A stretch of 64,000 nucleotides of DNA. It comes from Microgenomates group bacterium. GTDB lineage: Bacteria; Patescibacteriota; Microgenomatia; UBA1406; GWC2-37-13. The notes beneath the pieces are model-generated. The model saw nothing but the letters and a program-made list of their open reading frames with translations, was not told the origin of the DNA and ran no database searches. Below, one piece after another: positions 1 to 64,000 of this stretch; position 1 is the stretch's first letter; every line of letters begins with the position of its first letter. The stretch lies in NCBI GenBank assembly GCA_029906985.1, contig JARYMT010000003.1, forward strand, positions 78,058 through 142,057, given 5' to 3'. A program made the position numbers and the translations under genes.

Positions 1-2033
1 TTATTAATCTAGATAAGCTCACTTATGCTGGTAACCTTGAAAATCTAAAATCTGTTGAGAAAAATCCAAATTATAAATTTGTACAAGGCGATATTTGCGA
101 CTCAAAACTCGTTAACTCATTAACACGCGATATTGATGTTATCGTTCACTTTGCCGCTGAAAGTCATGTTGACAGATCAATCTTAGATCCAACCCCATTT
201 ATAAAAACTAATGTTGAAGGAACTTATGTTTTACTTGAGGCAGCTTTAAAAAATGGAAAAATTAGATTTCATCACATATCTTGTTATGATGATAAAACTC
301 GAACTTTTACTGATAAAGGTTTAAAAAAATATAATGAAATCAAAAAAGGAGACCTTGTTTTAAGTCTTAACCCTAATACTAATCAAATCGAATGGAAGCC
401 TGTTGAAAAAGTAATCATACAAGAATATCAAGGCAAAATGATTCAAGTAAAAACTAAAACATCAAATTTTTTAGTCACTCCAAACCATAGAATGTTAATT
501 CAAAATAAAAAAACTAAAAAACTTTTTTTCAGAGAAGCATCTCTATTAAAACAATATTCAATTAATAAATTGCCAAAGTTTTATCAATGGTATGGCGAAA
601 CAAACAATAATTTTCCAGGAATATTAAAAAAAATAGTTAAAAAAGAAAATTATAAAGACTTTTTTTATTTACTAGGAATTTTCATCGGAGATGGATTTTT
701 ATCATATCAAGAAAAAATTTCCGAAAATAAAACTGGTCTAAAGAAACAAGATTATATTCGTTTATGTAGAGATGCTTTAGGAAAATTCACCAGCATCGGA
801 AAATTGGGTTCAATAAAAAAAACAGCAATGAAATCGTGGAGAATTTTTTTAGGTATTCCAGAAAGTGATCAATGCAGAAAAAAATGTGAACAAGCATTAA
901 CAAATTTAAAAATTAATTGGCATGCTCATAAAGGAAAAGCAGGCACTCATTTATATTTTACATCAAGAGAATATTTTCAAATATTTAGTCAATGTAAAAA
1001 TGGTGCTAAAAATAAAGAAATTCCTCAATGGGCATTAAATACTAATAAAGAGCTTTTAACAGAGCTTTTTTTTGGACTTTTAGATTCTGATGGAAGTAAG
1101 AGAAGAGTGTTTTTTACTGCATCAGAGAAATTAGCTTATCAATTTATGGAATTATGTGTTAAGCTTAACTTAAATCCATCATTAAAAAAAAGACAAAGTC
1201 TATCTTTTATCAACAAAAGAAAAATTGAGGGCTCTTCTTATGTAATTTCTTTTGGAAAACAATGGCGAGATGTAAGAAAAAACAACATTAAAGAAATTGA
1301 ATATAAAGGAAAGATTTGGTGTTTAACAGTGAAAGATAATAAAAACTTCTTAATTGAAAGAGAAGGAAAAACAATGTTTTGTGGTAATACTGATGAAGTT
1401 TTTGGCGCTTTACCTTTAGGCACAAAAGAAAAATTTAATGAAAAAACTCCCTATAATCCCCGCAGTCCCTACTCTGCATCAAAAGCTGCTTCTGATCATT
1501 TAGTTCGCGCTTACCACATCACTTATGGATTGCCGGTAACATTATCTAACTGCTCAAACAATTATGGACCATATCATTTTCCTGAAAAGCTTATCCCCTT
1601 AGCAATTACTAACATCATTGAAGGAAAAAAAGTGCCGATTTATGGCGATGGCCTTTATGTTCGTGATTGGCTTTATGTTGAAGATCATTGTCGGGCAATT
1701 GATTTGATTTTACATAAAGGAAAAATTGGAGAAACTTATTTTATCGGTGGACTAACTAAGGATATATCTAATCTTGAAATAATAAAAAAAATTTTGAAAT
1801 TAATGGGTAAAGATGAAAGTTGTATTGAATTTATCAAAGATAGACCGGGCCACGATCGACGTTATGCAATAGACTGGTCAAAAATCAATAAAGAATTAGG
1901 TTGGAAGCCTCAAGTTGTTTTGGATACAGGCCTCAAATTAACAATTGATTGGTATCTGAAAAATCAAGACTGGTGGAAAAAGGTCAAATCAGGAAAATAC
2001 CTTGAATATTACAAAAAACAGTATCAAAAATAG
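1..2033 (+). CDS. rmlB: dTDP-glucose 4,6-dehydratase (RmlB), 5' end outside window, interrupted by an in-frame intein
   Basis: Second step of dTDP-L-rhamnose synthesis: NAD-dependent dehydration of dTDP-glucose in the cytoplasm. The reading frame is open from the window edge (codons start at base 3), so the N-terminal Rossmann GxxGxxG is missing. The first visible residues, INLDKLTYAGN, are typical of RmlB. The N-extein runs to base 281 and ends HHIS; the C-extein resumes at base 1389 with TDEVFG. Joined, they give the family active-site motif STDEVFG. Downstream YSASK supplies the catalytic Tyr and Lys, and SNCSNNYGPYHFPEKLIP is also family-typical. Between the exteins lies a 369-residue intein (separate entry). 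An ATG at 438 opens a long frame but lies inside the intein and is not the gene start. rmlD follows after 12 bases. Confidence 0.93.
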   Translation, partial: INLDKLTYAGNLENLKSVEKNPNYKFVQGDICDSKLVNSLTRDIDVIVHFAAESHVDRSILDPTPFIKTNVEGTYVLLEAALKNGKIRFHHISCYDDKTRTFTDKGLKKYNEIKKGDLVLSLNPNTNQIEWKPVEKVIIQEYQGKMIQVKTKTSNFLVTPNHRMLIQNKKTKKLFFREASLLKQYSINKLPKFYQWYGETNNNFPGILKKIVKKENYKDFFYLLGIFIGDGFLSYQEKISENKTGLKKQDYIRLCRDALGKFTSIGKLGSIKKTAMKSWRIFLGIPESDQCRKKCEQALTNLKINWHAHKGKAGTHLYFTSREYFQIFSQCKNGAKNKEIPQWALNTNKELLTELFFGLLDSDGSKRRVFFTASEKLAYQFMELCVKLNLNPSLKKRQSLSFINKRKIEGSSYVISFGKQWRDVRKNNIKEIEYKGKIWCLTVKDNKNFLIEREGKTMFCGNTDEVFGALPLGTKEKFNEKTPYNPRSPYSASKAASDHLVRAYHITYGLPVTLSNCSNNYGPYHFPEKLIPLAITNIIEGKKVPIYGDGLYVRDWLYVEDHCRAIDLILHKGKIGETYFIGGLTKDISNLEIIKKILKLMGKDESCIEFIKDRPGHDRRYAIDWSKINKELGWKPQVVLDTGLKLTIDWYLKNQDWWKKVKSGKYLEYYKKQYQK
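282..1388 (+). mobile_element. Intein with LAGLIDADG homing-endonuclease domain inside RmlB
   Basis: An in-frame insertion of 369 codons. It begins with Cys (block A, CYDDKTRTFTDKG), has a block B-like TPNHRM near 50-70 residues in, two LAGLIDADG-type helices (LLGIFIGDGF near base 675 and LFFGLLDSDG near base 1070), a block F-like stretch (WCLTVKDNKNFLI) and ends FCGN. The first downstream extein residue is Thr. So Cys1, terminal Asn and +1 Thr, the splicing nucleophiles, are all present. The penultimate residue is Gly instead of the usual His. The insertion lies immediately before the catalytic Thr-Asp-Glu of the dehydratase. Arg codons here are almost all AGA and the segment is more AT-rich than the exteins, which fits acquisition by transfer. 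Confidence 0.93.
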
Positions 2034-2045
2034 TTAATATCTTTT

Positions 2046-2885
2046 ATGCTCAAAATTGCTTTAACAGGTGCTGATGGATTGGTTGGTTCAAGAATCGTCG
2101 AACTATTAAATAAAGATTTTAAATTCATTTGCCTTAATCAGAAAATAATTGATATCACCAACCAAGAACAAGTTTTCCAGGTTCTAAAACCACTCGGTTT
2201 TGATATTTTTTTACACTTGGCTGCCTACACCAACGTTTCTCAAGCAGAAAGGGAAAAAAATCTTTGTTTTAAAATCAATGTCGAAGGAACAAAAAATATT
2301 TTTGAGGTGGTAAGTTTTAAAAAAAAGAAGTTTGTTTATATCTCCACTGACTTTGTTTTTGATGGCAAAAATCCACCTTATTTTGAAGATTCACCGGCAA
2401 AACCAATTGGTATTTACGGTCGCTCAAAATATGAAGGAGAAAAAATTGTTGCCAACAGCGGTATGATTATAAGAATTTCCTATCCTTATCGCGCTAAATA
2501 TAAGAAGAAGCTTGATTTTTTACGCCGGTTTAAAAGTCTTTTTGAAGAAAAAAAACCTTTAACAATGATTACTAACGCAACAATGACGCCGACTTTTATT
2601 GACGACATTGCTTATGGATTAAAATATTTAATGAATAATTATTCAGCTGAAACTTTTCATCTTGTCGGCAGCAATTCTCTCTCCCCTTATCAAGCTGCCT
2701 GTCAAATCGCAACCGAGTTTAATTTAGATCAATCATTGATTAAAAAAATTACTTACGAAGAATATGTTAAATTAAACCCCACTATTCCTCAATGGTCGAC
2801 AATAAAATCAAAAAAAAATAATTTTTATAAAATGAAAAATTTTATTGAGGGGCTGTCAATTGTCAAAAAACAAATTATTGATTAA
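2046..2885 (+). CDS. rmlD: dTDP-4-dehydrorhamnose reductase (RmlD)
   Basis: Final step of dTDP-L-rhamnose synthesis, the NAD(P)H-dependent reduction of dTDP-4-keto-rhamnose. The 279-residue protein begins with a Rossmann motif (TGADGLVGS), has LHLAAYTNVSQAE near residue 60, STDFVFDG near 100 and the SDR catalytic pair in YGRSKYEGEK near 128-135. Length is normal for the family. It starts 12 bases after rmlB and is probably co-transcribed with it. RmlA and RmlC are not in the window and may lie upstream of base 1. The extended-SDR family is broad, so the exact substrate rests partly on the rmlB neighbour. Confidence 0.85.
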   Translation: MLKIALTGADGLVGSRIVELLNKDFKFICLNQKIIDITNQEQVFQVLKPLGFDIFLHLAAYTNVSQAEREKNLCFKINVEGTKNIFEVVSFKKKKFVYISTDFVFDGKNPPYFEDSPAKPIGIYGRSKYEGEKIVANSGMIIRISYPYRAKYKKKLDFLRRFKSLFEEKKPLTMITNATMTPTFIDDIAYGLKYLMNNYSAETFHLVGSNSLSPYQAACQIATEFNLDQSLIKKITYEEYVKLNPTIPQWSTIKSKKNNFYKMKNFIEGLSIVKKQIID

Positions 2886-2911
2886 AGATACCGAAAAATT
2901 AATTTTTTTTA

Positions 2912-2917
2912 TATAAT
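2912..2917 (+). promoter_or_regulatory. -10 box of a leaderless promoter for ugd
   Basis: A perfect TATAAT ends 8 bases before the ATG at 2926, so the transcript should start at or next to the start codon. There is no Shine-Dalgarno sequence. No convincing -35 box is visible. Confidence 0.6.
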
Positions 2918-2925
2918 GTTAGTTT

Positions 2926-4233
2926 ATGACTATTACTGTAGTTGGTCATGGCTATGTCGGGCTGGTAACCGCCACTGTTTTTGCGGATTTAGGCAATATT
3001 GTCTATGTAATTGGCCGTAACAAAGAAAAAATTAATCGCCTGAACGCTGGTGATCCGATTATTTATGAACCAGGATTAAAAGAGCTTTTGATTAAAAATC
3101 TACAAGCAAAAAGAATATTTTTTACCACCAGCTATAAAGAAGCGATTCCTAATTCGGAAATTATTTTTATTGCCGTAGGCACGCCACCAAAAAATAATGG
3201 CGAAGCTGATTTGTCTTCAGTTTTTTCAGTAGCCAAAGAAGTGGCTAATAATTTATCAAATAATTTTACTGTTGTCGCTTGTAAAAGCACTGTCCCTGTT
3301 GGAACAAATCGTAAAATTTTAGCGATCATTAAAGATCATCAACCAAAGAATGCTTCCGTAGCAGTCGCCTCTTGTCCGGAATTTCTTCGGGAAGGGACCG
3401 CCCTTCATGATACTTTTTATCCTGACCGGGTGGTTATCGGAGCTGATGATAATCAAACAGTCGCAATGTTGCTCGAACTTCATAAACCAATTAACGGAAA
3501 AAGACTGGTTGTTGGTCTGGAGTCGGCGGAATTGATTAAATATGCCTCTAATTCTATTTTGGCGACTAAAATCTCATTTGCTAATTTAATTTCTTTTTTC
3601 TGCGAGCAAACTAAGGCTGATGTGGAAGAGGTCCTTGAAGGAGTTGGTCTTGATAACCGAATCGGCAGAATTTTTCTTTACCCCGGCGTTGGCTACGGTG
3701 GGAGCTGTTTTCCTAAGGATGTCAAAGCTTTAATTAAAACTGGTGAGCTTTTAAATATCGATGTTGGCCTTTTAAAATCGGTTGAGGCAATTAATCAAAA
3801 AGCTAAAGATCTTTTTATCAAGAAAGTAATTGATCAAAAATTAAAAGAAAAAATTGTCGGTATTTGGGGACTGTCTTTTAAGCCGAACACCGATGATATT
3901 CGTGATGCTCCTTCTTTATATATTATCAATCAATTACTTAAAAATGGTTTTAAAATTAAAGTTTATGATCCGGAGGCAATGAAAAACGTCAAAAAAATTT
4001 TTAGTAACCAGTTGATTTATTGCCATAACGCCTATGAAGCTGTCTCGGATACTAGTGCCTTATTGATTTTAACCGAATGGAATGAATTTAAGCAAATTAA
4101 TTTAAACCAAATCAAAAAATTAATGAAACAGGCAATAATTTTTGACGGCCGACATATTTATGATCCCGCAAAACTCAGGCAAATAGGATTTAAATATATT
4201 AGTATTGGCAGAAAAATTAAAAAAAATTTATGA
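2926..4233 (+). CDS. ugd: UDP-glucose 6-dehydrogenase
   Basis: Oxidises UDP-glucose to UDP-glucuronate with two NAD+. The N-terminal Rossmann domain begins with VVGHGYVGL. The SCPEFLREG motif is near residue 150 and the catalytic cysteine sits in GYGGSCFPKD near residue 265. The C-terminal UDP-binding domain contains WGLSFKPNTDDIRDAPS. At 435 residues it is full length. Its stop overlaps the start of the next gene by ATGA, and that gene is a decarboxylase acting on UDP-glucuronate, so the two probably work in sequence. A perfect TATAAT lies just upstream, suggesting an independent leaderless promoter for this three-gene operon. Confidence 0.93.
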   Translation: MTITVVGHGYVGLVTATVFADLGNIVYVIGRNKEKINRLNAGDPIIYEPGLKELLIKNLQAKRIFFTTSYKEAIPNSEIIFIAVGTPPKNNGEADLSSVFSVAKEVANNLSNNFTVVACKSTVPVGTNRKILAIIKDHQPKNASVAVASCPEFLREGTALHDTFYPDRVVIGADDNQTVAMLLELHKPINGKRLVVGLESAELIKYASNSILATKISFANLISFFCEQTKADVEEVLEGVGLDNRIGRIFLYPGVGYGGSCFPKDVKALIKTGELLNIDVGLLKSVEAINQKAKDLFIKKVIDQKLKEKIVGIWGLSFKPNTDDIRDAPSLYIINQLLKNGFKIKVYDPEAMKNVKKIFSNQLIYCHNAYEAVSDTSALLILTEWNEFKQINLNQIKKLMKQAIIFDGRHIYDPAKLRQIGFKYISIGRKIKKNL

Positions 4234-5183
4234 ACAAAGCTTTGATTACAGGGGCAGCCGGCTTTATCGGCTCTAATCTTTGTCAATTTTTACTGGATAA
4301 AAAAATGACAGTTTTTGCTGTAGATAATTTTTTAACCGGCAATAAAAAAAATCTAGAACCACTAATAAATAATCCTCATTTCCATTTCTTTGCCGCTGAT
4401 GTTTTAGATTTTGATTTTTTTAAATTAGGAAAAATTGATTATGTTTTTCATTTAGCCTCACCGGCATCACCGGTTAAATATCGGGCATACCCAATTGAAA
4501 CATTGATGGTCAATTCTATGGGAACAAAAAAAATATTAGATTATCTTTTGAAAAATAATACTGCTTCTTTTGTCTTTGCTTCTACTTCCGAAGTTTATGG
4601 CAATCCCAAAGAGCATCCTCAAAAAGAAACTTATTATGGTAATGTTAACCCGATAGGCGACCGGGCTTGTTATGATGAAGGAAAAAGGTTTGCTGAAACA
4701 TTGATTATTACTTATTTTCGCCGCTTTAAACTCAATCTTCGGGTGGCCAGAATTTTTAATACCTATGGTCCAAATATGGAAGAAGATGATGGTCGGGTAA
4801 TTTGTAATTTTATTTATCAAGCTTTAAGTAATCAACCAATCACTGTTTATGGAAAAGGGGAACAAACAAGGTCTTTTTGCTATATCTCTGACATGATTAA
4901 TGGTCTTTACTTAATGGCCAAAACAAAAAATTTGGCTGGAGAAGTGATTAATTTAGGTAACCCAGAAGAAAAAAAAATTATTGAGGTTGCCCAATTAATC
5001 AAAAAATTAACTCTCACCAAATCACCAATTATTTTCAAACCAAACTACCCAGATGATCCAGAAAAAAGAAAACCCGATATTAAAAAAGCAGAAAGACTAA
5101 TTAAATGGCGACCTAAAATTCGCCTGGAAGATGGATTGCAAAAAACTATTATTTATTTTAAAAAAAGATATTTTTCACTATGA
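4230..5183 (+). CDS. UDP-glucuronate decarboxylase-like (UDP-xylose synthase) extended SDR
   Basis: Predicted to convert UDP-glucuronate, the product of the preceding gene, to UDP-xylose or its 4-keto intermediate. The 317-residue protein has the N-terminal TGAAGFIGS, HLASPASP, STSEVYG and the UXS-typical region GDRACYDEGKR, which holds the catalytic Tyr and Lys, then RIFNTYGPNM and DDGRV. These local motifs favour UXS over UDP-glucose epimerase. It overlaps ugd by ATGA at the front and the next glycosyltransferase by ATGA at the back, so the three genes form a translationally coupled unit. Confidence 0.85.
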   Translation: MNKALITGAAGFIGSNLCQFLLDKKMTVFAVDNFLTGNKKNLEPLINNPHFHFFAADVLDFDFFKLGKIDYVFHLASPASPVKYRAYPIETLMVNSMGTKKILDYLLKNNTASFVFASTSEVYGNPKEHPQKETYYGNVNPIGDRACYDEGKRFAETLIITYFRRFKLNLRVARIFNTYGPNMEEDDGRVICNFIYQALSNQPITVYGKGEQTRSFCYISDMINGLYLMAKTKNLAGEVINLGNPEEKKIIEVAQLIKKLTLTKSPIIFKPNYPDDPEKRKPDIKKAERLIKWRPKIRLEDGLQKTIIYFKKRYFSL

Positions 5184-6295
5184 GAAAAGCTTGTATTGTT
5201 TTACCAACTTATAATGAAGCAGAAAATATTGAAATTTTAATTCCAAAAATTTTCCGGGCAGTAGAAAAGTTGAACAATTGGGAAGTTCATATTTTAGTTG
5301 TCGATAGCCTTTCTCCTGATAAAACTGCCGAAATTGTAAAAAAATTAATGAAAAAGTATCCCCGTCTTCATCTTTTAGTTACCGCCAAAGAAGGGTTGGG
5401 AAAAGCGTATATTAAAGGGTTTAATGAAGCAATAAGAACTATTAATCCTTATCTTTTTTTTGAAATGGACGCCGATTTATCCCATGACCCCGCTGTTTTA
5501 CCTAATTTTTTTAAACAAATTGAGTTGGGAGCTGATTTTGTCATCGGCTCAAGATACATTAAAGGCGGGTCAATCCCAAAAGACTGGGGTTTTCATCGAA
5601 AAATTTTCTCCTTTCTTGGAAATATGATTGTCCGTCTTGGCTTCATGAAGTTAAAAATCACTGATTGGACTTCTGGCTATCGAGCAATAAAAAGCTGGCT
5701 TATTAAATCGGTGTTTGATCATATTAAGAATTATTCTGGTTATGTTTTTCAAATCGCCTTACTTGATCAAGCAATAAAAAGACAAGCGATAATTAAAGAA
5801 ACTCCGATTAGTTTTCAAAACAGAAAGAAAGGTGTTTCTAAAATTAATTTTTCTCAATATATCTTTCAAGTTTTAATCTATGTTTTTTTAAATTCTTCTT
5901 TTATTAAATATGTCATTGTGGGCTTTATCGGTTTTTTCATTGACTTTGCTTTATCTTATACAATGATTGAGAAACTTCATTTTAAAAAAGAAAGTTTTTG
6001 GCTAGTTACAGCAATTAGTGCTGAAATGGCCATTATTTCGAATTTTATTCTAAATAATTATTGGAGTTTTTCCTATAAAAAATTGGAAAATAAGGTTTCC
6101 ACTTTTATTATCAGTTTTTTAAAGTTTAATTTTGTGTCGCTTGGGGCATTGATAATTCAAGCTTTCGGGATTCAGATTTTAACCAACTTTTTTGGTCCTC
6201 AATACTGGTATATTTACAAAGTTTTAATCATCGGTTTGATAATCATTCCTTATTCTTATACTCTTTACAATAAATTTATTTGGAAGAATAAATAA
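5180..6295 (+). CDS. DPM1-type GT2 glycosyltransferase fused to a GtrA-like membrane domain
   Basis: Probably transfers a sugar from a nucleotide donor to a polyprenyl phosphate at the membrane. Residues 1-220 form a GT2 domain: LPTYNEAENI, VVDSLSPDKT, the metal-binding EMDADLSHDP near residue 95, GSRYIKGG, and DWTSGYRA. From about residue 245 there are four predicted membrane helices in a GtrA-like domain (KYVIVGFIGFFIDFALSY at the start), a family usually linked to moving polyprenyl-linked sugars across the membrane. The fusion is common in this family. Last gene of the ugd unit. The sugar cannot be told from sequence alone. Confidence 0.88.
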   Translation: MRKACIVLPTYNEAENIEILIPKIFRAVEKLNNWEVHILVVDSLSPDKTAEIVKKLMKKYPRLHLLVTAKEGLGKAYIKGFNEAIRTINPYLFFEMDADLSHDPAVLPNFFKQIELGADFVIGSRYIKGGSIPKDWGFHRKIFSFLGNMIVRLGFMKLKITDWTSGYRAIKSWLIKSVFDHIKNYSGYVFQIALLDQAIKRQAIIKETPISFQNRKKGVSKINFSQYIFQVLIYVFLNSSFIKYVIVGFIGFFIDFALSYTMIEKLHFKKESFWLVTAISAEMAIISNFILNNYWSFSYKKLENKVSTFIISFLKFNFVSLGALIIQAFGIQILTNFFGPQYWYIYKVLIIGLIIIPYSYTLYNKFIWKNK

Positions 6296-6307
6296 TTTTT
6301 TTAGGGA

Positions 6308-7231
6308 TTATTCTTTGGCGGCATATTGACCAGAAATCCAACCTTCTTCAAAACTCCCAGAGACCAAACCTTTTTCATCGTTGTTGTATTTTATCTTATA
6401 CCAACCTTTTTGCTCATCTAATAATTGATATTTTCCTCCGGGTTTGATTCTGGCTGATTCGGAAGCATTTAGCGATGGTTCCTCTCTAACTCGCAAAAAA
6501 CCGAGACCAGTATCTTTAATAATCACATAACCTTTTTCTAATTTAGCGCTTTCGGTACCTTCTTGATTATTAAGCGAGGGAGTCGGAGTAATTTTTTGGC
6601 TTTGATCAATGGCTAATTTAAATTTGGCTATTACTTGATAGCCGGGATCAACATTGATTTTTTGGGTCCGGCGAAAAAAGCCCGGCATAAAAACTGATAA
6701 TTCATGATCGCCTTTTAAAACATCGGCTAAAATTACCGGAGCGACTCCTTTTTCATCGTTATCTAAATAGACAATTGCCCCATTGGGGTCGGTTTCTACC
6801 GCAATTTCGCCGTAATTAGGATTAGATGGTTTTTTTTTCATTTTAACGGCGGTAAAAATTTCTCCAGCAGAAGTGACGTCCGAACTTCCCAATTCACGAT
6901 TAACAAAAGTTAGGGTATTTTTATAGATATTGATTTTTCCTTGCCAAGAAGCGGTATCAGTCGCATTACCTTCAGGAATTAATTTTAATAAATATTCGCC
7001 GACTTTTAATTTATCCTCAAAAGGAGTTTTACCTATTGCCACATTATCTAAAAAAATTCCTGTCGTTGGCGAACTAGTCACTTTTAATTGACCATAAACT
7101 TCTTTTTGATTGACAAAAAAAAACTTTACCAAAATGAAGCCAAGAAAAAAAGCGATTAAAACAAGAAAAAAAATAAATTTTTCCTTCATATTTTGCTTAA
7201 TTATTTTAGATAAATTTAAAAAATAATTCAA
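6308..7231 (-). CDS. Membrane-anchored PEGA-domain protein with C-terminal SH3-like domain
   Basis: A hydrophobic anchor near residues 15-38 precedes an extracytoplasmic part with two PEGA-like domains: one near 45-120 (GQLKVTSSPTTGIFLDN, IGKTPFE) and one near 140-210 (GEIAVETDPNGAIVYLDN, GVAPVIL, GDHELSVFMPGF). A linker rich in Gln, Thr and Pro follows, then a bacterial SH3-like domain (LGFLRVREEPSLNASE, GWYKIKY) from about 240. Such proteins are thought to bind cell-wall or surface structures. The start chosen overlaps the stop of the upstream HAD gene by ATGA; an alternative Met is 14 codons in. Convergent with the glycosyltransferase gene, 12 bases apart. Confidence 0.75.
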   Translation of the reverse strand: MNYFLNLSKIIKQNMKEKFIFFLVLIAFFLGFILVKFFFVNQKEVYGQLKVTSSPTTGIFLDNVAIGKTPFEDKLKVGEYLLKLIPEGNATDTASWQGKINIYKNTLTFVNRELGSSDVTSAGEIFTAVKMKKKPSNPNYGEIAVETDPNGAIVYLDNDEKGVAPVILADVLKGDHELSVFMPGFFRRTQKINVDPGYQVIAKFKLAIDQSQKITPTPSLNNQEGTESAKLEKGYVIIKDTGLGFLRVREEPSLNASESARIKPGGKYQLLDEQKGWYKIKYNNDEKGLVSGSFEEGWISGQYAAKE

Positions 7232-7935
7232 GCCTCTTTCAAGGTTTTTTTTATTTCTTCGATAATCGTTTTTGCTTCTTGGGCAACTAACCAGCCTCTT
7301 TTTTTTGCTAAATCAAGGATTTCTTTCTGATGAGGATTAATAATAAAGGCCTGATTCATCTCCGATAACATATCAATATCGCCGGTACTATCGCCAAAGC
7401 CTATTTTTAATAACCGGTGAGAGTTTTTTCCTAAAATTTTTTTTATTTTTTTTTGTTTTTCTTCAAAATCTAAATAATTGATTACTTTGCCGGTATAATA
7501 ACCGTCTTTTATTTCCAATAAACTAGCAAAATAGTTTCCTATTTGAATATGTTCTCCTACCGCCTTGACTACTGGTTCGGCGCTGGCAGAGATAATATAA
7601 GTCTCAAAATTATTTTTTTCTAAAAATTTTAAAACCGGTTTAACCCAAGAAAATATTTTTTCACCGTTTCTCAAAAATTTTTTGCCAATTTTAGCTACTT
7701 CTTTGATGTTTTTTCCGGCTAAAGCATCGGCGGTTAACTGAATCACTTGCTGACCTGCCTGGCGATAATTTAATTTTCCCTCTCGATAAAGATTCTGAAT
7801 TTTAATATGTTGGTCATAAATCCACCGACCAACATATTGATTATCAGCCATAAATAAATAAAAATCATGCATCGAAAAACCTTGGTAAATTGTATTGTCC
7901 TGATCAAAAAAAGCTAGTTTTTTTATTTTTTTCAT
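7228..7935 (-). CDS. HAD superfamily (subfamily IB, SerB/PGP-like) phosphatase
   Basis: A 235-residue cytoplasmic phosphatase. The N-terminal nucleophile motif is AFFDQDNTIYQG (DxDNT). Motif II is the Ser in YIISASAEPVV near residue 120, and motifs III/IV are IGFGDSTGDIDML near 180. The helical cap lies between motifs I and II, as in subfamily IB hydrolases such as phosphoserine phosphatase. The substrate is unknown. It overlaps the downstream PEGA gene by ATGA, so the two are likely co-expressed. Transcribed divergently from argS; the roughly 110-base gap is very AT-rich. Confidence 0.82.
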   Translation of the reverse strand: MKKIKKLAFFDQDNTIYQGFSMHDFYLFMADNQYVGRWIYDQHIKIQNLYREGKLNYRQAGQQVIQLTADALAGKNIKEVAKIGKKFLRNGEKIFSWVKPVLKFLEKNNFETYIISASAEPVVKAVGEHIQIGNYFASLLEIKDGYYTGKVINYLDFEEKQKKIKKILGKNSHRLLKIGFGDSTGDIDMLSEMNQAFIINPHQKEILDLAKKRGWLVAQEAKTIIEEIKKTLKEA

Positions 7936-8049
7936 AGCAAAATTTGGGTTTTGTTAATTTAATTATAAACATCGAAGTAGATTAATAACAATAAAAAATT
8001 TAATTAAACTACTAATATTATCAAAACTTTTTTGCTATCATATTAACCA

Positions 8050-9771
8050 ATGGTAAAAAACAAAATTATTGAAAACTTGGTTGAAGCTTTAAAGAAAACG
8101 GGAATTAAAGAAAATTTAATTCCAAAACTAGAACAGCCAGCAAATCCATCTTTTGGCGATTATGCCAGTAATATTGCCTTAGTCCTTTCGCAAAAAATTA
8201 AAAAAAATGCCTTGGATATTGCTTATGAAATTTTGAAAAATATCAAAAAAAACGACTTAATTGAGAAGACTGAAGTCGTCAAACCAGGTTTTATTAATTT
8301 TTGGCTGACAAAAAATTATTTAATTGAAGCCGCCAATGAATTTATTAATGATCAATGGTTAAACCAAAATTTTCACAAAAAGAAAAATATTCTCTTGGAA
8401 TTTGGTCAACCTAATACTCATAAAATTCCTCATATCGGCCATTTTTTTTCCTATATTTATGGGGAAGCTTTAGCAAGAATTTTTGAGGCAGCAGGAAATA
8501 AGGTGTTTCGAATAAATTATCAGGGTGATGTAGGGCTGCATGTTGCTAAATGTTTATATGAAGTTAAAAATCAACTTGAGGTCAATAAAACAAAAACTGA
8601 AGATTTAAAAACTTTAAAAGAAAAGGTTGATTTTTTACAAAGATGTTATCAAAAAGGGGCTAAAAAATATGAAGAAGATCCTACTATTAAAGAAAAAATT
8701 GATCAATTAAACATTAAAATTTACCAAAAAGATAAAGAAATTTATAAACTATGGGAAAAAACTAGACAATGGAGTTTGGACTTTTATCAAGATTTTGAAA
8801 AAAAATTAGGAATTAAGTACGACAGGTATTATTTTGAAAGCGAAACTTCAACCTTGGGTAAAGAAATTGTTTTAAAAAATTTGGGGAAAATTTTTATAAA
8901 AAGCCAAAAGGCAATAATTTTTCCAGGGGAAAAATACCATCTCCATAATCGGGTGTTTATTAATCAATACGGCAATCCAACCTATGAAGCGAAAGATATC
9001 GGCCTTATTACTCAAAAAATGAAAGATTTTGAATTAGACCAATCGCTAGTCGCCACTGCCAGCGAACAAAATGAATATTGGAGGATAATTATCAAAGTCA
9101 GTGAGATGCTTTATCCAAAATTGGTCGGAAAGTTAAAACATATTGGTTTTGGGATGATTAACTTAACTTCTGGAAAAATGTCATCTAGAACCGGCAATAT
9201 TCTTGATCCTTTTACGCTTATAGAAACCATAAAAACTTCTATTGAAAAAAGTTTTCAAATCAAAAATAAAGATTTAGTTGAAAAAATTGCCTTAGCTGCC
9301 ATTAAATATTCTTTTTTAAATTCTGATTATAAGAAAAACATTGTTTTTGATTTGGAAAAAAGCATCAGTAAGGAGGGAAATTCTGGCCCCTACCTTCTTT
9401 ATACTTATGTTAGGACGCAAAGCGTCATTAAAAAATTTCTTCCGCCAGAAAATAATTTTTGGGTTAATTTAAAAGAAAAATTAATTGCCAATAATAGAAT
9501 GGGTTTAGAAAAAGATGAACGAGAATTATTACGTTTTTTCAATCAATATCCAGAAATTATCCAAAAAGCGGTTGATAAATATAATCCTAGTTTAATAGCC
9601 AATTATCTTTATGTCTTGGCAAAAAAATATAATTTGTTTTATCAAAATTATCCGATTTTAAAAGCAGAACAAACGATAAAAAATTTAAGATTATTGATCA
9701 CCAAAACCACCGGAAAAATTATAAAAAAAGGGCTTTATTTATTGGGAATAGAAACGGTGGAAGAAATGTAA
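8050..9771 (+). CDS. argS: Arginyl-tRNA synthetase
   Basis: Charges tRNA-Arg. The 573-residue class I enzyme has the N-terminal additional domain (residues about 1-90), the HIGH signature in NTHKIPHIGHFFSY near residue 120, and a KMSKS-type signature GKMSSRTGN near residue 377. The C-terminal helical anticodon-binding (DALR) domain begins near 455 (NSGPYLLYTYVRTQS) and runs to the end. Length is normal. TATCAT lies 8 bases before the ATG, so the mRNA may be leaderless. A tRNA-Arg(CCG) gene is present in this window at 58.5 kb. Confidence 0.95.
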   Translation: MVKNKIIENLVEALKKTGIKENLIPKLEQPANPSFGDYASNIALVLSQKIKKNALDIAYEILKNIKKNDLIEKTEVVKPGFINFWLTKNYLIEAANEFINDQWLNQNFHKKKNILLEFGQPNTHKIPHIGHFFSYIYGEALARIFEAAGNKVFRINYQGDVGLHVAKCLYEVKNQLEVNKTKTEDLKTLKEKVDFLQRCYQKGAKKYEEDPTIKEKIDQLNIKIYQKDKEIYKLWEKTRQWSLDFYQDFEKKLGIKYDRYYFESETSTLGKEIVLKNLGKIFIKSQKAIIFPGEKYHLHNRVFINQYGNPTYEAKDIGLITQKMKDFELDQSLVATASEQNEYWRIIIKVSEMLYPKLVGKLKHIGFGMINLTSGKMSSRTGNILDPFTLIETIKTSIEKSFQIKNKDLVEKIALAAIKYSFLNSDYKKNIVFDLEKSISKEGNSGPYLLYTYVRTQSVIKKFLPPENNFWVNLKEKLIANNRMGLEKDERELLRFFNQYPEIIQKAVDKYNPSLIANYLYVLAKKYNLFYQNYPILKAEQTIKNLRLLITKTTGKIIKKGLYLLGIETVEEM

Positions 9772-9810
9772 TTATAATTAATTTATTATTCGATATTTAA
9801 TTTAAAACCG

Positions 9811-11094
9811 ATGACTTTATATATCTGTTCTAATTGTGGTTACGGTTCGGCTTCCTGGCTTGGCCGCTGCCCTGATTGCGGTCAATGGAAAACTTTTGTA
9901 GAAAAATTCGAGGAAAAAAAATCAACCAAAGAAAAATTAGCCAAAGCTAGTTTTGTCCCCTTGGCTAAAATTAAATCCACTTCTTCCCAAAAAAAATCTA
10001 CTTTTCTTTACGAATTTGATCGGGTATTAGGCGGCGGAATCCTTCCTGGTGAAGTAATTTTATTGACAGGTGAACCAGGAATTGGCAAATCAACTCTCCT
10101 TTTGCAAACCTTACAAAATTTGAGTGTCGCTTATATTTCTGGAGAAGAGTCAGCCGAGCAAATTAAACAAAGAGCCGAAAGATTAGGGATCAATTTAGAA
10201 AAATTTCTTTTTTCCAACAATCTTCAGGTTGAAGGATTAATCGAAAGCTTGAATTCTTTAGTAAAAAAAATTGACGTCGTCGTAATCGATTCGGCCCAAA
10301 CAATTTATTCAAAAAATATCGATGCTCCCTCAGGTAATATCTCCCAATTAAAAGAAATTAGTCAACAATTAATTTCTTTTGCTAAAAAAAATAATCTTTG
10401 TTTGATATTAATCGGTCATGTAACAAAAGAGGGTAATATTGCCGGACCAAAAATAATGGAACATTTTGTTGATTGTGTTCTTAATTTTGAAGGCGAAAAA
10501 ATTTCTAATCATCGAATCCTTCGAGCGACTAAAAATCGATTTGGTTCTACCGACGAAATTGGGATTTTTGAAATGCGCCAAAAGGGCCTGATAGAAATCA
10601 ACAATCCTGTATTTTTTTTGGAAGAAGACAAAGAAAATGTGCCGGGAAAAGCTGTTGCCGGCGTCCTGGAAGGTAAAAGAAGTCTTTTTTTTGAAATCCA
10701 AAGTTTAACCTCTCCTTCAATTTTGGCTGTCCCAAGACGGGTAGTTAAAGGCGTTGATTACAACAAGGTCCTTTTATTATTAGCTGTCTTAAAAAAACAC
10801 CTCGGTTTGCCCCTTGACCGATTTGATGTTTATGTAAATGTGGTTGGCGGAGTAAATATAAAATCAACTTCAGCTGATCTGGCAATCGCCGCTTCAATAA
10901 TCTCTTCTCTAAAAAATAAGCCCTTGCCGAAAAAAACAGTTTTTATTGGCGAAGTTGGTCTTTTAGGCGAGGTACAAAGCGTCTATTCAATAGAAAAAAT
11001 AATCAATGATGCTCGGAGACTTAAGTTTCGGACAATTTTTTCTTCGGTTAATCTTAAAAATATCAAAGATTTAAAAAGAATTATTGTTCCCTAA
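9811..11094 (+). CDS. radA: DNA repair ATPase RadA/Sms
   Basis: Branch-migration helicase used in recombination and repair. The 427-residue protein starts with a C4 zinc finger (CSNCGYGSASWLGRCPDCG), followed by a RecA-like ATPase with Walker A GEPGIGKST near residue 90, Walker B VVVIDSAQ near 158 and the RadA-specific KNRFG motif near 243. The C-terminal third is the Lon-like domain (VNVVGGVNIKSTSADLAIA). All expected parts are present. It starts 39 bases after argS and its 3' end overlaps the convergent rodZ-like gene by 14 bases. Confidence 0.95.
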   Translation: MTLYICSNCGYGSASWLGRCPDCGQWKTFVEKFEEKKSTKEKLAKASFVPLAKIKSTSSQKKSTFLYEFDRVLGGGILPGEVILLTGEPGIGKSTLLLQTLQNLSVAYISGEESAEQIKQRAERLGINLEKFLFSNNLQVEGLIESLNSLVKKIDVVVIDSAQTIYSKNIDAPSGNISQLKEISQQLISFAKKNNLCLILIGHVTKEGNIAGPKIMEHFVDCVLNFEGEKISNHRILRATKNRFGSTDEIGIFEMRQKGLIEINNPVFFLEEDKENVPGKAVAGVLEGKRSLFFEIQSLTSPSILAVPRRVVKGVDYNKVLLLLAVLKKHLGLPLDRFDVYVNVVGGVNIKSTSADLAIAASIISSLKNKPLPKKTVFIGEVGLLGEVQSVYSIEKIINDARRLKFRTIFSSVNLKNIKDLKRIIVP

Positions 11095-11704
11095 AAAATT
11101 CTTTAGTTAAGGTAGTTTTTTTACCGTTGGCTCCGATTGCTTCAATAATTAAAATATTTTTACCCGGTTTTAAAGGAAATTGATAATCAAATATTCCTTC
11201 TTTATTTTGATATACTCTTTCACCAAATATGGTGATTGTCGTTTCTTTTTCAGTCTTTCCAATGATAGTAATTCGATCTTCTCTTTTAAAAACGGTTGTT
11301 TTGGGAGAAATAATGGTAATTTTTGGAGGCGATAAAAATAATTTTAACTGGATTAAAAAATATCCAAAAAAAAACAAAAAAATTATTACCAAGAAAACCA
11401 AAGCGATTTTTTTGGTCTGCGGCGTCAGATATTGGCTAGCAATCCTTTTTTTAAATTTGACTTCTTCGGTTTTTTCATAATCTCGGCGGAAAAAAGCTAG
11501 AGTCTTATCGGGATTAAGAGAGAGGGCTTTTGAATAGTTTTTGATTATTCCCTCGATATAAATTTTTGAGCTAAAAACCGACCATTTATTTTTTTCGATT
11601 GCCTCAAGAAATTTCTTTCGAACTTTAATTTTTTTTTCAATATCAATTAAGGTCAGACCTTTTTGTTCTCGTTCTTTTTTGAAAATATCTCCTACAGTCA
11701 ACAT
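11081..11704 (-). CDS. RodZ-like membrane protein: cytoplasmic HTH, one TM segment, extracytoplasmic Ig-like domain
   Basis: The N-terminus (residues about 1-75: IFKKEREQKGLTLIDIEKKIKV) is a RodZ-type helix-turn-helix, which in RodZ binds MreB and links the cytoskeleton to cell-wall growth. One membrane helix lies near 100-122. The outer part, about 130-207, is a short Ig-like fold (ITIISPKTTVF, ITIIGKTEKETTITIFG) similar to one in the protein at 41691-42164. Last gene of the leftward run that begins with hrcA; its end overlaps radA on the other strand. Whether MreB exists in this organism cannot be seen here. Confidence 0.78.
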   Translation of the reverse strand: MLTVGDIFKKEREQKGLTLIDIEKKIKVRKKFLEAIEKNKWSVFSSKIYIEGIIKNYSKALSLNPDKTLAFFRRDYEKTEEVKFKKRIASQYLTPQTKKIALVFLVIIFLFFFGYFLIQLKLFLSPPKITIISPKTTVFKREDRITIIGKTEKETTITIFGERVYQNKEGIFDYQFPLKPGKNILIIEAIGANGKKTTLTKEFFREQ

Positions 11705-11741
11705 GTCGATAAATTTAAAACCTCTTTTTAATTTTTAACTA

Positions 11742-12302
11742 CTAAGCGCGACCAGTATATTCGCCGGTTTCGGGATTAACAGAAATAATATCTCCTTTTT
11801 TAACAAATAATGGAACCATGACAACTACTCCTGTCTCTAGCTTAGCTGGTTTTTTTGCTCCCGTTACCGTATCGCCTTTTATTGCTTCTTCGGTTTCGAT
11901 GATTTTTAATTTGACGCTTAATGGAGGTTTAATATTTAAGGGTTTTTCATTTTGAAGATAAACATAATATTTGTCACCTTCTTTTAAATAAAAAGAGGTG
12001 TCCCCAACGACGGAAATCGGTAAAGAATATTGATTATAACTTTTCTCATCCATAAAATATAAATTGCTTTCATCTTTGTAAAGGAACTGCATTTCTACTG
12101 ATTCTACTTCTACCAATTCAACTGGTTCGTTTGATTTAAAAGTATAATCAATGTTTTTCCCCGAATGAAGGTTTTTTAAGCGTGTTTTCATCAGGGCTGA
12201 TCCTTTTCCCGGAGAATAGAATTCAGCTTTTTGTATTTGCCAAATCTCTCCTTGATGATAAACAAATTCACCTTTTTTTAAATTACCAGCATTGGTTTTC
12301 AT
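11742..12302 (-). CDS. efp: Elongation factor P
   Basis: Binds ribosomes stalled on polyproline stretches and restores peptide-bond formation. The 186-residue protein has the KOW-like N-domain and two OB domains. The tip of domain I carries SPGKGSA, placing a lysine at the position modified by EpmA in many bacteria. The gene directly upstream (52 bases) encodes an EpmA-like ligase, so this EF-P is probably lysylated on that residue. It is part of the hrcA-led leftward run. Full length, with the C-terminal signature VNPETGEYTGRA. Confidence 0.95.
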   Translation of the reverse strand: MKTNAGNLKKGEFVYHQGEIWQIQKAEFYSPGKGSALMKTRLKNLHSGKNIDYTFKSNEPVELVEVESVEMQFLYKDESNLYFMDEKSYNQYSLPISVVGDTSFYLKEGDKYYVYLQNEKPLNIKPPLSVKLKIIETEEAIKGDTVTGAKKPAKLETGVVVMVPLFVKKGDIISVNPETGEYTGRA

Positions 12303-12353
12303 GTCTTTTTAAATTAATAAGATAATAGATTTTGAAATAATAATTTCAATTTG

Positions 12354-13433
12354 TTAAGTAATATTAATCAATTTCAATTTATCGATCGAACTTGCGTCAC
12401 AAAATATCATCGCTAGTCGATCGACCCCGATGGCAATTCCGGCACAAGGATTAAGTCCATATTTTAACGCCTCAATAAATCCTTTGTCAACCCGAGCGAT
12501 CGTCTTTTTTTGTTTTTTTATTTTTGCTAATTCTTGACCAAATCTATTCTCTTGTTCTTTCCAATCAGTTAATTCAGTATAACAATCCCCCAACTCAATT
12601 CCCTCAATATAAAATTCAAATCTTTGGCTGGTTTTTTTGTCTGGATTCAGTTTGGCTAAAGCAGCAAATTCTTTAGGATAATCATAAATTAAGGTTGGGT
12701 AACCGTTTTTACCTAACCACGGCTCTATTTCTTGGCTATAAATCTGCGACCAAACATCTTCGTAAGAAAAACCTTTTACCTGGTAGCCTTTTTTTTCTGC
12801 TTTTTTTATAAATAATTGATGATCAAAAAGCTCTTTACTTGATATTCCTGCGTATTTTTTAAACGCTTCGCTGACCGAAATTTTTTCCCAGTTTTTAAAA
12901 GAAATTAATTTGCCTTTATAAATAATGGAAAAATCATGTTTCCTTTGTTTTAGAATTTTCTTTGTTATTCCAAATTTCTTTCGAAAGTTTACCACCGATC
13001 CCGAAACAAGCCAAGAATAACACCGCTCAGCAATAAAGCTTAACATTTCTATAACTTCTTCTGCCACATCCATATAATTTGCTTTTGTTTTATAAAATTC
13101 AAGCATCATAAATTCTGGCGAATGAAGTGAAGAGTTTGGTTCACAATTTCTAAACGATTTGCCCAGATAATAACAATCACCGACACCATAAGCTAAAAGT
13201 CTTTTTAAAAACAACTCTGGCGAAGGGGTTAAATATAATTTTTCTTTTTTATCTAAATATTTAAATTCTGTCTCAAATATCTCAAGATACGATTCGGGAA
13301 TTAAAGAAGGAGATAATACTGGTAGTTCTATTTTTAAATAACCTTTCTTATCTAAAAATTCCTCAATTGCTTTAAGGACCAAAAGATAAATTTGATAATT
13401 TTTCAAATTTTCTACGGTGGTTTTTATTTGCAT
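12354..13433 (-). CDS. epmA: EpmA/GenX-like lysine ligase (class II LysRS catalytic domain) for EF-P
   Basis: A 359-residue class II aminoacyl-tRNA synthetase core without the anticodon-binding OB domain, as in EpmA (PoxA/GenX), which attaches lysine or (R)-beta-lysine to EF-P. Motif 2 is seen as GKSFRNCEPNSSLHSPEFMMLEFY near residues 90-115, and motif 3 as AGIAIGVDRLAMIF near 335. GIELGDCYTELTDWKEQENRF matches the family. The next gene downstream is efp with the modifiable Lys, which strongly supports the assignment over a stand-alone LysRS paralogue. EpmB, which makes beta-lysine, is not in the window, so the donor could be alpha-lysine. Confidence 0.85.
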   Translation of the reverse strand: MQIKTTVENLKNYQIYLLVLKAIEEFLDKKGYLKIELPVLSPSLIPESYLEIFETEFKYLDKKEKLYLTPSPELFLKRLLAYGVGDCYYLGKSFRNCEPNSSLHSPEFMMLEFYKTKANYMDVAEEVIEMLSFIAERCYSWLVSGSVVNFRKKFGITKKILKQRKHDFSIIYKGKLISFKNWEKISVSEAFKKYAGISSKELFDHQLFIKKAEKKGYQVKGFSYEDVWSQIYSQEIEPWLGKNGYPTLIYDYPKEFAALAKLNPDKKTSQRFEFYIEGIELGDCYTELTDWKEQENRFGQELAKIKKQKKTIARVDKGFIEALKYGLNPCAGIAIGVDRLAMIFCDASSIDKLKLINIT

Positions 13434-13496
13434 ATTATTTCTTGCTCCTTTTTAAGGCTAAAAATTTATTGAAAAATGTTTTTTTATTTATATTTT

Positions 13497-14357
13497 TTAT
13501 ATCTCTTTGGCTAATTCTTCCAATAGTTTTTTCCCTCTGGTAGAAACTCGTTCGGGAACCTCAATTTTAAGAATGACATACTGATCGCCTTTTTTATTGG
13601 AGTTTGGATAAGGAATTCCTTTGGCCCGCAATCTAATCAGTGTCCCTGATGAGGTCCCCGGTCGAATTCTAAGTTTAACCTCTCCTTCGATAGTAGGAAC
13701 AACAACCGTCCCGCCTAAAACTGCCAGAGGAAAATTTATTTTTTTTTCATAATAAATATCCTGACCTTCTCTCCTAAAAAAAGAGTGAGGTTGAACATTA
13801 ACAATTAAATCAAAATTAGAAAAACGAATTCGGGTACCATTATCAACTCCGGCAGGAATTTTAATTGTTTTCTTCTCTCCTTTAATTACTACTTGTTTAG
13901 TCGTCCCCTTAACTGCTTCGTCAAAAGTTAAATTAATTTCATAAAGATCACGCCGAGGTCTTCTTCTTGATGAAAAAGGCGATTGAAAGCCAAAAAATTG
14001 TTCAAAAATTTCAAAGGGATCAGAAAAACCACCGAAATCAAACCCTTCGAAAGGAAAACCGCCACCGGTGGAAGTATAAGTATATGTAAATGGTCCTTCT
14101 CGATAGGTGTAGCTTTGAGGACCGGCGCCAGCGGATGCTCTTTCAAAAACCTCTGGTCCGTATTGATCATACATTTCCCTTTTTTTGGGATCAGATAAAA
14201 CCTCAAAGGCTTTATTGATTTCTTTGAATTTTTTTTCTGCCTCGGGAGATTTGTTTCGATCCGGATGCCATTTTAGTGCTAATCGACGATAAGCTGATTT
14301 TATCTCGGCTTCGGTGGCGTTTTTTGAAACACCAAGTATTTCATAATAATTTGTCAT
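13497..14357 (-). CDS. dnaJ: DnaJ-type co-chaperone without zinc-finger domain
   Basis: Stimulates the DnaK ATPase and delivers clients. The chosen start gives [11 protein letters not shown], where J-domains begin; a longer frame would start 11 codons earlier. The J-domain carries the HPD tripeptide in KWHPDRN near residue 33. A Gly/Phe-rich linker (about 75-125) follows, then the C-terminal peptide-binding domains ([24 protein letters not shown]). The four CxxCxGxG repeats of type I DnaJ are absent, so it is a type II/CbpA-like protein. The gene lies 53 bases after dnaK in the hrcA-grpE-dnaK-dnaJ operon, so it is probably the main DnaJ. Confidence 0.88.
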
Positions 14358-14410
14358 AAATATCGAAACTAAATTAAAAATCGCAATCAATGACTACTGG
14401 ATTGATTATT

Positions 14411-16294
14411 TTAATTGACTACCTCCCCTTCTTCAACATCTTTTTTATTATCTTTTTTACCTTTTTTTTCATCTTTGGGTTGATTTGGTTGACTAGAGTT
14501 AGGCGGATTATACATCGCTTGGCCAATTTTTTGTAAAGATTCGGAAAGCGATTGGGTCTTCGCCTCAATTTTCTCTTTATCATCTTTCTCCAAAACGTTT
14601 TTTAAATCTTTAATTTTTTCTTCAACTTCTTTTTTAACATCAGGATTAACTTTGTCTCCCGCATCTTTTAATGATTTTTCCGCCACATAAATTAGATTTT
14701 CCGCTTTATTCCTTATCTCAATTAGTTCTTTTTTTGCTTTATCTTCTTCGGCGTGTTTTTCTGCTTCTTCTTTCATTTTTTCAATTTCTTCTTTACTTAA
14801 TCCAGTCGAACCAGTGATCTTAATGCTTTGAGATCTGCCAGTGGCTTTATCTTTAGCGGTCACCGACAAAATTCCTGAAGCATCCAAATCAAAAGTCACT
14901 TCAATTTGAGGAACTCCTCGGGGCGCCGGCGGAATACCATCTAAAATAAATCTACCCAAGGATTTGTTGTCTTGGGCCATTGGCCGTTCGCCCTGCAAAA
15001 CATGAATTTCTACCTGTGTTTGATTATCAGCGGCTGTAGAAAAAATTTCTGTTTTTGATGTTGGAATAGTCGTATTTCTTGGAATCAGGGCTGTCATTAC
15101 TCCTCCTAAGGTCTCTACTCCCAAAGTCAAGGGGGTGACATCAAGCAATACCACATCTTTTGTTTCACCGGTGAGAACACCTCCTTGAATCGCGGCACCA
15201 ACCGCCACCACTTCATCGGGATTAACTGACCGATTCGGCTCTTTGCCAAAAAATTTTTTTACTTCTTCGATCACTTTTGGCATTCTAGTCATTCCTCCAA
15301 CTAAAACTATTTCATCAATTTTATCCACCTCAACTTTGGCGTCTTTAAGACATTTTTTTACCGGTTCAAATGTTTTATTAATTAAATTGCTAACCAAAGA
15401 TTCCAATTTAGCTCGGGTTAACTTCATTACCAAATGAAGTGGTTGATCATCTTTAACAGTAATAAAAGGTAAATTAATTTCCGTCTCCAATGAGGAAGAT
15501 AATTCGATTTTAGCTTTTTCAGCGGCATCTCTTAATCTTTGCAACGCTTGAGGATCTTTTCTTAAGTCAATACCGTTTTCTTTTTTAAACTCGTCGGCAA
15601 TATAATCAAGAATTACTTTGTCAAAATCATCTCCTCCTAAATGAGTGTCGCCGTTAGTCGCCTTAACTTGAAAGACGCCTTCACCCAACTCCAGAACCGT
15701 AATATCAAAAGTTCCTCCACCCAAGTCATAAACAGCGATTGTATGAGCGTGTTTTTTATCTAATCCATAGGCTAATGCCGCCGCTGTAGGCTCATTAATT
15801 ATCCTCACCACTTCTAAACCGGCAATCTCGCCTGCTTGTTTGGTTGCTTGTCTTTGAGCATCATCAAAATAGGCGGGAACGGTAATCACCGCTTTTTCAA
15901 CTTTTTCACCCAAGTAAGCTTCAGCATCGTTTTTGATCTTTTGAAGAATCATCGCCGAAATTTCTTGAGGGGTATAAGTTTTTCCCGCTACTTCAACAAC
16001 CGCCATCCCATCCCGACCTTCTACAATTTTATATGGCAACCATTTCATATCATACTGGACAGATTCATCTTTAAATCGTCTTCCCATCAATCTTTTAATC
16101 GAAAAAATTGTTTGTTTGGGATTAATAATCATTTGCCTTTTGGCCACATCACCAACAATTCTTTTTACCGGATCAACTACCGAGGGAAAAACATTCCGTC
16201 CCTCTTGGGAATAAATCACTTTTGGCTTTCCGCCTTCCATAACAGCTACACAAGAATTGGTTGTGCCTAAATCAATACCGATTATTTTGTTCAT
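14411..16294 (-). CDS. dnaK: Chaperone DnaK (Hsp70)
   Basis: ATP-driven folding chaperone. 627 residues, with [18 protein letters not shown] at the start, the phosphate-binding [17 protein letters not shown] near residue 190, LVGGMTRMP near 330, the linker [14 protein letters not shown] near 380, the substrate-binding beta domain, and a helical lid with a Lys/Glu-rich tail. It matches bacterial DnaK throughout. It sits between grpE (22 bases upstream) and dnaJ, and is presumably controlled with hrcA from the promoter near 17.69 kb. Confidence 0.98.
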
Positions 16295-16316
16295 AGGTTT
16301 TTAAAAAAACTTTTAA

Positions 16317-16847
16317 TTACATATAATCGCCTTTTAAAAGCTCTTCCTTAGCTTTTTTTGTCTCTTCTTCTTCAACTTTTTGTTTGCTTACTTTAACCAA
16401 TGCCACCCTAAACACTTCATTGTTAAGCTTATATCCTTTCCTGACAACCTCGACTACCTGATTATCTTTTTCACCCTTAACGACTTCAACTGCTTCCGCC
16501 AAATGAGGATCAAATTCTTTGCCTAAAATATTGATTTCTTCCAATCCCTCGTTTTTTAAAATCTGCAAAAAATTGTCTTTTATCATCGTTAAGCCCTTGT
16601 CTTTATTAAATATTTCTGCTTTTTCAAGATTGTCAAGAAAGGGCAAAAGCTTTAAGATAAATTCTTTTTTGGCATTATCAAATATCTTTCTTTTTTCTTC
16701 ATTGACTCTTTTCTCAAAGTTTTGATAATCAGCCAAAACTCTTAAATATTTGCTTTTAATTTCTTCTAATTCTTTTTTTAACTTTTTACAATCCAAACAT
16801 GTTGTTGACGAAACTATGCTTTTTTTCCTTTTTTTTTCTGTATCCAT
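16317..16847 (-). CDS. grpE: Nucleotide exchange factor GrpE
   Basis: Releases ADP from DnaK. 176 residues: a charged N-terminus with an unusual CLDCKKLK patch near residue 17, a long coiled coil (about 20-75, including RVLADYQNFEKRV), then the C-terminal beta domain with FDPHLAEAVEVV and LNNEVFRVALVKVSK. The family motifs RxxAdyxNfxkR and the beta domain are clear. Two Cys residues spaced CxxC near the N-terminus are not typical. Lies 36 bases after hrcA. Confidence 0.92.
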   Translation of the reverse strand: MDTEKKRKKSIVSSTTCLDCKKLKKELEEIKSKYLRVLADYQNFEKRVNEEKRKIFDNAKKEFILKLLPFLDNLEKAEIFNKDKGLTMIKDNFLQILKNEGLEEINILGKEFDPHLAEAVEVVKGEKDNQVVEVVRKGYKLNNEVFRVALVKVSKQKVEEEETKKAKEELLKGDYM

Positions 16848-16883
16848 TTCAAAAAAAACTTATAACTTCATTAATTAAAAAAA

Positions 16884-17621
16884 TTAGCCTTGATTTTTCA
16901 AAATGCTTTCAATCAAGGAAGAAAAATAAGATATTTGTGGTGTAATAATATCATAACTCATTCTTTTTGGTCCAACAACGCCAATGATTCCTTTAGTTTT
17001 TTCTGATTTAAATTCGCCAAAAACACAGGCGCAGGTTTCAAAAATTGGGTCGTTAAAATCTTCTTGGTCTAAAAAATAGAAAATGTCACGATCAATATGC
17101 AAAACCTGCTCCAAAATTTTTTCCCAATAGTCAACTTCGTCTAGTCTTTCAAATAATGTTTTAGATAAATTTAAATCCAAAAATTCCGGTAAATTAAATA
17201 GGTTAGCCACTCCCGCATAAAATAATTCTCCTCGATCGGTGGCGGCTAAAGACAATAAGTTGGTTTTTTTCGCTAAAACCTTGGTCGCTTGAGATAATAA
17301 TCGGTGTATTTCACCTCTTTCATCCCAAATACTATTTTTATAAGCCACTTCATCGACCGTCGATAGATCTTTTTTTGGCATTAAAGTCTGGATATAAAAA
17401 CGAAAGCCTTTGGCTGAAGGAATTCTTCCTGAAGAAAAATGAGACTTTCGAATATAACCCTTTTTTGCCAAAATTACCATTTCATTTCTTATCGTCGCCG
17501 GAGAAATGCCTAATTTGTATTTTTTTTCCAATATCTCCGAACCAACCGGTTCACCGGTCTCGGTGTACTCCTGAATAATGGATTTAAGAATATCAATTTG
17601 CCTTTGAGTTAATTCTTCCAT
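16884..17621 (-). CDS. hrcA: Heat-inducible transcription repressor HrcA, short form
   Basis: Represses the class I heat-shock operons. The N-terminal winged helix (residues about 1-95) is well conserved: TQRQIDILKSIIQEYTETGEPVGS, SPATIRNEM and SSGRIPSAKGFRFYI. The rest is a GAF-like domain, ending in IGVVGPKRMSYD near 220. At 245 residues it is about 100 shorter than typical HrcA; the inserted dimerising domain appears reduced. First gene of the operon. Its own promoter carries an inverted repeat unlike the standard CIRCE sequence, and an AGGA 8 bases before the ATG lies in a hairpin. Confidence 0.92.
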   Translation of the reverse strand: MEELTQRQIDILKSIIQEYTETGEPVGSEILEKKYKLGISPATIRNEMVILAKKGYIRKSHFSSGRIPSAKGFRFYIQTLMPKKDLSTVDEVAYKNSIWDERGEIHRLLSQATKVLAKKTNLLSLAATDRGELFYAGVANLFNLPEFLDLNLSKTLFERLDEVDYWEKILEQVLHIDRDIFYFLDQEDFNDPIFETCACVFGEFKSEKTKGIIGVVGPKRMSYDIITPQISYFSSLIESILKNQG

Positions 17622-17629
17622 ATCTTAAG

Positions 17630-17663
17630 TCCTAATTGAGAAACAATAAAAAAACAATTAGGA
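17630..17663 (-). promoter_or_regulatory. 5'-UTR hairpin covering the hrcA Shine-Dalgarno sequence (candidate RNA thermometer)
   Basis: The predicted hrcA leader contains a perfect 9-bp inverted repeat (TCCTAATTG at one arm, CAATTAGGA at the other) around a 16-base U-rich loop. The 3' arm contains AGGA, spaced 8 bases from the ATG at 17621. In the folded RNA this AGGA would be paired with UCCU. The stem is mostly A-U, so it could melt on heating. The pairing is seen in the sequence; thermosensing is inferred. Confidence 0.5.
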
Positions 17664-17700
17664 TTAGCAATATCCTAACATGTCTGCTAAAAGTTGTCAA
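17658..17700 (-). promoter_or_regulatory. hrcA-operon promoter with overlapping inverted-repeat operator
   Basis: On the minus strand TTGACA (17700-17695) and TAGGAT (17677-17672) are separated by exactly 17 bases. The -10 box is part of a perfect inverted repeat, TTAGGAT-N7-ATCCTAA (17658-17678), which would cover the -10 region and start site. A further TTAGGA half-site lies at 17635-17630. This is not CIRCE (TTAGCACTC-N9-GAGTGCTAA) but is placed as an autorepressor site should be. HrcA binding is inferred. Confidence 0.6.
17681..17690 (-). promoter_or_regulatory. 10-base motif shared with the groES promoter
   Basis: TTAGCAGACA (minus strand), lying in the spacer of the hrcA promoter, recurs exactly upstream of groES at 52616-52625. 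It is the only long identical word noticed between the two chaperone promoters apart from the -35 region CTTGACAA. It could be a regulator site common to both operons. Confidence 0.4.
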
Positions 17701-17803
17701 GAGGTAAATCTATCAGAAAAAATTTAAAACCTTTTTCTACATAAAGATTTATTTTTAAAACAAGCTAAAATTTCTAAACACTTTTGGATAATAATATTTT
17801 CGT

Positions 17804-17809
17804 TATAAT
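17804..17809 (+). promoter_or_regulatory. -10 box of a leaderless promoter for cca
   Basis: A perfect TATAAT ends 6 bases before the ATG at 17816; no Shine-Dalgarno sequence fits between. The transcript is expected to begin at the start codon. Confidence 0.6.
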
Positions 17810-17815
17810 ACATAT

Positions 17816-19174
17816 ATGTTTAAATTGCCTGAGGATATTAATCATTTCCTTAAATTTTTTCAAAAACAGGGATTCCAAATATATATCGTTGGCGGTGCGG
17901 TACGCTCTCTATTAATGAATTTGCCAATAAAAAATTGGGATTTTACTACCAATGCTAAACCAGAAGAAATTATTAAATTGTTTCCCCAAGCTTTTTATAA
18001 CAATCAATATGGCACCGTTAGTGTTCCACTAAAAATTAACCAGTCTGATGATTTAAAACCAAGCCAATTAATTTTGGAAGTAACTCCTTTCCGCAAAGAA
18101 GGAAAATATTTAGATTTTCGCCATCCGAAAAAAATTTCTTGGGCAAAAACCCTTAAAGAAGATTTATCAAGACGGGATTTTACCATCAATGCCATGGCCT
18201 ATGATGGCAAAAAAATTATTGATCCTTTTGATGGGAGAAAAGATTTACAAAACAAATTAATTAAGGCGGTTGGCAATCCCGATGAAAGATTTAATGAAGA
18301 TGCCCTTCGTTTGCTTAGAGCGATAAGACTAGCTTCGGAATTAGGATTTTTTATCGAGGAAGAAACAAAAAAATCAATTAAAAAAAACGCTCGTCTAATT
18401 ACCAAAATTTCGTGGGAAAGAATAAGGGATGAATTGTTAAGAATTTTAGCCAGCCATTATCCGGCCGAGGGAATAATTTTTTTGAAAAATACTAACTTAT
18501 TGAAATATATTTTGCCGGAACTTGATGTTTGTTTTGCTATTCCCCAAAAAAGTCCAAAAAGACATCATATTTTTGATGTCGGGACTCACTCAATTATGTC
18601 TTTGAAATATTGTCCTTCAAAAGATGTCATTACCCGTTTGGCAACCTTGCTTCATGATATTGGTAAGGCAAAAACTTACCGGCGCGATGAAACAACGGGT
18701 CTAATAACCTTTTATAATCATGAGATAGTCGGCACCAAATTGGCTAAGGAAATAGCTCATCGGTTAAAACTTTCCAATGAACAAACAGATAAATTTGTTC
18801 GCTTAGTAAAATATCACCAGTTTACTGTGTCTGAATTACAGACTGATAACGCCATCCGGCGATTTATCCGCGAAGTTGGCAAGGAAAATTTACCAGACAT
18901 ATTAGACTTAAGGACAGGTGATAGAATCGGCTCAGGAGCTAAACCAACCTCATGGAGATTGGAACTTTTTAAAAAAAGACTGGTGGAGGTACAAAAAGAG
19001 CCATTTAAAATCACTGATCTTAAAATCAATGGTAATGATGTGATGAAGATTTTAAAAATCAAGCCCGGTCCAAAAGTTGGCCAAGTTTTAAAAAAATTAT
19101 TTGATCAGGTGGTAAACAAAAAGATAGAAAATAAAAGAGAAGCGTTAATCAATGAAATTAAAAAAATGAATTAA
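17816..19174 (+). CDS. cca: CCA tRNA nucleotidyltransferase with HD domain
   Basis: Adds CCA to tRNA 3' ends. The 452-residue class II enzyme has the N-terminal nucleotidyltransferase head (VGGAVRSLL near 27, NWDFTTNA near 40), the RRDFTINAMAYD motif near 122, the neck region DALRLLRAIRLASELGF near 162, and a C-terminal HD domain (LATLLHDIGKAKT near 280). The usual catalytic DxD reads N-W-D here, and the usual VRD reads VRS; both are noted as a finding. Three of the eight tRNA genes in this window lack an encoded CCA, so such an enzyme is needed. The 3' end overlaps the convergent hydrolase gene by 17 bases. Confidence 0.9.
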   Translation: MFKLPEDINHFLKFFQKQGFQIYIVGGAVRSLLMNLPIKNWDFTTNAKPEEIIKLFPQAFYNNQYGTVSVPLKINQSDDLKPSQLILEVTPFRKEGKYLDFRHPKKISWAKTLKEDLSRRDFTINAMAYDGKKIIDPFDGRKDLQNKLIKAVGNPDERFNEDALRLLRAIRLASELGFFIEEETKKSIKKNARLITKISWERIRDELLRILASHYPAEGIIFLKNTNLLKYILPELDVCFAIPQKSPKRHHIFDVGTHSIMSLKYCPSKDVITRLATLLHDIGKAKTYRRDETTGLITFYNHEIVGTKLAKEIAHRLKLSNEQTDKFVRLVKYHQFTVSELQTDNAIRRFIREVGKENLPDILDLRTGDRIGSGAKPTSWRLELFKKRLVEVQKEPFKITDLKINGNDVMKILKIKPGPKVGQVLKKLFDQVVNKKIENKREALINEIKKMN

Positions 19175-19781
19175 CAATATTTTTTTCATCTTCTATTTTT
19201 GTTTTTTCTCCATGACCCGGATAGACAATAATTTTTTTTGGCAGGGATAAAATTTTTTCTATTGATTTTTTTAAATCATTTTTGCTTGAATAAGAAAAAT
19301 CATAACGGCCAATTCCGTTTTTAAATAAAGTGTCACCGGTAAAAATAATCTTTTCTTTTTCAAAATAAAAACAAACTCCTCCTGGAGTATGACCGGGAGT
19401 CTGAAAAATTTTTAATTTAAAATTTTTAATTTTTAATGAATTTTTAAATTCTAAATTTTTAATTTTTAAAATTGGAAAAACAATCGGCTGGTAGTCTAAA
19501 AAATATTTAGCTGTTTCCTCCAATCTATCCAAAAGAAATCGGTCTTTTTTGTTAATGTATAAAGGAACATCAAAAGACTTTTGAATCTCGCTGACTGCCA
19601 TTAGATGATCAAAATGTCCATGAGTGGCTAACATTGCCAATAAATTTAATCTTCTTCTTTGCAGGTCTTCGATAATAAATGAAGCTTCATCAGCCGGATC
19701 AATTATCAAACAATCTTTATTATTTATTAAAAAATAACAATTTGCCTGAAGCTGACCCAAGGAATATTTTAAAATCTGCAT
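19158..19781 (-). CDS. Metallo-beta-lactamase-fold hydrolase (glyoxalase II-like)
   Basis: 207 residues with the MBL metal motif THGHFDHL near residue 54, a second ligand region TPGHTPGG near 130, GDTLFKNGIGRYD near 150 and a final PGHGEKT near 193. The pattern resembles the YcbL/glyoxalase II subgroup, which hydrolyses thioesters in the cytoplasm; the substrate is not known. Residues near 103-128 are an internally repetitive Lys/Phe/Leu/Ile stretch (KIKNLEFKNSLKIKNFKLKI) encoded by a near-repeat of A and T runs. Its start overlaps the preceding gene's stop by one base (TAATG). Confidence 0.85.
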   Translation of the reverse strand: MQILKYSLGQLQANCYFLINNKDCLIIDPADEASFIIEDLQRRRLNLLAMLATHGHFDHLMAVSEIQKSFDVPLYINKKDRFLLDRLEETAKYFLDYQPIVFPILKIKNLEFKNSLKIKNFKLKIFQTPGHTPGGVCFYFEKEKIIFTGDTLFKNGIGRYDFSYSSKNDLKKSIEKILSLPKKIIVYPGHGEKTKIEDEKNIVNSFF

Positions 19782-20371
19782 TAGATCAATTTTTTTAGCA
19801 ATTTCTTTAATTTAAATCTAATAAAAATAAAAATTACCAAATCTAAAAGAAAAATATATAAAGAAAAGGAGTAATTTTCAAAATTCCAATTTTTTATTGT
19901 TAAAAGATTAATTAAAGCATAAATTAATGATCCTAAAAAAATTAAGCTGGCTTCTGTTTCAGGATGGTTATATGACTTAATTACGGTTGGCAAAGCACCT
20001 AAAAAATCTGAAATAATACTAAAGATAATTGCAATATTGCCTATCTTTGTTATTTGCCAAAGAATTAACCCGATTATTGCTAAAAAACCGCAAATTAAAT
20101 CTCGTTTTTCTATTTCCCAATAAGACTTTTTATTAACAAAAGATACTAAAAAAATCAATAATGGTACAAAACCCATCATAAATGTTAATAAAGACTCTAA
20201 ACCAACTCTTTGTTTTATCTGTGAAAAGAAGGCTATTAAAGGAGCTAAACTCCAAATAAACCAAGTTACTTTATTTGGTTTTACTTTTCCATTAATGGTT
20301 TCTATAAAATAGCTGAGGCTAGTGATTAGAAAAACCAATAAACCGATATAAATAAATTTTTCATTAATCAT
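19781..20371 (-). CDS. Integral membrane protein of unknown function (PQ-loop-like)
   Basis: 196 residues with about six to seven hydrophobic segments and a basic C-terminal tail. Two short stretches, NGKVKPNKVTWFIWS near residue 30 and DFLGALPTVIKSYNHPETE near 122, resemble the turn regions of PQ-loop/SWEET-type transporters, but the match is weak. Its stop overlaps the next start as TAATG, and its start overlaps the end of secF by 8 bases, so it belongs to the secD-secF transcription unit. No function can be assigned. Confidence 0.6.
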   Translation of the reverse strand: MINEKFIYIGLLVFLITSLSYFIETINGKVKPNKVTWFIWSLAPLIAFFSQIKQRVGLESLLTFMMGFVPLLIFLVSFVNKKSYWEIEKRDLICGFLAIIGLILWQITKIGNIAIIFSIISDFLGALPTVIKSYNHPETEASLIFLGSLIYALINLLTIKNWNFENYSFSLYIFLLDLVIFIFIRFKLKKLLKKLI

Positions 20372-21233
20372 TTTTTTTCCTCTTTTCTAACCATACCAAA
20401 ATTGGTGTGGCAACAAAGGGAGAAGAATACGTGCCGGTAATTGTCCCAATCAATAAAGCGGCAATAAAAAATCTAATCGTCGTCCCGCCAACAAGAAGCA
20501 AAGCCAAAAGCATAAAAACAATTGTCATTGAATTATTTATTGATCGAACCATTGTCTCCGTCAAGGCTTTATTGGCAAAATATTCGATATCTTTTTTCCC
20601 TTCCGTCTCAAAATATTCTCTCACTTTATCGAAAATGACAATCGTGTCGTGAACAGAAAAAGACATTGTTGTCAAAACTGCGGTAACAAATAAAGTATCG
20701 AGTTGGGCCCCCAAAAAATGAGAAAGCAGAGAGTAGCTTCCCAAAACAACAAAAAAATCGTGAATCATCGCCAATACCGCCGAAAGAGCATAATTAAATC
20801 CTTTAAAAGCAAAACTCATATAAATTAGTATTCCCAAAATCCCTAAAAAACCAGCGATAAAAGTTTTGGTCATTGTCTCTTTCCCTAATGTTGGTCCAAC
20901 GGTTTCTAAACGAATCAGGTTTAATTTGATTTTCAAATTCTTTTCAATCGCCTGTCTTAAAGATAATTCTTTCTTTTCCTCAAGGGGGCTGGTTCTTAAG
21001 AAAATAAATTTGTCTTTTATTTGTAAATCGATAATTGCTATCTTTTCTTTTGTAAGAATTGGTTTTAATTGCCCGGCTGATATTTTTTTATTTGTTTGAT
21101 ACTCGATATTGGTCCCACCAACAAAATCGATTGAATAGTGAAAACCCCATTTTAACATTGAAAAAAAACCACTGGCGATGACGATTGCCGAAATCAAAAA
21201 GTATAACCAACGGTATTTTAAAAAGTTAACCAT
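20364..21233 (-). CDS. secF: Protein translocase subunit SecF
   Basis: With SecD it uses the proton gradient to help pull proteins out through SecYEG. 289 residues with six membrane helices: an N-terminal helix, a periplasmic P4-like domain (SIDFVGGTNIEYQT), then five helices with AMIHDFFVVLGSYSLL near 185 and MSFSVHDTIVIFDKVREYF near 215, the SecF signature. It follows secD after 83 bases. Confidence 0.95.
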   Translation of the reverse strand: MVNFLKYRWLYFLISAIVIASGFFSMLKWGFHYSIDFVGGTNIEYQTNKKISAGQLKPILTKEKIAIIDLQIKDKFIFLRTSPLEEKKELSLRQAIEKNLKIKLNLIRLETVGPTLGKETMTKTFIAGFLGILGILIYMSFAFKGFNYALSAVLAMIHDFFVVLGSYSLLSHFLGAQLDTLFVTAVLTTMSFSVHDTIVIFDKVREYFETEGKKDIEYFANKALTETMVRSINNSMTIVFMLLALLLVGGTTIRFFIAALLIGTITGTYSSPFVATPILVWLEKRKKND

Positions 21234-21316
21234 ATTTTTAAAATTTCAAATTATCATAAATTAAACAAGCCTTTGATTTTAAACATTTAGTATTAAGTTT
21301 TGTCGAGATGATTTTG

Positions 21317-22678
21317 TTATTTTGATTTATAACTAGGTTTGTAAAATATATTAATTAATCTTCTGGTTATCACCACGCCGGTAAATAAACTAGTCGCCAC
21401 TCCGATTGCCAAAGTCAAAGCAAATCCTCTAACCATACCAAATTGGGGCAAAAATCCCCAATTAAGAGGATTAAATAAAATAAAAGCCACGGTTAGAGTA
21501 GTCACATTAGCATCTTTAATGGCATCAATCGCTCGGCCAAAACCTAGTTTGACGGCAATGGAAAAATCTTTGCCTTTTCTTAATTCCTCTTTAATCCTCT
21601 CAAAAATAAGAATGTTTGAATCAACCGCCATTCCAATCGATAAAACAAAACCAGCCACCCCGGGCAAAGTTAAAACTACGGGAATCAAACGAAAAATAGA
21701 AAGTGAGATCATTCCATAGATAAGTAACGCTAGAGAAGCGATAAAACCTAATCGCCCATAATAACCGATCATAAACAAGGCAACCATCAACAAGCCAAAA
21801 ATACCGGCAATCAAGCTTTTTTTAACTTCCGAAGCCCCCAAAGTTGGCCCGATTGTCCTTTGTTCTACCAACTTAATTGGTAAAGGCAAGGCGCCACTGT
21901 TTATGGCAATTGCCAATTTTTTTGCTTCATCTAAACTAAAATCACCGTTAATTACCGCGTTACCTCCAGTAATTTCTTGTTGAACTGTGGGAGCGGAAAT
22001 TAAAAAATTGTCAACATATATTGCTAAAGGTTTTTTTATATTTCTTTTGGTAATTTCGGCAAACAACTTGCCTCCTTCATCGGTAAAAGAAAGCGCCACT
22101 TGAGGTTTGCCAGTTTGAGAATCAAAATCTACTTGAGCTTTCTTGACGTCTTTTCCTGTTAAGCCGGTGTCTTTAGTTAAACGATAATAGATTGAGGTTG
22201 CTGTCGCCTGTTTTTCATCAACCGGCTGTTCTTCTTTGAAAGCCAGTTGGGCTGTTTGACCAATTAATTTAACCGCCTGGTTGACGTCTTCAATCCCAGG
22301 TAATTCTACATTTATCATATAGCGATTATTTGATTTAACTGTCTGAATTACCGGCTCATTTACTCCAAAAAAATTGATTCTTTTTTCGATGATATCCCGA
22401 GCCGAATTTAAAGCATCGGTTAAATCCTGTGGTTTGACTTTACTTACGTCAGCTTCAAAAGTCAAGCTACTTCCTCCTTTTAAATCTAAACCTAAATGAG
22501 TCTTAAAATCTCGCTTAATCCTTATGCCAAAAATATTGAAGTCTATTTTTAGGGGATTAATAACGAAGTTGATTTTGGTTTTTCCCAAATTAAATTTGAT
22601 CGGTAAATTTTCTGGCAAATCAATCCAGACAATTAAACCAACGATTAAAATAAGAGCTAAAAATTTTATTTGTTTCAT
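21317..22678 (-). CDS. secD: Protein translocase subunit SecD
   Basis: 453 residues, six membrane helices. Visible motifs are HLGLDLKGGSSLTFE near residue 62, a P1 domain with VIQTVKSNNRYMINVELPG, GALPLPIKLVEQRTIGPTLG near 265 and GFVLSIGMAVDSNILIFERIKEELR near 345, all hallmarks of SecD. Shorter than E. coli SecD (615), as in many Gram-positive-like lineages. Its start overlaps the preceding winged-helix gene by ATGA. Confidence 0.95.
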   Translation of the reverse strand: MKQIKFLALILIVGLIVWIDLPENLPIKFNLGKTKINFVINPLKIDFNIFGIRIKRDFKTHLGLDLKGGSSLTFEADVSKVKPQDLTDALNSARDIIEKRINFFGVNEPVIQTVKSNNRYMINVELPGIEDVNQAVKLIGQTAQLAFKEEQPVDEKQATATSIYYRLTKDTGLTGKDVKKAQVDFDSQTGKPQVALSFTDEGGKLFAEITKRNIKKPLAIYVDNFLISAPTVQQEITGGNAVINGDFSLDEAKKLAIAINSGALPLPIKLVEQRTIGPTLGASEVKKSLIAGIFGLLMVALFMIGYYGRLGFIASLALLIYGMISLSIFRLIPVVLTLPGVAGFVLSIGMAVDSNILIFERIKEELRKGKDFSIAVKLGFGRAIDAIKDANVTTLTVAFILFNPLNWGFLPQFGMVRGFALTLAIGVATSLFTGVVITRRLINIFYKPSYKSK

Positions 22679-23250
22679 TTTAGAAGGTCGTCTTCGCTGC
22701 CAACTAGCATAATTTTGGGTTGTTTTAAAAAACGCCAGATAAATGGATCGTTGTTTTTTTTACGAAAATTAAATTCTTGCTCATCCATCACTGAATAATT
22801 TATCTCCCGGCCATAATTTTTTTCTACTTCGGCAATAATGTTAGCAATTTCGGGAACGACGATAATTCCAACTAATAAAAGATAAATTTCATCTTCTTTA
22901 ATAGGTAAATTTTTAGGAAATTTTGTTGATAGGGCAATAAATTTAATTTTCCCCAATTTCGGTAAGTTTTTATAGATAAGACTGCTTAAGAGGTTAGTTT
23001 TTGTAAAAATCCGATTAAATTCGTCATAAAACAGATAGTTCTTATTAAGGAAATAAAACACCTTGTTTAATCTTTTTTCTTTATTTAAAACCTTACTTTT
23101 TTCTAAAATATCTAATTCTCTTTTGACAGCATTGACTTCTTCTCCAACCTCGCGAACTACTTTGCGAAGATAATAATTTTCATTTGGGTGATGATAAAAA
23201 AGCTCAAGAATTTTTCTTCTTGTTTTTGAAGGAATAATATAATCTAACAT
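22675..23250 (-). CDS. Winged-helix protein with degenerate nucleotidyltransferase-like C-terminal domain
   Basis: Residues 1-80 look like an ArsR/MarR-type winged helix (KTRRKILELFYHHPNENYYLRKVVREV, AVKRELDILEKSKVLNKEK). The C-terminal half contains DEIYLLLVGIIVVPEI, resembling the DxDLLVVG strand of MNT-like nucleotidyltransferases but without the usual catalytic GSxxxGxxxxxSD; it is probably inactive as an enzyme. This two-domain arrangement is common in archaea and CPR. The gene overlaps secD by ATGA. It could regulate the surrounding operon, but no target is visible. Confidence 0.6.
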   Translation of the reverse strand: MLDYIIPSKTRRKILELFYHHPNENYYLRKVVREVGEEVNAVKRELDILEKSKVLNKEKRLNKVFYFLNKNYLFYDEFNRIFTKTNLLSSLIYKNLPKLGKIKFIALSTKFPKNLPIKEDEIYLLLVGIIVVPEIANIIAEVEKNYGREINYSVMDEQEFNFRKKNNDPFIWRFLKQPKIMLVGSEDDLLK

Positions 23251-23254
23251 AGGA

Positions 23255-24421
23255 TTAATAATTGATTTTATTACCTTGTGGCAACAATTCGATAAAAATT
23301 TTGCCTCTCACTAAAGATATTTCTTTACCAGATTCGTCGAAAAAAAGCATTCGCGTCTTATAATCTTTTTTCTGCCAACTTCCTTTGATTGCTTTTCCGT
23401 TTTGAAAAATCAATGCCTCGCCGCTGCCGGTTAATTTATAGACAATATGACCTCCTTCATAACCATCATTGGCCGGCGACTCTTTGGCAAAAATTACGAT
23501 TATATCTTTTGCCTGAATTGGCTGATTGGTGTTTTTATCAAGATGTGGCTGACCACCGTTTTGACGGGTATATAAATTAGTATTTTTATTATAAGTCCAG
23601 ACCACCGAATAATCATTGGCAAAAGTTGTCCAAAAACCGAAGCTAATTTGGTTAACATTTCCGCGATCAGTTAAAGAAGCATCATCAGCAAATTTCCAGC
23701 TGGTAAAATTAGCATCCCAACTTTGATTGTCTTCATCAACATTGGTTAATTTTCTTTTGTTTTTAGCGTAATCCCAAAGCTTGCTGGTTGAGGTATATAC
23801 TGTATGTTCGGTTACCCGATTAGGCAATCTTTCATAATCTCGCCAAAAAAAAGGAAAGGGAACAGCAAATTGATTTAGATCGTTATAAAGACTCCAACCT
23901 AGTTTGTTAATATAACCTAAAGCATCGGCTGGGCCTGGAGTATTGGCGCCCCCAACATGAGCATATAATGGGTAATCACCGTATTCTTGAAGTAGGTTAA
24001 TAAAATGAACTCTGGCTGATCTGACAGGCCCAACTGGATTAGCGTCTTGACAATAATAAATCGCCAAAAACCTGGTAATTCCACTTTCCGCCACCCCTTC
24101 ATAAATAACATCGGCAAAAGAAAGCCCTGACTGGGGTCGGGCATCTTTATGATTTTCAACGACAATTCCTAAGGGACGACGATTAACCCAAAGATTTTTT
24201 TGTGATTTAGTCATCATTTGGCCATTAAGCGGACATTCTTCTGTTTTTGGCTCGTCAGGAGTCGGAGTCGGTGACCCACTACCATTTTTTGGTGGAAAAT
24301 ATTTTGACAAAGGAGAAACAATCATTCCTGTTCCGGTGCTTGAAAAAACTTTATAAGAAGTATAACTTGACATCAGAAAAATAATCGCTCCGATAATTAT
24401 GGCTATTTTTTTTGAAATCAT
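23255..24421 (-). CDS. DUF3048 (YerB-like) extracytoplasmic protein
   Basis: 388 residues: an N-terminal membrane anchor (about 5-27), a Ser/Pro/Thr-rich linker (GSGSPTPTPDEP), then the DUF3048 domain (RRPLGIVVENHKDARPQSGLSFADVIYEGVAESGITRFLAIY, with GPVRSARVHFI) and its C-terminal half with GGHIVYKLTGSGEALIF. The family is common in Gram-positive bacteria and CPR; its role is not established, though it lies outside the membrane and probably acts at the wall. Five bases separate it from the winged-helix gene. Confidence 0.85.
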   Translation of the reverse strand: MISKKIAIIIGAIIFLMSSYTSYKVFSSTGTGMIVSPLSKYFPPKNGSGSPTPTPDEPKTEECPLNGQMMTKSQKNLWVNRRPLGIVVENHKDARPQSGLSFADVIYEGVAESGITRFLAIYYCQDANPVGPVRSARVHFINLLQEYGDYPLYAHVGGANTPGPADALGYINKLGWSLYNDLNQFAVPFPFFWRDYERLPNRVTEHTVYTSTSKLWDYAKNKRKLTNVDEDNQSWDANFTSWKFADDASLTDRGNVNQISFGFWTTFANDYSVVWTYNKNTNLYTRQNGGQPHLDKNTNQPIQAKDIIVIFAKESPANDGYEGGHIVYKLTGSGEALIFQNGKAIKGSWQKKDYKTRMLFFDESGKEISLVRGKIFIELLPQGNKINY

Positions 24422-24445
24422 AAATTTAAAAATAAAAAATAATAA

Positions 24446-24892
24446 TTATTTAGCTAGCATAATCGCCTGTTTTTCTTCTTCAGACAAATTATATTCTTTT
24501 CCTTTCCCTTCATCAACCCTCTTAGTATACACTCTAATTCCTTCATGGGTATAAATAAAATTAATGATGAAACCGCTGTTTTGCTTATTAAGTAAAGCGA
24601 TGACAAAACTTTGGTCTCCGCCAGCTTTGCTAAATGGATTGTAGCGGACGACGGCAAATTTTTGGAAATTGTATCGGTTGTCTTCGTTAATTCTTTTTAT
24701 TTCTTGTTTAATTTTTTCGATATCCAAAGAAAACCGGTCGTTTTTTTCCATAAATTTATCTAAAATCTCATCTATTTTTCTTTGCTTGGTTCGACTAATC
24801 AAATCCAAATAATGCTTTCTAGTAATATAAAGAAAATAGGATAGGATAAGCAGCCAAAAGAAAACAATCGTTAAAAAAATTTGCAAAAACAT
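24446..24892 (-). CDS. DUF4446 family membrane-anchored protein
   Basis: 148 residues with one N-terminal membrane helix, a coiled-coil region rich in Lys and Glu (about 35-70), then the DUF4446 signature: VVRYNPFSKAGGDQSFVIALLN, then GIRVYTKRVDEGKG and LSEEEKQAI. The function of the family is unknown. A TAAAAT ends 8 bases before the start, suggesting a leaderless promoter for the leftward DUF4446-DUF3048-wHTH-secD-secF unit. Confidence 0.85.
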   Translation of the reverse strand: MFLQIFLTIVFFWLLILSYFLYITRKHYLDLISRTKQRKIDEILDKFMEKNDRFSLDIEKIKQEIKRINEDNRYNFQKFAVVRYNPFSKAGGDQSFVIALLNKQNSGFIINFIYTHEGIRVYTKRVDEGKGKEYNLSEEEKQAIMLAK

Positions 24893-24947
24893 TGCTAATC
24901 ATTTTAACCTCTTTACAAAAATGTGTCAATATGTTAAAAATATTCCC

Positions 24948-25262
24948 ATGCCTAAAAAGACGAAAAAGGAAAAAATTATTGCCGAATATCGCAAACGGCT
25001 TAAGCTTTTGCGTTTGACAAAAATTGTCCCAGAAAAAGCTCCTTCTCCAGAAATTCAAATAGAAAAAAGTTTTACCAATTTAGTTAAGGAGCCAGAACCA
25101 AAAAAACAAATTAATCTTAATATCGATACCAGCGAAGATGATAAAATTAAAATTTTTTTTCTAAACGATTTTAAAAAAAGTCTTTTTTTGACCACTCTGA
25201 TAATCGCCCTTGAAATTATTTTTTATTTTGTTAGTATTAAAAATAATTTTGGCCTTAATTAA
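24948..25262 (+). CDS. Small hypothetical protein with C-terminal membrane helix
   Basis: Starting at MPKKTKKEKI gives 104 residues: a strongly basic N-terminus (about 1-30), a Lys/Glu/Pro-rich middle, and one hydrophobic segment near residues 80-97. A start 9 codons earlier is possible but TAAAAA lies 7 bases before the chosen ATG with TTTACA 17 bases further up, a good leaderless promoter fit. The architecture, a cytoplasmic basic tail and a single membrane anchor, suggests a nucleic-acid- or ribosome-associated tail-anchored protein, but this is a guess. Confidence 0.6.
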   Translation: MPKKTKKEKIIAEYRKRLKLLRLTKIVPEKAPSPEIQIEKSFTNLVKEPEPKKQINLNIDTSEDDKIKIFFLNDFKKSLFLTTLIIALEIIFYFVSIKNNFGLN

Positions 25263-25292
25263 GATTTTTTAAAACGAGGGGGGGTGAAAAAT

Positions 25293-25436
25293 ATGACTAC
25301 AATGTACTGTGTTAAATGCCGAGCAAAAAAGGAAGTTTCCAATCCACAAAAAGTAACCATGAAAAATGGTAAACCGGCAATGAAAGCAAAATGTCCGGAT
25401 TGTGGAACAGGCATGTATAAAATAGGCGCTGCCTAA
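25293..25436 (+). CDS. Small zinc-ribbon protein, DUF5679 family
   Basis: 47 residues with two CxxC knuckles (YCVKCRAKKEV and KCPDCGTGMYKIG), matching DUF5679, a small protein common in CPR and Chloroflexi. Role unknown; probably nucleic-acid binding. It has an unusually strong G-rich ribosome-binding site (GAGGGGGGG) before the ATG, in contrast to the leaderless genes around it, suggesting high expression. A strong hairpin terminator follows. Confidence 0.85.
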   Translation: MTTMYCVKCRAKKEVSNPQKVTMKNGKPAMKAKCPDCGTGMYKIGAA

Positions 25437-25460
25437 TTTTTTTAAAAAATTAAAATTTAA

Positions 25461-25493
25461 TAAACCATTCCCCTTTATTAAGGGAATGGTTTA
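25461..25493. terminator. Bidirectional intrinsic terminator
   Basis: A perfect 12-bp inverted repeat (TAAACCATTCCC, 9-base loop, GGGAATGGTTTA) lies between the convergent DUF5679 and thpR genes. It is followed by TTTT-like bases on the plus strand and an AT-rich run on the minus strand. The stop codon of thpR lies in one arm. Confidence 0.85.
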
Positions 25494-26030
25494 TTTTATG
25501 TCAATCAAAGGGAATTGATCGAGTTTTTTATAGACAGGTCTGCCAGTGGCTAAAATACTTTGATATAAAACAACTTTTTTTACGGGAAATTCTATCTCAA
25601 TATTCAGTTTGTTTAATTTTTTTCTTAAATGAAAATATTGCTGTTTTGAAGGAATTCGACAACGGGCCAATGTTAAATGAGGAATAAATTTCTTTTCCGA
25701 AACAAAGTTCAAACTTTTTTTGATTTTTTCCACCAAATTTTCTAATTTCTTTTCCCGGTTAAAGCCTAAATAAATGACTATTTTACTATTCATAAATAAA
25801 TCTACTTTTTGAGAATATAAATAAAATTTTTCCTGATCATAAAGAGCATCTTTAATTTTTTTGGCAATCGATTGATATTCTTTTCTCTCGCCTATAAAAA
25901 CTAATGTTAAGTGAAAATTATCAGTCTCTACCCAGTGATAATCTTGATACTCCAATTGAATTTTTTTTAAACTCTCGGTAATTTGTTGTTTAATTTTTTT
26001 CGGCAGTTCGATGGCTAAGAAAAGTCGCAT
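25491..26030 (-). CDS. thpR: RNA 2',3'-cyclic phosphodiesterase (ThpR/LigT family)
   Basis: Opens 2',3'-cyclic phosphates on RNA ends. The start MRLFLAIELPKKI is typical of the family and is preferred to one 21 codons upstream. The two catalytic HxTx motifs are HLTLVFIG near residue 42 and HLTLARCR near 122; 179 residues is the family's usual length. The 5' end overlaps the preceding nucleotidyltransferase gene by 41 bases. Together with RtcB and archease at 54-56 kb it hints at active RNA end repair. Confidence 0.9.
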   Translation of the reverse strand: MRLFLAIELPKKIKQQITESLKKIQLEYQDYHWVETDNFHLTLVFIGERKEYQSIAKKIKDALYDQEKFYLYSQKVDLFMNSKIVIYLGFNREKKLENLVEKIKKSLNFVSEKKFIPHLTLARCRIPSKQQYFHLRKKLNKLNIEIEFPVKKVVLYQSILATGRPVYKKLDQFPLIDIK

Positions 26031-26511
26031 ATTTAATAATTTTCCGACTGGAAAAATTTTTAATAAATGGGCTAAGATAAATTTTTGCTCCAACTAATTT
26101 TGCCTGTTTTTTCTTTTTTTGATAATGAGGATCTCCTTTTGTTAAAGCGATCGTCGATGGTCTAACTAAACGAACTAATTCCTCATATTCTTTATCGTTG
26201 GTAAAATAAGGTAATTTAATAATCAAATCGACCATAATTAAATTGGCTAAAATATAAGCTCTTTCGTCTTGTTTATGAAAAGGTGGTCTTTTTTTATGGT
26301 TAAAAATAAATTCGTCTGATTCCAAAGCGACGATAAGATAATCACCTTGGTTTTTTGCCTTTTCAAGAAAAATCAAATGGCCGTAATGAAGAATATCAAA
26401 ACAACCGCCGACTAAAACTTTATTTTTAATTTGATTGATTTTTTTAAAGGTATCTTTTATATCTTTATAATTAAGAATCTTTTTGAAAATCAGTTTTCCC
26501 CACTTTCGCAT
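25990..26511 (-). CDS. Cytidylyltransferase-like nucleotidyltransferase (RfaE/TagD type)
   Basis: 173 residues with the HxGH motif in VGGCFDILHYGHLIFLEKAK near residue 45 and a family-typical ALESDEFIFNHK. The closing ISSTTR-type motif of the family is seen as FSSRKIIKYA. It probably makes a CDP- or ADP-activated small molecule; related proteins include HldE C-terminal domain and glycerol-3-phosphate cytidylyltransferase, and the substrate cannot be fixed here. TATAAT ends 7 bases before the ATG on this strand, overlapping the promoter of the divergent DUF4012 gene. Confidence 0.78.
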   Translation of the reverse strand: MRKWGKLIFKKILNYKDIKDTFKKINQIKNKVLVGGCFDILHYGHLIFLEKAKNQGDYLIVALESDEFIFNHKKRPPFHKQDERAYILANLIMVDLIIKLPYFTNDKEYEELVRLVRPSTIALTKGDPHYQKKKKQAKLVGAKIYLSPFIKNFSSRKIIKYATFLSHRTAEKN

Positions 26512-26518
26512 AATTAAA

Positions 26519-26528
26519 ATTATACAAT
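26519..26528. promoter_or_regulatory. Overlapping divergent -10 boxes of two leaderless genes
   Basis: The start codons at 26511 (minus) and 26535 (plus) are only 23 bases apart. TATAAT on the minus strand (26524-26519) sits 7 bases before one ATG, and TACAAT on the plus strand (26523-26528) sits 6 bases before the other. The two -10 boxes share bases, so RNA polymerase can fire only one way at a time. Confidence 0.55.
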
Positions 26529-26534
26529 AAACTT

Positions 26535-28817
26535 ATGAGGCTTAAAGTAGAACAAGACAAATCAAAACAAAAACTCTTGATTATTGACAAAAATCCAAAT
26601 TTTGTCAGCAACCAGCTAAAAATAATTTTTGAGAAATATGACAACCAGGTTTTTTTTTCGACCAAATTACCGGAGAACCTGGAAATGTTTAATATTTGTT
26701 TTTTTATTAATCCTTCAGAAAAATCTTTAAATCTTGCTTTTCAAAAAAATTACCAAAGAATGGTTTTGATTTATCTAAATGAGAAAGAAAAAAATATTTT
26801 TAAAATTTTACAAAAAATCACCAAGGAAAAAATAAATCGGATCAAAGTTATTTATATCAATGGCGACAGACATTATTGCCAGCAATCCTTGGAAAAAATT
26901 CTTTGGTTTTCTTTTTCTAAAAGTCAAGAAAAATTCCTTCAACTTAAACAACTCAATAAACCATCAAAAAAGAATATCCCATCCCGTCAACAAAAAAAAT
27001 TATTAAATTTTATTTTTCATTTTAATAAAAAATTTTTTCTTCTTTTCTTTTTATTATTTATTTTAATTGGTCATTTATTTTTTCTATTACCTTTAACTTT
27101 AAGCTATTATCATTTATATCAAGGCGGCAAAAATTTTCTTCAAAATAATATCTCTTTAACCGAAACAAATCTTAATCGCAGTCAAAATCTATATGACTTA
27201 AGTCGGAAATTTTATTCAGTTAGCCGGCCGACTTTTCTTTTGTTTTCCCTAGCTCTTTTCCCTGACAGCGCCCTACAAATTAATGAAAAAGGAATTATTG
27301 TTCTTAGGCACTTTATTATGCTTAATGAAAACGGCCAACAGATATTAAAACTTATTTTAAAAAAAGACAAAACCCCTAATGAAAAAGAAAGTTTGAAAAT
27401 TCGTTTTAGTCAAGTTAAAAACGAACTTGATTTTTTAGCAAAAGAAATAATTTTTTTAAATCAAAAATTGCCTAATTGGCCTCAAATAAAAGAGTTAAAA
27501 AATAAATTAACTATCGCTAATGATTTGTTAAATAAAGCCAATCAGCTATTTCCCTATCTTGATCAAGTGATGGCGAAAAATGATGAAAAAAAATATCTCC
27601 TGCTTTTTGCCAATAATATGGAATTAAGACCCGGCGGGGGATTTATCGGCTCTTTTGGCATCGTTATTTTTAAAGATAATACTTTTTATGATTTAAAAAT
27701 TTATGATGTCTATGATGCCGATGGACAATTGATTGCCCATATTCGACCTCCTGATCCAATAAAAAATTATTTAAAACAGCCGCATTGGTTTTTGAGAGAT
27801 TCGGCATTTTCCGGGGATTTTCTTGAAAATTATAGTCAAGCGAAATTTTTTCTTGATAAAGAATTAGGGATTGTAGATTTATCAGGCGCTGTTTTGATTA
27901 CTACCACAGCTGTTAATAATATCTTAGAGGCATTTGGCAATCTTTACCTCCCGGATTTTCGGGAAAATGTCAATAAGGATAATTTTTATTTGAAAGCCCA
28001 ATATTATTCTGAAAAAAATTTTTTCGCCGGCTCACTTCAAAAGAAAAATTTCCTTTCTTCGGTGGCCCGAGCGGCTCTTGTCAATTTCGAAAACGTTTCT
28101 TTAAAAAAATTATTCCTTGGCTTAAAAAAATCTCTTGACGAAAAGCAAATAGTTATTTATCTTGACCAGCCCAATTTACAAAAAATTATTGATTCTTATT
28201 ATTGGTCAGGAAGAATTATCCAACCTACTTGTCCACCAAACCTTATTAATTGTCTGCCAGATTATATTTTCCCTCTTGATGCTAATTTAGGAGTGAATAA
28301 GGCTAATTTTTTCATTACCCGTCTGATTGAAACGACGATCAAAATTGATTCCCAAGGTAATTTTCATAATATTATATTGATCAAATTCAAAAATAATTCG
28401 CCCAACGAAGTTTTTCCCGGAGGTTACTACCGAAATTATTTTCAGCTTCTTCTTCCTAAAGATAGTTTTGTGAAAAAAATTACTAAAAACGACACTCTGG
28501 TGGAAGATTTTGATGAAGAAAATAGCCAATTCAAAAAAATTGGTTTTTTTTTCGAATTAGCTCCGTTAAAATCAGCCGAAATTAAAATCGAATATCAACC
28601 GCCATTTATAATCAATAAAGGAAGAAATATTTATCAATTATTAGTCCAAAAACAAATTGGCTCCTCAAATAATGATTTCATTTTAAAGGTTTCTTTGCCC
28701 AAAAATATCTATCTTGTCAACCAAAATTTTTCTCCCCTTGTCAAAGACAATCAAATTAACTATAATACAACTTTATCGGCAGATAAAATTTTTTTTATCG
28801 AATTAATGAAAGAATAA
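26535..28817 (+). CDS. DUF4012 domain membrane protein
   Basis: 760 residues. The first 150 residues look like a Rossmann-type receiver or P-loop-lacking domain (KLLIIDKNPNFVSNQL) without clear catalytic residues. A membrane helix lies near 170-192 and is followed by a helical segment. The DUF4012 core begins near 355 (YLLLFANNMELRPGGGFIGSFG), and a beta-rich extracellular part follows. The family is widespread in CPR and Actinobacteria and is thought to act at the cell surface; the function is unknown. It is one of the largest proteins here, and rplY follows after one base. Confidence 0.85.
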   Translation: MRLKVEQDKSKQKLLIIDKNPNFVSNQLKIIFEKYDNQVFFSTKLPENLEMFNICFFINPSEKSLNLAFQKNYQRMVLIYLNEKEKNIFKILQKITKEKINRIKVIYINGDRHYCQQSLEKILWFSFSKSQEKFLQLKQLNKPSKKNIPSRQQKKLLNFIFHFNKKFFLLFFLLFILIGHLFFLLPLTLSYYHLYQGGKNFLQNNISLTETNLNRSQNLYDLSRKFYSVSRPTFLLFSLALFPDSALQINEKGIIVLRHFIMLNENGQQILKLILKKDKTPNEKESLKIRFSQVKNELDFLAKEIIFLNQKLPNWPQIKELKNKLTIANDLLNKANQLFPYLDQVMAKNDEKKYLLLFANNMELRPGGGFIGSFGIVIFKDNTFYDLKIYDVYDADGQLIAHIRPPDPIKNYLKQPHWFLRDSAFSGDFLENYSQAKFFLDKELGIVDLSGAVLITTTAVNNILEAFGNLYLPDFRENVNKDNFYLKAQYYSEKNFFAGSLQKKNFLSSVARAALVNFENVSLKKLFLGLKKSLDEKQIVIYLDQPNLQKIIDSYYWSGRIIQPTCPPNLINCLPDYIFPLDANLGVNKANFFITRLIETTIKIDSQGNFHNIILIKFKNNSPNEVFPGGYYRNYFQLLLPKDSFVKKITKNDTLVEDFDEENSQFKKIGFFFELAPLKSAEIKIEYQPPFIINKGRNIYQLLVQKQIGSSNNDFILKVSLPKNIYLVNQNFSPLVKDNQINYNTTLSADKIFFIELMKE

Positions 28818-28818
28818 T

Positions 28819-29568
28819 ATGACTAAAACAAAATCAACAAAAAAAATTGAATCAAACAAATTATCGATAAAAGTTGAGGAAAGAAAAGTTTTTGGAAAAA
28901 AACTCAAAAAAATAAGAAAAGAAGGTTTAATACCAGCCAATATTTACGGAGTTGATTTTAAATCAAAATCGATTAGTGTTAATTTTAAAGATTTCTTAAA
29001 AATTTATAAAATCGCTAAAGAAACCGGCATTGTTTATCTTCATTTTAGAGATGAAGAAATCCCGGTTTTGATAAGAAATATCCAGCGTCATCCGGTTGGC
29101 GACACGATTCTTCATGTCGATTTTAGAAAAATTAATTTAACCCAAAATATTAAAACTAAAGTACCAGTAAAACTGGTTGGCCAATCAGAAGCTGTTAGCC
29201 AAAAAGGCGGTGTCCTTTTGGCCCAGATGGATGAATTAATGATTGAGTCTTTACCGCAAAATATTCCTCCAGCAATTGAAGTCGATATCAGTGTTCTTAA
29301 AGAGATTGGTAGCGAAATCAAAGTATCTGATTTAACTAAAGCGACAAATTATAAAATTTTGGAAGAACCGGGAAAAGTCATTGTTTCGGTTATTGAACAT
29401 AAGGAAGAAAGCATTGTCCCAGAAACTGCCCCGGCCGCTGCTCCTGAAGTGATTACCGAAGCGGGAAAAACCGAAGAAACCGCCCAAACTAAAGAGACCC
29501 CACCGAAAACCGGTGCTCCGGCTGTCGATCAAGAAAAAAAATCTGGAGAAAAAACTTCCCAAAAATAA
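28819..29568 (+). CDS. rplY: 50S ribosomal protein L25 (Ctc type)
   Basis: Binds 5S rRNA. Residues about 15-105 form the L25 domain (VEERKVFGKKLKKIRKEGLIPANIYG, LHVDFRKI); residues about 110-205 are the TL5/CTC-type C-terminal beta domain (VKLVGQSEAVSQKGGVLLAQMDELMIESLP). The last 45 residues are a low-complexity Ala/Glu/Thr/Pro/Lys tail. Length (249) is at the upper end for the family. It starts one base after the DUF4012 gene, so the two are coupled. Confidence 0.93.
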   Translation: MTKTKSTKKIESNKLSIKVEERKVFGKKLKKIRKEGLIPANIYGVDFKSKSISVNFKDFLKIYKIAKETGIVYLHFRDEEIPVLIRNIQRHPVGDTILHVDFRKINLTQNIKTKVPVKLVGQSEAVSQKGGVLLAQMDELMIESLPQNIPPAIEVDISVLKEIGSEIKVSDLTKATNYKILEEPGKVIVSVIEHKEESIVPETAPAAAPEVITEAGKTEETAQTKETPPKTGAPAVDQEKKSGEKTSQK

Positions 29569-29594
29569 ATTCTTTCTGATAAAATAAAAGCTAT

Positions 29595-30602
29595 ATGACT
29601 ATTATTAAAACTGAATTTTCCCTAGCTTTAAATCAGGTAGCCACAGAGAGAGGTATTTCTGTCAATGAAGTGGTCGAATCAATTGAGGCGGCGATTTTAG
29701 CCGCTTACAAAAAAGAATATCCGCAAGAAGCTTCAGAGGAAATCAAAGCAAAAATTAACCGAGAAACTGGAGAGGCTAAAATATTTAAAAAAAATAAAGA
29801 GATTACTCCTCCAGGTTTTGGCCGAATTGCCGCTCAAACTGCTAAACAAGTGATTTTACAGAAAATTCGCGAGGCGGAAAAGAAAACAGTAGTTTCTCAT
29901 TATCGCTCGCAAATAGGTAAATTGGTCCGCGGTCGAGTGATTCGATATGATGGCCGTAATGCTTATTTAGACATCGGTAAAACCGAGGGAGTTTTACCTA
30001 AAGAGGAACAAATTAAAAATGAACATTATGCGTTAAATGATAGTTTGATTGTTTATTTAAAAGAGATTAAGGAAGATAAATTTGGTAATCCGCGAATTAT
30101 CCTTTCCCGAACCGACCCAAAATTAGTGGAAGAATTATTTAGAAAAGAAGTACCAGAAATTGCTTCCGGGGCAGTGGAAATAAAAAAAGTTGTCCGTGAA
30201 CCGGGAGAAAGAGCAAAAATCGCTGTCTTTAGTAATCAAAGCGGCGTAGATCCAGTCGGTGCTTGCGTCGGCCAAAAAGGTGTCCGTGTCCAAACCGTCA
30301 CCGACGAACTTGGCGGTCAAGAAAAAATTGATGTCATCCAATGGAATAAAGATGAAAGATTATTTTTAATTGCCTCCCTCTCTCCGGCAAAAATAACCGA
30401 AGTAGAATTGGATAAAAAATCTAAAAAATCCAAAATCATTGTTGATGAAGTTCAGGCTCCTTTGGCAATTGGTAAAAACGGCGTTAATGTCAATTTGGCT
30501 TCAAAACTTACTGGCTATGAGATAGATATTATTCAAAAAACCACTAATTCAACTTCTAAGAAAAAAGATTCAGTTCCTTTACCCAAAGCAGGAACTTCGT
30601 AA
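29595..30602 (+). CDS. nusA: Transcription factor NusA, short form
   Basis: Binds RNA polymerase and nascent RNA, affecting pausing and termination. 335 residues: N-terminal domain (about 1-125: VATERGISVNEVVESIEAAILAAYKKEY), S1 domain (GKLVRGRVIRYDGRNAYLDIG), then KH1 and KH2 (VGACVGQKGVRVQTVTDELGGQEKIDVI, APLAIGKNGVNVNLASKLTGYEIDI). The acidic repeats of E. coli NusA are absent, as in most Gram-positive bacteria. The nusA-infB order is the standard one. Confidence 0.95.
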   Translation: MTIIKTEFSLALNQVATERGISVNEVVESIEAAILAAYKKEYPQEASEEIKAKINRETGEAKIFKKNKEITPPGFGRIAAQTAKQVILQKIREAEKKTVVSHYRSQIGKLVRGRVIRYDGRNAYLDIGKTEGVLPKEEQIKNEHYALNDSLIVYLKEIKEDKFGNPRIILSRTDPKLVEELFRKEVPEIASGAVEIKKVVREPGERAKIAVFSNQSGVDPVGACVGQKGVRVQTVTDELGGQEKIDVIQWNKDERLFLIASLSPAKITEVELDKKSKKSKIIVDEVQAPLAIGKNGVNVNLASKLTGYEIDIIQKTTNSTSKKKDSVPLPKAGTS

Positions 30603-30629
30603 TCTTTGAATTTTTTTTAAAAAATAGTT

Positions 30630-32090
30630 ATGAAATTATTAGCTCGACCTCCGGTAGTTGTTGTTTTAGGCCATGTTGATCATGGCAAGACTTCTCTATT
30701 GGACTATATCAGGAAAAGCCGATTGACAGCCAAAGAAGCCGGCCAAATTACCCAAAGAATCGGCGCTTACGAAGTCATTACAAAAATTAAAGGCTATAAA
30801 ACTGATAAAATCACCTTCATTGATACGCCCGGTCATGAGGCTTTTTCCGAATTAAGATCAAGAGGAGCCAATGTCGCTGATATTGCCATTTTGATTATCG
30901 ATGCTAAGGACTCAGTGATGCCTCAAACTATTGAATCAATTTCTCATGTTAAAGCGGCGAAAATTCCGATGATCGTCGCTATTAATAAGATAGATCTACC
31001 TCAAGCTAATCCAGAAAAAGTAAAAAGTGATTTAACCAAATATGAGGTTTTGGTGGAAGGTAAGGGAGGAAAAATTCCTGTCGTCAATATCTCGGCGCTT
31101 AAAGGAACCGGAATCAATGATCTTTTAGAAACTATTTTATTAATTGGCGCCGATCTTAATTTGACTTATAACCCGAATAGTCCACCGAAAGCATTCATTA
31201 TCGAGACTAAAAAAGATCGCCGGGGAATTGTTGTCAGCGCCATCATTAAAGATGGTTGTTTAAAAATCGGCGATGTTATTTATGCCGAAGAAAAAAAAGC
31301 CAAAATCCGCTCACTTTTAAATGATTTGTCCCAACCAATGGAGGTGGTTTATCCATCAACGCCCTTTGAACTTTTGGGATTTGAGGAATTGCCTTCGGTT
31401 GGCGCCGAAATAACCAATCAATCTTTAATCAAAAATCAGCCGGTAAAAGAAACTGCCAAAATTATTAACCAAACAATAAATATTGAGGAATTACTACACT
31501 CAAAGCAAGAAGAAAAAAAACTGAAATTAATTATCAAAGCTGATTCGCAAGGGACTTTAAATTCTATTTGTAACAGTGTTTGTCAAAATAAAAATATTGA
31601 AATAATCTTAAGATCAGTCGGAGATATCAACCGCTCGGATGTTTTTTTGGCAAAAACTACTAAAGCGATTATTGTTGGTTTTGAAGTAGCTCTTCCTTTG
31701 GAAGTCAAAAGTTTAGCCAAACAAGAAAAAGTAATTATTAAAACTTATAGTATTATCTATGAGCTATTAGAAGAGCTAACCGAAGTCAGCCAACTTTTAA
31801 AAGAAAAAGAAATTGAAGAAAAAAACTACAAAGGCGAAGCAAAAATTTTAGCCTCTTTTATCATTGACCAAGAAAAAGTCTTTGGTGTCGAAATAACTAA
31901 AGGAAAAATCAATCTCGGTGATAATTTAGAAGTTTACCGAAATAATAACCTCATTGGCAAAACTAAGCTTGTTTCTTTAAAAATCAAAGCTAAAAAAGTA
32001 GCCGAAGTTAAAAAGGAACAAGAAGCGGGAATGATCTTTTCGCCTCAACTTGACATTCGGATTGGCGATGTGGTAAAATCTATCTTATAA
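30630..32090 (+). CDS. infB: Translation initiation factor IF-2, minimal form
   Basis: GTPase that places initiator tRNA on the ribosome. 486 residues, beginning directly with the G domain (VVVLGHVDHGKTSLLDYIRKS; DTPGHEAF; NKIDLP), followed by domain II, domain III and the C-terminal domain IV (IGDVVKSIL at the very end). The long N-terminal extension of most bacterial IF-2 is missing. Directly follows nusA by 27 bases; the usual ylxR and rplGA-type small genes in between are absent. Confidence 0.95.
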   Translation: MKLLARPPVVVVLGHVDHGKTSLLDYIRKSRLTAKEAGQITQRIGAYEVITKIKGYKTDKITFIDTPGHEAFSELRSRGANVADIAILIIDAKDSVMPQTIESISHVKAAKIPMIVAINKIDLPQANPEKVKSDLTKYEVLVEGKGGKIPVVNISALKGTGINDLLETILLIGADLNLTYNPNSPPKAFIIETKKDRRGIVVSAIIKDGCLKIGDVIYAEEKKAKIRSLLNDLSQPMEVVYPSTPFELLGFEELPSVGAEITNQSLIKNQPVKETAKIINQTINIEELLHSKQEEKKLKLIIKADSQGTLNSICNSVCQNKNIEIILRSVGDINRSDVFLAKTTKAIIVGFEVALPLEVKSLAKQEKVIIKTYSIIYELLEELTEVSQLLKEKEIEEKNYKGEAKILASFIIDQEKVFGVEITKGKINLGDNLEVYRNNNLIGKTKLVSLKIKAKKVAEVKKEQEAGMIFSPQLDIRIGDVVKSIL

Positions 32091-32094
32091 TATT

Positions 32095-33006
32095 ATGTTC
32101 CCAAATAACAATTCCCTTTTAAAAATAGCCGATATAATTAACAAAGGAAATAGTGGAGCAATTGTTTTAAATCAAAATCCAACTGTTGATTCGGTAGCGG
32201 CTGCCACGGCTTTATATCTTTTTTTAACAAAAATTGGCAAAAATATTAGTCTTGTCTGCTCCCAACCGGTAAATAATAATCTCTTTGGCAGTGATAAAAT
32301 CCAAACCGATTTAACCGTATCAGGTAATAATTTAGTAATTTCATTTCCCTATGTTGAAGGCTCGATTGATAAAGTGGATTATAATATTCAGGGAAATTTT
32401 TTTAATTTAATTATTACCCCGAGAGCCGGTCAGCCAAAACTTGATCCCAATCAAGTCAAGTTTTTATACAGCGGCGGAACTCTAGATTTTATTATCACCA
32501 TCGATGCTTCTAGCCTAACTGATCTTGGGGAAATTTACTCTAATTATCAAAATGAATTTCAGGGAAAAAATATTATAAATATAGACCGACATTTCAATAA
32601 TAGTTTTTTTGGAACCGTCAACTTTGTCAATAAAACCAGTTCTTCTACCTCGGAAATGGTTTTTAAAATCATCCGTTCTTTAAATGGTCAATTAGATAGC
32701 CAAATTGCCACAAATCTTTATGCGGGGTTGGTGGCGGCAACTAATAATTTTAGTTCTTATTCGGTTAATCCGGAGACTTTTCAAACAGCAGCGGAATTAT
32801 TAAAATTAGGCGCCCAAAAAAAGACGGCTAAAGCTCCTTCCCAGCCTTTGGGAACCGATTCTTCTTTAAAACAGTCAATTAATTTCAACAAGCCGCAGGC
32901 CAACAAATCAATTGGTGACGTGGAAAAAGAACCGTCAATTAAAGAAAAACCCGCCCCTCAAGATTGGTTAAAACCAAAAATTTTTAAGGGCGGCGGCTTA
33001 ATTTAA
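32095..33006 (+). CDS. Degenerate DHH-family (NrnA-like) protein
   Basis: 303 residues with a DHH-phosphoesterase-like order of strands: AIVLNQNPTVDSVAAATALYLFL, DFIITIDASSLTDLGEI, NIINIDRHFNNSFFGTVNFVNKTSSSTSEMVF, and NLYAGLVAATNNFSSY. In active enzymes these would read HxxPDxDxxGSxxAL, DxS, DHH and GLxxDTxxF. Here the metal-binding Asp/His residues are mostly changed (the DHH position reads DRH). It follows infB by 4 bases, where nrnA is found in many bacteria, so it likely derives from NrnA. The C-terminal 60 residues are a Lys/Pro-rich low-complexity tail. Catalysis is doubtful. Confidence 0.6.
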   Translation: MFPNNNSLLKIADIINKGNSGAIVLNQNPTVDSVAAATALYLFLTKIGKNISLVCSQPVNNNLFGSDKIQTDLTVSGNNLVISFPYVEGSIDKVDYNIQGNFFNLIITPRAGQPKLDPNQVKFLYSGGTLDFIITIDASSLTDLGEIYSNYQNEFQGKNIINIDRHFNNSFFGTVNFVNKTSSSTSEMVFKIIRSLNGQLDSQIATNLYAGLVAATNNFSSYSVNPETFQTAAELLKLGAQKKTAKAPSQPLGTDSSLKQSINFNKPQANKSIGDVEKEPSIKEKPAPQDWLKPKIFKGGGLI

Positions 33007-33032
33007 AATATTTTTCTTCGTTAAAATAGTTG

Positions 33033-33038
33033 TATAAT
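33033..33038 (+). promoter_or_regulatory. -10 box of a leaderless promoter for rmuC
   Basis: TATAAT ends 6 bases before the ATG at 33045. A TTG 15 bases further up could open the same frame but lies within the promoter, so it cannot be the start. Confidence 0.55.
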
Positions 33039-33044
33039 ATCTCC

Positions 33045-34028
33045 ATGTCTACAACTTTGCTTATCGTTTTAATCCTCTTTTTTATTTCTCTTCTTATCAT
33101 TCGACTTTGGCTTAACCAGCTTGAAGAAAAAGGCCGGGTATCAAATGAACTAATCGAATGGCTTAAGGAATTGGGCCGACGGGTGGAAAATTCGACCCAA
33201 GCAGTTGACCAAAAATTAACTAAAAATATGGAGATGTTTAATAGTCGTTTGGACAAAGCCGCCTATGTCATCGCTCAAGTGCAAAAAACTATTGGTGAAT
33301 TTGCGGAAATCGGCCGGTCAATGAACGAACTCCAACAATTTTTAACTTCTCCAAAACTGCGCGGCAATATTGGCGAACAAGTGTTAAAAGAGCTTTTAAG
33401 CCAATATTTTCCCCAGGATTCTTACCGTTTACAATATCTTTTTAGCAATGGAGAGAAAGTCGATGCAGTCATCAAAACCACCCAAGGCCTTATCCCGATC
33501 GACGCCAAATTCCCGATGGAAAACTTTCGAAAACTGAGTCAAACTACCGATGAAAAAACCAGAGAAAAAGTCAAAAAAAACTTTATTGACGATGTAAAAA
33601 AACATATCCAAGATATTGCCAAAAAATATATTCTGGTTGAACAGAGAACGGTAGACTATGCTTTAATGTATGTCCCTTCCGAGGCGGTTTATTATGAAAT
33701 TATTAACGAGGCAGAGCTTTTTGATTTTGCCGGCCAAAAAAGAGTCCTCCCTGTTTCGCCAATGAGTTTTTATGCTTATATGAAAGCAATTCTAATGTCT
33801 TTTGAAGGCCAAAAAATTCAGACAAAAGCTAAAGAAATTCTCGCTATTTTGCGGGCGATTAAAAAAGATTATCAAAAAACTGAAGAGGCTTTTTCAGTGA
33901 TGATCAAACATTTGACCAATGCTTATAACCAAGGAAGTCAAGTAGGGAAAAATTTAAATAATTTAGGCCAAAAATTATCATCAACTGATCTTTTGCCCCA
34001 GGAAACAGAGAAAAAATTACTGCAATGA
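33045..34028 (+). CDS. rmuC: DNA recombination protein RmuC
   Basis: 327 residues: an N-terminal membrane helix (about 3-22), a coiled-coil region (about 30-95), then the RmuC nuclease-like domain (LTSPKLRGNIGEQVLKELLSQYFPQDSYRLQY, VDAVIKTTQGLIPIDAKFPMENF, VEQRTVDYALMYVPSEAVYYEI). RmuC limits rearrangement at inverted repeats and may cleave DNA structures. The start was chosen at the ATG 6 bases after a TATAAT. Its stop overlaps recJ by ATGA. Confidence 0.92.
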   Translation: MSTTLLIVLILFFISLLIIRLWLNQLEEKGRVSNELIEWLKELGRRVENSTQAVDQKLTKNMEMFNSRLDKAAYVIAQVQKTIGEFAEIGRSMNELQQFLTSPKLRGNIGEQVLKELLSQYFPQDSYRLQYLFSNGEKVDAVIKTTQGLIPIDAKFPMENFRKLSQTTDEKTREKVKKNFIDDVKKHIQDIAKKYILVEQRTVDYALMYVPSEAVYYEIINEAELFDFAGQKRVLPVSPMSFYAYMKAILMSFEGQKIQTKAKEILAILRAIKKDYQKTEEAFSVMIKHLTNAYNQGSQVGKNLNNLGQKLSSTDLLPQETEKKLLQ

Positions 34029-35821
34029 AAATAAATTTTTTAAGACAAATCCAACCGGAAGAAACAATCTCTTATGAAAAATTAATTAATCTCCTTCTTA
34101 AAAATCGAAAAATTAAAAAAGTCAATGAATTTCTTAATCCCAAAAATCCTTTAGATATTTCTTTAACTGATTTTGGTTTTAAAAAAGAATTTAAAAAAAT
34201 TTGCCAAATTCTGGAAAATCTAAAAAAAGAGAAAAAAATGATTGTCGTCTATACCGACTATGATGCTGACGGTATTACCGGAGGAGCGATTTTGTGGGAA
34301 ACTCTTTATCTTTTGGGTTTTAAAGTTATGCCTTATGTCCCCCACCGGAAAAACGAAGGCTATGGTTTTTCCAAAATCGGCCTTAATAATGTTAAAAAAA
34401 TTTATAATCCTGATCTGATTATCAGCGTTGATCACGGCATTACCGGTGAAGAGAAAATCAAATATGCTAAATCCCTCGGAATAAAAATTATTGTCACTGA
34501 TCATCATTTGAAGCCAAAAAAAGCACCTCAATCTGCTTTGGCGGTCTTCCATATTCCCGAACTGTCAGGCGCCGGCGTCGCTTATTTTTTTGCCAAGGAA
34601 ATTTTTGATTATTTTTCCAAAGATTTGAGTAATAATAATTTTAAAGGAAAAAAAGAGCAAAAAAATAATCAAAATTCAGCAATTAAAAAAAAATTGGAAA
34701 ATTATTTTGCCACCGATTATTTGGCCCTTGCCTCGATTGGGACAGTAGCTGATCTGGTGCCTTTAATCGGAGCTTCCCGCTCGATAGTCAAATACGGACT
34801 GGCTTCTTTTCAAAAAGTAAAAAGATATGGAATAAAACACATTTTAAAAGAAGCTAGAATTGACAACCGACCGATTACTCCTTATGAAATCGGTTTTATG
34901 ATTGCTCCTCGGATTAACGCCGTCGGTCGGCTGGAACATGCTTTGGATGCTTTAAGACTTCTCTGTACCACTGATGAAAAAAGAGCCTCTAATTTAGCAT
35001 CAATCATTGGCACTAAAAATCGAGAGCGTCAGGATTTAGTGGAAAAATCTCTGGATGAAGCGATTAAAAGTCTAAAGTCAAATATTAATCAATTAAAATT
35101 AATTATTCTGATATCTGATAAATGGCATGAGGGAATCATCGGCTTAATTGCCTCAAAAATTGCCGAAAAATTTTACCGGCCAACGATCGTCATCACCAAA
35201 GTTGATGGTTTTTATAAGGGTTCGGCCCGCTCGATTCCTAATTTAGATATCACTAAATTTTTAAGGGAATTGAAAAAATATTTAATCGACATCGGCGGCC
35301 ATAAACAAGCGGCCGGATTTTCTCTTGAGGAAAAAAATATCAAAGAATTTGTCAAACAGGCAGAAAAAAAAGCTGACAAAGAATTAAAAGAAAAAGACTT
35401 AGAAAAAAAAATTACTGTTGATTTCATGATTCCGATAGCTGGATTAACCCTTGAATTAGCAAAACTAATTGAAAAACTAGAACCTTTTGGCATTGGTAAT
35501 CCCCGACCAACCTTTTACAGCCGGGCAGAAGTGGTTGACGCCAAAGTCTTTGGTAATAAAAATGAACATCTGAAGATCTTTGTAAGAAATCCTATCATTT
35601 ATTCTTCAGGTAATTCTGGCGAGCCATCGGGCAATTCAAGAAGCTCTTTTAATTCTCGACAAGCTCGAACAATAAATGGGCTTGAATTAATATCATTTTA
35701 CGCTGCTGACCAATTTCCCACCCTCTCCAGAGGCCAAATAATCGATGTCGTCTATACCCTCGAAATCGACCGATGGGAAGGAAAAGAAAAAGTAAGGGGA
35801 AAAATAATGTTAATTTTTTAA
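34025..35821 (+). CDS. recJ: Single-stranded-DNA exonuclease RecJ
   Basis: 5'-3' ssDNA exonuclease used in repair. 598 residues with the DHH core: VVYTDYDADGITGGAILWE near residue 80 (DxDxDG), SVDHGITG near 138, VTDHHLKP near 158 (DHH), and IGTVADLVPL near 240. The DHHA1 domain follows with GGHKQAAGFSLEE near 425, then the OB-like C-terminus. An additional Lys/Asn-rich segment sits near 200-225. It overlaps rmuC by ATGA and, tail to tail, the next gene by 4 bases. Confidence 0.93.
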   Translation: MKINFLRQIQPEETISYEKLINLLLKNRKIKKVNEFLNPKNPLDISLTDFGFKKEFKKICQILENLKKEKKMIVVYTDYDADGITGGAILWETLYLLGFKVMPYVPHRKNEGYGFSKIGLNNVKKIYNPDLIISVDHGITGEEKIKYAKSLGIKIIVTDHHLKPKKAPQSALAVFHIPELSGAGVAYFFAKEIFDYFSKDLSNNNFKGKKEQKNNQNSAIKKKLENYFATDYLALASIGTVADLVPLIGASRSIVKYGLASFQKVKRYGIKHILKEARIDNRPITPYEIGFMIAPRINAVGRLEHALDALRLLCTTDEKRASNLASIIGTKNRERQDLVEKSLDEAIKSLKSNINQLKLIILISDKWHEGIIGLIASKIAEKFYRPTIVITKVDGFYKGSARSIPNLDITKFLRELKKYLIDIGGHKQAAGFSLEEKNIKEFVKQAEKKADKELKEKDLEKKITVDFMIPIAGLTLELAKLIEKLEPFGIGNPRPTFYSRAEVVDAKVFGNKNEHLKIFVRNPIIYSSGNSGEPSGNSRSSFNSRQARTINGLELISFYAADQFPTLSRGQIIDVVYTLEIDRWEGKEKVRGKIMLIF

Positions 35822-37116
35822 TCGTTACCAACATTATTTAATAAAATTAAATTTTGAGTTGTAGCATCTAATTTAGCTTTTATATATGGTGTTACATCTC
35901 CATATAATTCTGGAGGAAATAATAAATGTGCAGTTCTTAAAAGCCTTCTTATTTCATATAAAGCATGGGCCTGACCGTCCCCTTCTTTTCCTGTATGATA
36001 AAGATGATCTAAATATTGTCTTAAACTCATAAATACAAATTCTATTTGTGGTCGTTTTTTTTCTTCCTTTTTTGTTCTGTTATCTCTAAGCTCAATCTGT
36101 CTTCTTTTCAGTTTTAATTGTGGATGTTGTCTTCTTTTATCTCCAACCCAATCATCTGGTTTTGAATCTACTATTGAGAAATCTCCCAAATTCAAACGGC
36201 CAATATTTAAATCAAAATAAGAAATCAAATCTTTTATGTTGCCTTCGATTACTACTATCCTAAATCCAACTAAATCTGCAATAGGTGAAAGATTTACCCC
36301 GTCATCTAATGCGGCTGCATTTTCAAGCGCTTTTAATACCGTTTGTGAATCCCCTTTTCGCCTCATCTCTATAACACATGTAAAGCGCCTTCCATAAATG
36401 TTAAATTGCCGGGCAGTTAATTTCGTTATTTTAATAGTTAATTCTCCATTAATTAAATTTTTTGGATCAATTTGTTCTCCCCTTATACGCATGACTTCAT
36501 TTTTGTCACCATGAGTAGAATATATAGTCAATGGTAAATATGGTGCATTAAAAGTATCTATTCCTAATAATTTCATAAATTCATAGTAAAAAACACCTTT
36601 TAGATGTTCGGAGCGTAGACTTTCATTTCTTAAATGATTCTGCCAAGAAACAAATCCTAAGAGATGACGTAAAATCATCTGGTGCCTCAATTGAGGATTG
36701 ATATGAGGAGCTGTCATCATTCTCAAACTATCTGTAGGAGATTCACTATAAATTAACGCTTCGTTAAAAAAACCAAATTGATCCGGCGGCAATCCCAAAG
36801 TCGAAATGGCAGAATTAACTACCTCAACAGCTCTTTTTTGACATTCTATATATTCAGCGGAGCCGAAAATATGTTCATCTCCCAAGATCCTACGGGCATT
36901 TTCAAAAAAATAACGATCTAACTCTGGTTTAATTTTATCCCAATCTTCTTGAGAATACAAACCTCTAAGGTTTTTTATCGCTGCTTTGAGGCCTTGTGGA
37001 CCATAAAATTGTTGTATTAACCTAAAAGGATTGAGTCTGGGTTTCTCAGAAAAATTATCGGCTAAACCAATTGGTTTAAAATCTTTGGGATAAATTACTA
37101 CTGATCTGCCTTCCAT
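35818..37116 (-). CDS. Unknown 432-residue protein with weak RelA/SpoT-like stretches, behind a structured leader
   Basis: I do not recognise this family. Residues 1-235 are helical and basic with no clear motif. Residues about 235-285 (RRFTCVIEMRRKGD, then LSPIADLVGFRIVV) faintly recall the strand-loop of RelA/SpoT-type synthetases (RxxDLxGxRI), and IEFVFMSLRQYLDHLYHTGKEGDGQAH could be the later VEVQIRT-like strand. This is a weak resemblance only. The ATG follows an intrinsic-terminator U-tract directly, with no ribosome-binding site, and the 145 bases before it are a folded leader with a short peptide (separate entries). The 3' end overlaps recJ by 4 bases. Confidence 0.6.
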   Translation of the reverse strand: MEGRSVVIYPKDFKPIGLADNFSEKPRLNPFRLIQQFYGPQGLKAAIKNLRGLYSQEDWDKIKPELDRYFFENARRILGDEHIFGSAEYIECQKRAVEVVNSAISTLGLPPDQFGFFNEALIYSESPTDSLRMMTAPHINPQLRHQMILRHLLGFVSWQNHLRNESLRSEHLKGVFYYEFMKLLGIDTFNAPYLPLTIYSTHGDKNEVMRIRGEQIDPKNLINGELTIKITKLTARQFNIYGRRFTCVIEMRRKGDSQTVLKALENAAALDDGVNLSPIADLVGFRIVVIEGNIKDLISYFDLNIGRLNLGDFSIVDSKPDDWVGDKRRQHPQLKLKRRQIELRDNRTKKEEKKRPQIEFVFMSLRQYLDHLYHTGKEGDGQAHALYEIRRLLRTAHLLFPPELYGDVTPYIKAKLDATTQNLILLNNVGND

Positions 37117-37140
37117 AAAAAAAACCCGCCGGGGCGGGGT
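37117..37140 (-). terminator. Intrinsic terminator immediately before the unknown 432-residue gene
   Basis: On the minus strand a short, very GC-rich stem (CCCGC/GCGGG) is followed by eight T, which run straight into the ATG at 37116. Part of the stem can instead pair with GCGGGGT at 37187-37181, so the terminator is mutually exclusive with an upstream pairing. Confidence 0.75.
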
Positions 37141-37188
37141 AATTTTATAATTTAAAAAATCAGTCTAAACAATAGGTTTCACCCCGCT

Positions 37189-37260
37189 TCAGACACACTG
37201 CCATTTAAGGCAGTTCCTGATATAGGGATGAATAAACTGTTGTAATCGTCTGATTATCAT
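37189..37260 (-). CDS. Possible 23-residue leader peptide
   Basis: An ATG 9 bases after a TATAAT opens a short frame (MIIRRLQQFIHPYIRNCLKW plus three residues) that ends just before the GCGGGGT element of the leader. Translation through it would break the TTCATCCC/GGGGTGAA stem and could free the antiterminator. The spacing to the -10 box fits the leaderless genes of this genome. It may be chance: codon content shows no run of one regulatory amino acid. Confidence 0.35.
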   Translation of the reverse strand: MIIRRLQQFIHPYIRNCLKWQCV

Positions 37261-37269
37261 AGTTTGACT

Positions 37270-37298
37270 ATTATAACTAAGACTAACTAATTAATCAA
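37270..37298 (-). promoter_or_regulatory. Promoter of the structured leader
   Basis: On the minus strand TTGATT (37298-37293) and a perfect TATAAT (37275-37270) are separated by exactly 17 bases. Transcription would start near 37263 and run leftward through the leader into the 432-residue gene. Confidence 0.6.
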
Positions 37299-37333
37299 CA
37301 GCAAAATTAGCGTAATTTCTGATTTTATATTGC

Positions 37334-37339
37334 TATAAT
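37334..37339 (+). promoter_or_regulatory. Extended -10 box of a leaderless promoter for aspS
   Basis: TGC-TATAAT, an extended -10 motif, ends 7 bases before the ATG at 37347. There is no ribosome-binding site. Confidence 0.6.
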
Positions 37340-37346
37340 TAAACTT

Positions 37347-38744
37347 ATGAAAAAAATATCAATAATTGATACCGTCGATAAAATCGGCCGGGAAGTAGAA
37401 ATTTATGGCTGGGTCGATTCAATTCGTGACCATAAGAAAATTGTTTTTATTGACCTGCGCGACCGGACAGGCATTATCCAGGTGGTAGGCGGCGAAAATT
37501 TCAAAAAATTAAATACCGAAGACGTAATTTATATCAAAGGAAAAGTAAAAGAAAGGCCAAAAAATTTAATTAACCCAAAAATCAAAACCGGAGCAATTGA
37601 AATCGAAGCCGGTGATTTAAAAATTTTAGCAAAAGCACAAGCTTTACCAATCCCAATCAATACCGACGGCTATGAAATAAATGAAGAAATGCGCTTAAAA
37701 TATCGGTATTTGGATATTAGAAGACCACGACTTTATAAAAATTTAGTTTTAAGATCAAAGACGATTAATTTTATCCGCCAATTTCTTTTTGACAAAGGTT
37801 TTATCGAAATCGAAACACCAATCCTAACTAAAACAACTCCCGAAGGGGCAAGAGATTTTTTGGTCCCTTCAAGATTACAAAAAGGAAAATTTTATGCCCT
37901 CCCCCAATCACCCCAACAATATAAGCAATTATTGATGGTGGCCGGTGTGGAAAAATACTTTCAAATCGCCCGCTGCTTTCGTGACGAAGATCCAAGAGCC
38001 GACCGGGCTTATGGCGAATTCACCCAGCTGGATTTAGAAATGTCATTTGTAGAACAAGAAGAGATCTTGAAATTGACTGAAGAATTGTTTACAAAGCTTG
38101 TCGCGGCAATTTTTCCGGAAAAACAGATCACTCAAACTCCCTGGCCCAGATTGTCCCACTCAAGCGTTATCAAAAAATATGGAACCGATAAACCGGATTT
38201 AAGAAAAAATAAAAAAGATAAAAATGAACTGGCTTTTGCTTGGGTAATCGACTACCCGCTTTTTACCAAACAAACAGAAGAAGATTATTTTTACGGCTCG
38301 GGTCAAGCGAAATTTGCTCCTTCCCATCATATGTTTACCGCTCCCCATCCTAAAGATATTCCTCTTCTTGACCAAGATCCTTTAAAAGTACGCGGATTAC
38401 AACATGATATGATTTTAAATGGTTACGAAGTCGGCGGCGGATCAATAAGAATTCATGAAGCAAAAATCCAGCAAAAAGTCTTTGATTTAATCGGTTTTAA
38501 TGAAGATCAAAAAAAACAGTTTAATCATTTATTGGAGGCATTTACTTATGGCGTACCGCCGCATGGCGGCATTGCGCCGGGAATTGACCGGTTGTTAATG
38601 GCAATTTTAGGCGAACCTTCGGTCAGAGAGGTAATTGCTTTTCCGGCCTCATCAGGCGGAAAAACCGCAGTAATGGAGGCGCCATCAACGGCCACTGAAG
38701 AACAATTGAAAGAACTTTCTTTAAAAATAATAAATCATAAATAA
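37347..38744 (+). CDS. aspS: Aspartyl-tRNA synthetase lacking the GAD insertion
   Basis: Class II synthetase for tRNA-Asp (possibly also tRNA-Asn). 465 residues versus about 590 for typical bacterial enzymes. The OB anticodon domain (VEIYGWVDSIRDHKKIVFIDLRDRTG) is followed by motif 1-2 (LRLKYRYLDIRRP-like, FQIARCFRDEDPRADRAYGEFTQLDLEMSF) and motif 3 (YGVPPHGGIAPGIDRLLM), all bacterial in type. Between KPDLR and ELAFAWVIDYP the roughly 110-130 residue GAD domain is missing. Loss of GAD is the visible oddity; all catalytic motifs look intact. Confidence 0.93.
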   Translation: MKKISIIDTVDKIGREVEIYGWVDSIRDHKKIVFIDLRDRTGIIQVVGGENFKKLNTEDVIYIKGKVKERPKNLINPKIKTGAIEIEAGDLKILAKAQALPIPINTDGYEINEEMRLKYRYLDIRRPRLYKNLVLRSKTINFIRQFLFDKGFIEIETPILTKTTPEGARDFLVPSRLQKGKFYALPQSPQQYKQLLMVAGVEKYFQIARCFRDEDPRADRAYGEFTQLDLEMSFVEQEEILKLTEELFTKLVAAIFPEKQITQTPWPRLSHSSVIKKYGTDKPDLRKNKKDKNELAFAWVIDYPLFTKQTEEDYFYGSGQAKFAPSHHMFTAPHPKDIPLLDQDPLKVRGLQHDMILNGYEVGGGSIRIHEAKIQQKVFDLIGFNEDQKKQFNHLLEAFTYGVPPHGGIAPGIDRLLMAILGEPSVREVIAFPASSGGKTAVMEAPSTATEEQLKELSLKIINHK

Positions 38745-38827
38745 CCAATGATAAATCAAAGTTAATAATATCAGTTTTTTAAATTGTCTGATTTTTCGTC
38801 ATTGATAACTGATTATTGATTGCATAT

Positions 38828-39742
38828 ATGAAACCAAAACTTATCATTCTTTTCGGACTTTTTACCCTTCTTTTTCTTTTTTACCCGGGCGACTCTTATT
38901 ATTATCATATTTTTGCTTATAACCGAGAATTATTTGAAAAAAAGCAGACGGAGATTAGTCTTGACATAAAACCAATCCCAGTTTTAAAAGAGCAATATTA
39001 TCCGGAGGTGACTGCCGAGGGCGTATATGTCGTCGACCTGCCCTCTTTTACGCCAATTTTTCAAAAAAACGCTCATAAAAAATTTTTACCCGCTTCGACC
39101 AACAAAATTATTACCGCCTTGGTGGCTTTTGATGTCTATAAGCCAGAAGAAATAATTACGGTAAAAAAAGTCAACCAAAACGGCCAGACGATGGGGCTTT
39201 TCCCCGGTGAAAAAATAACTGTCGAAAATCTTTTATATGGAATTTTGGTCCACTCCGGCAATGACGCTGCTTTTGCTTTGGCCGAAGATTATGGTTATGA
39301 ACGGTTTATTGAACTCATGAATCAAAAAGCAAAATCATTAGGGATGAAGGACAGTTTTTTTACCAATCCTGCCGGACTTGACGATTGGAAAAATTACACT
39401 ACTCCTTTTGATTTGGCCTTAGCAGCCAGGGAGCTTTTAAATAACCGATATCTAACTAAAATTGCCGCCACCAAAGAAATTGTTATTTCCGATACTGACT
39501 ATAAATATTTTCATACTTTGGTGAATGTTAATAAGCTTTTGGGTGAGGTCCAGGGAATCGGCGGCTTAAAAACCGGCTATACCGAAAATGCCAAAGAGAA
39601 TCTAGTCAGTTTTTATAAAAATAATGACCACCAGTTTTTAATTGTGGTTATGAAAAGTGAAAATCGTTTTCAGGATACTGTCAGTATCGTCCAGTGGATT
39701 AATAATAATATTGATTACATAATTTTCTCTTCAGGGAAGTAA
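38828..39742 (+). CDS. D-alanyl-D-alanine carboxypeptidase (PBP5/6, S11 family)
   Basis: Trims the terminal D-Ala of peptidoglycan peptides outside the membrane. 304 residues from the ATG at 38828; a TTG 4 codons earlier is less likely. A single membrane segment (about 5-22) anchors it. The active-site motifs are all present: SxxK in LPASTNKIITAL near 88, SGN in VHSGNDAAFAL near 142, and KTG in GGLKTGYTENAKE near 245. There is no clear C-terminal PBP5-type anchor domain. The 3' end overlaps the convergent gene by 12 bases. Shows that the cell makes cross-linked peptidoglycan. Confidence 0.9.
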   Translation: MKPKLIILFGLFTLLFLFYPGDSYYYHIFAYNRELFEKKQTEISLDIKPIPVLKEQYYPEVTAEGVYVVDLPSFTPIFQKNAHKKFLPASTNKIITALVAFDVYKPEEIITVKKVNQNGQTMGLFPGEKITVENLLYGILVHSGNDAAFALAEDYGYERFIELMNQKAKSLGMKDSFFTNPAGLDDWKNYTTPFDLALAARELLNNRYLTKIAATKEIVISDTDYKYFHTLVNVNKLLGEVQGIGGLKTGYTENAKENLVSFYKNNDHQFLIVVMKSENRFQDTVSIVQWINNNIDYIIFSSGK

Positions 39743-40783
39743 ATATTCTTCGCTTACAGCGGGAACATAGGCAACAAAATTATTATCTCCCAAAAATACA
39801 TAAACCGGTTGAAGATATTTTTGGTAAACATCTGGGTCAAAATAACCTAAAAACATTTTTTTTATGATAATGTTTTTTTCATCCGGAGGAGATAAAATAA
39901 TAAGAGCTTGATTATTTTGGAGTATCTGATAAGCCCGATCGCCGCTTATCAGTGGATAAACACCAACCTGTTCTTCAGATTTTTCAAAAAATTTAACCTG
40001 GGCTCTTAGAATTTTATAACCTTCTTTATAAAAAACCATTAAAACATAATTTTGGCTGTTATAATATTTTGGCGAAACAGCTGGATAATCGCCGATATCC
40101 GGCCGATAATAATCTATCTCTATCATGTTGGCGTTGCTTAAATTATTATTGTCTAATACGATTGATTGACCAACTTCTTTATTGTAAAACCAAAAAACTG
40201 GATTAACTTTTCCCCGGGAAAGTTCTTCGGGATAACGGGTGGTGGCAATTAAAAAGTCGGTTGCTTTTTTTTCTGCCTCCTTGACGTCGGGGATCATTGG
40301 TTCAGCAAAATATTCGGAATAATTCTCCGGTTTTAATTCGTAGCGAAAATTAAAATTACCTATATCAACAATTAATTTTTGGCGGCCGTCATCAAAAGTA
40401 GCTTCAGAATTATTTAGTTTATAAGAAACATTGTCGGTATCAAATCCCAAAGTTTTTGCTAATAAAAAAAGCTTTTCTCGGTAACCAAATTTGGGTTTTT
40501 CTTGAGGCAGCCAATAAACTTTTGCCGCTTGAGTGGCGGTAATCGGTTGACCTTCGATATTGTCTAAAATAAATTTAAAATCGGCGCTTACGGTGGCTTC
40601 TGGGATTAATGGCCTTTCGATTTTTGAAAAAATCGGATTAATATAGGTGGTCTGCGGTTTATTGAGATTAAAATAAATCATTAATATTTTTAGCAAATAA
40701 AAAATAATCAATAACAAAAGAAAAAAAATTAGGGCATAAGGGGCATATTTTCTAATATAGTAAGATAATTCTGTCAAGGTCAT
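39731..40783 (-). CDS. Hypothetical membrane-anchored protein
   Basis: 350 residues; one membrane helix near 15-40, then a large extracytoplasmic domain with no motif I recognise. The outer part is rich in beta-forming stretches and contains KATDFLIATTRYPEELSRG and GDRAYQILQNNQALIILSPP, with a final ending VYVFLGDNNFVAYVPAV. The last pattern resembles the two-strand YcdA/PepSY-like repeats seen in membrane-bound regulators of Gram-positive and CPR proteins, but the resemblance is weak. Probably an envelope protein. Confidence 0.6.
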   Translation of the reverse strand: MTLTELSYYIRKYAPYALIFFLLLLIIFYLLKILMIYFNLNKPQTTYINPIFSKIERPLIPEATVSADFKFILDNIEGQPITATQAAKVYWLPQEKPKFGYREKLFLLAKTLGFDTDNVSYKLNNSEATFDDGRQKLIVDIGNFNFRYELKPENYSEYFAEPMIPDVKEAEKKATDFLIATTRYPEELSRGKVNPVFWFYNKEVGQSIVLDNNNLSNANMIEIDYYRPDIGDYPAVSPKYYNSQNYVLMVFYKEGYKILRAQVKFFEKSEEQVGVYPLISGDRAYQILQNNQALIILSPPDEKNIIIKKMFLGYFDPDVYQKYLQPVYVFLGDNNFVAYVPAVSEEYLLP

Positions 40784-40835
40784 ATATTTATGATAACAAA
40801 AAAAATTTCTAAAGTTTGAAAAAATTTATTGAAAA

Positions 40836-41684
40836 TTATGGTTTGGCGGTTGGCGTGTCGCCAACAGTTGTCGATGATGGAGTTTCTGTTGATAATTGAG
40901 GAAATAAAGTGGCGGTCGGTGCCGCTTCTTCAGGAGTAATTTCGGCCTCTTCTGTCGATATCGACGGCGAAACCGAAATCAAGGGAGGCAGCGGAGTGAC
41001 AGGTAATCTTTCAAAGATGCCGGTTGCCTGACCGGGAACAACATGAATTCTTTTTGCTAAAAAGATCTCCGTCTGGGTCTTATCAGCAATGACAATTATT
41101 CTTTGACCGGCTGATAAATTATTGATAGTTGGATTATTTACGTCTTTAATGACAATTTGTGTTTGATCATTGGTATTAATCGTATAAATTCGAGAACGCT
41201 GAATTTGATGGGCTAAAGTAATTATCGAACCGTTGATATTTGTAATTACTCCCTGAATTGCCAGCCGCTTCATTTGGGCGGAGGCTGATGCTGGTTGAAG
41301 ATAAATCCGTATCACTTTTCTAATCTGGTTCTGATTTTCTTTAAATAAAGCACTATCAGAGCTAACTACCGCTATTTTATCTTTGATTTTTATATTGTTT
41401 ATCGGTAAATTTTTTTTATTACTACCAACAATTTCTGTCGCTTGGTCAAGAATAACCTCGGTTTTTTTATTATCTTTTTTTTCATTAATAATAATTGAGT
41501 TTCCGGTAATTTTTTCCACCTCACCAACCAGAGTTTTCTTTTCATTAGCCGATACCTGATTGACTTCTTTTTTACCCACTCCTAAAACTACCCCCAAATT
41601 TTCTTCGGCCAGCGAAGGAATCGTCAGGATTAAAAGAAAAATCAAAACGAGGAAACTAAAGAAAAATTTTTTTCCAGTTTTCAT
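40836..41684 (-). CDS. Secreted protein with repeated OB/DUF5666-like domains
   Basis: 282 residues with a signal peptide (KKFFFSFLVLIFLLILTIPSLAEE). Two domains follow, one near 50-130 (LVGEVEKITGNSIIINEK, DQATEIVG) and one near 140-215 (IQGVITNINGSIITLAHQ, NDQTQIVIKD), each resembling the small beta-barrel repeats of DUF5666 (GxVxxIxGxxIxL). The C-terminal 60 residues are Pro/Thr/Ser/Glu-rich, as in wall-spanning linkers. Role unknown. Next to another membrane protein with an Ig-like domain, 6 bases away. Confidence 0.65.
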   Translation of the reverse strand: MKTGKKFFFSFLVLIFLLILTIPSLAEENLGVVLGVGKKEVNQVSANEKKTLVGEVEKITGNSIIINEKKDNKKTEVILDQATEIVGSNKKNLPINNIKIKDKIAVVSSDSALFKENQNQIRKVIRIYLQPASASAQMKRLAIQGVITNINGSIITLAHQIQRSRIYTINTNDQTQIVIKDVNNPTINNLSAGQRIIVIADKTQTEIFLAKRIHVVPGQATGIFERLPVTPLPPLISVSPSISTEEAEITPEEAAPTATLFPQLSTETPSSTTVGDTPTAKP

Positions 41685-41690
41685 AGCTTA

Positions 41691-42164
41691 TTATGTATCA
41701 TTAACCACATCCATGGTAACGCTTTTTTCTTCTCCAGATAAATCAAAGGCGGTAATGGTCAAACTGTTGATGCCGGGAACTAATTTTATTTCGGCGTTGA
41801 AATTGCCCAAGGAATCGCTTTCTACCGAAGCTTCATCGTTTTCTGTATATAAAATAATTGTCGCCTTGGCCGAAGTTTTTCCTTCGACTTTCAGCTTGTT
41901 GTCTTCGATCACTGCTCTATCAGTTGGGCTGATAATTTTTAAATCAAATGATGGCTTGACGACAGGGTTGGTTGGTATCGCGGTCACTGCTTTTTGATAG
42001 GCTTTTTGTTTTTGATTAATTAATAGGGCAAAATAGTAAAGATAGCCGATTAGAATAAAAAATAACAACGCCAATAGTAATAGTCGACCAGTGAATTTAG
42101 AACTTCTTTTAAGAGAAGAAAGTATTTTTTCTGAAAGAGGGGTAAAATTTTTTCCCGAATCCAT
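41691..42164 (-). CDS. Membrane protein with extracytoplasmic Ig-like domain
   Basis: 157 residues: a short cytoplasmic N-terminus, a membrane helix near 27-47, then an Ig-like domain (LKIISPTDRAVIEDNKLKVEG, KATIILYTENDEASVESDS, LGNFNAEIKLVPGINSLTITA). The same fold ends the RodZ-like protein at 11081. Without a cytoplasmic HTH it may be a partial relative. Function unknown; co-oriented and 6 bases upstream of the secreted OB-like protein. Confidence 0.7.
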   Translation of the reverse strand: MDSGKNFTPLSEKILSSLKRSSKFTGRLLLLALLFFILIGYLYYFALLINQKQKAYQKAVTAIPTNPVVKPSFDLKIISPTDRAVIEDNKLKVEGKTSAKATIILYTENDEASVESDSLGNFNAEIKLVPGINSLTITAFDLSGEEKSVTMDVVNDT

Positions 42165-42277
42165 TAATTTATTTTAACAAAATTAAATAAAAGTCAAGAA
42201 ATAAATTAAGGTGAAAATTGAATATTTAAAAAAATTACAAATCGCTATCTCCGGCCGCAAAAGCTAAGTTAAGCTAG

Positions 42278-43372
42278 TCAATCCCAAGAAGGGACAGTGA
42301 TTCGTCCGGCATTGGCGACTAAAACAAATAAATCAGCAACCGGTGGATAAAGCCATTTTCCAATAGGCAATTTGGCCATATCTAGTGTCAAAACCGGACC
42401 CAGTCGCTGCAATCGTTCTTTAATTATTTGTAAAGCCTGTTGCCGGTGCTGATATTCTTCCCAAGAATGGTAATCATCGCTTGGACTGTTTCCCCGATCG
42501 CCACTGCCGGCAGTAAAAAAAACCTGGCCTTTTCGCCTTTCTTTTCCTGTTGAAGTAACCATTTCTATTAAGCTTTCTGCCAAACTTAAAGCCTTATTTC
42601 TAAAAGTTTGTTTTCTTCTTGGGTCGCCGCCGATCATCCATGGATCAATTCTTGCGGCCACCACTATTCCAAATTTTTCCTTACTAAATGGCGGTTGATG
42701 AACTAACTCTCTGGCGTTAACAGGGTATGTCTTGGTTCCAATCTCCAAAACTCTTTCTGCCCATCCGGCACCAATTTCAAGAGCGGTCTTGTCATTATCA
42801 ACGCAGACAATTCTTCCTGGTCTTAATTCAAAAACAAGCGCTTCTTGTTGTTGTAATTTTGAAAAAATCTCTCGTGCTTTTTCAAGAGTAATGGTAGCCA
42901 GCATACCAGAACTAATCATACCCATAATGGCTGGTAAATTATTTACCCTTATAGAAATAGAAAAAGGGTAAATGTCGGAAATTACTGTGCCGGCACCGAG
43001 AAATAATTTATCACTCTGAAAACTTTCTGGATTAATTAATCCTGCGGCACGAAGAAATTCTGTGGTTCGGAAAAAATTCATTGTTCTGAATATTGACGGA
43101 GAAAAATTCCTATCTTTTCCACTTATTTCTACAGTAAATATCTCTTGGGAAAATTGAATAAAATGTAAAAAAACAATAAGGGCATGTAATTCGGCGATTA
43201 AAAAAGCTTCTTTGCCTGTCAACCGCTCGCCATTTAAAAATTTTTCGTGGGCTTTCGACAATAATGACTGATTATCAAATAAAAATTTAGCTAGGCTGAT
43301 TTCTGATTGAGTTATTTTTCCGATCTCACATAATTCTGATTGTCTTAATGAAATCGAACGAGATTCAGACAT
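42278..43372 (-). CDS. Unknown 364-residue protein, divergent from a methyltransferase-like gene
   Basis: I do not recognise a family with confidence. The N-terminal 110 residues are helical. The middle contains RIVCVDNDKTALEIGAGWAERVLEIG near 205-230, in which VCVDND and GAGWA recall the two S-adenosylmethionine-binding strands in reversed order, so a nucleotide- or SAM-binding fold is possible. Residues near 250-340 are Arg/Gly-rich (VVAARIDPWMIGGDPRRKQTFRNKALSLAES; GSGDRGNSPSDDYHSWEEYQHRQQAL). The 3' region before 42278 contains a CCGGCCG-rich patch similar to one near 44220. It is transcribed divergently from the gene at 43510 across a 137-base AT-rich gap. Confidence 0.55.
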   Translation of the reverse strand: MSESRSISLRQSELCEIGKITQSEISLAKFLFDNQSLLSKAHEKFLNGERLTGKEAFLIAELHALIVFLHFIQFSQEIFTVEISGKDRNFSPSIFRTMNFFRTTEFLRAAGLINPESFQSDKLFLGAGTVISDIYPFSISIRVNNLPAIMGMISSGMLATITLEKAREIFSKLQQQEALVFELRPGRIVCVDNDKTALEIGAGWAERVLEIGTKTYPVNARELVHQPPFSKEKFGIVVAARIDPWMIGGDPRRKQTFRNKALSLAESLIEMVTSTGKERRKGQVFFTAGSGDRGNSPSDDYHSWEEYQHRQQALQIIKERLQRLGPVLTLDMAKLPIGKWLYPPVADLFVLVANAGRITVPSWD

Positions 43373-43509
43373 TTTAAATTTTTAACTTGACTGTTTTAAT
43401 TGCTTAAATTATAAATTATTTATTTTATAATTTAATTGTAATATTGTCATATAATACTATTTTTTTATTTTATCCTTGCTTTTAAAAATTTTTTAACTAT
43501 CGATGAAAA

Positions 43510-44172
43510 ATGGAAGAAAAAGACCAAAATTTTGATTCAAAAGCGAAACAACAGCGTCCTGATATAATAGCTCAAACTTCTTGGATAAGGGATTTGTTGA
43601 AAGATAATTTAAATCCGATAAAACCGGGGGCTTTAGTACTAGTTTTAGCTTGCGGATCAGGAGTTGAGCTGCCACATATAAGAAATTTTGCAGGCGAAAA
43701 GGCAATTATCCATGCTTTTGATATTCTGCCTCCAGACCAAACAGAAAGAAATTGTTTTTTAGGACCAAAGATTAAATATCATCGGATAGACATTCGAAAT
43801 TTAAACCAAGTATTGAATGCGGCTGGAAGAACTGATGGACAATTACCTGATTTAATTATCTGCCGATCGCCTAAAATTATAGAAATTATCGGACCGGGTA
43901 AAGTTGTCCGTCAAGATTGGTGGATAGATGTTTTAACCCAATATGCGCAAATAGTAGTTAATAATGGCGGCCAAATGCTAATAACCACATACACAGAAGA
44001 AGAACAAATTTTATTAGCTAAAGCAATGGAAAAAATAGGTTTAGAACCGATAACCGGCCAGAATGAATTATGCCCAAACAGGTTTCGAAGAGAATATATC
44101 GGAGAAGATGGAACGACAAGAATTGCCGGAATCGATCGATATACAATTGTTGTCAGACCGATTTTAATTTAA
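43510..44172 (+). CDS. Class I SAM-dependent methyltransferase-like protein
   Basis: 220 residues. LVLVLACGSGVELPHIRNF near residue 42 is a motif-I-like strand and loop (VLDxGCGxG) and AIIHAFDILPPDQTERN matches motif II, where the acidic residue would hold the SAM ribose. NLNQVLNAAGRTDGQLPDLIICRSPK and VVNNGGQMLITTYTEEEQILL fit motifs III and post-motif strands. So a Rossmann-like methyltransferase fold is well supported; activity and substrate are not. The start is the ATG at 43510; an ATG 7 bases earlier is in another frame. Stand-alone gene, possibly paired with the divergent 42278 gene. Confidence 0.65.
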   Translation: MEEKDQNFDSKAKQQRPDIIAQTSWIRDLLKDNLNPIKPGALVLVLACGSGVELPHIRNFAGEKAIIHAFDILPPDQTERNCFLGPKIKYHRIDIRNLNQVLNAAGRTDGQLPDLIICRSPKIIEIIGPGKVVRQDWWIDVLTQYAQIVVNNGGQMLITTYTEEEQILLAKAMEKIGLEPITGQNELCPNRFRREYIGEDGTTRIAGIDRYTIVVRPILI

Positions 44173-44256
44173 AATAACTTTTTTCTTCTTGGCAAAGATA
44201 TTGGATATAGGCAGCGCCTTCCGGCCGGCAAAGATTAGGCTGGTTGGCCGACGCGA

Positions 44257-45054
44257 TCAACCGGTAGAAATAATTACCGAATCAATTATTTTCTCAAACA
44301 AATTAATAACTTTATTATCTATTTCATCGCCAACAATTTGGGTAGTGATTATATATTTCCCATAAATCCACTCCGAACCATAAAATTCTCCCCAAAAATT
44401 AGATAGTTTGTCAGTCAGCCTAAATGGCGAATAAAAAACCGCAGAATATTGATAATGATATTTTTCTTTGCTGGTTTTATAAAATTCGTAGTTTATCCCT
44501 TTTGCTGTTTTTCTAACTTTGTTTTTATCCATTAAAATTAATGGATCTTTAATTTCATTTTTTGATCGGTACTCAACCGCTTCAATTTTTATCCGGCTAA
44601 AGGATCGTGGATATTCTCTTGAATTTAATTCCTCTTCGCAAATTTTTTGTTGATCTTGATTGGGTTTTTCAGGCCAGAGCAAGTTTTTTAAGGATTGGCA
44701 GGTTTTTTGGCGGCAATAAGTATAAAAACCTTTTTCATCATATCCGGAAAAATAACATTCCCAGTCTTGATGAAAATTCGGGATTCTGATAGCAAACAGG
44801 AGAGAAGTGGGATCGGTTATATTATATTTTTGATTCATTAACGATAATTCAATATCACAATAAGGTGTTTTATCTGCTTTTATTGTTACTGTAGGAGTAA
44901 TAATATTTTTTTTAATTATTTGACCATTATTGTTTTCAGCTGGTTGCCTATTTTTTCCCAAAATAAATCCAAAAACAAAAAAAATTACAAAAAAAATTAA
45001 AACAGAAATCTTTGTTAAAAAAACTGAAGGGAATAGGCGTTTTAACAGAGACAT
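44257..45054 (-). CDS. Hypothetical membrane-anchored protein
   Basis: 265 residues: a short basic N-terminus, one membrane helix near 14-34, then an extracytoplasmic part of about 220 residues with seven Cys residues that could form disulfides (CDIELSLM, WECYFSGYDEKGFYTYCRQKTCQSL, ICEEELNSREYPRS). No family recognised. Convergent with the methyltransferase-like gene; the 84 bases between include a GC-rich hairpin (GGTTG...CAACC). Probably an envelope protein of lineage-specific type. Confidence 0.6.
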   Translation of the reverse strand: MSLLKRLFPSVFLTKISVLIFFVIFFVFGFILGKNRQPAENNNGQIIKKNIITPTVTIKADKTPYCDIELSLMNQKYNITDPTSLLFAIRIPNFHQDWECYFSGYDEKGFYTYCRQKTCQSLKNLLWPEKPNQDQQKICEEELNSREYPRSFSRIKIEAVEYRSKNEIKDPLILMDKNKVRKTAKGINYEFYKTSKEKYHYQYSAVFYSPFRLTDKLSNFWGEFYGSEWIYGKYIITTQIVGDEIDNKVINLFEKIIDSVIISTG

Positions 45055-45140
45055 AAAATAATTATATCAAACACTATAAATTAGTAATGAAAATTAAATT
45101 TTTGATAATTTGCAACTAATATTTAAGGATGTTTTAATGT

Positions 45141-45146
45141 TATAAT
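45141..45146 (+). promoter_or_regulatory. -10 box of a leaderless promoter for the small membrane protein pair
   Basis: TATAAT ends 6 bases before the ATG at 45153. No ribosome-binding site is visible. Confidence 0.55.
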
Positions 45147-45152
45147 AATTAA

Positions 45153-45368
45153 ATGGATATCCAATTAATAATTGAAGGGGTAACAGCAATTATTTTTGGA
45201 GTTTTAGCTCAAAGCAATAAAATCAATGAACTTTTTATCAAAAGTATTAATAAATTTAATGGAGTAGAAACAAAAATTACCCCAACAACCTACAATTACC
45301 AGCGAATAGTGGGAATTATAGCTATAATTAGTGGTATTATTTTGCTTTATTTTGGATTAACAAAATAA
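45153..45368 (+). CDS. Small membrane protein, relative of its downstream neighbour
   Basis: 71 residues with two hydrophobic segments (about 5-20 and 48-66) joined by a short loop. The loop contains GVETKITPTTYNYQRIVGIIA, which aligns with HGKETFITPYAIEGKKFGGIVG in the next protein, so the two look like paralogues. The genes overlap by one base. Family not recognised. Very AT-rich, with no close match to the surrounding housekeeping genes. Confidence 0.6.
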   Translation: MDIQLIIEGVTAIIFGVLAQSNKINELFIKSINKFNGVETKITPTTYNYQRIVGIIAIISGIILLYFGLTK

Positions 45369-45691
45369 TGGATAGAATTAATATTTTAGTAATTATTTTA
45401 GGATGGATAACATTTATTCATAGTTTAAATAAGGATTTTTGGATTTTTATTCTAGTTTTTTTTGTTTCTGGTTTTTGCTTTTTTATCACTAGTTTTTTTC
45501 GATTAAAAAAAGATTGGTATAGAAAATACTTGATGTTTAGCAATGAAATACATGGAAAAGAAACTTTTATTACTCCATATGCTATTGAAGGGAAAAAATT
45601 TGGAGGAATAGTGGGTATAATTGTTGGCTTAATAATATTGCTTACAACTTTATTTATAACAATATTATTAGCCCATTTTCATTATATCTAA
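45368..45691 (+). CDS. Small membrane protein, paralogue of the upstream gene
   Basis: 107 residues, with three hydrophobic segments: about 5-18, 24-46 and 80-105. The loop GKETFITPYAIEGKKFGGIVG matches the upstream protein's GVETKITPTTYNYQRIVGIIA. It starts on the last base of the preceding gene, a one-base overlap typical of translational coupling. Together they might form a hetero-oligomer, for example a toxin-like or small-ion membrane complex; this is speculation. Confidence 0.6.
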   Translation: MDRINILVIILGWITFIHSLNKDFWIFILVFFVSGFCFFITSFFRLKKDWYRKYLMFSNEIHGKETFITPYAIEGKKFGGIVGIIVGLIILLTTLFITILLAHFHYI

Positions 45692-45730
45692 TAATCTTTA
45701 ACTTAATTCAAAACGGTCTTCGGAACAAAG

Positions 45731-45853
45731 TCAAAAAAGAGTAGCCTTTATATGACTTGTTAATCTTTCATGAAGGTCAGAAGTAAAACCTATATAAAAA
45801 TTATTATCTTTTAAACTTTGCAAGACATAAACACAATATTTTAATTTCTTCAT
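45731..45853 (-). pseudogene. Truncated GIY-YIG endonuclease remnant
   Basis: A 40-codon frame (MKKLKYCVYVLQSLKDNNFY, IGFTSDLHERLTSHIKATLF, stop) contains the GIY-YIG core (YCVYVLQSLKDNNFYIGFT) and the conserved Arg, but stops where the intact family continues for about 50 more residues with the catalytic Glu. The sequence after the stop does not continue the family. An intact member lies at 47563-47832. I read this as a decayed copy. Confidence 0.7.
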
Positions 45854-45895
45854 TTAATTTGACTCTTATAAATTTTAAAAAGAGTCATTTTTGTC

Positions 45896-45961
45896 ATGTA
45901 CTAGAGTTGCTTGGCAACACAGTACGCGACCATGAACCGTGCTTTGCTCTGGTTCATGGTC
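45896..45961. repeat. Two adjacent hairpins; the second is one of three hairpin-CAGG elements
   Basis: GTAC...GTAC with an internal GTTG/CAAC forms a first hairpin (about 45896-45925). Directly after it, GACCATGAACC (45928-45938) and GGTTCATGGTC (45951-45961) form a perfect 11-bp stem with a 12-base loop, followed by CAGGC. The same design, hairpin then CAGG, occurs at 47933 and at 48016 overlapping tRNA-Tyr. TGGTCCAGG plus GGAGGAT here also match the 3' end of tRNA-Tyr. Confidence 0.6.
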
Positions 45962-46013
45962 CAGGCTGGTGGAGGATGTTAGAATTTTTTATATAAATTC
46001 CTAGATTTTTTTA

Positions 46014-46019
46014 TATACT
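46014..46019 (+). promoter_or_regulatory. -10 box of a leaderless promoter for the ChaN-like gene
   Basis: TATACT ends 6 bases before the ATG at 46026; no Shine-Dalgarno sequence. Confidence 0.5.
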
Positions 46020-46025
46020 ATTTAT

Positions 46026-47516
46026 ATGTCAGAAACAAATTTTACACCTGAAAGCTTAACTCGTACACTTGCAGGAAGACAAGTAGGAAGAAACGAACTT
46101 GATCCAATAATTGGAAAGCTAGAAGCTTTAACTCAAGAACATGTGGAAAGCGAAGGTAGAAGAATGACTAATAATTTATCTTCATTAACAGGACAAAAAA
46201 CAGAAACTATCACAAAAACTATTAAACAACAAAAAATAGCAGCTATACAAGCTGAAGGCGCTAGAGTTCAAGGTCAATATGAAAAAGAAATTCAAGGAGC
46301 AAAAACAGATGAAGAAAGAGCTAGAATTCAGCAAAAATATATTTCAGAATTTAATCCCTCTGATTATAAAAGGGGATTTTATAGATACGAAACTGATGAT
46401 AGGAAAATACAATATATGACTCCAATAGAAACTGTTTATGGTATTGCTTCTATTGAAAATGCATTATTTGATCAAATCCGTGAACAAATGATTAAATCAG
46501 GAGAAATAAAAAATCCTCAAAAATTAACACCTGAAGACCATCAAAAAATTCAAAGAAGAATAGATAGAAAATTAAGCAGTATTGCTTTAAATTATCTAAG
46601 AGGGATAACTTTACCAAATCCCATTGGACAGAGTTTTGTTAATAAGGCCATATCAGATTCTTATAAACTTTTAGAAAGTCTGGGATTACTTACACCCGAT
46701 AAAAACTCTCAACATATTAAAAATGCAAAATTAGAAAATGAGCAAATTAAACCCGCAGAAACCGTAAATGAAATTGAATCTGTTTTAAGGCAAGCAATTA
46801 CAGAAAATAAATCAATAGCGGAATTTTTTAAATCGTCAGATATTGTCCTTTTTGGAGAAAGACATATAGATTATGCTATACCTGAATATTTATTAAGTAT
46901 TATCCCTATACTAAGAGAGAATGGTATTACATCTTTTGGTTTTGAAATTCCAGTAACAGAAGAAAATTTGGAAATAATAAATGAAATTAATCAGGGAAAT
47001 TTAGAACGAGTAAAAGATATTGACTGGTCTTTAGGTTTTGGAGCTCCAGAAGTAAGACAATTAAAAGAAAATTTTGTTAGACAATTAGTAGAAAATGGTA
47101 TTAGAGTGTATGCTTATGTTCATTGGGATAAAAATTTCCCAACTTCGTATTCTGCTGAGGAAAGTGAAAAAAAAGCGGCAGAAATAATAAAACAACATCA
47201 ACAACAAGGAAAAACAGCGGTTTTAGCAGGAGAAGCCCATGTTTCTTTAACAGAAAGAAGACAGTCTCCTAATCTTGGTCAAATTTTAAAACAAGAATTA
47301 GGCTTAAAAACTACAATTATTGTTTTTCAAGGAGGAATGACTGATCCATTAGAGTATGATCGCAGTCCTTCTGGTTTAATAAGAAGAGCAATGAGAAAAA
47401 TAACCTTAAATAAACCCGTTTTAGTTGAATATCTTATAAAGGGAATTAATTGCGATTTAATTATAGTCCTTCCTGAAAAACCTCTTAAATCTGCACAAGA
47501 AATTCCTCAAAACTAA
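46026..47516 (+). CDS. Large protein with C-terminal ChaN/TIKI/EreA-like domain
   Basis: 496 residues. The first 240 are strongly helical and charged with no recognised family (a Gln/Lys/Glu-rich segment near 60-110, a DRKIQYMTPIETVYGIAS stretch near 140). From about 265, VLFGERHIDYAIPEYLLSIIP, FGFEIPVTEENLEII, VYAYVHWD and TAVLAGEAHVSL follow the pattern of the TIKI/TraB, ChaN and erythromycin-esterase superfamily, where GExH and a later GxxHV/D contribute metal- or substrate-binding residues. Arg codons are mainly AGA and base use differs from the neighbours, suggesting transfer. It lies between the broken and intact GIY-YIG genes. Function unknown; toxin or esterase roles are possible. Confidence 0.6.
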   Translation: MSETNFTPESLTRTLAGRQVGRNELDPIIGKLEALTQEHVESEGRRMTNNLSSLTGQKTETITKTIKQQKIAAIQAEGARVQGQYEKEIQGAKTDEERARIQQKYISEFNPSDYKRGFYRYETDDRKIQYMTPIETVYGIASIENALFDQIREQMIKSGEIKNPQKLTPEDHQKIQRRIDRKLSSIALNYLRGITLPNPIGQSFVNKAISDSYKLLESLGLLTPDKNSQHIKNAKLENEQIKPAETVNEIESVLRQAITENKSIAEFFKSSDIVLFGERHIDYAIPEYLLSIIPILRENGITSFGFEIPVTEENLEIINEINQGNLERVKDIDWSLGFGAPEVRQLKENFVRQLVENGIRVYAYVHWDKNFPTSYSAEESEKKAAEIIKQHQQQGKTAVLAGEAHVSLTERRQSPNLGQILKQELGLKTTIIVFQGGMTDPLEYDRSPSGLIRRAMRKITLNKPVLVEYLIKGINCDLIIVLPEKPLKSAQEIPQN

Positions 47517-47562
47517 TAGTAATTTTTTACCTTCAAGATTTTCTACCCCACCCCTGATTCCA

Positions 47563-47832
47563 CTATATTTTAGTTTCATTAAAAAAACATTTAAGCATTG
47601 TTTTTAAAGTTGTTTTTCCTCGATTACATTTAAGATATTCTTCTCGACGTTTGGCGTCTTTTTCGTTTCGATATGCCTCGTAATGGATTATCTCAAAAGG
47701 AGCATAATGCTTTGTGGAGATATTTAATTTTGAATTATGTTCTTTAAATCTTCTTCTTAAATTATCAGTAAAACCAATATAGATAAAATCATAATTTAGA
47801 CTTTTTAAAATATAAACATAATAAAATTTCAT
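47563..47832 (-). CDS. GIY-YIG nuclease family protein (UPF0213)
   Basis: 89 residues: YYVYILKSLNYDFIYIGFTDNLRRRFKEHNS holds the GIY-YIG strand pair and the catalytic-core Arg, and YRNEKDAKRREEYLKCNRGKTTLK carries the conserved Glu near residue 65. Small stand-alone domains of this type occur in many genomes; some belong to mobile elements and others to repair. It lies downstream of the ChaN-like gene, on the opposite strand, with a decayed relative 1.7 kb away. Confidence 0.85.
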   Translation of the reverse strand: MKFYYVYILKSLNYDFIYIGFTDNLRRRFKEHNSKLNISTKHYAPFEIIHYEAYRNEKDAKRREEYLKCNRGKTTLKTMLKCFFNETKI

Positions 47833-47932
47833 AAATAATTTATAAAAAAGAAGTTAGTTTTATTTCAATAGACTATAGTCTACAAAATTATTGATTTAGA
47901 AGATTGTTAAGCTATAAATTAATATTAATTTT

Positions 47933-47958
47933 GGACGGACACAAGACTGCGCCCGTCC
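47933..47958. repeat. Hairpin followed by CAGG (second copy)
   Basis: GGACGG (47933-47938) and CCGTCC (47953-47958) form a 6-bp stem around a 14-base loop, followed by CAGGC. The loop contains ACAAGACTGCGCC, which resembles ACAAGACCAGGCGCC in the hairpin at 48016, so the two are probably related. Confidence 0.5.
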
Positions 47959-48015
47959 CAGGCTTTCTTTGCAGATTATAAAAGTTTTTTTGTTATCCTA
48001 CATTGTTTGGGACAA

Positions 48016-48041
48016 GACCAGGCGCCGAATGGTGCCTGGTC
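48016..48041. repeat. Hairpin overlapping the 3' end of tRNA-Tyr (third hairpin-CAGG copy)
   Basis: GACCAGGCGCC (48016-48026), loop GAAT, GGTGCCTGGTC (48031-48041): an 11-bp stem with one wobble. Its right arm contains the tRNA discriminator, CCA end and last acceptor base. It is followed by CAGG. It has no T-tract, so it is not an ordinary terminator. Confidence 0.6.
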
Positions 48042-48122
48042 CAGGGGGGAGGATTCGAACCTCCGCAGCCTTGCGGCGACAGTTTTACAGACTGTTCCGA
48101 TTGTCCACTCCGGCACCCCTGG
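48037..48122 (-). tRNA. tRNA-Tyr(GUA)
   Basis: 86 bases including encoded CCA. Perfect 7-bp acceptor (CCAGGGG/CCCCTGG), D-stem CCG/CGG, anticodon loop CTGTAAA giving GUA, a long class II variable arm, T-arm GGAGG-TTCGAAT-CCTCC, discriminator A. The unusual acceptor begins with C, and its 3' end runs into a hairpin. Confidence 0.95.
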
Positions 48123-48208
48123 TAAAAAAAGAATCAAAAAAAATTATATCATATCAAAAAAATAAAGGCATTAATTAGAAGATAAATAAAGCAGAAAAAA
48201 TAAAAAAA

Positions 48209-48463
48209 TTATTCAATTTTAAATACTTCTGCCCCTTCTTTTACTGGTTGATCGACTTTAATACCAATACTATCCCCTTTTTTGGCCGATTCGATTTTTT
48301 GGTGGTCCAATTCCATTGATAAAATTTCCTGCTCAAAAAGGTCTTTTCCATGACGAATAAATTTTATTTTATCACCGACTTTTAAATCATCGTCCAAATC
48401 AATTATTGCCACTTGAATTTTATTATAAAAATGGGCGACCTTCCCTATTTTTTTATCAACCAT
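48209..48463 (-). CDS. Translation-factor domain-2-like small protein
   Basis: 84 residues with one beta-barrel resembling domain 2 of EF-Tu and IF-2 (KIGKVAHFYNKIQVAIIDLDDDLKVGDKIKF; ELDHQKIESAKKGDSIGIKVDQPVKEGAEVFKI). No G domain. Stand-alone proteins of this kind occur in archaea and CPR under the name translation elongation factor-like; their role is unknown. The start is the ATG at 48463: a strong AAAGGAGG lies 7 bases upstream. A GTG further up lies inside that sequence and is rejected. One of the few genes here with a clear ribosome-binding site. Confidence 0.75.
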   Translation of the reverse strand: MVDKKIGKVAHFYNKIQVAIIDLDDDLKVGDKIKFIRHGKDLFEQEILSMELDHQKIESAKKGDSIGIKVDQPVKEGAEVFKIE

Positions 48464-48535
48464 TGTTTTCACCTCCTTTCAATTTTTTTTGGCAACCGGA
48501 TATATAAGTATTATAATAGATCTTCTAAAATCAAT

Positions 48536-49336
48536 ATGAAGAATCAACCAATTGGTGTTTTTGACTCTGGTATCGGCGGACTGACGGTTGTCAAAGAAAT
48601 CATTAAAACACTACCAAATGAGGGAATTGTTTATTTGGGTGACACCGCCCGGGTCCCTTATGGAACACGAGACAAAAAAACCATCACCGAATTTGCGGTT
48701 GAAATGACAAATTTTCTTTTAAAACAGAGGATAAAAATTTTAGTCGTCGCCTGCCATACTGTTTCTGCTGTCTGTCTTGATAAAATAAGGAAAATTTCTC
48801 CAGTTCCTGTAATCGGTGTGGTAAGACCGACGGTAAAATATCTGACAGGAAATAAAAAAATAAAAAGGATTGGGGTCATTGGAACAAGAGCAACCATAAA
48901 CAGCCGGATCTATGAAAAAGAATTCCGGAAAGTAAACAAAGAATTAGTAATTATCAACAAAGCCTGCCCGCTATTTGTTCCTTTGGTTGAGGAAGAATTA
49001 ATTAATCATCCGGCCAGCAAATTAATTGCTAAAGATTATCTAAAAATATTCAACAATAAAAAAATTGATGTCCTGATTCTTGGTTGCACCCACTACCCTT
49101 TTCTTAAAAAGACCATCCAAACAGTCATCGGAAAAAAAATCGAATTAGTTGATTCTGCCAAACCATTAGCCAAAGAGCTTAAAAAAATTTTAATGAAACG
49201 AAATTTGCTGACCACCAAGCGGATAAAAACGTATCAATTTTTCGTCACTGATTCTCCTGATAAAATTCATCGATTAGTTAATTGTTTTTTTAATAATCAC
49301 TTTCCCGGAAAAATTAAAAAAATCAGTATAAAATAA
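48536..49336 (+). CDS. murI: Glutamate racemase
   Basis: Makes D-Glu for peptidoglycan. 266 residues from MKNQPIGVFDSGIGGLTVVKE. The first catalytic Cys is in VVACHTVSA near 72 and the second in LGCTHYPFL near 183. The common ACNT form reads ACHT here. The longer frame upstream is discarded because MKNQPIG is where the family begins. A TATAAT lies about 20 bases before the ATG, so this mRNA has a short leader. Consistent with the PBP5-like enzyme and UppP in this window: a full wall-building capacity. Confidence 0.9.
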   Translation: MKNQPIGVFDSGIGGLTVVKEIIKTLPNEGIVYLGDTARVPYGTRDKKTITEFAVEMTNFLLKQRIKILVVACHTVSAVCLDKIRKISPVPVIGVVRPTVKYLTGNKKIKRIGVIGTRATINSRIYEKEFRKVNKELVIINKACPLFVPLVEEELINHPASKLIAKDYLKIFNNKKIDVLILGCTHYPFLKKTIQTVIGKKIELVDSAKPLAKELKKILMKRNLLTTKRIKTYQFFVTDSPDKIHRLVNCFFNNHFPGKIKKISIK

Positions 49337-49343
49337 TTTATTA

Positions 49344-50504
49344 ATGAAGATTCATAAAAATATAAAAATTCTTGCCTGGTTTAATTTTTTTAGCGAATTA
49401 AAACTTTATGCGCCGGTTTTTATAATTTATTTAAGTCAGATTACCGGTTCCTTTACTTTGGCAATGAGTATTTTTTCTGTTGCCACTTTATCTTCGGCGA
49501 TATTTGAGTTGCCAACGGGAATATTTTCTGATTTTATCGGCAGAAAGAAGACTTTAATTTTAGGAGCTTTCTTTGCAGCGGTCAATTCAATTTTTTATGC
49601 CATCGGCGGGTCTTATTTTATTTTATTTATGGGGGCGATTTTTTATGGTCTGTCACAAGCTTTTTATAGCGGAAATAACGACGCTCTCCTTCATGATTCT
49701 TTAACCGAAGTAAAAAGCATTCATCTTTATGATGAATATCTGGGAAAAACCAAAGCGATGTTTCAACTCGCTCTTGCTTTAGCGGCAGTATTAGGAAGTG
49801 TCATCGCTAATTATTCATTTGCGTTAGCAATGTGGCTGTCAGTCATCCCTCAAGTTTTTTGCTTTTTATTAGGTTTCTTTATTGTCGAACCAAAAATATA
49901 CTTAGAAAAAAAACAGGCTGATGTTTTTCGACATTTTAAAGAAGCCCTTAGAGATTTTTTAACTAATGAAAAAATTAGATTATTAAGCTTGTCTTCGATC
50001 ATTGGTGATGCCATTGGTGAAGCAAATTTTCAATTTCAAGCTGCTTTTTATAAATTGGTTTGGCCGATTTGGGCAATCGGAATAGCGAAAATTATCTCTT
50101 ATTTGGGAGCGACCGCCGGATATTATTTAAGCGGCAAAATTATTAAGAAATTTACCAAAATAAAAATTTTAATTATCAGTAGTATATATTCGCGTTTGAC
50201 TAATATAATCGCCGTACTTTGGCCGACAATTATCTCTCCTGTACTGATGTCGTCTAACGCTTTATTTTATGGCTTAACTAATATCGCCCGCAATGCTCTT
50301 TTTCAAAAAGAATTTAAACCCCATCAAAGGGCGACGATGGCTTCTTTAAATAGTTTTTTTAGCAGTCTTTTTTTCAGTATTATCGCTGTCCTTGTCGGCT
50401 ATGTCGCCGACCAACTTAAGCCAGCAAAAGCTATTTTTATTTTTCAAATTTTAGCCTTCTTGATCACTTGGCTTTACTGGAAATTTTCTAAGATCTCGGA
50501 TTGA
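49344..50504 (+). CDS. MFS transporter
   Basis: 386 residues, about 10-12 membrane helices. The motif-A-like loop between helices 2 and 3 is ELPTGIFSDFIGRKKTLILG near residue 60. TM helices follow one another with short loops, apart from a longer cytoplasmic one near residue 190-215 (KKQADVFRHFKEALRDF). Related proteins are drug or unknown-substrate exporters; the substrate is not predictable. Only 7 bases after murI, so probably co-transcribed with it. Confidence 0.82.
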   Translation: MKIHKNIKILAWFNFFSELKLYAPVFIIYLSQITGSFTLAMSIFSVATLSSAIFELPTGIFSDFIGRKKTLILGAFFAAVNSIFYAIGGSYFILFMGAIFYGLSQAFYSGNNDALLHDSLTEVKSIHLYDEYLGKTKAMFQLALALAAVLGSVIANYSFALAMWLSVIPQVFCFLLGFFIVEPKIYLEKKQADVFRHFKEALRDFLTNEKIRLLSLSSIIGDAIGEANFQFQAAFYKLVWPIWAIGIAKIISYLGATAGYYLSGKIIKKFTKIKILIISSIYSRLTNIIAVLWPTIISPVLMSSNALFYGLTNIARNALFQKEFKPHQRATMASLNSFFSSLFFSIIAVLVGYVADQLKPAKAIFIFQILAFLITWLYWKFSKISD

Positions 50505-50540
50505 TCAACTCAAAACTCCGATTCAACCTAAGCGACAACT

Positions 50541-52190
<1,650 letters not shown>

Positions 52191-52225
52191 TTATAATAAA
52201 AATTTTTACCTAACTAAATAAAATT

Positions 52226-52531
52226 TTATCCAACCACCGCCATTATATCTTTTTGTTCGATTAAGAGCCATTCTTCTAAACCCACTTTGACTTCGTTACC
52301 GCCCCATTTTTTATAAAGAACTTTTTGGCCTTTCTTAATCAACATTGGTAAAATCTTGCCTTGATCATTAAACCCGCCCGGACCAACTGCCATTACCTCA
52401 CCCACTTGAGGTTTTTCTTTGGCCGTGTCAGGAAGAACAATTCCGGAGGCGGTTTTTTCCTCTTCTTTTAAAGGTTTAATTAATACATAATCAAAAAGAG
52501 GCTGAATTTTTGGTTGAGAATTTTTTACCAT
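52226..52531 (-). CDS. groS: Co-chaperonin GroES
   Basis: 101 residues: IQPLFDYVLIKPLKEEEKTASGIVLPD, with the mobile loop, then KGQKVLYKKWGGNEVKVGLEEWLLIEQKDIMAVVG. First gene of the groES-groEL operon. Upstream lies a strong promoter and the TTAGCAGACA word also found in the hrcA promoter. No ribosome-binding site is obvious. Confidence 0.97.
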   Translation of the reverse strand: MVKNSQPKIQPLFDYVLIKPLKEEEKTASGIVLPDTAKEKPQVGEVMAVGPGGFNDQGKILPMLIKKGQKVLYKKWGGNEVKVGLEEWLLIEQKDIMAVVG

Positions 52532-52577
52532 AGATTTTTAATAAAAAAACTTGTAATATGTTTTTTAGTGAAATTAT

Positions 52578-52605
52578 ATTATAAAAAATTTAGTGGTTTT
52601 GTCAA
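52578..52605 (-). promoter_or_regulatory. groES-groEL promoter
   Basis: On the minus strand TTGACA (52605-52600) and TATAAT (52583-52578) are separated by 16 bases. CACTAAA occurs on both sides of the -10 box as a direct repeat. No CIRCE element is present. Confidence 0.65.
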
Positions 52606-52615
52606 GTGAATAATT

Positions 52616-52625
52616 TGTCTGCTAA
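52616..52625 (-). promoter_or_regulatory. Second copy of the chaperone-promoter motif TTAGCAGACA
   Basis: Identical to 17690-17681 in the hrcA promoter and located about 10 bases upstream of the groES -35 box. It also lies in the short gap before the divergent Lon-like gene, so it could serve both. Confidence 0.4.
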
Positions 52626-52647
52626 TTTTAACAATTAACTAAAAACC

Positions 52648-53703
52648 ATGGACAATCAAGACGATCAAGGCATTTTTAAAGAAATAGAAAGACTGCAAAA
52701 AAAACTACTGGCGGCCACCCTGCCTTCTGACTTGCGACAAAAAGCTCAAGAACAAATTGACAGAATTAATTTGGCGATAAAATATGGGGCTAATTTTTCT
52801 CAGATAGATATTGTCAATAAATATATTGATTGGATTGTCAACTTACCTTGGGAAACAACTACGGAAGATATCCTTGATCTAAATCATGCCAAAAATATTT
52901 TAGATAAAAATCATTATGGATTGGAAAAAATTAAAAACAGAATTTTGGAGTATCTTTCGATTTTAACTTTACAAAAACAAAAAAGTAATTTAACAACTTA
53001 TCATGCTCCTGGTCTTTTTTTTGTCGGTCTGGTTGGCACCGGCAAAACATCTTTCGCTATTTCTCTGGCCGAAGCTCTGGGAAGAAAATTTGTCAGAATT
53101 CCTTTTGGCGGCCTCTCTTCGGCGCTTGATTTGCGCGGGCAATCCAAAACCACTCCTGAGGCTGAACCGGGACTGATTATCCGCGCCTTAAGGAAAACCG
53201 CCAGCAAAAATCCTGTAATTTTGCTTGATGAATTAGACCGAATTGCTCCCGAAGCCAGACCAGAAATAATGGGAGTTTTAATTGAGCTTTTAGATCCGGC
53301 CCAAAACATTAATTTCACTGATTATTTTATTGATTATCCTTTTGATTTGAGACAAGCAATTTTTGTGGCGACCGCCAATAATACCAATAACATTTCTACC
53401 GCTGTCTTAGATCGTCTGGAAGTCATTACCATGCCTTCTTATACCGATGAAGAAAAAATTGCCATCGCTAAAAATTATCTCCTCCCCCGGCTCCTTAAAG
53501 AAAGCGGTTTGACCGAACAAAATTTAAAAATTGATGATAACCTCTGGCTTAAATTAACCCGGCCGCTGGGCTTTGATGCCGGCTTGCGAAGCCTTGAAAG
53601 AACGATTGAGGGAATTGTTAGAAAAGTGGCTTTTAAAATCGTCAGTGGTCAAGGAACAAGTTTTTTGATCGACGAAACTAATTTTAAAGAATATATAAGT
53701 TAA
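52648..53703 (+). CDS. Lon-like AAA+ ATPase lacking the protease and N-terminal domains
   Basis: 351 residues matching the middle of Lon: the helical segment before the ATPase (IDWIVNLPWETTTEDILDLNHAKNILDKNHYGLEKIKNRILEYL), Walker A GLVGTGKTS near 131, Walker B VILLDELDRI near 192, a sensor-1-like ATANNTNN near 245 and sensor-2 region FDAGLRSLERTIEGIVRK near 313. The protein stops there: the Ser-Lys protease domain of Lon is absent, as is the N-terminal substrate domain. So it can probably unfold or remodel proteins but not cut them. The gene lies divergent from groES, in a chaperone setting. The start codon sits 6 bases after TAACTA. Confidence 0.82.
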   Translation: MDNQDDQGIFKEIERLQKKLLAATLPSDLRQKAQEQIDRINLAIKYGANFSQIDIVNKYIDWIVNLPWETTTEDILDLNHAKNILDKNHYGLEKIKNRILEYLSILTLQKQKSNLTTYHAPGLFFVGLVGTGKTSFAISLAEALGRKFVRIPFGGLSSALDLRGQSKTTPEAEPGLIIRALRKTASKNPVILLDELDRIAPEARPEIMGVLIELLDPAQNINFTDYFIDYPFDLRQAIFVATANNTNNISTAVLDRLEVITMPSYTDEEKIAIAKNYLLPRLLKESGLTEQNLKIDDNLWLKLTRPLGFDAGLRSLERTIEGIVRKVAFKIVSGQGTSFLIDETNFKEYIS

Positions 53704-53708
53704 GATTT

Positions 53709-54179
53709 TTAAGTATATCTATCGGCAACTTTTGAGGCGCCATAAGATTGTGGTTTTATTTTAACATCATAACCGCTGCTTCTGATCATTCCAACTACCT
53801 CGGTAATCAAATCTCTTGTCTCTCCGTTTTTACCGATATCGACATGGATTTGGATGTTGTATTTGGAAATGCCATTGGTCTTAAAAAAATTGACAAAATT
53901 TTCTGAAGTTTGTAAAGACATTGTCGCTTCTTGATAAATCCTTTCTTTAAGGCTGATTTTTCGCTTAATTACTTCTCGCCGCCAAAAATATATTCCACCG
54001 TAACCAACCCGATGAATAATAAGGGCGGAAACAAAATCATAAGTCTCTTTTTTTACTTTCTGCGAATCTGAACCAACAATAATTTCATAATGGGCCTTTT
54101 TGTCAGAGGCCATAAAAGAAGAGATAATTTTTTTCAAATCTTCTAAACTAACTTTACCGTATGTCGGACTATAATACAT
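53709..54179 (-). CDS. DUF458 (YkuK-like) RNase H-fold protein
   Basis: 156 residues. IIVGSDSQ near residue 40 and HVDIGKNGETRDLI near 115 hold the acidic residues expected of an RNase H-like fold, and VVGMIRSSGYDVKIKPQSYGASKVADRYT is the family's typical ending. The function of the family (found in Firmicutes and CPR) is unknown; a nuclease is suspected. Three bases downstream of rtcB on the same strand, so perhaps part of the RNA-repair unit. Confidence 0.82.
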   Translation of the reverse strand: MYYSPTYGKVSLEDLKKIISSFMASDKKAHYEIIVGSDSQKVKKETYDFVSALIIHRVGYGGIYFWRREVIKRKISLKERIYQEATMSLQTSENFVNFFKTNGISKYNIQIHVDIGKNGETRDLITEVVGMIRSSGYDVKIKPQSYGASKVADRYT

Positions 54180-54182
54180 AAG

Positions 54183-55610
54183 TTATCCTTTGATATTTCC
54201 TATCGGCTTAAAATAAGCGACTGGCTTTGACAAGCCGGCCAGATTTATAGATTTTACCACATCGGAAATGTTTTTGTAAGCAACGCCCGCTTCTTCTGCC
54301 AATCCGGCAAATGAAGCTGATTTGACATAAATCCCTTTTTGTTTCATCTCTTGCCAGAGCTTTTCACCCCTGATTTCTTTTTTTGCCCTTGCCCGGGACA
54401 TGGTCCGGCCGGAGCCATGGGCAGTCGAACCATAACTTTTGAGCAAAGCCTCATTGGTACCCATCAAAAGATAGCTTCCTGTCTCCATCGAACCTCCAAT
54501 AATTACCGGCTGATTAGGAAAAGATCTGGTTGCCCCTTTTCGGTGAATAAAAAAACGCCCTTTTTTTTGACTTTCCGGAACTTGATGATTCTCAAATTTA
54601 CCAATGTTATGGGCAACATCATAAACTAGATCCATGGCCAGCTCTTCAGCTTTCTTACCCAAAACCTGGCTAAAGACTTTTCTAATTTGATAAGTAATCA
54701 ACTGCCGGTTAACAAAAGCAAAATTAGCCGCACCAGCCATCGCTGATAAATAACTTTTTGCCTCAGTCGTCTTTATTGGCAAACAGGCTAATTGACGATC
54801 TTTTGGCCGATAATTAAAACCGGTCATTTTTTTCTCAAACAAACGCAAATAATCTGAACAAACCTGATGGCCCAATCCCCGAGATCCGCAATGAATCATC
54901 ACCATAACCTGATTTTCGGCAATAATTCCTAATTTTTCTGCTGATGATTGATCAATAATTTTTTCCACTTTTTGAATTTCCAAATAATGATTGCCTGAAC
55001 CTAAAGTGGCTAATTGATTTATTCCTCTTTCTTTTGCCTCTTTAGAAATGGCAAAAAAATCTGCTCCGGCAATCCGGCCGTTATTCTCAATATGGTTAAT
55101 GTCTTTTTCCCAGAGAAAATTTTTCCAAGAAGATAATTCAAAAACCCCGCCCTCAATAATTTTTTTTAAATCATTTTCTTTAAATTTTAAAAATCCCCGG
55201 CGACCAAGACCGGCAGGAACCGCCTCAAAAAGTTTGTTAATTAGTGGCCGAATCCAAGATTTTAATTGATCAAAGAAAAGATTGGTTTTTATCAAACGCA
55301 TACCACAATTTATATCGTAACCAATGGCTCCGGGTGAAATATAACCGTCAGTCCCATCCATAGCAAAAACAGTTCCAATCGGAGCGCCATAACCCGAATG
55401 GGCATCGGGCATAAGACAAACCGGGCCAACTAATCCGGGCAATTCTGCCACATTTTTTGCCTGAAGAAAAACCGCCTCTTCCATTTTTTTTATGAGGTCT
55501 TCTTCGGCAAAAACAAAAATCACTTCGGTGTTAGGGGTTTTTTCTATCTTCCAAATGGCTTCAGTTTTTTTCTGTAAATCAAAATTAAATATTTTCATTT
55601 TAGACATCAA
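54183..55610 (-). CDS. rtcB: RNA ligase RtcB
   Basis: Joins RNA 2',3'-cyclic-phosphate or 3'-phosphate ends to 5'-OH ends, using GTP and Mn2+. 475 residues. Metal-binding Asp and Cys are in GAIGYDINCGMRL near 96, further ligands in MIHCGSRGLGHQV near 240, GSMETGSYLLMGTNEALLKSYGS near 370, and the guanylylated His in TAHGSGRTMSRA near 400. The start overlaps the archease gene by 11 bases, and the two proteins work together. No tRNA intron was found among the tRNA genes in this window, so the role is more likely RNA repair than splicing. Confidence 0.95.
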   Translation of the reverse strand: MMSKMKIFNFDLQKKTEAIWKIEKTPNTEVIFVFAEEDLIKKMEEAVFLQAKNVAELPGLVGPVCLMPDAHSGYGAPIGTVFAMDGTDGYISPGAIGYDINCGMRLIKTNLFFDQLKSWIRPLINKLFEAVPAGLGRRGFLKFKENDLKKIIEGGVFELSSWKNFLWEKDINHIENNGRIAGADFFAISKEAKERGINQLATLGSGNHYLEIQKVEKIIDQSSAEKLGIIAENQVMVMIHCGSRGLGHQVCSDYLRLFEKKMTGFNYRPKDRQLACLPIKTTEAKSYLSAMAGAANFAFVNRQLITYQIRKVFSQVLGKKAEELAMDLVYDVAHNIGKFENHQVPESQKKGRFFIHRKGATRSFPNQPVIIGGSMETGSYLLMGTNEALLKSYGSTAHGSGRTMSRARAKKEIRGEKLWQEMKQKGIYVKSASFAGLAEEAGVAYKNISDVVKSINLAGLSKPVAYFKPIGNIKG

Positions 55611-56016
55611 AAACTAGTTTTGCCCGGTAATAATTTTTTGCCTTTTTAACTAAAAAGCTATGGTAAGTAAGGGCTTTTATATCAGTTTTTATTGGCAGGG
55701 TTAAAGAAATTTTATCACCAATTAATTGACCAATTAAATGATTTTTTAACAATCTTAATTTAGCTTCTTTAAAAAGGATATTTTGACTATCTTTTAAGTA
55801 AATCAATTGCTCGACAAAATTAAATAGCAATTTGGGGAAACTTGATTCTTTTATCTTGATTTTTATTTTATATTTAGATTTTAATTTCTTAATATCGGTA
55901 ATGATTGAGGTAAAAGCTAACAAACTATTTTTTAATAATTTTTCTTTATCTTGACCATAAACAACGACCATGATATCGGCGATACTTTTGTTCTCATCTA
56001 AAAACCATTTTTTCAT
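55600..56016 (-). CDS. Archease (RtcB activator)
   Basis: 138 residues. The N-terminal DIMVVVYGQDKEKLLKNSLLAFTSIIT and C-terminal LPIKTDIKALTYHSFLVKKAKNYYRAKLVFDV match archease, which helps RtcB reload GTP. The acidic Asp near the start (ADI) and the final Asp of VFDV, which bind metal, are present. TAAAAT lies 6 bases before the ATG, again leaderless. Overlap with rtcB by 11 bases. Confidence 0.88.
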   Translation of the reverse strand: MKKWFLDENKSIADIMVVVYGQDKEKLLKNSLLAFTSIITDIKKLKSKYKIKIKIKESSFPKLLFNFVEQLIYLKDSQNILFKEAKLRLLKNHLIGQLIGDKISLTLPIKTDIKALTYHSFLVKKAKNYYRAKLVFDV

Positions 56017-56037
56017 AATTATATTTTAGCATTCTGG

Positions 56038-56043
56038 TATACT
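56038..56043 (+). promoter_or_regulatory. Extended -10 box upstream of tRNA-Cys
   Basis: TGG-TATACT, an extended -10, lies about 70 bases before the tRNA. A pre-tRNA with a leader would be trimmed by RNase P. The ATG that follows 3 bases later is too close to be translated from this promoter. Confidence 0.45.
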
Positions 56044-56113
56044 AATATGAGGTTGATTGAGCCTGATGACGAAGTGAAAATTCAGCTTAGGGTCCCAGTA
56101 TATCTTGTCAAAT

Positions 56114-56185
56114 GGCCCGGTGGCGAAGAGGTAACGCGGTTGTCTGCAAAACAACTATGCACCGGTTCAAGTCCGGTCCGGGCCT
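56114..56185 (+). tRNA. tRNA-Cys(GCA)
   Basis: 72 bases. Acceptor GGCCCGG/CCGGGCC, anticodon stem GTTGT/ACAAC with loop CTGCAAA (GCA), T-arm ACCGG-TTCAAGT-CCGGT, discriminator U. CCA is not encoded. Confidence 0.95.
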
Positions 56186-56328
56186 CTATAAAATTTGATT
56201 TGGCTGTGTGTGATCCCGAAGCTCTATTCCGACAAAGTCGGAAACATGCTTCTGGAATAAAATAGTTATTGGGGGGATTCGATTCCCCTTCAAGCTTCAA
56301 GATTAGCTTTTAAATAAAGGCTAAATTT

Positions 56329-56415
56329 GGAGGGTTGGCCGAGCGGTTTATGGCGCAGGTCTTGAAAACCTGTGGGCGAAAGCCCTCAGAGGTTCGAATC
56401 CTCTACCCTCCGCCA
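56329..56415 (+). tRNA. tRNA-Ser(UGA)
   Basis: 87 bases including encoded CCA. Acceptor GGAGGGT/ACCCTCC, discriminator G, anticodon loop CTTGAAA (UGA), a long variable arm (GTGGGCGAAAGCCCTC) and T-arm AGAGG-TTCGAAT-CCTCT. Confidence 0.95.
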
Positions 56416-56471
56416 GTTGAGGGGGATATATTTCTAAATAACTTTCCTCAAATTTAAAAAGAAAAAAATAG

Positions 56472-56477
56472 TAAAAT
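56472..56477 (+). promoter_or_regulatory. -10 box of a leaderless promoter for the GT2 gene
   Basis: TAAAAT ends 6 bases before the ATG at 56484. No ribosome-binding site. Confidence 0.45.
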
Positions 56478-56483
56478 AGAAAA

Positions 56484-57227
56484 ATGTTTTATTTTTCCAT
56501 CGTCATTCCCACTTTAAATGAACAAAAAAGACTTCCTAATCTTTTAATTTGCTTGGAAAACCAAACGGAAAAAGATTTCGAAGTTATTATCTCGGACAGC
56601 AATTCGGTCGATGGAACAAGATTGGTGGCCAAAGAATTTGAGAAAAAAATAGTCAATTTAAAATTTGTCAATTCAAAAGCAAAAAATGTCAGCGCCGCCA
56701 GAAATTTTGGGGCTTCTTTAGCTAAAGGAAATTATTTAATCTTTTTTGATGCCGATGTAGAATTTGAAAAAAACTTTTTAGAAAAAGTTAAAAAATTAAC
56801 AAAAAATAATAATTTAGACGTATTGACTGTATGGAATCGTCCGAAAGAAAAAAAATTGACTTTCCTGTTTATTCTTGGTCTTTTAAACTTATCAATGAGT
56901 ATTTTTCAAAATATCAAACCATCGGCTAACGGCCCCTGTATTATTATTAAAAAAAATTTATTTGACCGGTTAAAAGGCTTTGATGAATCAATTGTTTTTG
57001 GTGAAGATTTCGACTTAATCCAAAGGGCTGATCGGCTAAAAGCTAATTTTAAAGTTTTTCCAAAACCAATTCTTTATGTCTCAACAAGAAGATTTGAAAA
57101 AGAAGGAATTTTTTTAAGTCTTTACAAATCGATTAAAGCAATTATTTATCAATTATTCCTTGGACCGATAAGAAAACCAATTTTTGAATATAAAATGGGA
57201 GGGCAATATTATGAAAATAAAAAATGA
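56484..57227 (+). CDS. GT2 glycosyltransferase with C-terminal membrane-associated segment
   Basis: 247 residues: VIPTLNEQKRLPNLLICLENQTEKDFEVIISDSNSVDGT at the N-terminus, the metal-binding DAD in YLIFFDADVEFE near 93, and the acceptor motif GFDESIVFGEDFDLIQRA near 175. It lacks more than one strong membrane helix (FLFILGLLNLSMSIF near 130). It transfers a sugar to an unknown acceptor, probably for surface glycans. The gene overlaps the next (Nudix) by 17 bases. Confidence 0.85.
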   Translation: MFYFSIVIPTLNEQKRLPNLLICLENQTEKDFEVIISDSNSVDGTRLVAKEFEKKIVNLKFVNSKAKNVSAARNFGASLAKGNYLIFFDADVEFEKNFLEKVKKLTKNNNLDVLTVWNRPKEKKLTFLFILGLLNLSMSIFQNIKPSANGPCIIIKKNLFDRLKGFDESIVFGEDFDLIQRADRLKANFKVFPKPILYVSTRRFEKEGIFLSLYKSIKAIIYQLFLGPIRKPIFEYKMGGQYYENKK

Positions 57228-57672
57228 AGTTTCTGCCGGCGGAATTGTTTATAAAAAAATCGTACTTAATTCAAAAACCGATCGTTTGTGGTTGGTATGC
57301 CAACACTCTCAACATAAAGGCTGGGTTTTCCCTAAGGGACTAGTTGGCGATAAAAAAGCCGATGAATCGATGGAAGAAGCCGCTTTACGAGAAGTAGAAG
57401 AAGAGGGCGGTGTCAAAACAAAAATTGTCGGCCACCAACCGATTAAAGTCCAATATATGTACCGTTTTCAGAACTATTTAGTCAAAAAAACGGTTTATTA
57501 TTTTTTAATGGAATATCTTTCAGGTGATCCAAAAAACCATGACTGGGAGGTTTCAGAAGCTAAATTTATTACCGAAGATGCGGTAAAAAAAATTCTCACT
57601 TATCCATCTGATAAAGAAGCTTTCAATAAAATATTGACTTTTTTAAAAAAAATAAACAACCATATCCATTAA
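57211..57672 (+). CDS. Nudix hydrolase
   Basis: 153 residues from the ATG at 57211, which is preceded by GGGAGG. The Nudix box is GLVGDKKADESMEEAALREVEEEGGV, matching GX5EX7REUXEEXGU near residue 45. The N-terminus KIKNEVSAGGIVYKK resembles the MutT/Ap4A hydrolase group. The nucleotide substrate is unknown. Overlapping the GT2 gene, it may share its transcript. Confidence 0.85.
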   Translation: MKIKNEVSAGGIVYKKIVLNSKTDRLWLVCQHSQHKGWVFPKGLVGDKKADESMEEAALREVEEEGGVKTKIVGHQPIKVQYMYRFQNYLVKKTVYYFLMEYLSGDPKNHDWEVSEAKFITEDAVKKILTYPSDKEAFNKILTFLKKINNHIH

Positions 57673-57686
57673 CCACGCTCACGCTC

Positions 57687-57712
57687 ACTACAATTAATTA
57701 ATTAATTGTAGT
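57687..57712. repeat. Perfect 26-bp palindrome
   Basis: ACTACAATTAATT is followed directly by its exact reverse complement. It could act as a weak terminator after the Nudix gene (an AGAGAGTTTTT follows) or as a protein-binding site. The flanking AACCAC and GTGGTT (about 57671 and 57740) form a wider inverted pair. Confidence 0.6.
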
Positions 57713-57765
57713 AGAGAGTTTTTAAGTGGTATTGTTAATGTGGTTGTTAATTTTTGATTCTGTCA

Positions 57766-57808
57766 TAGATTTTGTCTCAATAGATATTTTGTCTCAATAG
57801 ATATTTTT
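57766..57808. repeat. 17-bp tandem repeat, about 2.5 copies
   Basis: The unit TAGATATTTTGTCTCAA is repeated with a slightly shortened first copy and a truncated last. The rest of the gap 57673-57966 is AT-rich with TTATT-type runs and no supported gene. Confidence 0.6.
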
Positions 57809-57966
57809 GCCCTAGTTTTATCAGTCGCCCATTAGTTGTTTATTGGTTATTTATTATTTATTTATCTTTTGCTTATTGTTACTTTAATTATTTATTTTAA
57901 GAGTCGGTGTTGAAAGTCAAAAAAGTATTACAAACATTCTTGGCAGTCTTTAATCGTTGTTATTTT

Positions 57967-58041
57967 TGGAGCGGTGGAAGGGATTCGAACCCTCGACCTT
58001 CTCCTTGGCAAGGAGACATTCTACCACTGAACTACCACCGC
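57967..58041 (-). tRNA. tRNA-Gly(GCC)
   Basis: 75 bases with encoded CCA. Acceptor GCGGTGG/CCACCGC, anticodon GCC in loop TTGCCAA, T-arm GAGGG-TTCGAAT-CCCTT, discriminator U. First (3'-most) of five minus-strand tRNAs. Confidence 0.95.
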
Positions 58042-58043
58042 TT

Positions 58044-58119
58044 TGGTGCCGAGGGTCAGAGTCGAACTGACATCTGAGGTTTTTCAGACCCCCGCCGTGA
58101 CCACCTTGGCTACCTCGGC
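58044..58119 (-). tRNA. tRNA-Phe(GAA)
   Basis: 76 bases with encoded CCA. Acceptor GCCGAGG/CCTCGGC, anticodon stem GGGGT/ACCTC with one wobble and loop CTGAAAA (GAA), T-arm GTCAG-TTCGACT-CTGAC, discriminator A. Confidence 0.92.
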
Positions 58120-58210
58120 TTAAAAAATCTTGGTATTAATTATAAAAAATAAATCAAATCTTATCTTCTGATTTAGAAACTAAACCAATTTTAACTAAAC
58201 TATTTTCTTG

Positions 58211-58283
58211 TGGAGCCGGATGGAATCGAACCATCTACATCGATCTTATAAGGATCGCGTTCTGACCGGTGAACTACGGCTCC
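58211..58283 (-). tRNA. tRNA-Ile(UAU)
   Basis: 73 bases, no encoded CCA. Acceptor GGAGCCG/CGGCTCC, D-arm GTTC/GAAC, anticodon stem CGATC/GATCG with loop CTTATAA, giving anticodon UAU, which reads AUA. T-arm GATGG-TTCGATT-CCATC, discriminator A. This is the rare type; most bacteria read AUA with a lysidine-modified CAU anticodon. Confidence 0.9.
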
Positions 58284-58435
58284 TATTATAAACTTATTTA
58301 TTATACAAAATCAAATATCACTTTGAAAAAGTTTTTTTATTTATTGAATTGTCAATAACAATAATATGAAAAAGTTTTAACCTGTTTTGAAAAAGGGTAA
58401 AAGCCATAAAGAGCAAAGAAGAAAAAATATCTCAG

Positions 58436-58507
58436 TGGACCGAAGGAGACTTGAACTCCTAACCTCTGCAATGCGAATGCAGCGCTCTACCGTTGAGCTA
58501 TCGGCCC
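58436..58507 (-). tRNA. tRNA-Ala(CGC)
   Basis: 72 bases, no encoded CCA. Acceptor GGGCCGA/TCGGTCC with the G3:U70 wobble that marks tRNA-Ala, anticodon stem CTGCA/TGCAG with loop TTCGCAT (CGC), T-arm AGGAG-TTCAAGT-CTCCT, discriminator A. Confidence 0.95.
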
Positions 58508-58536
58508 TATTTTAAACGGTTAATTTTTTAATAACT

Positions 58537-58611
58537 TGGTGTCTCCGGAGAGAATTGAACTCTCATCAAAGGCTCCGGAAGCCCTTATTCTATCCGTTGA
58601 ACTACGGAGAC
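58537..58611 (-). tRNA. tRNA-Arg(CCG)
   Basis: 75 bases with encoded CCA. Acceptor GTCTCCG/CGGAGAC, anticodon stem AGGGC/GCCTT with loop TTCCGGA (CCG), T-arm GAGAG-TTCAATT-CTCTC, discriminator A. It reads CGG. Confidence 0.92.
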
Positions 58612-58612
58612 A

Positions 58613-59392
58613 TTACTTGATTATTTGTAGCAATATTATAGCAAGAATTATCCGATATATTCCAAACAAAACTAAGGAATTTTTCTTCAAATAAGCAATC
58701 AGCCATTTAATTGAAAAATAAGCGGTAATAAATGAAGTAATTAAACCTAAAGATAAAATTAAAAGATGACCATCGCCTAAAATTAATTGAAAATTGGTTT
58801 TTAATAAATCAAGTCCTGATGCCGCTAAAATTGTTGGTACCGCCAATAAAAAAGAATATTCGGCTGCCTCCTCCCGCCGGTAACCCATAATCATCATCGC
58901 CACGATCACTATCCCCGACCGAGAGACACCTGGAACAACTGATAAAGCTTGATTAATGCCAATAATGATCGCTTCGGTTATAGTCATATCTTTGATTGAT
59001 TTTTGCAGAAAAAGTTTTTGCTTTTTGATTAAAAACTCGGTTAATAAAAAAATCAACCCGACGGAAATAAGAGAAAAAAATATTAAATTATATGACTCAA
59101 AAAATATGTTTTTTATCGTCTTATAAAGTAAAAAACCAATAACGGCTGTCGGAATAAAGGAAAAAATAATTTTTTTGATTAACAGTTTATTGGATAAAAT
59201 CAAACGAAGATAAATAAAAATTACCGCCATTATCGCTCCCGACTGAATGAAAACCTCAAAAAATTTTTGAAAGTCATTTTGGGAAAGTTTCAATAAGAGG
59301 CTGGCTAAAATTAAATGACCGGTCGAAGAAATTGGCAGAAATTCAGTTATTCCTTCGATTATTCCCAAAATAACTGAATGAAAAAGCGTCAT
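58613..59392 (-). CDS. uppP: Undecaprenyl-diphosphatase (UppP/BacA)
   Basis: Recycles the C55 lipid carrier of peptidoglycan and glycan synthesis. From MTLFHSVILG it is 259 residues with seven to eight membrane helices. The family motifs GIIEGITEFLPISSTGHLIL and VPGVSRSGIVI are intact. Earlier Met codons exist at 59410 and upstream, but the ATG at 59392 sits 6 bases from a TATAAT and is at the usual family start, so it is preferred. The stop lies one base from tRNA-Arg. Confidence 0.93.
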   Translation of the reverse strand: MTLFHSVILGIIEGITEFLPISSTGHLILASLLLKLSQNDFQKFFEVFIQSGAIMAVIFIYLRLILSNKLLIKKIIFSFIPTAVIGFLLYKTIKNIFFESYNLIFFSLISVGLIFLLTEFLIKKQKLFLQKSIKDMTITEAIIIGINQALSVVPGVSRSGIVIVAMMIMGYRREEAAEYSFLLAVPTILAASGLDLLKTNFQLILGDGHLLILSLGLITSFITAYFSIKWLIAYLKKNSLVLFGIYRIILAIILLQIIK

Positions 59393-59398
59393 TGATAA

Positions 59399-59408
59399 AT
59401 TATAATTC
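59399..59408. promoter_or_regulatory. Palindromic -10 shared by uppP and the GT4 gene
   Basis: AATTATAATT reads the same on both strands. On the minus strand its TATAAT is 6 bases before the uppP ATG at 59392; on the plus strand TATAAT (59401-59406) is 10 bases before the ATG at 59417. One sequence can serve both divergent genes. Confidence 0.5.
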
Positions 59409-59416
59409 ATAAATGT

Positions 59417-60535
59417 ATGAAAGTGGCAATTGTCCATGATCAGCTTTGTGAATTTGGCGGAGCAGAAAGAGTCCTTCTTGTTTTTAAAAAAATTTTTCCC
59501 CAAGCGAAAATTTTTACCTCTACTTTAAATTTTAAAAAACTGGGCAATCACAGGAATTTTTTTGAAAATTGTCAGGTCGAGGTCTCTTGGTTTGGTAAAA
59601 TCCCAATTATAAAAAATTATTACTCGCCCTTTAGATTCCTTACCCCACAAATTTGGCAAAGTTTTGACTTCTCTCAATATCAATTGGTAATTTCTTCTTC
59701 GGGTTCGTGGATGAGTAAAGGAGTGATTACTAAACCACCGACCGTCCATATAAGTTATATTCATCACCCCCCCCGATATCTTTATGGATATGAAACCGCT
59801 ATCGAATGGCAAAAATATCCTTTGATAAAATTATACGGCAATATTGTCAATCATTATTTACGGCTGTGGGATTACCAGGCATCACAAAGACCAGACTATC
59901 TAATCGCCAATTCTTATGAAACTCAACGACGAATTAAAAAATTTTATCGAAGAGAGGCCGAGGTAATTTATCCACCAGTCAATATTCCTAAAATAAATTT
60001 AAAAAACAAAAAACCTGTCGGTGATTTTTTTATTACCATTTCACGATTGGCCAGGGCAAAGCATATTGATATTTTAATTAGGGCAGCCAATAAAATGAAG
60101 TTAAAACTGAAAATTATCGGCAGCGGTAAAGATGAAAAAAATCTTCGTTCAATCGCCGGACCAACAGTGGAATTTTTGGGTAATCTTTCCGACGAAAAGC
60201 TTGGGAATTATTTATCAAAAGCCAAAGGTTTTTTATTTGCTGCGGTTGATGAGGAATTTGGCATTGCTCCAGTTGAGGCAATGGGCTATGGCTTACCAGT
60301 AATTGCCTATCGTTCGGGAGGAATACCGGAATATATCGAAGATGGAAAAAATGGCTTTTTATTTAACGAATTAAATGAAAACTTTTTAATGGAAAAAATC
60401 AAACAATTATTGGGCTTAAATCAAGAAACTTATTTTAAAATAAAATTGGCCGCCAGAAAAAAAGCCGAACAATTTAGTGAAGAAATTTTCCGAAAAAAGA
60501 TTAAAAAAATTATCAAATCAAAAATAAAAATTTAA
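59417..60535 (+). CDS. GT4 (GT-B fold) glycosyltransferase
   Basis: 372 residues. The N-terminal half starts KVAIVHDQLCEFGGAERVL, which is typical of mannosyl- and related transferases. The donor-binding half has FITISRLARAKHIDILIRAAN near 205, and the signature EEFGIAPVEAMGYGLPVIAYRSGGIPEYIEDGKNGFLF near 275, including the catalytic ExxxxxxxE. Sugar and acceptor are unknown. The gene lies divergent to uppP, consistent with lipid-carrier-linked glycan assembly. Confidence 0.88.
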   Translation: MKVAIVHDQLCEFGGAERVLLVFKKIFPQAKIFTSTLNFKKLGNHRNFFENCQVEVSWFGKIPIIKNYYSPFRFLTPQIWQSFDFSQYQLVISSSGSWMSKGVITKPPTVHISYIHHPPRYLYGYETAIEWQKYPLIKLYGNIVNHYLRLWDYQASQRPDYLIANSYETQRRIKKFYRREAEVIYPPVNIPKINLKNKKPVGDFFITISRLARAKHIDILIRAANKMKLKLKIIGSGKDEKNLRSIAGPTVEFLGNLSDEKLGNYLSKAKGFLFAAVDEEFGIAPVEAMGYGLPVIAYRSGGIPEYIEDGKNGFLFNELNENFLMEKIKQLLGLNQETYFKIKLAARKKAEQFSEEIFRKKIKKIIKSKIKI

Positions 60536-60542
60536 TTTTATT

Positions 60543-61385
60543 ATGCCTGAACTACCTGAAGTAGAAACAATAAAAAGAAGTCTAAAGCCAAAAATATTGG
60601 GAAAAATTATTGATCGGATAGAAATTTTATCGGCCAAAAACTTTATCGGTAATAAAAACGAAATTCTAAAACAGAAAATTATTGATGTAAAAAGATTTGG
60701 AAAAATTTTAGTAATTTACCTTTTTAATAAAAAGTGTTTAAATTTTCATTTAAAACTTACCGGACAAATACTTTACGCCAAAAATATCGACCAAGCCACT
60801 TTTAAAGAAATGATTCCTTTTACCAAAACCAATAAAATGCCGGCTAACACAACCCGGGTGATTATCAAATTTTCTGACCACTCTAGCCTTTTTTTTAATG
60901 ATTTAAGAAAATTTGGCTGGATAAAAATTACCAATCAACCCCTGATCCCCAAAGGGATCGATGTTTTGTCAAATAATTTTTCCCCATCGCTACTTAAAAA
61001 ATTGACCGCCAAAACCAAAAAACCAATTAAATTGCTATTGATGGATCAAGATTTAATTACTGGTATCGGTAATATTTATGCTAATGAGGCTTTATTTTTG
61101 GCTAAGATTCACCCACTGACTCCCAGCAATCAATTGTCTGAAAAACAAATTGAGAAACTTTTTTTATCAATTTTAAAAGCGGTAAAACAAGGAATTGAAG
61201 ATCGAGGATCATCAGGGGCTGACGAAGCTTTTATTTTGCCTGATGGCTCAAAAGGAGAACACCAAAAAAATTTTTTAGTTTATCAAAGAGAAGGCAAGCC
61301 TTGTCGGGTTTGCCAAACTCCGATCAAACGAATTAAGCAAGGCGGCCGAAGCAGTTTCTTTTGCCCAAAATGTCAAAAATTATAA
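60543..61385 (+). CDS. mutM: Formamidopyrimidine-DNA glycosylase (MutM/Fpg)
   Basis: Removes 8-oxoguanine. 280 residues: MPELPEVETI supplies the catalytic Pro2 and Glu3 at the N-terminus, the DNA-binding helix-two-turn-helix region lies in the middle (LLMDQDLITGIGNIYANEALF near 170), and the C-terminal zinc finger is CRVCQTPIKRIKQGGRSSFFCPKC with four Cys. It follows the GT4 gene by 7 bases, and ends 5 bases before the convergent permease gene. Confidence 0.95.
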   Translation: MPELPEVETIKRSLKPKILGKIIDRIEILSAKNFIGNKNEILKQKIIDVKRFGKILVIYLFNKKCLNFHLKLTGQILYAKNIDQATFKEMIPFTKTNKMPANTTRVIIKFSDHSSLFFNDLRKFGWIKITNQPLIPKGIDVLSNNFSPSLLKKLTAKTKKPIKLLLMDQDLITGIGNIYANEALFLAKIHPLTPSNQLSEKQIEKLFLSILKAVKQGIEDRGSSGADEAFILPDGSKGEHQKNFLVYQREGKPCRVCQTPIKRIKQGGRSSFFCPKCQKL

Positions 61386-61390
61386 AAAAT

Positions 61391-62587
61391 TTATTCGTAT
61401 CTAATTGCTTCTACTGGTTCAAGTTCAGCGGCTTTTTTTGCCGGTAAAACCCCAAAAATTATTCCAATAAAACTACAAGTGCCAATCGCCATCAATATCG
61501 TCAGAAAATCTATATAAGAGGGAAGAAAATAATGAATTCCCATATTAATCAAGTAGGCAAAAATAAGAGCCAAAATACCAGAAGCAAAACACATAAATAA
61601 AGATTCAGCTAAAAAAAGCCATAAAACATCTTTTTTCCTCGCTCCAAAAGCCCGGCGAATCCCGATTTCTTTTGTCCTTTCGGTGACAGAAACATACATA
61701 ATATTCATAATGCCAACTCCCCCAACGACTAAAGAAATACTGGCGATACCAACGAGGACAAAATTCAAAACATTGAAAATCGAATCAAGCATCGACATGG
61801 TTTCTTTTTGGTCTAACACAGAAAAACTGTTTTCATCATATTTTTTTTTAAGAATGGCAGTAATTTTTTCTTTGGTCGAGTCGATATTTTCTTTATTTTT
61901 TACTTTTAAATAAATAAACGGGTATTTTTTTTCGCCGTATATCAAGGATAAGGTACTTAATGGAGCATATACATGGGTATCTAAATCTGATCCTAATCCG
62001 CCACCACCTTTAGCTTTTAAAACAGCAATAATCTTATATGAATTCCCATCAATAGTAATTGTTTCATTAATTACATCGGTGTTGCCAAACAATTTTTTAG
62101 CCAAAACCGAGGAAATCATCACTACTTTACTTTTTTTATTACAATCCCTTTTCTCAATCAATCGGCCTTTTTCTAATTCTAAATTAAATAACTTGGAAAT
62201 CTTTTCGTTGGCTCCCAATAAATCAATAATTTCTTCTTTGCCCTTAACTTCTGCCAAAGCTCCGGTTTTCCCAATGATGGGGGATATTTCAGAAACTTCG
62301 TTGATTTTTTCTATCTGATTAAAATCTCTGGCATCAAACTTTATCCCGCCAACCAGGCCGCCGCCACGGACAATACTTTTTTTACTTCCCGGATAAATAT
62401 AAAGAAGGTTGGCACCTAAGCTTTCAAACTGGTTATTAAGATATTGTTTTAAACCTAAACCTAAACTATTTAAGAGAATAATTGATAAAATTCCGATAAA
62501 AATACCTAAAGAGGTCAAAAAAGTCCGCAGCTTATTTCTTTTAAAATCATCAAGCGAAGTCTTTAAAATGAAATAAAAATAATTCAT
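61391..62587 (-). CDS. MacB-type ABC transporter permease
   Basis: 398 residues: one N-terminal helix (about 20-45: KLRTFLTSLGIFIGILSIILLNSL), a large extracytoplasmic MacB domain, then three C-terminal helices with VGGVGIMNIMYVSVTERTKEIGIRRAFGARKKDVL near 285, the coupling-loop signature. It ends LEPVEAIRYE, as the family does. Its paralogue lies just upstream (61 bases away) and an ATPase at the window edge. Such systems export peptides or lipids or sense envelope stress. Confidence 0.9.
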   Translation of the reverse strand: MNYFYFILKTSLDDFKRNKLRTFLTSLGIFIGILSIILLNSLGLGLKQYLNNQFESLGANLLYIYPGSKKSIVRGGGLVGGIKFDARDFNQIEKINEVSEISPIIGKTGALAEVKGKEEIIDLLGANEKISKLFNLELEKGRLIEKRDCNKKSKVVMISSVLAKKLFGNTDVINETITIDGNSYKIIAVLKAKGGGGLGSDLDTHVYAPLSTLSLIYGEKKYPFIYLKVKNKENIDSTKEKITAILKKKYDENSFSVLDQKETMSMLDSIFNVLNFVLVGIASISLVVGGVGIMNIMYVSVTERTKEIGIRRAFGARKKDVLWLFLAESLFMCFASGILALIFAYLINMGIHYFLPSYIDFLTILMAIGTCSFIGIIFGVLPAKKAAELEPVEAIRYE

Positions 62588-62648
62588 TTAATTTTATTAT
62601 AATTTTTTACATAGTCAATTTAATTTACATATTTTTAATTTTGATTTA

Positions 62649-63857
62649 TTACTCATAACGAATTGCCTCGATCGGCGACAAACGAGCGGCCTTTCTGGCC
62701 GGGAAAATTCCAAAAAAAATTCCAATCGCCGAAGAAACAAAAATCGCTAAAAAAACTGATTTTATATCTATTAAAGCGGGGAAAAAGAATCTAACAAAAT
62801 AAACAATTAGACAAGAAATTGCTAGCCCAATAATCCCGCCGATTAAAGAAAGAAGAATTGATTCGAAAAGAAATTGAAAAAGAATGTCTTTTTCCAGCGC
62901 CCCTAGGGCTCTTCTTATCCCGATTTCTCTTGTCCTTTCGGTGACGGAAACATACATAATATTCATAATACCAACGCCACCAACAATTAAAGAAACAGCG
63001 CCGATACCAACCAAAACCATATTTAATACCGAAAAAATCGATTGAATGGTGGAGATTATTTCTTTGGAATCGGCAACGGAAAAGTCATCTTCTTTATAAC
63101 GTTTGAGCATAATTTCTTTGGCTTCTTTTTTTAAATCTTCGATGTCTTTTTCTGATTCAGCTTTTAATAAAAAAGTCGTAAAATTTTTTTTACCGGTAAT
63201 ATTAAAAATGGTCTTATAAGGAATATATAAAAAAGTATCTAGATTGGGTCCGCCTAATCCCCCGCCCCCTTTTGATTCTAATACACCAATCACTTTAAAA
63301 GTTTGGTCTTCAATCCTTATTTTTTGATTGACCGCCAACTCTTGATTATCAAAAATTTTTTCGGCAATTTCCGGTCCCATGACTACCACCTTGCTTTTTT
63401 TTTCTAAGTCGGTTTTTTTAAACACTTCTCCATATTTTGGGATTAAATTTCTGACAGCAAAAATTTCATCGCTGGTGCCATATAAAGTAGCTGCCTGTTC
63501 TTTACCCAAGGCTTTGACAAGAGTGGTTTTTTGAAATATCGGGACAACATCAATCGCTTTTTTAGCTTTTTTAAGATTTTGAAAATCTTTTTCTTCAAAG
63601 GTCATCGACGAGCGGATTGAAGAAAATCCGCCGCTTCGGTTAAAAACTTGTCCGGGCAAAACAAATACCAAATTTGTCCCTAAATTATTAAACTGATCGG
63701 CAATATATTGTTTTAGGCCCAAACCAAAAGCCAAAAGCAAAACCACCGAAGAGACGCCAATGACAATACCCAGGGTGGTTAGAAAGGCTCTAAGTTTGTT
63801 TTTTAATAAATCGGAGAAAGCATTTTTAATAATAAATAAAAAATAATTTTTATTCAT
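62649..63857 (-). CDS. MacB-type ABC transporter permease, paralogue of the downstream gene
   Basis: 402 residues from the ATG at 63857, which overlaps the stop of the ATPase gene by 8 bases and is preferred to an ATG 6 codons earlier. Same architecture as its neighbour: a first helix (KLRAFLTTLGIVIGVSSVVLLLAFG), the MacB domain and three C-terminal helices with VGGVGIMNIMYVSVTERTREIGIRRALGALEKDI. The two permeases (about half identical by eye) may form a heterodimer with the ATPase. Confidence 0.9.
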   Translation of the reverse strand: MNKNYFLFIIKNAFSDLLKNKLRAFLTTLGIVIGVSSVVLLLAFGLGLKQYIADQFNNLGTNLVFVLPGQVFNRSGGFSSIRSSMTFEEKDFQNLKKAKKAIDVVPIFQKTTLVKALGKEQAATLYGTSDEIFAVRNLIPKYGEVFKKTDLEKKSKVVVMGPEIAEKIFDNQELAVNQKIRIEDQTFKVIGVLESKGGGGLGGPNLDTFLYIPYKTIFNITGKKNFTTFLLKAESEKDIEDLKKEAKEIMLKRYKEDDFSVADSKEIISTIQSIFSVLNMVLVGIGAVSLIVGGVGIMNIMYVSVTERTREIGIRRALGALEKDILFQFLFESILLSLIGGIIGLAISCLIVYFVRFFFPALIDIKSVFLAIFVSSAIGIFFGIFPARKAARLSPIEAIRYE

Positions 63858-64000
63858 AACCAATAATCTGACCATCTTTAATTTTTATTATTCTATCTGT
63901 CTTTTTGGCAATATCTAAATCATGGGTAACAATTATTACCGTCCTTTTTTCTTCTTTATTTAATTTTTTTAGCAAATCCAAAATTATCTCCCCATTTTTG
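63850..64000 (-). CDS. MacB-type ABC transporter ATP-binding protein, C-terminal fragment
   Basis: Only the last 49 codons lie in the window (reading NGEIILDLLKKLNKEEKRT from the edge). IIVTHDLDIAKKTDRIIKIKDGQI carries the H-loop His and the typical end of ABC-transporter ATPases. The gene continues beyond base 64000. It overlaps the permease start by 8 bases, so the export operon is ATPase, permease, permease. Confidence 0.85.
   Translation of the reverse strand, partial: KNGEIILDLLKKLNKEEKRTVIIVTHDLDIAKKTDRIIKIKDGQIIGYE

Follow-up and report, generated by a model that had tools for sequence, protein, structure and literature searches.

Transcription attenuators of the trp/his/thr/pheST type, described from Proteobacteria and Actinobacteria (PMC1262725), combine a leader peptide with the alternative RNA pairings A:B, B:C, and C:D, an intrinsic terminator, and antitermination when the ribosome stalls. 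The leader element analyzed here has the same layout, with antitermination on stalling as a predicted property. Likewise, the drug-inducible attenuators of the erm and vga/lmr type possess a leader ORF and a terminator/antiterminator pair and respond to a general block of elongation, a sensitivity that is also predicted for our locus. The attenuation mechanism itself is classical. We use the name attenuator for how the element works, since sensor codons are usual in biosynthetic attenuators but not in all of them.

Almost nothing is known about gene regulation and starvation sensing in Patescibacteria. According to a review published in 2024, the mechanisms behind cell-state differentiation in this group are "completely unknown"; neither attenuation nor the stringent response is mentioned in it (PMC11665869). 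In the open-access literature searched, we found no report of attenuators or leader peptides in Patescibacteria, of a stringent response in these bacteria, or of attenuation of an alarmone synthetase. Here, we analyzed a stretch of 64,000 nucleotides from a bacterium of the class Microgenomatia, the whole of which is referred to as the window. Taken together, the computational evidence makes it highly probable that the window contains a ribosome-mediated transcription attenuator and that the gene under its control encodes a divergent protein of the RelA/SpoT fold, similar to alarmone synthetases.

Architecture and predicted switching of the leader

The element occupies positions 37298-37117 of the minus strand and ends at the start codon of a gene for a 432-residue protein. 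A sequence-only reading of this DNA had proposed that a promoter of the form TTGATT-N17-TATAAT opens a 147-base leader, and a consensus scan located this promoter at 37270..37298, minus strand, with 10/12 matches (-35 box, 37298-37293; -10 box, 37275-37270). The same reading had pointed to a 23-codon frame starting 9 bases from the -10 box and ending just before the switch element. We recovered this leader-peptide ORF, encoding MIIRRLQQFIHPYIRNCLKWQCV, at 37189..37260 on the minus strand; its ATG at 37260, 9 nt past the -10 box, renders it nearly leaderless, and its stop codon is TGA (37191-37189). Near-leaderless leader ORFs are also found in Actinobacteria and in Sinorhizobium trpL.

The three mutually exclusive pairings that had been noticed in the sequence, including the CCCGC/GCGGG terminator, are all present on the minus strand and fold above chance. 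Strand A (TTCATCCC, 37225..37232) pairs with GGGGTGAA in the A:B stem of the minimum free energy (MFE) fold. An inner hairpin, TCAG..ACTGCC / GGCAGT..CTGA (37189..37220), which appears in the MFE and the centroid fold, is stacked within the A:B stem and lies inside the leader ORF. Strand B (AGCGGGGTGAA, 37178..37188), the 5' strand of the antiterminator and of the B:C duplex, begins one base past the leader stop codon. Strand C (ATTACCCCGC, 37134..37143) is common to the antiterminator (B:C) and the terminator (C:D): in the antiterminator core, GCGGGGT at 37187-37181 pairs with ACCCCGC at 37140-37134, and strand C overlaps the 5' arm of the terminator by 5 nt. The intrinsic terminator hairpin CCCGC-CCCG-GCGGG (37125..37138; -7.8 kcal/mol) is followed by a U-run, T8 (37117..37124), directly after which comes the ATG of the 432-residue gene at 37116. 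The B:C antiterminator is mutually exclusive with the C:D terminator, and the A:B protector stem is mutually exclusive with B:C. It had been observed that the U-run abuts the start codon and leaves no room for a ribosome-binding site, which is correct. This arrangement recurs in related loci, with the U-run extending into the start codon in several other related leaders, so that leaderless or Shine-Dalgarno-independent initiation seems normal here.

The leader folds with a z score of -3.96, and 0 of 200 shuffled sequences were equally stable; its MFE fold holds A:B around the inner hairpin, plus the terminator. For the B:C duplex, we obtained -16.6 kcal/mol, versus a mean of -7.6 kcal/mol for dinucleotide shuffles (p=0.001). 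Strong terminator-like hairpins are rare, the leader terminator being one of two detected by scanning the 64-kb window. The other one, AAACCATTCCC/GGGAATGGTTT at 25465-25510 on the plus strand, also runs into an ATG, and no antiterminator match was found upstream of it.

In the proposed mechanism, RNA polymerase would start about 7 nt past the -10 box, placing the leader AUG almost at the 5' end of the transcript. In the ribosome-free state, A would pair with B, the C:D terminator would form, and transcription would stop. A ribosome translating smoothly to the leader stop would cover B, and C:D would form again. With the stop codon one base from B, a ribosome completing the leader peptide would sit on this strand, and this spacing is part of the attenuator mechanism. 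A ribosome stalled inside the leader, because charged tRNA is scarce or elongation is blocked in some other way, would instead cover A and leave B to pair with C; this pairing would block C:D, and the polymerase would read into the 432-residue gene. We infer that the leader is translated and that termination and antitermination operate in this way in cells.

To simulate stalling, the ribosome was placed on each codon and only the downstream RNA was folded (equilibrium partition function), the RNA behind the ribosome being ignored. The window leader displayed three energetic states in these computations. Its terminator probability was 0.99 without a ribosome, at most 0.07 with a stall at any of 15 consecutive codons, QQFIHPYIRNCLKWQ, and 0.85-0.99 with the ribosome at the last two codons, C and V, or at the stop codon, for which it was 0.99. 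Variation of the ribosome edge from 7 to 13 nt moved the outcome by just one or two codons. Three-state logic arose in 8 of 400 shuffled window leaders and a 15-codon responsive zone in 1 of 400. As a positive control, the leader of a thrS gene gave a terminator probability of 0.90 before its Thr codons, 0.74, 0.14, 0.03, and 0.03 at the four consecutive Thr codons, and 0.42 and then 0.91 past them. According to this model, the window element is a classical attenuator in its logic, with an unusually wide responsive zone.

Conservation before homologous genes

Homologues of the 432-residue protein were found in 15 of the 373 genomes of the class that were searched, and more of them in one family; searches of GTDB species genomes and viral contigs returned no close homologues. 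Besides the window, the layout of promoter, short ORF, B, C, D, U-run, and start codon precedes ten divergent homologues (G059, G045, G095, G343, G368, G323, G299, G328, G263, and G172), spread over at least four families of the class. The leader-bearing homologues are 17-23% identical to the window protein. Among the ten leaders, the sequences differ and the pairings persist. The antiterminator pair is GGTTGACTTGT/ACAAGTCAACC in G045, GGGAGGAT/ATCCTCCC in G095, AGCGGTTC/GAACCGCT in G299, and GTTTGAG/CTCAAGC in both G343 and G328. When the upstream strand was subjected to dinucleotide shuffling, 8 of the 11 leaders, counting that of the window, had a significant B:C (p<=0.004), and the Fisher combined value was 3e-14; in this test B:C was not significant in G368 and G263, and G323 gave p=0.097. 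The antiterminator strand shares nucleotides with the terminator arm in every leader, 5-11 nt of them in the ten homologous ones. Conservation of the stems in relatives, which the sequence-only reading had named as a point to check, supports it, and comparison of the sequences indicates that changes on one strand of the B:C antiterminator are compensated on the other across the homologous leaders. The leader is not obligatory for the gene, since seven further homologues (G023, G201, G210, G257, G390, G216, and G401) have no such leader.

The stall simulation gave a clear result for the homologous leaders of G343 and G172 and a partial one for others. In G172, only stalls at C-Y-R flipped the switch. 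Antitermination was predicted throughout in G299, and equilibrium folding did not predict ribosome-free termination in G299, G328, and G045.

A strongly folding leader in which stems exclude one another and a terminator precedes a gene without assigned function would also be expected of a metabolite-binding riboswitch of a class not yet known, in which case the short ORF would be accidental. We regard this explanation as very improbable. No Rfam family matched the leader at gathering score, in agreement with the earlier remark that no known riboswitch class was recognized in it, and with gathering and permissive thresholds the Rfam covariance models returned only weak, terminator-driven matches to small RNAs. 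The homologous leaders share no element outside the pairings and no conserved unpaired motif, the pairing logic alone being kept. Moreover, each of the 10 leaders tested contains an ORF that is 15 or more codons long and stops no further than 30 nt from B, whereas shuffled sequences lead one to expect about 0.24-0.42 for each leader, and the sister elements described below carry codon runs matched to their genes.

The sequence-only reading had also offered a stand-alone small RNA. Such an RNA would end at the terminator, and the 432-residue gene would be expressed from elsewhere or by passive readthrough. A strong promoter and a terminator do delimit a unit of about 147 nt, and the weak Rfam matches, none of them significant, were to small-RNA families. 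However, in ten divergent homologues from no fewer than four families, the element has a wholly different sequence and yet keeps its position before the same gene. The terminator directly adjoins the ATG of the 432-residue gene, and the antiterminator pairings would have no purpose in such an RNA. A separate small RNA is likewise very improbable.

Several related leaders deviate from the basic layout or stand before other genes. In family f5, the leaders L047, L048, L049, L050, L051, and L062 possess an extra hairpin between B and C, e.g., CCCTAAAAGGGAATAATC, and a second terminator-like hairpin, ATCCCTCAGGGGATTTGTTTTTT, ahead of the leader ORF; these leaders may hold an additional layer of regulation. 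On the opposite strand of the upstream region in G338, a paralogous leader (L063) encodes LFVTEEWFE* with the same B, C, and D strands and precedes the gene arranged divergently to the RelA-like homologue of that genome. In G020, a leader encoding MKINNIYSRIIFLFTAYRRR* (L012), with B and C nearly as in the RelA-like leader of G059, precedes an unrelated ORF of at least 115 codons to which no family was assigned.

Sister elements and the candidate signal

Searching DNA with the leader and with a pattern that combines a terminator and an ATG, we identified sister elements in the class, including the following. The thrS leader, MKLNFVTTTTNLS, contains a TTTT run. Two leaders before a DAHP-synthase-like gene read ..WFYFYFIF.. 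and ..WFYFNFFF.., the hisS leader reads ..SHHSPDPDGG.. (HH), and those of two aromatic amino acid lyases (PF00221) contain ..VHH... A SAM hydroxide adenosyltransferase (SAM hydrolase, SAM-HAT) is preceded by ..KQMMMDNALRRG with MMM, a serB-serA fusion by the Ser-rich ..NNYSPQSCSSFRSGG, an Asp/Glu racemase by ..SHHYSPS, and a radical SAM gene by ..SHWYYYSI. Matching of residue to gene in nine cases, a set picked after the data had been seen, gave a permutation p of 1e-4. Of 29 leaders whose promoter was acceptable, 16 have their ATG no more than 12 nt from the -10 box. The proposal that ribosome movement could be the signal draws support from these gene-matched codon runs, as it does from conservation among the homologues and from the stall simulation.

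A wider set of predicted Microgenomatia attenuators includes L098, L095, L096, L007, L004, L002, L037, L038, L088, L079, L089, L070, L084, and L097; many of them are near-leaderless, and their codon runs correspond to the gene that follows. The window's genome contains a second attenuator-like leader (L094, G000:C8:11579-11611); its peptide, MFQTFLIISFLILFFAIMAGE, is hydrophobic and rich in Phe and Ile, and a methyltransferase-like gene follows. An exact B-C-D pattern run over 281 genomes of the class was too strict, yielding 3 matches, two of which were informative His leaders. Over 333 genomes of the phylum, the terminator-ATG pattern detected mostly ordinary gene-end terminators outside the class, where leader logic was not apparent; this pattern alone is therefore no evidence of an attenuator. 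Inside the class, L077, L081, and L082 were discarded as attenuators because they are greA 3' terminators. An Arg-to-argH match is weak, as the simulation places SSS, not RR, in the responsive zone.

Which signal might the window leader read? Its peptide contains no run of one codon, and the downstream product has no known amino acid specificity. An ordinary attenuator specific for one residue, with Cys, Trp, or Arg as candidates, would agree with the enrichment of these residues in the ten leader peptides: Trp occurs 9 times versus 1.7 expected (p 6.5e-5), Cys 6 times versus 1.2, and Arg 22 times versus 13.7. In addition, the window peptide has two Cys codons, a residue accounting for 11 of 4,088 codons in 11 neighboring genes, and the G172 switch responds at C-Y-R only. 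Given the enrichment of Trp and Cys, the actual signal may come from amino acids that are scarce. However, no residue at responsive positions is common to all peptides, and the Trp codons are frequently located in strand B, a G-rich segment in which the structure forces them. We consider a one-residue sensor unlikely on balance, and no single sensed amino acid is established from the ten peptides. As the responsive zone encodes twelve different amino acids, it suggests a monitor of general stalling, and the window leader may respond to starvation or to stalling in general, and not to any one amino acid.

A wide responsive zone without a single-codon run would suit any elongation block, including that assumed for an antibiotic- or nascent-peptide-arrest-type attenuator (erm/vga-type), in which a drug or the peptide itself, and not tRNA shortage, stalls the ribosome; the ending TEEWFE, common to the peptides of one family, could be read likewise. 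Such an arrest is improbable, considering that the product resembles a nucleotidyltransferase rather than a resistance factor, that the sister elements are clearly amino acid sensors, and that the peptides differ too strongly from one genome to another to contain a conserved arrest sequence.

The regulated gene in relation to known systems

The regulated gene (35818..37116, minus strand) is located between recJ (34025-35821) and aspS (37347 onward, other strand); the closest aspS genes are those of Candidatus Roizmanbacteria (74%) and of Woesebacteria and Gottesmanbacteria (71%), which places the window in Microgenomatia. From its fold and residues, the 432-residue product is classified as a divergent RelA/SpoT-fold nucleotidyltransferase-like protein. 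No Pfam (including PF04607), NCBIfam, or PADLOC profile matched it, and a sequence search of the PDB returned no match. We therefore call it RelA/SpoT-fold-like and not a member of the family. An AlphaFold2 model built with 16 homologues (pLDDT 84.9; pTM 0.84) had as its PDB fold matches 1-31 exclusively small alarmone synthetases, GTP pyrophosphokinase family proteins, or CapRel. The best E value was 9.9e-4 and the TM scores were at most 0.45, so that the fold match is significant but distant. In the 16 homologues, R236, K254, K262, D281, and E359 are invariant and R252 is conserved in at least 90%; these residues fit the R-x-K-x7-K...D...E pattern of RSH synthetases. An hhalign profile-profile alignment to canonical RSH, of low probability (6.8%) although its E value was 0.005, placed R252, K254, K262, and D281 in register with the invariant residues R238, K240, K248, and D263.

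The canonical RelA_SpoT domain is absent from the window's genome and present in 4 of 47 relatives. In one of the four (G073, L066), the canonical RelA/SpoT gene is flanked by recJ and aspS, on the opposite strand there; this is the slot taken in the window by the RelA/SpoT-fold-like gene.

RelQ/SAS1, RelP/SAS2, CapRel, and RSH proteins (PF04607) thus constitute the nearest PDB fold of the window product, whose family retains the RSH residue pattern invariantly or nearly so, the first four positions being in register. In contrast to RelA-SpoT homologues, the product carries about 180 additional, helical residues at its N terminus, and it shares 13% identity with them. Judged by nearest fold, it is probably a distant relative of alarmone synthetases; alarmone synthesis is putative, and the protein may make or sense an alarmone.

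It is conceivable, and we put it forward tentatively as something short of an even prospect, that some Patescibacteria, which mostly lack a canonical RelA/SpoT, couple stalling at many codons to a divergent alarmone synthetase by attenuation, in place of the ribosome-bound sensing of RelA, and that the window element is one of a wider, undescribed set in the class. If this is true, a stall-reading switch before an alarmone-synthetase-like gene would represent a different wiring of the stringent response. Amino acid attenuators in epibiotic Patescibacteria would reveal what these bacteria sense from their hosts.

Unlike the drug-inducible attenuators of the erm and vga/lmr type, the window element precedes a gene that no search identified as a resistance gene, and its peptide bears no conserved arrest motif. 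Compared with the attenuators of the trp/his/thr/pheST type, it occurs in Microgenomatia, its U-run touches the start codon of the gene, and its leader is devoid of a codon run and has a predicted responsive zone of 15 codons; in place of a biosynthetic operon, it would control an alarmone-synthetase-like gene.
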